Origin: Treponema sp.
GTDB taxonomy: Bacteria > Spirochaetota > Spirochaetia > Treponematales > Breznakiellaceae
Assembly (NCBI GenBank): GCA_031273185.1
Contig: JAISSG010000088.1
Location: 1 to 8,655, forward strand
Reading direction: 5' to 3'
DNA: 8,655 nucleotides
Below the pieces are notes generated by a model. The model saw only the letters and a list, made by a program, of their open reading frames with translations, did no database searches and was not told the origin of the DNA. Made by a program: the position numbers and the translations under genes. Positions 1-8,655 of this stretch are shown here, piece after piece. Every line of letters begins with the position of its first letter. Within the stretch, counting starts at the first letter, position 1.

Positions 1-306
1 AGCATTTTCGTTCAAAATTTGCGAAAACACCGCCGGAAATGCGGTTTTACACAGGCTCAACTGGCTGAAAAGGTCAATGTGTCCACCCATCATATAGGCA
101 TGATAGAACTTTCCCGCAATAATCCCACATTAGAGCTTGTAGAACGCATTGCCGATGCCTTGAACATCAAAACGTACGAACTGTTTATAGACCCTCTTTC
201 TCCCAATGTGGAACTTGAGCGGCTTCGTCAGGAGATTAAAGACGATATGAGGCAGTTGCTCAACGAAGCTCTGGAAAAAGCTCTTTCCGGTAAATGTAAC
301 AAATAA
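1..306 (+). CDS. XRE-family helix-turn-helix regulator, 5' end outside window
   Basis: This is the C-terminal part of a small DNA-binding protein of the Cro/C1 (XRE) class. The frame is open from base 1 (SIFVQNLRKHRRK...) to a TAA at 304-306. A TTG at 19-21 could be read as a start, but it encodes the Leu of the typical XRE opening 'FVQNLRKHR', so the true start almost certainly lies left of the window. The HTH follows in order: TQAQLAEKVNVS (helices 1-2), HHIGMIELSRNNPTLE (recognition helix and turn), then LVERIADALNIKTYELF (helices 4-5). A charged, probably coiled tail (LERLRQEIKDDMRQLLNEALEKAL) may mediate dimerisation. Stand-alone regulators of this size are often phage- or mobile-element-derived or autoregulatory, but no target can be named. 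HTH identity is sure; function is unknown. Confidence 0.85.
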   Translation, partial: SIFVQNLRKHRRKCGFTQAQLAEKVNVSTHHIGMIELSRNNPTLELVERIADALNIKTYELFIDPLSPNVELERLRQEIKDDMRQLLNEALEKALSGKCNK

Positions 307-650
307 GGTTTTCTCTTAATGTAAACATAACCTGAAAAGCAACAGGTTTTGGCAAGTGGATTTCAGGTAGTAAGGCACTTAAATATCCGGCCATTTTTTA
401 GATAAGATATAGCAACAATGGCCTCTGACCACCATGAATCGACCAGCCAAAACGCCCAAAAGTCCCTTGCTCTCGCTTCGGCATTGTTCCCATGGGAAGA
501 TATGGATACCTACAGAAACCAATATTTGGGTAGCCAAAAGCCGCCTTGCACAAGAAAGAAAAGAACCCCAAAAATGGGAAAAGGAGATGTCCCAGGTTCG
601 GATTTTAACCGGCAGGGGGAGAGCGGTTCAAGGATGCCAATCCCCCCTAA
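307..650. other. Gene-poor gap between convergent genes
   Basis: No convincing gene is seen in this 344-base stretch. Two overlapping + strand frames opening at ATGs at 418 and 434 have no Shine-Dalgarno sequence, no recognisable motif, and run into the antisense of the ligase 3' end, so they are treated as chance. Small structures are present: the hairpin at 329-350 listed separately, CCTGAAA (331-337) facing TTTCAGG (361-367), a short CCCA/TGGG hairpin at 567-578 followed by pyrimidine-rich sequence on the minus strand, and AGGGGG (614-619) facing CCCCCT (643-648). The last two lie downstream of the minus-strand ligase and could help end its transcript, but neither is a textbook terminator. 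Confidence 0.6.
329..350 (+). terminator. Weak possible terminator after the HTH gene
   Basis: AACCTG (329-334) and CAGGTT (343-348) form a perfect 6-bp stem with an 8-base loop. Four T residues occupy 347-350, two of them inside the stem. It lies 23 bases past the stop of the HTH gene, where a terminator is expected. The stem is short and the T-run poor, so this is tentative. Confidence 0.25.
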
Positions 651-2306
651 TTACGTCGCTGTACCCAGCTCCTCGACCTTTTTCGAACCCATTTCCCGTA
701 GCAGGTACTTTTGAATCTTTCCCGACGATGTTAGCGGGTAGCTGTCAATAAAAAACACGTAGCGGGGGATTTTGAAGCGGCTGATTTGTCCACGGCAGTA
801 GTCGCGGACATCTTCCTCGCTGAGGGCGGCGTCGGGGTGCGGGATGATGAACGCCCCAACCTCCTCGCCGTATTTCTTGCTGGCAATGCCTACTACCTGC
901 ACGTCTTTGACGCCGGGCATGGTGTACAAAAAGTCTTCTATTTCCTTGGGGTACACGTTCTCGCCGCCACGTATGATCATGTCCTTGATCCGGCCGGTGA
1001 CCCGGAAAAAGCCCCGCTCGTCCTTTACCCCCAGGTCGCCGGAGTGCAGCCAGCCGTTCTGGTCGATGCACTTGGCGGTGGCTTCGGGCATCTTGTAGTA
1101 GCCCTTCATGCTGTTGTAGCCACGGCAGCAGAACTCGCCGTGGGTGCCGTCGGGGCACTCCTCGCCGGTTTCCGGGTCACGGATCGTTACCTCGATGCCG
1201 GGCAGGGCGCGGCCAACGGTCTCGACCTTTGCCTCAAGGTCGTCGTCATAGCGGGTCTGGGTCATCACCGGGGACGATTCGGTCAGGCCGTAGCAGATGG
1301 TAACGTCCTTCATGTGCATCAAATCGATTACCCGGCGCATTGCCTCGATGGGGCAGGGCGATCCCGCCATAATGCCGGTGCGGAGGCTGGAAAGGTCGAA
1401 CATGTTAAACATGGGGTGGTTCAGTTCGGCGATGAACATGGTCGGCACACCGTACACGGCAGTGCATTTTTCCTTTTGAATCGTCGCCAACACCATTAGC
1501 GGGTCGAACCACTCGACGATGGCCGCCGTGGAGCCGTGGGTCAGCACTGCCATCATCCCCAGCACGAGCCCGAAGCAGTGGAACAGCGGCACGGGCAGGC
1601 ACACGATGTCCTTTTCCGTCAGCCGCTGGTTGTCGCCGATGCCCAGCCCGTTGTTGAGGATGTTCCGGTGGGTCAGCATGACCCCCTTGGGAAAGCCGGT
1701 GGTCCCGCTGGTGTACTGCATATTTACCACGTCGTTGCGGTCAAGCGAGGCTTCGATTTTCCGCAGTTCAGCATCATCGCCGTGCTGCCCCAACAGCAGT
1801 ACCTCGTTAAAGCTGTACATCCCCCGATGCTTCTGCTGTCCGACATAGACAACGTGTTTCAGGAAGGGGAATTTTTCCGATTTCAGGTAGCCCCGCTGCG
1901 AGGTCTTCAGTTCGGGGACGAGTTCGTTCACCATCGAAACGTAATCCGAATCCCGCCACCCGTCGATGACGCACAGGCAGACCATGTCCGACTGCTGGAG
2001 GACGTATTCAAGCTCGTGGAGCTTGTAGCCCGTGTTCACCGTGACCAGCACCAGCCCCATCCGGGCGCAGGCGAACAGCACGGTATTCCAGTCCGGCACG
2101 TTGGTCGCCCAAATCCCCACATGGTCGCCTTTTTTCAGCCCCATCGCCAAAAAGCCCTTCGCCAGTTCATCAACCCGCTTGTCGAATTCAGCGTAGGTAA
2201 AGCGGAGGTTCCGGTCTGCATACACGAGAAAGTCGTGGTCGGGGTGGTTTTGGGTTTTTTCCCGCAACACTGCGGAGAGCGTCTTCTCAATAAAAATCTG
2301 TTCCAT
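651..2306 (-). CDS. AMP-forming fatty acyl-CoA ligase (ANL superfamily)
   Basis: A 551-residue enzyme, full length for the family, that activates a carboxylic acid (probably a medium- or long-chain fatty acid) to its acyl-adenylate and then the acyl-CoA, in the cytoplasm. The ANL core motifs are intact: phosphate loop [10 protein letters not shown] (199-208), YGLTESSP (339-346), the SGD aspartate (422-424), hinge and A8 loop [18 protein letters not shown] (438-455), and the catalytic lysine in SSGKIQK (K530). The N-terminus ([11 protein letters not shown]) is typical of bacterial AMP-binding proteins of this type. The exact acid cannot be told from sequence. It is the second gene after an HTH-cupin regulator on the same strand, an arrangement I recall from other anaerobes, so control by that regulator is likely. 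The ATG at 2306 has no Shine-Dalgarno sequence: the bases before it are AT-rich for nine positions and then the C-rich end of a heptamer repeat array. The high GC of this gene creates long empty frames on the opposite strand. Confidence 0.93.
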
Positions 2307-2315
2307 ATTTGTTAT

Positions 2316-2377
2316 GGGGACTAGGGAATAGGGACTAGGGAATAGGGGTTAGGGAATAGGGACTAGGGACTAGGGGA
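2316..2377 (+). repeat. Left heptamer array, G-rich on + strand (GGGACTA/GGGAATA)
   Basis: Eight contiguous 7-base units from 2317 read GGGACTA, GGGAATA, GGGACTA, GGGAATA, GGGGTTA, GGGAATA, GGGACTA, GGGACTA, followed by a partial GGGGA. Every unit starts with GGG, giving nine G-runs separated by mostly 4-base linkers, which satisfies the usual G-quadruplex pattern on the + strand. The array ends 10 bases from the ligase start codon, so in the mRNA it is a C-rich leader immediately before the AUG. It is the inverted partner of the array at 2391-2458. Confidence 0.95.
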
Positions 2378-2390
2378 GTACAAACAGCAA

Positions 2391-2458
2391 CCCCGGTCCC
2401 CGTTCCCTAATCCCCGTTTCCCATTCCCCGATCCCCAGTCCCCAGTCCCCAGTCCCCC
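2391..2458 (-). repeat. Right heptamer array, C-rich on + strand (CCCCAGT type)
   Basis: Nine contiguous 7-base units read on the + strand as CCCCGGT, CCCCGTT, CCCTAAT, CCCCGTT, TCCCATT, CCCCGAT, then CCCCAGT three times, followed by CCCCC. On the minus (coding) strand this gives ten runs of at least three G with 3- or 4-base linkers. It starts two bases after the stop codon of the HTH-cupin gene. With the left array it forms an imperfect inverted repeat of arms 62 and 68 bases around a 13-base centre (2378-2390, GTACAAACAGCAA). The unit resembles the short tandemly repeated repetitive (STRR) heptamers described in filamentous cyanobacteria (CCCCAGT class); a common origin is not implied. The fading uniformity from 2453 inward to 2391 suggests older and newer copies. 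Confidence 0.95.
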
Positions 2459-2460
2459 TT

Positions 2461-3042
2461 TTAAACTGGTGTGTAAATGACGGCGAGAATTTTCACCGGC
2501 TTGTTGTCAGCGGAGATTACCCGGTGCGGTACGATGGAATCGTAGTACACCGAGTCCCCGGCCTTGAGCGTCTCGGAAGTGGTGCCGTATTCCAGGGCAA
2601 GGTTGCCCGTCAGGACGTGGATGAATTCCTCGCCCTCGTGGGTGCTTTTTTCCTGCACCGCGTCCGGCTCTATGTCAACGATGAACGGCTCCATGTGGCG
2701 GCCATTTTTGTCCGCCGCCAGCGCCTTGAAACTCAGTCCCTGATGCCCCTGCGCCGTGCCGCCGTCCGGCAACCCGGTCTTGAAACGCTCCGACTCGGCG
2801 GTTTGCCCGGCGCGGGTAATAACCGGCCCAAGCTGCTCGTGATCGTCCAGCAGGGTGCCAAGGCGGACTCCCAGCGCCCGCGCTACCTTAATCAGCGGGG
2901 CAAGATCGGGGATGTGCCCCTCGTTCTCGATTTTAGCGATCAGCTCGACAGAGATGCCGCTCCGTTCGGCCAGCGTGTCCTGGCTGATGGAATAGGTGTT
3001 GCGCAACTCGGTGATTCGTTGCCCAAGTGAATATGTTCCCAT
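2461..3042 (-). CDS. XRE-family regulator with C-terminal cupin sensor domain
   Basis: A transcription factor of 193 residues from the ATG at 3042. Residues 7-62 form an HTH (QRITELRNTYSISQDTLAER, then SGISVELIAKIENEGHIPDL). Residues about 118-190 form a small cupin barrel with STHEGEEFIHVLTG and an LKAGDSVYYDSIVPHR strand pair; H135, E137/E138 and H173 are the likely ligand- or metal-binding positions. Regulators of this class usually bind a small molecule in the cupin to modulate DNA binding; the ligand here is unknown. The frame is open to an ATG at 3087, but the shorter start is preferred because the HTH family begins near MGTYSLGQRI, the extra 15 residues look nothing like it, and they would be encoded by the predicted promoter. 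There is no Shine-Dalgarno sequence before 3042. The gene precedes the acyl-CoA ligase and faces the HAD operon, so it is the obvious candidate to bind the inverted repeat at 3081-3107. Confidence 0.92.
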   Translation of the reverse strand: MGTYSLGQRITELRNTYSISQDTLAERSGISVELIAKIENEGHIPDLAPLIKVARALGVRLGTLLDDHEQLGPVITRAGQTAESERFKTGLPDGGTAQGHQGLSFKALAADKNGRHMEPFIVDIEPDAVQEKSTHEGEEFIHVLTGNLALEYGTTSETLKAGDSVYYDSIVPHRVISADNKPVKILAVIYTPV

Positions 3043-3051
3043 AATGCGAAC

Positions 3052-3080
3052 AGTATACAAAATCGGGCAGTGAATGGGAA
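3052..3080 (-). promoter_or_regulatory. Predicted promoter of the HTH-cupin/ligase pair
   Basis: On the minus strand TTCCCA (3080-3075, 4 of 6 matches to TTGACA) lies exactly 17 bases from TATACT (3057-3052, 5 of 6 to TATAAT). A start about seven bases beyond the -10 falls near 3045, only about three bases before the ATG at 3042. This would make a nearly leaderless mRNA, which agrees with the missing Shine-Dalgarno sequence. Confidence 0.5.
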
Positions 3081-3107
3081 CTGGCAACCGGCTACTTGAA
3101 TTGCCAG
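3081..3107. promoter_or_regulatory. Candidate operator: CTGGCAA-N13-TTGCCAG
   Basis: A perfect 7-bp inverted repeat: CTGGCAA at 3081-3087 and TTGCCAG at 3101-3107, half-site centres 20 bp apart (about two helical turns, so both on one face of the DNA). The left half abuts the minus-strand -35 element, and the right half overlaps the last base of the + strand -35 element. A dimer bound here would cover both promoters. The HTH-cupin protein encoded alongside is the natural candidate, but that is inference. Confidence 0.5.
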
Positions 3108-3124
3108 CATTTCGGGGTTATGCT
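3096..3124 (+). promoter_or_regulatory. Predicted promoter of the HAD-CBS-DRTGG operon
   Basis: TTGAAT (3096-3101, 4 of 6 matches) and TATGCT (3119-3124, 4 of 6) are separated by exactly 17 bases. A transcript starting seven bases past the -10 would begin at 3131, the A of the HAD start codon, so the gene may be leaderless; no Shine-Dalgarno sequence is seen. Each box is only a moderate match, and the support comes mainly from spacing and position. Confidence 0.4.
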
Positions 3125-3130
3125 TGAACA

Positions 3131-3958
3131 ATGAGCACTACGCGCCTCTTGGCCCTTGATCTGGACGATACCCTGCTTCGGCCTGACTTGACCATTTCCC
3201 ATCGTACCAGAAACGCCATCAGGAAGGCGGAAGCTGCGGGGATTACGGTGGTGCTGGCATCGGGGAGGGTTCCCTCCGTGATAAGGCATTTTGCAGGTAT
3301 CCTGGGGATGAACCGGCGGAAAGACTATGTTATCTGCAACAACGGCACGATCATCCAGGAAAGCGACACCGGCAACATTGTCAGCGAGGTGAGGATCGAG
3401 CCAAAGACGGCGCTTGCCGCTTTCGACCTGGCCGAAGCCGAGGATTTTCTGGTGCAAATCTACGAAGACGATGTGATGTACGTGTCGCGCCACAACGAGT
3501 TTACCGGCTACGATCAAAAGCTGACCGGCCTGCGCCAGGTGGTGGTGGAGAATTTTCGCGCCATGGTGGGCGGCGGCGTCCACAACCTGCTGTTTCCCGG
3601 GGACCCCGTGCTGCTTGCCCCGCTGGAAAGCCTGTTTCGCACCTACCTGGGCGGCGATATTACCTTGTTCACCAGCAAGCCCTACTTTCTCGAATTGCTG
3701 CCCGCCAATACCGACAAGGGGACCGCGCTGGCAAAGGTCGCGTCCCTTTTGGGGATTGAGCGGGAAGAGGTGGTTGCCATTGGCGACTCGATGAACGACG
3801 AGGCGATGATCCGCTGGGCGGGCACGGGCATAGCGATGGCCAACGCCGACGAGCGGATCAAGAACATCGCCAACCTGGTTACGGAAAGAACCAATGACGA
3901 TGACGGCGTTGCCGAGGTTATCGAAAAATATGTATTGGCAAAAACAGGTATCGTATGA
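3131..3958 (+). CDS. Cof-type HAD-superfamily phosphatase (class IIB)
   Basis: A 275-residue, full-length cytoplasmic phosphohydrolase of the Cof/YidA-like group, Mg-dependent and acting on sugar phosphates, flavin or pyridoxal phosphates or similar small substrates; the substrate cannot be predicted. Motif I is LALDLDDTLL with nucleophile D10 and acid/base D12; motif II is ASGR (S44); motif III lysine is K196 in NTDKGTALAKV; motif IV is IGDSMND (D219, N222, D223). The cap domain lies between about residues 85 and 190. The C-terminus NDDDGVAEVIEKYV is characteristic of the family. Its stop overlaps the start of the next gene (ATGA at 3955-3958), showing translational coupling to the CBS-ATPase protein. 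The short frame ATGCTTGAACAATGA just upstream (3120-3134) is considered chance. Confidence 0.93.
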   Translation: MSTTRLLALDLDDTLLRPDLTISHRTRNAIRKAEAAGITVVLASGRVPSVIRHFAGILGMNRRKDYVICNNGTIIQESDTGNIVSEVRIEPKTALAAFDLAEAEDFLVQIYEDDVMYVSRHNEFTGYDQKLTGLRQVVVENFRAMVGGGVHNLLFPGDPVLLAPLESLFRTYLGGDITLFTSKPYFLELLPANTDKGTALAKVASLLGIEREEVVAIGDSMNDEAMIRWAGTGIAMANADERIKNIANLVTERTNDDDGVAEVIEKYVLAKTGIV

Positions 3959-4902
3959 GTGACGACAATGTCCAGCAGAAGGAAGTCCCCATCAGCACGG
4001 TTGATTCGCCGTCGGTGGTTTTGGAGCTTATCTATCAGCTTAAAATAAAAGACGTGATGACATCTTCGGTTATTACCGCCAAGCCGAGCCAGAGCCTGCG
4101 GCATGTCCAGGCGCTGATGCGGGAAAACCGGATCACCGGCGTTCCCATCGCGGAAGAATTAAAGCTCGTCGGCATGATTTCCATTGACGACATTGTCATC
4201 GCGCTGGACAAGGGCCTGATCGACTGCCCGATTGAGGAGCGCATGACCCGGGATGTCATCGTGCTGCAGGACGACATGCCCCTGTCCTTTGCCATTTCCT
4301 ACCTCAACAAGTACAATTACGGCCGTTTTCCCGTGCTGAACAAGAACCATGAACTTGTGGGGGTGTTGAGCCCAACAGACGTTATCAAGTCGCTGCTGGT
4401 TGAGATGAACCGGGAAGTGCTAAGGCTTGAGAAAATGCAAAAGGAATCCTCGAGCATCTCGTCGCCGCATTCGGAAATGGAGTACAACGTTCCCCGCTAC
4501 GATTTCGAGCTGGCCGGCAGGGCTTCCACGGAGATCAAGAAGGCCCTCAAGCAGCGGAACATCGATCCCAAGATAATCAGGCGTATTGCCATTGCCAGCT
4601 ACGAGCTGGAAATTAACCTGGTGGTTCACTCGCAGGGCGGCACAATCCACTGCCGCATACAGCCCGACAAGATAATGATCACCGCCACCGATGTCGGCCC
4701 CGGCATTGCCGACGTGAACCAGGCTTTGCAGGAGGGCTGGTCAACGGCCAACGAGTACGTCCGGTCGCTGGGCTTTGGCGCGGGCATGGGCCTTGCCAAC
4801 ACCAAGCGGGTGTCCGACGAGTTTTCGATCAATTCCGCTCTGGGAGTCGGTACCACGGTGCGGTCGGTGGTGTACGTCAATTCCTCAAAGGACGAGACAT
4901 AG
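3955..4902 (+). CDS. Two-CBS-domain protein fused to RsbT/RsbW-like ATPase domain
   Basis: A 315-residue soluble sensor protein. Residues about 33-86 (DVMTSSVITAKPSQSL to VGMISIDDIV) and 94-149 (EERMTRDVIVLQDDMPLSFA to GVLSPTDVIKSLL) are a CBS pair (Bateman module), which in other proteins binds AMP, ATP, SAM or related adenosyl ligands. A short charged helix (150-165) leads to a GHKL-type ATPase domain of the anti-sigma/RsbT kind at about 185-310: N-box SYELEINLVVHS (E217, N221), G1 box TDVGPGI (D246), and G2 box LGFGAGMGLANTKR (273-286) followed by ALGVGTTV. It lacks a dimerisation-phosphoacceptor His domain, so it is not a classical histidine kinase; protein serine kinase activity or partner switching is more likely. 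It overlaps the HAD gene by four bases and is followed by the DRTGG gene, whose Shine-Dalgarno sequence overlaps this stop codon. From memory, ATPases of this type sit beside DRTGG proteins in [FeFe]-hydrogenase clusters of anaerobes; no hydrogenase gene is in this window. Confidence 0.88.
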   Translation: MSDDNVQQKEVPISTVDSPSVVLELIYQLKIKDVMTSSVITAKPSQSLRHVQALMRENRITGVPIAEELKLVGMISIDDIVIALDKGLIDCPIEERMTRDVIVLQDDMPLSFAISYLNKYNYGRFPVLNKNHELVGVLSPTDVIKSLLVEMNREVLRLEKMQKESSSISSPHSEMEYNVPRYDFELAGRASTEIKKALKQRNIDPKIIRRIAIASYELEINLVVHSQGGTIHCRIQPDKIMITATDVGPGIADVNQALQEGWSTANEYVRSLGFGAGMGLANTKRVSDEFSINSALGVGTTVRSVVYVNSSKDET

Positions 4903-4905
4903 GAG
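4901..4905 (+). promoter_or_regulatory. Strong ribosome binding site overlapping upstream stop
   Basis: AGGAG lies six bases before the ATG at 4912 and shares its first two bases with the TAG stop (4900-4902) of the CBS-ATPase gene. This fixes the DRTGG start and suggests coupled translation. Confidence 0.85.
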
Positions 4906-4911
4906 CAAAGC

Positions 4912-5250
4912 ATGACGATTAGGGAAGTTGCCGCCGCGCTGGGCGCGGAAATCTGCCAGGATGAATTTGAGGACGTGGCCGTCGCCGGGGCGTATACCTC
5001 CGACCTGCTTTCCGATGTCATGGCAAACGCAAAGGACGGCGGGGCGCTTGTCACGATTCAGGCGCACAAGAACACCGTGGCGGTGGCGACCCTGGTTAAC
5101 ATATCGGTGATCGTTATCTGCAACTCGCGCCCCCTGCCGGACGACATGCTGGAAGCGGCAAAAGACGAAGGCGTGGCGGTCATCCGCACCAGGGAAAACC
5201 AGTTCACCGTTTCGGGGAAATTGTGGGAAATGCTAAAAACACCCCGTTAA
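4912..5250 (+). CDS. Small single-domain DRTGG protein
   Basis: A 112-residue cytoplasmic protein made almost entirely of one DRTGG domain. Recognition rests on the run VAVAGAYTSDLLSDVMANAK (23-42), then GALVTIQAHKNTVAVATLVN and ISVIVICNSRPLPDDMLEAA, a pattern typical of free-standing DRTGG proteins. The domain also occurs in phosphotransacetylase-like and CBS-domain proteins, where it is taken to be regulatory; its ligand is not established. It is the last gene of a three-gene operon with a CBS-ATPase protein, which suggests that the two work together, for example as sensor and partner. Its stop TAA (5248-5250) sits in the loop of the hairpin at 5240-5256. Confidence 0.85.
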   Translation: MTIREVAAALGAEICQDEFEDVAVAGAYTSDLLSDVMANAKDGGALVTIQAHKNTVAVATLVNISVIVICNSRPLPDDMLEAAKDEGVAVIRTRENQFTVSGKLWEMLKTPR

Positions 5251-5256
5251 GGGGTG
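5235..5256 (-). terminator. Rho-independent terminator of the protease operon
   Basis: CACCCC (5240-5245) and GGGGTG (5251-5256) form a 6-bp GC-rich stem with a five-base loop. On the minus strand the hairpin is followed by five T (A-run at 5235-5239), so it is a proper terminator for the minus-strand operon ending at 5264. On the + strand the stem is followed by CCATATATTAAAA, lacking a T-run, so it would end the DRTGG transcript only weakly. The + strand stop codon lies in the loop. Confidence 0.75.
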
Positions 5257-5263
5257 CCATATA

Positions 5264-6991
5264 TTAAAATGCGTACCCTGCGGTAACGGCCAGCCCCATT
5301 TTCATCGGGTTTCCATACTTTTGCGAACCCGAGTCAAAAAGGCTATGAAAATTTAACAGGTTGTATTGAAAAGCCAGTCCTAAAAAGAGGCCGGGGACAA
5401 AACTGCTGGTTACTTTCAGCCCGGCCTGCCCTGCCAGGGAGACAGCCAGAGGGGAAACGCCCCAGTGCGTTTCCTTAAAGTCCTCGTATTCCTGGTCGTA
5501 CTGGAATTCAAGGCCCGCTCTTATGTAAGGCATAAAGCCAAATTTTCCCGCGGGGATGTCCCAGCGGTAGCCGCCGAACGCCCCAATGCTCCAGAAGCCG
5601 GGCCCCGCAACGTATGCCTTGGCGCCGAAAAAACGAAGAAATTCCGCCGACGCGTAAAATGCCGCAGGCGCCTTGCCAAAGAGCGTCGCGTACCCCGCTT
5701 CAAGGTGGATATTGCTGTTGAGCCTCAGCTTGCTCGGCTCTTTCTTTTGGGCCTCCCTCTTTTCAACCAGGGACTTGTCCCCTGCGGCTACCGTGCCGAA
5801 GCTCCTGATCCGCCAGTTGCCGTACTCGCGCACCCATTTGGAGCTGACGTCCTTGTCGTTTATGGCAAAGACGACCGTGTATTCCTCGCCTTCGCCGGTT
5901 GTTTCCTTTACTGCCGCCCGGATTACCCCGCCGCCGCGGATGCTGTTCTCGATAGTCCAGGCCACGGCATACCCCATCGCGCCCACCACGCTGTCCTCGC
6001 ACTTGTCGATAAAGGCGCGCCTGACCGTCCTGCTGCCTTTCTCGAACATCTCCATCATGGCGTATTCGGCGTTCTCGCCTATGCAGTCGGAGGAAAGGTA
6101 TTCGGCAATATGCGGGTACACCGCCCGGTTGGCGCCCAGGCCCTCGGTGAATTTCGCAAGCCGCTGGTCCAGGGCCGCCCGGTACGTTTCAGGCTTCTGG
6201 TTCAGGGCATTGTCGATAAAGGCACGGGCGGTAGCTACCGGGATGGCGTAATTCGCCGCCTGCCTGCGCAGCGCGCTCAAGGTGTTGATCCCCGCCACCG
6301 CGTACCCGGTCGGGACGTTCCGCTGGGCCGCCAGCAGGGGGCCGCCGGAATTGCCCGGATCGACCTGGGCGGTGTGCTGGATATACGGCCCCATCATGGT
6401 GCTGTCGTCAAGGCTTTTGGGAAACCGCACGGCGGCGTTGGACACCGTGCCCCGCCCGAACTGCCAGATGGGCGTTATCCCCAGCCCGGGAAACCCGGCG
6501 GAATAGATGTCTTCCCCTTCTTCAATGGCGCGGGCAAGAAAACTCAAGCCCTGGGCCACCGGCTTTTCCCCGGCGGGGAAGGCCAGGATAGCCAAATCCG
6601 TTTCCTCGTCCGCGGCAATGATCCTGAGGTTTTCGATTTTCTTTTTGAAACCGTCCTGGCGCTCGAAAGTGATCGAGAGGGTATGCGCCTGGGCGACAAC
6701 GTGGTTATTGGTGATAACATAGAGGTTCCCGCCCGAGTCGCTGTAAATAAAGCCGGAGCCGAAGGAGCCGCCCAGGAAGATGTCAATTGCCTTGACCGCG
6801 CTGCTTTCCCCCTGTTTTTCAAGATCGGCCTTTACTTTTTCAAAATAGGCCACGATGCCCGGATGGTAGCTTTGGTTCAGCACGCCCACATAATCCCGCA
6901 GCGCCGCGGCGGACGCGTTTTGCTGCTGGGAAAAAACGCAAACCGGAACAACAAAAATCAAAGCAAGAAAAATAAAAAAACGCCGTGTCAT
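5264..6991 (-). CDS. Exported trypsin-like serine protease with C-terminal beta-barrel-like domain
   Basis: A 575-residue envelope protein. Residues 1-21 are a signal peptide (MTRRFF, a hydrophobic stretch, then CVFSQ). Residues about 72-262 are a chymotrypsin-fold domain like DegP/HtrA with the full triad: H97 (ITNNHVVA), D132 (EETDLAIL) and S215 (DPGNSGGP). No PDZ domain follows. Instead residues 263-400 are a mixed region whose end (EEYTVVFAINDKDVSSKWVR, then GNWRIRSFG) resembles an NTF2-like or similar alpha/beta fold; this is tentative. Residues about 425-575 contain seven or eight amphipathic strands (for example YIRAGLEFQYD, GLFLGLAFQYN) and end in MGLAVTAGYAF, a C-terminal aromatic residue as in outer-membrane barrels. 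The protein may thus be anchored in the outer membrane with its protease domain in the periplasm or outside. The start is fixed by GGAGGAG at 6997-7003. It is the last gene of the envelope operon. Confidence 0.87.
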   Translation of the reverse strand: MTRRFFIFLALIFVVPVCVFSQQQNASAAALRDYVGVLNQSYHPGIVAYFEKVKADLEKQGESSAVKAIDIFLGGSFGSGFIYSDSGGNLYVITNNHVVAQAHTLSITFERQDGFKKKIENLRIIAADEETDLAILAFPAGEKPVAQGLSFLARAIEEGEDIYSAGFPGLGITPIWQFGRGTVSNAAVRFPKSLDDSTMMGPYIQHTAQVDPGNSGGPLLAAQRNVPTGYAVAGINTLSALRRQAANYAIPVATARAFIDNALNQKPETYRAALDQRLAKFTEGLGANRAVYPHIAEYLSSDCIGENAEYAMMEMFEKGSRTVRRAFIDKCEDSVVGAMGYAVAWTIENSIRGGGVIRAAVKETTGEGEEYTVVFAINDKDVSSKWVREYGNWRIRSFGTVAAGDKSLVEKREAQKKEPSKLRLNSNIHLEAGYATLFGKAPAAFYASAEFLRFFGAKAYVAGPGFWSIGAFGGYRWDIPAGKFGFMPYIRAGLEFQYDQEYEDFKETHWGVSPLAVSLAGQAGLKVTSSFVPGLFLGLAFQYNLLNFHSLFDSGSQKYGNPMKMGLAVTAGYAF

Positions 6992-6996
6992 AAAGT

Positions 6997-7003
6997 CTCC
7001 TCC
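6997..7003 (-). promoter_or_regulatory. Strong ribosome binding site for the protease
   Basis: GGAGGAG on the minus strand, five bases from the ATG at 6991, confirms the start. It is the strongest such site in the window and contrasts with the missing sites at 2306, 3042 and 3131. Confidence 0.85.
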
Positions 7004-7016
7004 ATAAAATTACCAG

Positions 7017-7535
7017 TTAAAATTCACCAAGTTCCCAGGATTTTATAATATGGTCTCCCTCTGTGTTTCCGGGATTAGCGTCAGAATAAATACGGTCCCA
7101 AATTGCCAAAACTACCTTTTGTTTTGGAAATAAAAAATTCCCCTCGTTTTTTGAAGCGTACAGGCTGACCGTATATTCCTTTCCGGCTTCAAAGTTGAAT
7201 TTGAGTTCCAAATCTTTCGGCCTGAAAGTATAGGTGGTGTTTCCCCGTTCAAAACTTGCGTATATGTCAAAAAGCAAGTGCGTCTCACCGGCAGGTATGG
7301 TTGCGATGACTCTCCTTAAGCCGTCTTTCAGATACCATTCGCTTTCAACATCTATGCCGTTGTATTCCTTTACATATATTGTGTCATGGAATATTACAAC
7401 AGCGGCTTCTTCTTTTGGAAGATTCGGATCAATCGTTATATTACCCGGCGGTGTTGAAAAACAACCGATTAATGATACCGCCGATATGACGATAAAGGCA
7501 AAGGCAAAACCAAAAATAAATTTTCCTGTCTTCAT
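7017..7535 (-). CDS. Small lipoprotein of unknown function, paralogue of the upstream gene
   Basis: A 172-residue protein with a lipoprotein signal: positively charged start MKTGK, hydrophobic core and lipobox SLIGC with C25 as the lipidated residue. The mature part is predicted mostly beta. It is not a family I can name. It aligns by eye with the product of the gene just upstream: both have PNLPKEEAAVVIF / ESVPEEESATILF, then YNGI (58-61 here), an IPAG or LPAG turn (80-83), a TTYTF-like strand, and FEAGKEYTVSL / FEPGEHYSIKF. This indicates tandem duplication and divergence. Start supported by AGGAG seven bases upstream, which overlaps the preceding stop codon. It is nine bases from the upstream gene and 25 bases from the protease, so co-transcribed. 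A role at the outer membrane with the protease is plausible but unproven. Confidence 0.82.
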   Translation of the reverse strand: MKTGKFIFGFAFAFIVISAVSLIGCFSTPPGNITIDPNLPKEEAAVVIFHDTIYVKEYNGIDVESEWYLKDGLRRVIATIPAGETHLLFDIYASFERGNTTYTFRPKDLELKFNFEAGKEYTVSLYASKNEGNFLFPKQKVVLAIWDRIYSDANPGNTEGDHIIKSWELGEF

Positions 7536-7544
7536 ATATCACTC

Positions 7545-8045
7545 CTATTGTAAAATCATTCCTCTTCCTTCAGGATCGGAAACAGGTATCCCATCATAGT
7601 CTTCACCATGATATACTTGAAATCCCCATCTAGTCTCATCGGTAATAAGACCATCCTCAATAGTCCCAAATTTAATAGAATAATGTTCTCCAGGTTCAAA
7701 TGTATACGTGAGCGTTGTATTTCTGGAAATAACTTTTGTATAAACGCCGACCCATGCTGCATCTATCACAAATTCCATTTTACCTGCCGGAAGTCTTACA
7801 TAGCGCCATTCTGATTTCATACCAAGAGTCATTAAAGGATCTTTTTTTGTCGGTACGGGGATGCCGTTGTATGAAGTTACCTCAACCCCGGGCCAAAATA
7901 AAATGGTGGCTGATTCCTCCTCCGGCACGCTCTCGTCAAAAACCAGGGGTGTTTTAGGTTGAGTCGCGCTGCCGATTGCCAGAAAAGCGAAAAGTGTAAC
8001 TGCCAAAATTGTTACCCAATGTAACGCTAACCGTTTTTTACCCAT
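7545..8045 (-). CDS. Small exported protein, paralogue of the downstream lipoprotein but lacking its cysteine
   Basis: A 166-residue protein from the ATG at 8045. Residues 1-28 are a signal sequence (MGKKRLALHW then VTILAVTLFAFLAIGS). Where the paralogue has the lipobox cysteine, this protein has S26 in AIGSATQ, coded AGC, one base from TGC. It is therefore probably cut by signal peptidase I or stays membrane-tethered rather than lipidated. Shared features with the paralogue are PEEESATILF (41-50), YNGI (59-62), LPAG (85-88) and TLTYTFEPGEHYSIKF. The frame is open to an ATG at 8186, but the extra residues carry no signal and lie within the upstream gene, while the start at 8045 has GAAGGGG (8058-8052) six bases before it. 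It overlaps the upstream gene by 19 bases. Function unknown. Confidence 0.78.
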   Translation of the reverse strand: MGKKRLALHWVTILAVTLFAFLAIGSATQPKTPLVFDESVPEEESATILFWPGVEVTSYNGIPVPTKKDPLMTLGMKSEWRYVRLPAGKMEFVIDAAWVGVYTKVISRNTTLTYTFEPGEHYSIKFGTIEDGLITDETRWGFQVYHGEDYDGIPVSDPEGRGMILQ

Positions 8046-8464
8046 TTTAGACCCCTTCGTTTGGTATAAAAATATAGACATCGCTCTGACAGAGCAAAAA
8101 TTGCCATGGTAAATATATCCAATATATCGAAAGTGCCGGGGAAATATTTCATTATTTGCAGCAGCTCCAGCAACAACGCTACGCACATGAAAATAGTTAT
8201 ATAATAATTACCTATGCGAGAATTACCAAACCATATAAGCCGTAATAATAAAACGCCGGAAAACAGCCATAAACCATCGCAAAGATTGTATTTTAGAAAG
8301 TCTGAAAATAAGCTATGCGAAAGATACAGGTTGTTATGTGTAATATCTATGTTAAATATATTATAAAATAGCAGATTAGAATCCCTGAAAAAATAATAGC
8401 ACAAGAATCCTGTGGATAGAGCGATGAGGGAAGATATGCCGTAAACTGCTTTTATATCACGCAT
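8027..8464 (-). CDS. Small multi-pass membrane protein, VanZ-like
   Basis: A 145-residue hydrophobic protein with about four membrane segments: roughly 7-27, 61-79, 84-104 and 110-132, ending in a basic tail (TKRRGLKWVKNG) expected in the cytoplasm. The stretch ELLQIMKYFPGTFDILDI (100-117), with E100, D113 and D116, resembles the ELLQ...GTFD..D signature of VanZ-like proteins, whose general role is poorly known (VanZ itself gives low-level teicoplanin resistance). The assignment is tentative because the N-terminal half is not recognisable. AAGGCGG about eight bases before the ATG at 8464 is a fair ribosome site. It is the first gene of the envelope operon and overlaps the next by 19 bases. 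It is strongly AT-rich, unlike the protease at the operon end. Confidence 0.7.
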   Translation of the reverse strand: MRDIKAVYGISSLIALSTGFLCYYFFRDSNLLFYNIFNIDITHNNLYLSHSLFSDFLKYNLCDGLWLFSGVLLLRLIWFGNSRIGNYYITIFMCVALLLELLQIMKYFPGTFDILDIFTMAIFALSERCLYFYTKRRGLKWVKNG

Positions 8465-8534
8465 GATATAACCGCCTTTTATCCGAGGCTTTCAAATGAA
8501 ACTGCCAGTTGGGAAAAATGATATTATGAGATAG

Positions 8535-8565
8535 TTGACATGTTTTTGACGGGAGTGTGTATAAT
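8535..8565 (+). promoter_or_regulatory. Consensus-like promoter pointing out of the window
   Basis: A perfect TTGACA (8535-8540) and a perfect TATAAT (8560-8565) lie in a row on the + strand with a 19-base spacer, two longer than ideal. TG at 8556-8557 lies just upstream of the -10. The last T of the -10 is the first base of the TTGCCTG repeat tract, so the start site and leader would fall inside the repeats. No gene is visible on this strand before the window ends. Confidence 0.45.
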
Positions 8566-8655
8566 TGCCTGTTGCCTGTTGCCTGTTGCCTGTTGCCTGT
8601 TGCCTGTTGCCTGTTGCCTGTTGCCTGTTGCCTGTTGCCTGTTGCCTGTTGCCCA
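8565..8655 (+). repeat. Heptamer tandem repeat TTGCCTG, nearly 13 copies
   Basis: Twelve identical TTGCCTG units (8565-8648) followed by TTGCC and then CA at the window edge. The perfect identity indicates recent expansion or contraction by slippage. The unit is 7 bases, so a change of one copy would shift any reading frame through it. No stop codon occurs within the repeat on this strand. One frame, ATG at 8540, reads through the whole tract to the edge but has no ribosome site. Confidence 0.97.

Follow-up and report, generated by a model that had tools for sequence, protein, structure and literature searches.

What is the pair of facing heptamer arrays that fills the space between a regulator gene and a ligase gene in an 8,655-nucleotide stretch of Treponema DNA (hereafter the window)? 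The preliminary description of this DNA had left a choice between a spreading element that settles between genes and a regulatory structure. Having compared the locus with genomes of related bacteria, we favour, with some reserve, the following answer: the pair is probably a copy, with its core deleted, of a hairpin element that is dispersed in Treponema relatives and lies mostly between genes. When intact, this element consists of tandem 7-mers with the purine-rich strand inward, an imperfect palindrome of about 61 bases, and facing 7-mers. The window copy, in which the full core is missing, would belong to the family by its arms, its position and a 12-mer.

The array pair and its neighbours in the window

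Ligase start (2306) and regulator stop (2461) are separated by 154 bases, and the arrays take up 143 of them (2316–2458). The claim that two arrays, one of eight and one of nine 7-mers, each with a partial unit, leave only 11 bases of the gap free was borne out by our count. The centre between them, first given as 13 bases, came to 14 (Table 1). TRF scores at periods 7, 14 and 21 were 83–97 for the left arm and 57–78 for the right arm, and the self-match at period 7 was 0.85 and 0.77, respectively. Both arms are built of GGGRNNN in tandem with at least four units in a mostly intergenic position, the character of the Rehm-type arrays discussed below; as a pair, they are 7-mer arms that face each other in an intergenic gap, purine-rich strand inward, the character of the family described here. 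The predicted RNA fold of the gap has an energy of -98.7 kcal/mol (z -6.5), which 0 of 200 dinucleotide shuffles equalled, in agreement with the earlier suggestion of a long imperfect hairpin; the predicted DNA fold is at -40.1 (z -4.3). An Rfam search of the window gave 0 matches above the gathering score.

Table 1. Features of the regulator–ligase region, in window coordinates
Feature	Position	Strand	Description
AMP-binding ligase (PF00501, PF13193)	651–2306	-	Downstream gene; start codon 9 bases from the left arm end
Left arm	2316–2376	+	Eight 7-mers (GGGACTA, GGGAATA, one GGGGTTA) and GGG(G); G-rich on the plus strand
Centre, 14 bases	2377–2390	-	Minus strand of 2379–2390 is TTGCTGTTTGTA; fits positions 5–16 of the type A core
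Right arm	2391–2458	+	Nine 7-mers (CCCCAGT and variants) and a partial unit; C-rich on the plus strand
HTH (PF01381) and cupin (PF07883) regulator	2461–3087	-	Upstream gene; likely ATG near 3042 (by eye)

Since the regulator and the ligase are co-directional, a transcript running from the former to the latter would include the array pair. The best 12 of the 80 matches listed for the ligase are of Treponema type, with 78–87% identity, and they are followed, among the matches listed, by a Spirochaetaceae record with 69% identity. The source is presumably of termite-gut origin, to judge from its isolate series. The genome of the best ligase match (G001) defined our family sample, namely 195 genomes of its family.

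Two further observations were made in the window. Genes for a HAD hydrolase, a CBS-HATPase and a DRTGG/HPr-kinase-like protein stand consecutively at 3131–5250, adjoining the regulator, and DNA similar to window positions 2461–5250 occurs in 171 of the 195 family genomes. A perfect heptamer array, (TTGCCTG)12.7, lies at 8565–8653 and runs into the contig end; it is perhaps an arm of another element truncated by assembly. The other loci compared held no TTGCCTG array of three or more units, and the unit showed no tie to any core.

Dispersed copies and the core between their arms

We compared 20 regulator–ligase gaps (the window, 7 genomes and 12 further loci). The complete element is missing from 17 of them, and these gaps span roughly 4 to 65 bases. 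An element is present in three, of which two hold a core: the copy of genome G186 consists of a G-arm, a 61-base core of type A and a C-arm, and that of G161 of a G-arm, a different core (type B) and a C-arm. In the third, the window, long arms surround the 14 central bases. Given that the core types of G186 and G161 differ, the three copies need not represent one insertion. Among the gaps lacking a complete element, that of G154 carries a short one-sided run of G-units and that of G157 about two. By eye, no more than about 10 bases separate the end of an arm from the ligase start codon in the window and in G161, and no Shine-Dalgarno-like sequence was seen before the ligase start of either; AAGGA precedes the ligase in G181 and AAAGGA in G186.

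The arrays are not confined to this gap. A pattern of four G-runs spaced by 7 was found in 52 of the 195 family genomes and is heavy in a few, such as G161 with 145 forward and 139 reverse placements; counts for this pattern and for facing arms are overlapping placements, not elements. The backward control of the G-run pattern was nearly as high in several genomes (e.g. G145), so the pattern demonstrates 7-spaced G-runs and no specific unit. Facing arms with 36–66 bases between them occurred in nine of the 195 genomes (G161, G157, G155, G145, G186, G127, G160, G154 and G169), compared with none for the backward control, in which the C-rich arm comes first. The proposal of an element spreading between genes thus holds to the extent that a dispersed family exists, and the outcome that would have spoken against it, an array found only here, did not occur. 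As to whether the arms are always opposed, the order is constant within pairs, but solo arrays with no facing partner were also found.

What the preliminary description had missed is that intact copies hold a conserved hairpin core between the arms. We first noticed a recurring core in regions of G161, and built a model (R1) on fifteen type A cores of our choice. In 13 chosen genomes searched on both strands, R1 matched at least 83 times in G161, 54 in G193, 39 in G186 and 11 in G169, and 0–2 times in each of the remaining nine (first 150 candidates per genome). Under stricter filters it was found in at least 19 of the 195 family genomes, and in at least 12 of 390 order-sampled genomes, all 12 being family members already seen. 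All these counts are lower bounds because scoring covered the first 150 candidates of each genome in the 13-genome search, 27 in the family search and 13 in the order search. G193 had no match to the facing pattern, yet it has many cores, with GGGAGTR and GGGAATG arms. The facing-array genomes G160, G127 and G145 gave no R1 match among the first 150 candidates of each. G145 appears by eye to have a core family of its own, GATTTTACTTTGAT...TTCGAAGTAAAA, at L208, L217, L258 and L259; the four centres are alike but differ from the R1 core, and a GGGAACA unit tends toward the TTCGAAGTAAAA side.

The core is an imperfect palindrome of 61 bases. In an alignment of 58 cores (A3), base i stands opposite base 62-i along the whole length, giving 29 pairs, and 68.5% of the cells pair. 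The covariation score was 0.184 against 0.152 in shuffles (0 of 500 reached it) and at most 0.124 in slid versions; because the structure derives from the consensus of these very sequences, it is favoured over the slid versions, and the shuffle control is inflated by relatedness among the copies. Two-sided changes were found at columns 22/41 (A-U 19, U-A 9) and 28/34 (U-A 27, A-U 6), and columns such as 18/45 and 20/43 are mostly mismatched. A palindrome like CCTGCCTGCCGCAGGCAGG lies within or beside the arms of several G193 copies (L274, L280, L297, L304, L310 and others).

An R1 search of the window gave no match up to an E value of 5. Read on the minus strand, the window centre is GGGGTTGCTGTTTGTACTCCCC. 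Its 12-mer TTGCTGTTTGTA scored 12.4 bits against core positions 5–16, a value reached by 21 of 399,706 random 12-mers, and the chance of such a fit is near 0.001 when about 20 placements are allowed for. The window copy would keep at most a stub of the core, 12 of its 14 central bases fitting the core 5' end. Because R1 finds no match while a 12-base stub fits, we infer that this copy is core-deleted.

For the arms and the location of the cores we used 99 copies from element-rich genomes: G161 (44), G193 (31), G186 (16), G169 (5), G155 (2) and G154 (1). They were copied by hand with one strand per place, and were found with a model ending in GGG...CCC, which biases the sample toward G arms. 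The core midpoint falls in an open frame of at least 120 aa in 37 of the 99 copies, compared with 1704 of 1980 random points (86%) in the same loci. The element is therefore mostly, but not always, intergenic. Around the 54 cores with frames on both sides, 32 frame pairs are co-directional, 16 convergent and 6 divergent.

Imperfect hairpins dispersed between genes would also be expected of an ordinary REP/BIME with a RAYT (Y1) transposase as its mobiliser, or of attC sites of the integron type, and RAYT-like genes are present in some element-bearing genomes. Y1_Tnp, however, occurs in 119 of the 195 genomes, in 6 of the 9 with facing arrays and in 11 of the 19 with the core, which amounts to no association. 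Within 1.5 kb of 11 Y1 genes we saw no two-sided array of three or more units, and R1 reached a 14-bit match at most at the nine of these 11 loci that were searched. The REP tag GTAG stands near the core end in 17 of the 99 copies and CGTC in 0. Integron attC boxes follow RYYYAAC ... GTTRRRY, and 0 of the 99 copies have them. We consider both forms of this explanation most unlikely.

A RAYT/REP mobiliser was unsupported by presence across the 195 genomes, by neighbourhood and by tag, and the survey of Y1_Tnp in these genomes and of the Y1 neighbourhoods found no mobilising enzyme. Phage records held nothing matching a G161 element, and plasmid records gave no match to the window pair. Rfam searches of seven element-bearing G161 loci returned just an FMN riboswitch and a tRNA, both away from the elements.

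It is scarcely credible that the pairs are assembly artefacts, whether as inverted chimeras or through the collapse of low-complexity sequence in contigs of metagenomes. In favour of this view, the genomes are MAGs in which poly-G runs close some of the contigs, and an array stands at the end of the window itself. Against it, many separate genomes show the same design flanked on either side by genes, and different species have the same gap occupied. Poly-G and poly-C runs, many of them at contig ends, were noted in several MAGs (L081–L087 and L090–L110) and probably arose as artefacts of sequencing or assembly.

Arm units on one core type and at the gapA-pgk gap

A single core type bears GGGACTR, GGGAGTR, GAGGAAT, AAAGAAC or CACAAAGAA arms. 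Purines make up over half of the strand that reads toward the core in 92 left and 93 right arms of the 99 copies, and the best period is 7 in 73 left and 74 right arms. On one core type, G161 carries GGGACTR (on both sides in 29 of 44 copies), GAGGAAT-type and AAAGAAC-type units, and G186 carries GGGAGTR and CACAAAGAA-type 9-mers. The left and right arms of a copy match beyond chance in G161 (0 of 2000 permutations), whereas the match is not above chance in G193 (352 of 2000), G186 (282) and G169 (834). Where GGGACT is mixed with another class in one arm, the other class is outermost in all six arms listed, of which only L178 (10497), L323 (3701) and L329 (7913) are clear arrays by eye. Inner-unit asymmetry between the G161 arms is weak (Fisher p 0.044, 27 copies), and we therefore make no claim about it.

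The units also differ at one orthologous gap. The G161 element at L171:8435-8552 sits between frames that we take, from their sequences, to be GAPDH and phosphoglycerate kinase (gapA-pgk), with what is presumably triosephosphate isomerase next. Among 23 genomes searched for this place, 19 showed the two flanks within a single locus; G157 and G179 gave one flank only, and G181 and G193 arm matches only. By eye, the units are GGGACTR in G161, GGGAGT in G186, G174 and G160, GGGGTTA in G169, GGGATC in G155 and GGGAGC/GGTTATG in G187. Units like GCAGAGACG are seen in G180, G164, G166 and G007 and less clearly in G191, units like ACCACAGACC in G184 and G001, like ACACGAACC in G002 and like ACGAATTA in G177. 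In G154 a hairpin was seen but little array, G189 lacks such a pair, and the gap of G003 is 10 bases long. The R1 core is present in at least 6 of the 19 (G161, G186, G174, G187, G166 and G164); its arms are G-heptamers in some of these and resemble GCAGAG/GCAAAG in G166 and G164. Arms around a tiny centre, resembling the window in this respect, were found in G155 at gapA-pgk and in G160 (22 bases).

Predicted folding was better than all 200 shuffles for 13 of 18 gapA-pgk gaps; for the others, the number of shuffles matching the fold was 1 (G007), 6 (G184), 11 (G177), 21 (G189) and 28 (G001). These results indicate that the hairpin is mostly present at gapA-pgk despite the differing sequence.

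In eight orthologous site pairs with conserved flanks, the paired cores were not reliably more alike than random pairs: the background was as high in 2 of 44 and 2 of 41 comparisons for the best pairs, and in 30 of 32 and 64 of 68 for the worst. With no consistent excess similarity in the eight pairs, we rejected the view that orthologous cores are vertical descendants. Either the cores turn over as well, or the sites get refilled.

Could the arms be G-quadruplex switches that regulate transcription or translation through the folding of at least four G-tracts in DNA or RNA, with the facing order incidental? Sequence prediction places two non-overlapping quadruplex motifs in each window arm, those of the left arm on the plus strand and those of the right arm on the minus strand, and G-rich heptamers of this kind fold into G4 in vitro (PMC4692102). 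However, the same core also bears arms that lack G-tracts (GAGGAAT, AAAGAAC and CACAAAGAA), as do the gapA-pgk hairpins of several species, and we judge this account highly improbable.

Growth in place deserves more attention, although we regard it as rather unlikely. Here an ordinary intergenic hairpin would be widened by replication slippage and inter-arm template switching, with no movement, and each species would grow its own arms. Such growth would suit the differing units at the orthologous gapA-pgk gap, the solo arrays, copies whose two arms need not match, and the commonness of heptamer tandem repeats in bacteria (PMC4692102). It does not suit the recurrence of one 61-base core type at many unrelated genome places or the dominance of one unit in a genome, as with GGGACT on both sides in G161. 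A recurring core type and a dominant unit together call for spread.

A proposed history and known systems

On the reading that we favour, a dispersed hairpin element, the window copy would once have had a core and have since lost it. The arms may grow by 7-base slippage adjoining the core, and units would spread genome-wide by the copying of whole elements or by exchange between copies. When an element lies between co-directional genes, its transcript would fold into a stable hairpin that closes the upstream message at its 3' end and immediately precedes the start codon of the downstream gene. This hairpin would likely shield the upstream mRNA and lower or uncouple the downstream gene, here the ligase. 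Since the window element occupies the would-be ribosome site of the ligase, lower ligase expression is the simplest forecast.

A wider reading, possible but in our opinion doubtful, is that of an element whose shape is kept and whose sequence is rewritten. The hairpin would stay between genes, and a genome-wide process would overwrite its arms with the current tandem unit of the species; heptamer satellites and gapA-pgk may fit this. The units, 7-mers and sometimes 8- or 9-mers, would be placed beside the core with the purine-rich strand inward. At pairs of genes like gapA-pgk, the element may be retained as an mRNA hairpin, and the heptamer satellites of cyanobacteria and Xanthomonas may be arms of such elements. 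If arrays are the arms of hairpin elements, then facing order, co-directional placement and species-specific units share one explanation. The question is also relevant to the genome-wide spread and replacement of short tandem units, and gapA-pgk, with a hairpin in most species and differing sequence, offers a natural series in which selection on the hairpin is testable.

Cyanobacterial STRR heptamers include a CCCCAGT-class unit, which the right arm of the window resembles. The likeness to cyanobacteria that had been pointed out holds for the arms but not for the rest. The arm of a G161 element matches four Nostoc plasmids at 91–94% over 30–35 bases; the core was not seen in any of the four, three lack an opposed array in the vicinity, and in the fourth a C-array lies some 270 bases off. 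GGGGACT arrays were observed on these four plasmids (L389–L392), whereas in the strain studied by Rehm et al. 2015 the plasmids were reported to carry none (PMC4692102).

In its available portion, that paper, whose introduction also names MITEs, describes GGGAATC and GGGGA(C/T)T heptamer repeats in Xanthomonas and Nostoc, mentions three heptanucleotides for Calothrix and states that the role of G-rich heptamer repeats remains to be elucidated (PMC4692102). Like the arms of our element, these heptamers are G-rich, mostly intergenic, found between aligned genes and under-represented between divergent ones. They form many convergent pairs, 70 and 75 in two Xanthomonas genomes, so the opposed arrangement is less unusual than the preliminary description had held; the pair type is usually kept between two Xanthomonas species while its length varies (PMC4692102). 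They differ in that the available text describes neither a conserved core between paired arrays nor a change of arm units on one core or at one site. The open-access literature, taken as titles and the beginnings of abstracts, likewise mentions no core between paired heptamer arrays and no arm replacement, which is weak evidence of absence. The TAACTGA repeats of Beggiatoaceae, with a supposed post-transcriptional role, are also intergenic 7-mers, but they are described as direct repeats and apparently do not form facing arms around a hairpin (PMC4679880).

With REP/BIME elements, and with REPINs and their RAYTs, the element shares dispersed palindromes between co-directional or convergent genes and plausible RNA hairpins. 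REPs form stable hairpins in transcripts. Di Nocera et al. 2013 describe REP/BIME elements tagged GTAG or CGTC (PMC3733652). Unlike REPs and REPINs, the element here has no conserved tag or RAYT association, and it carries tandem-repeat arms outside the palindrome. MITEs have fixed terminal inverted repeats; the ends of our element are variable tandem repeats whose units differ between copies, the limits of its arrays are not sharp, and no transposase was identified, but it is likewise short, non-coding and dispersed, with inverted ends. In our best reading, it is a non-coding element akin to REPs or MITEs, with a hairpin as its core.
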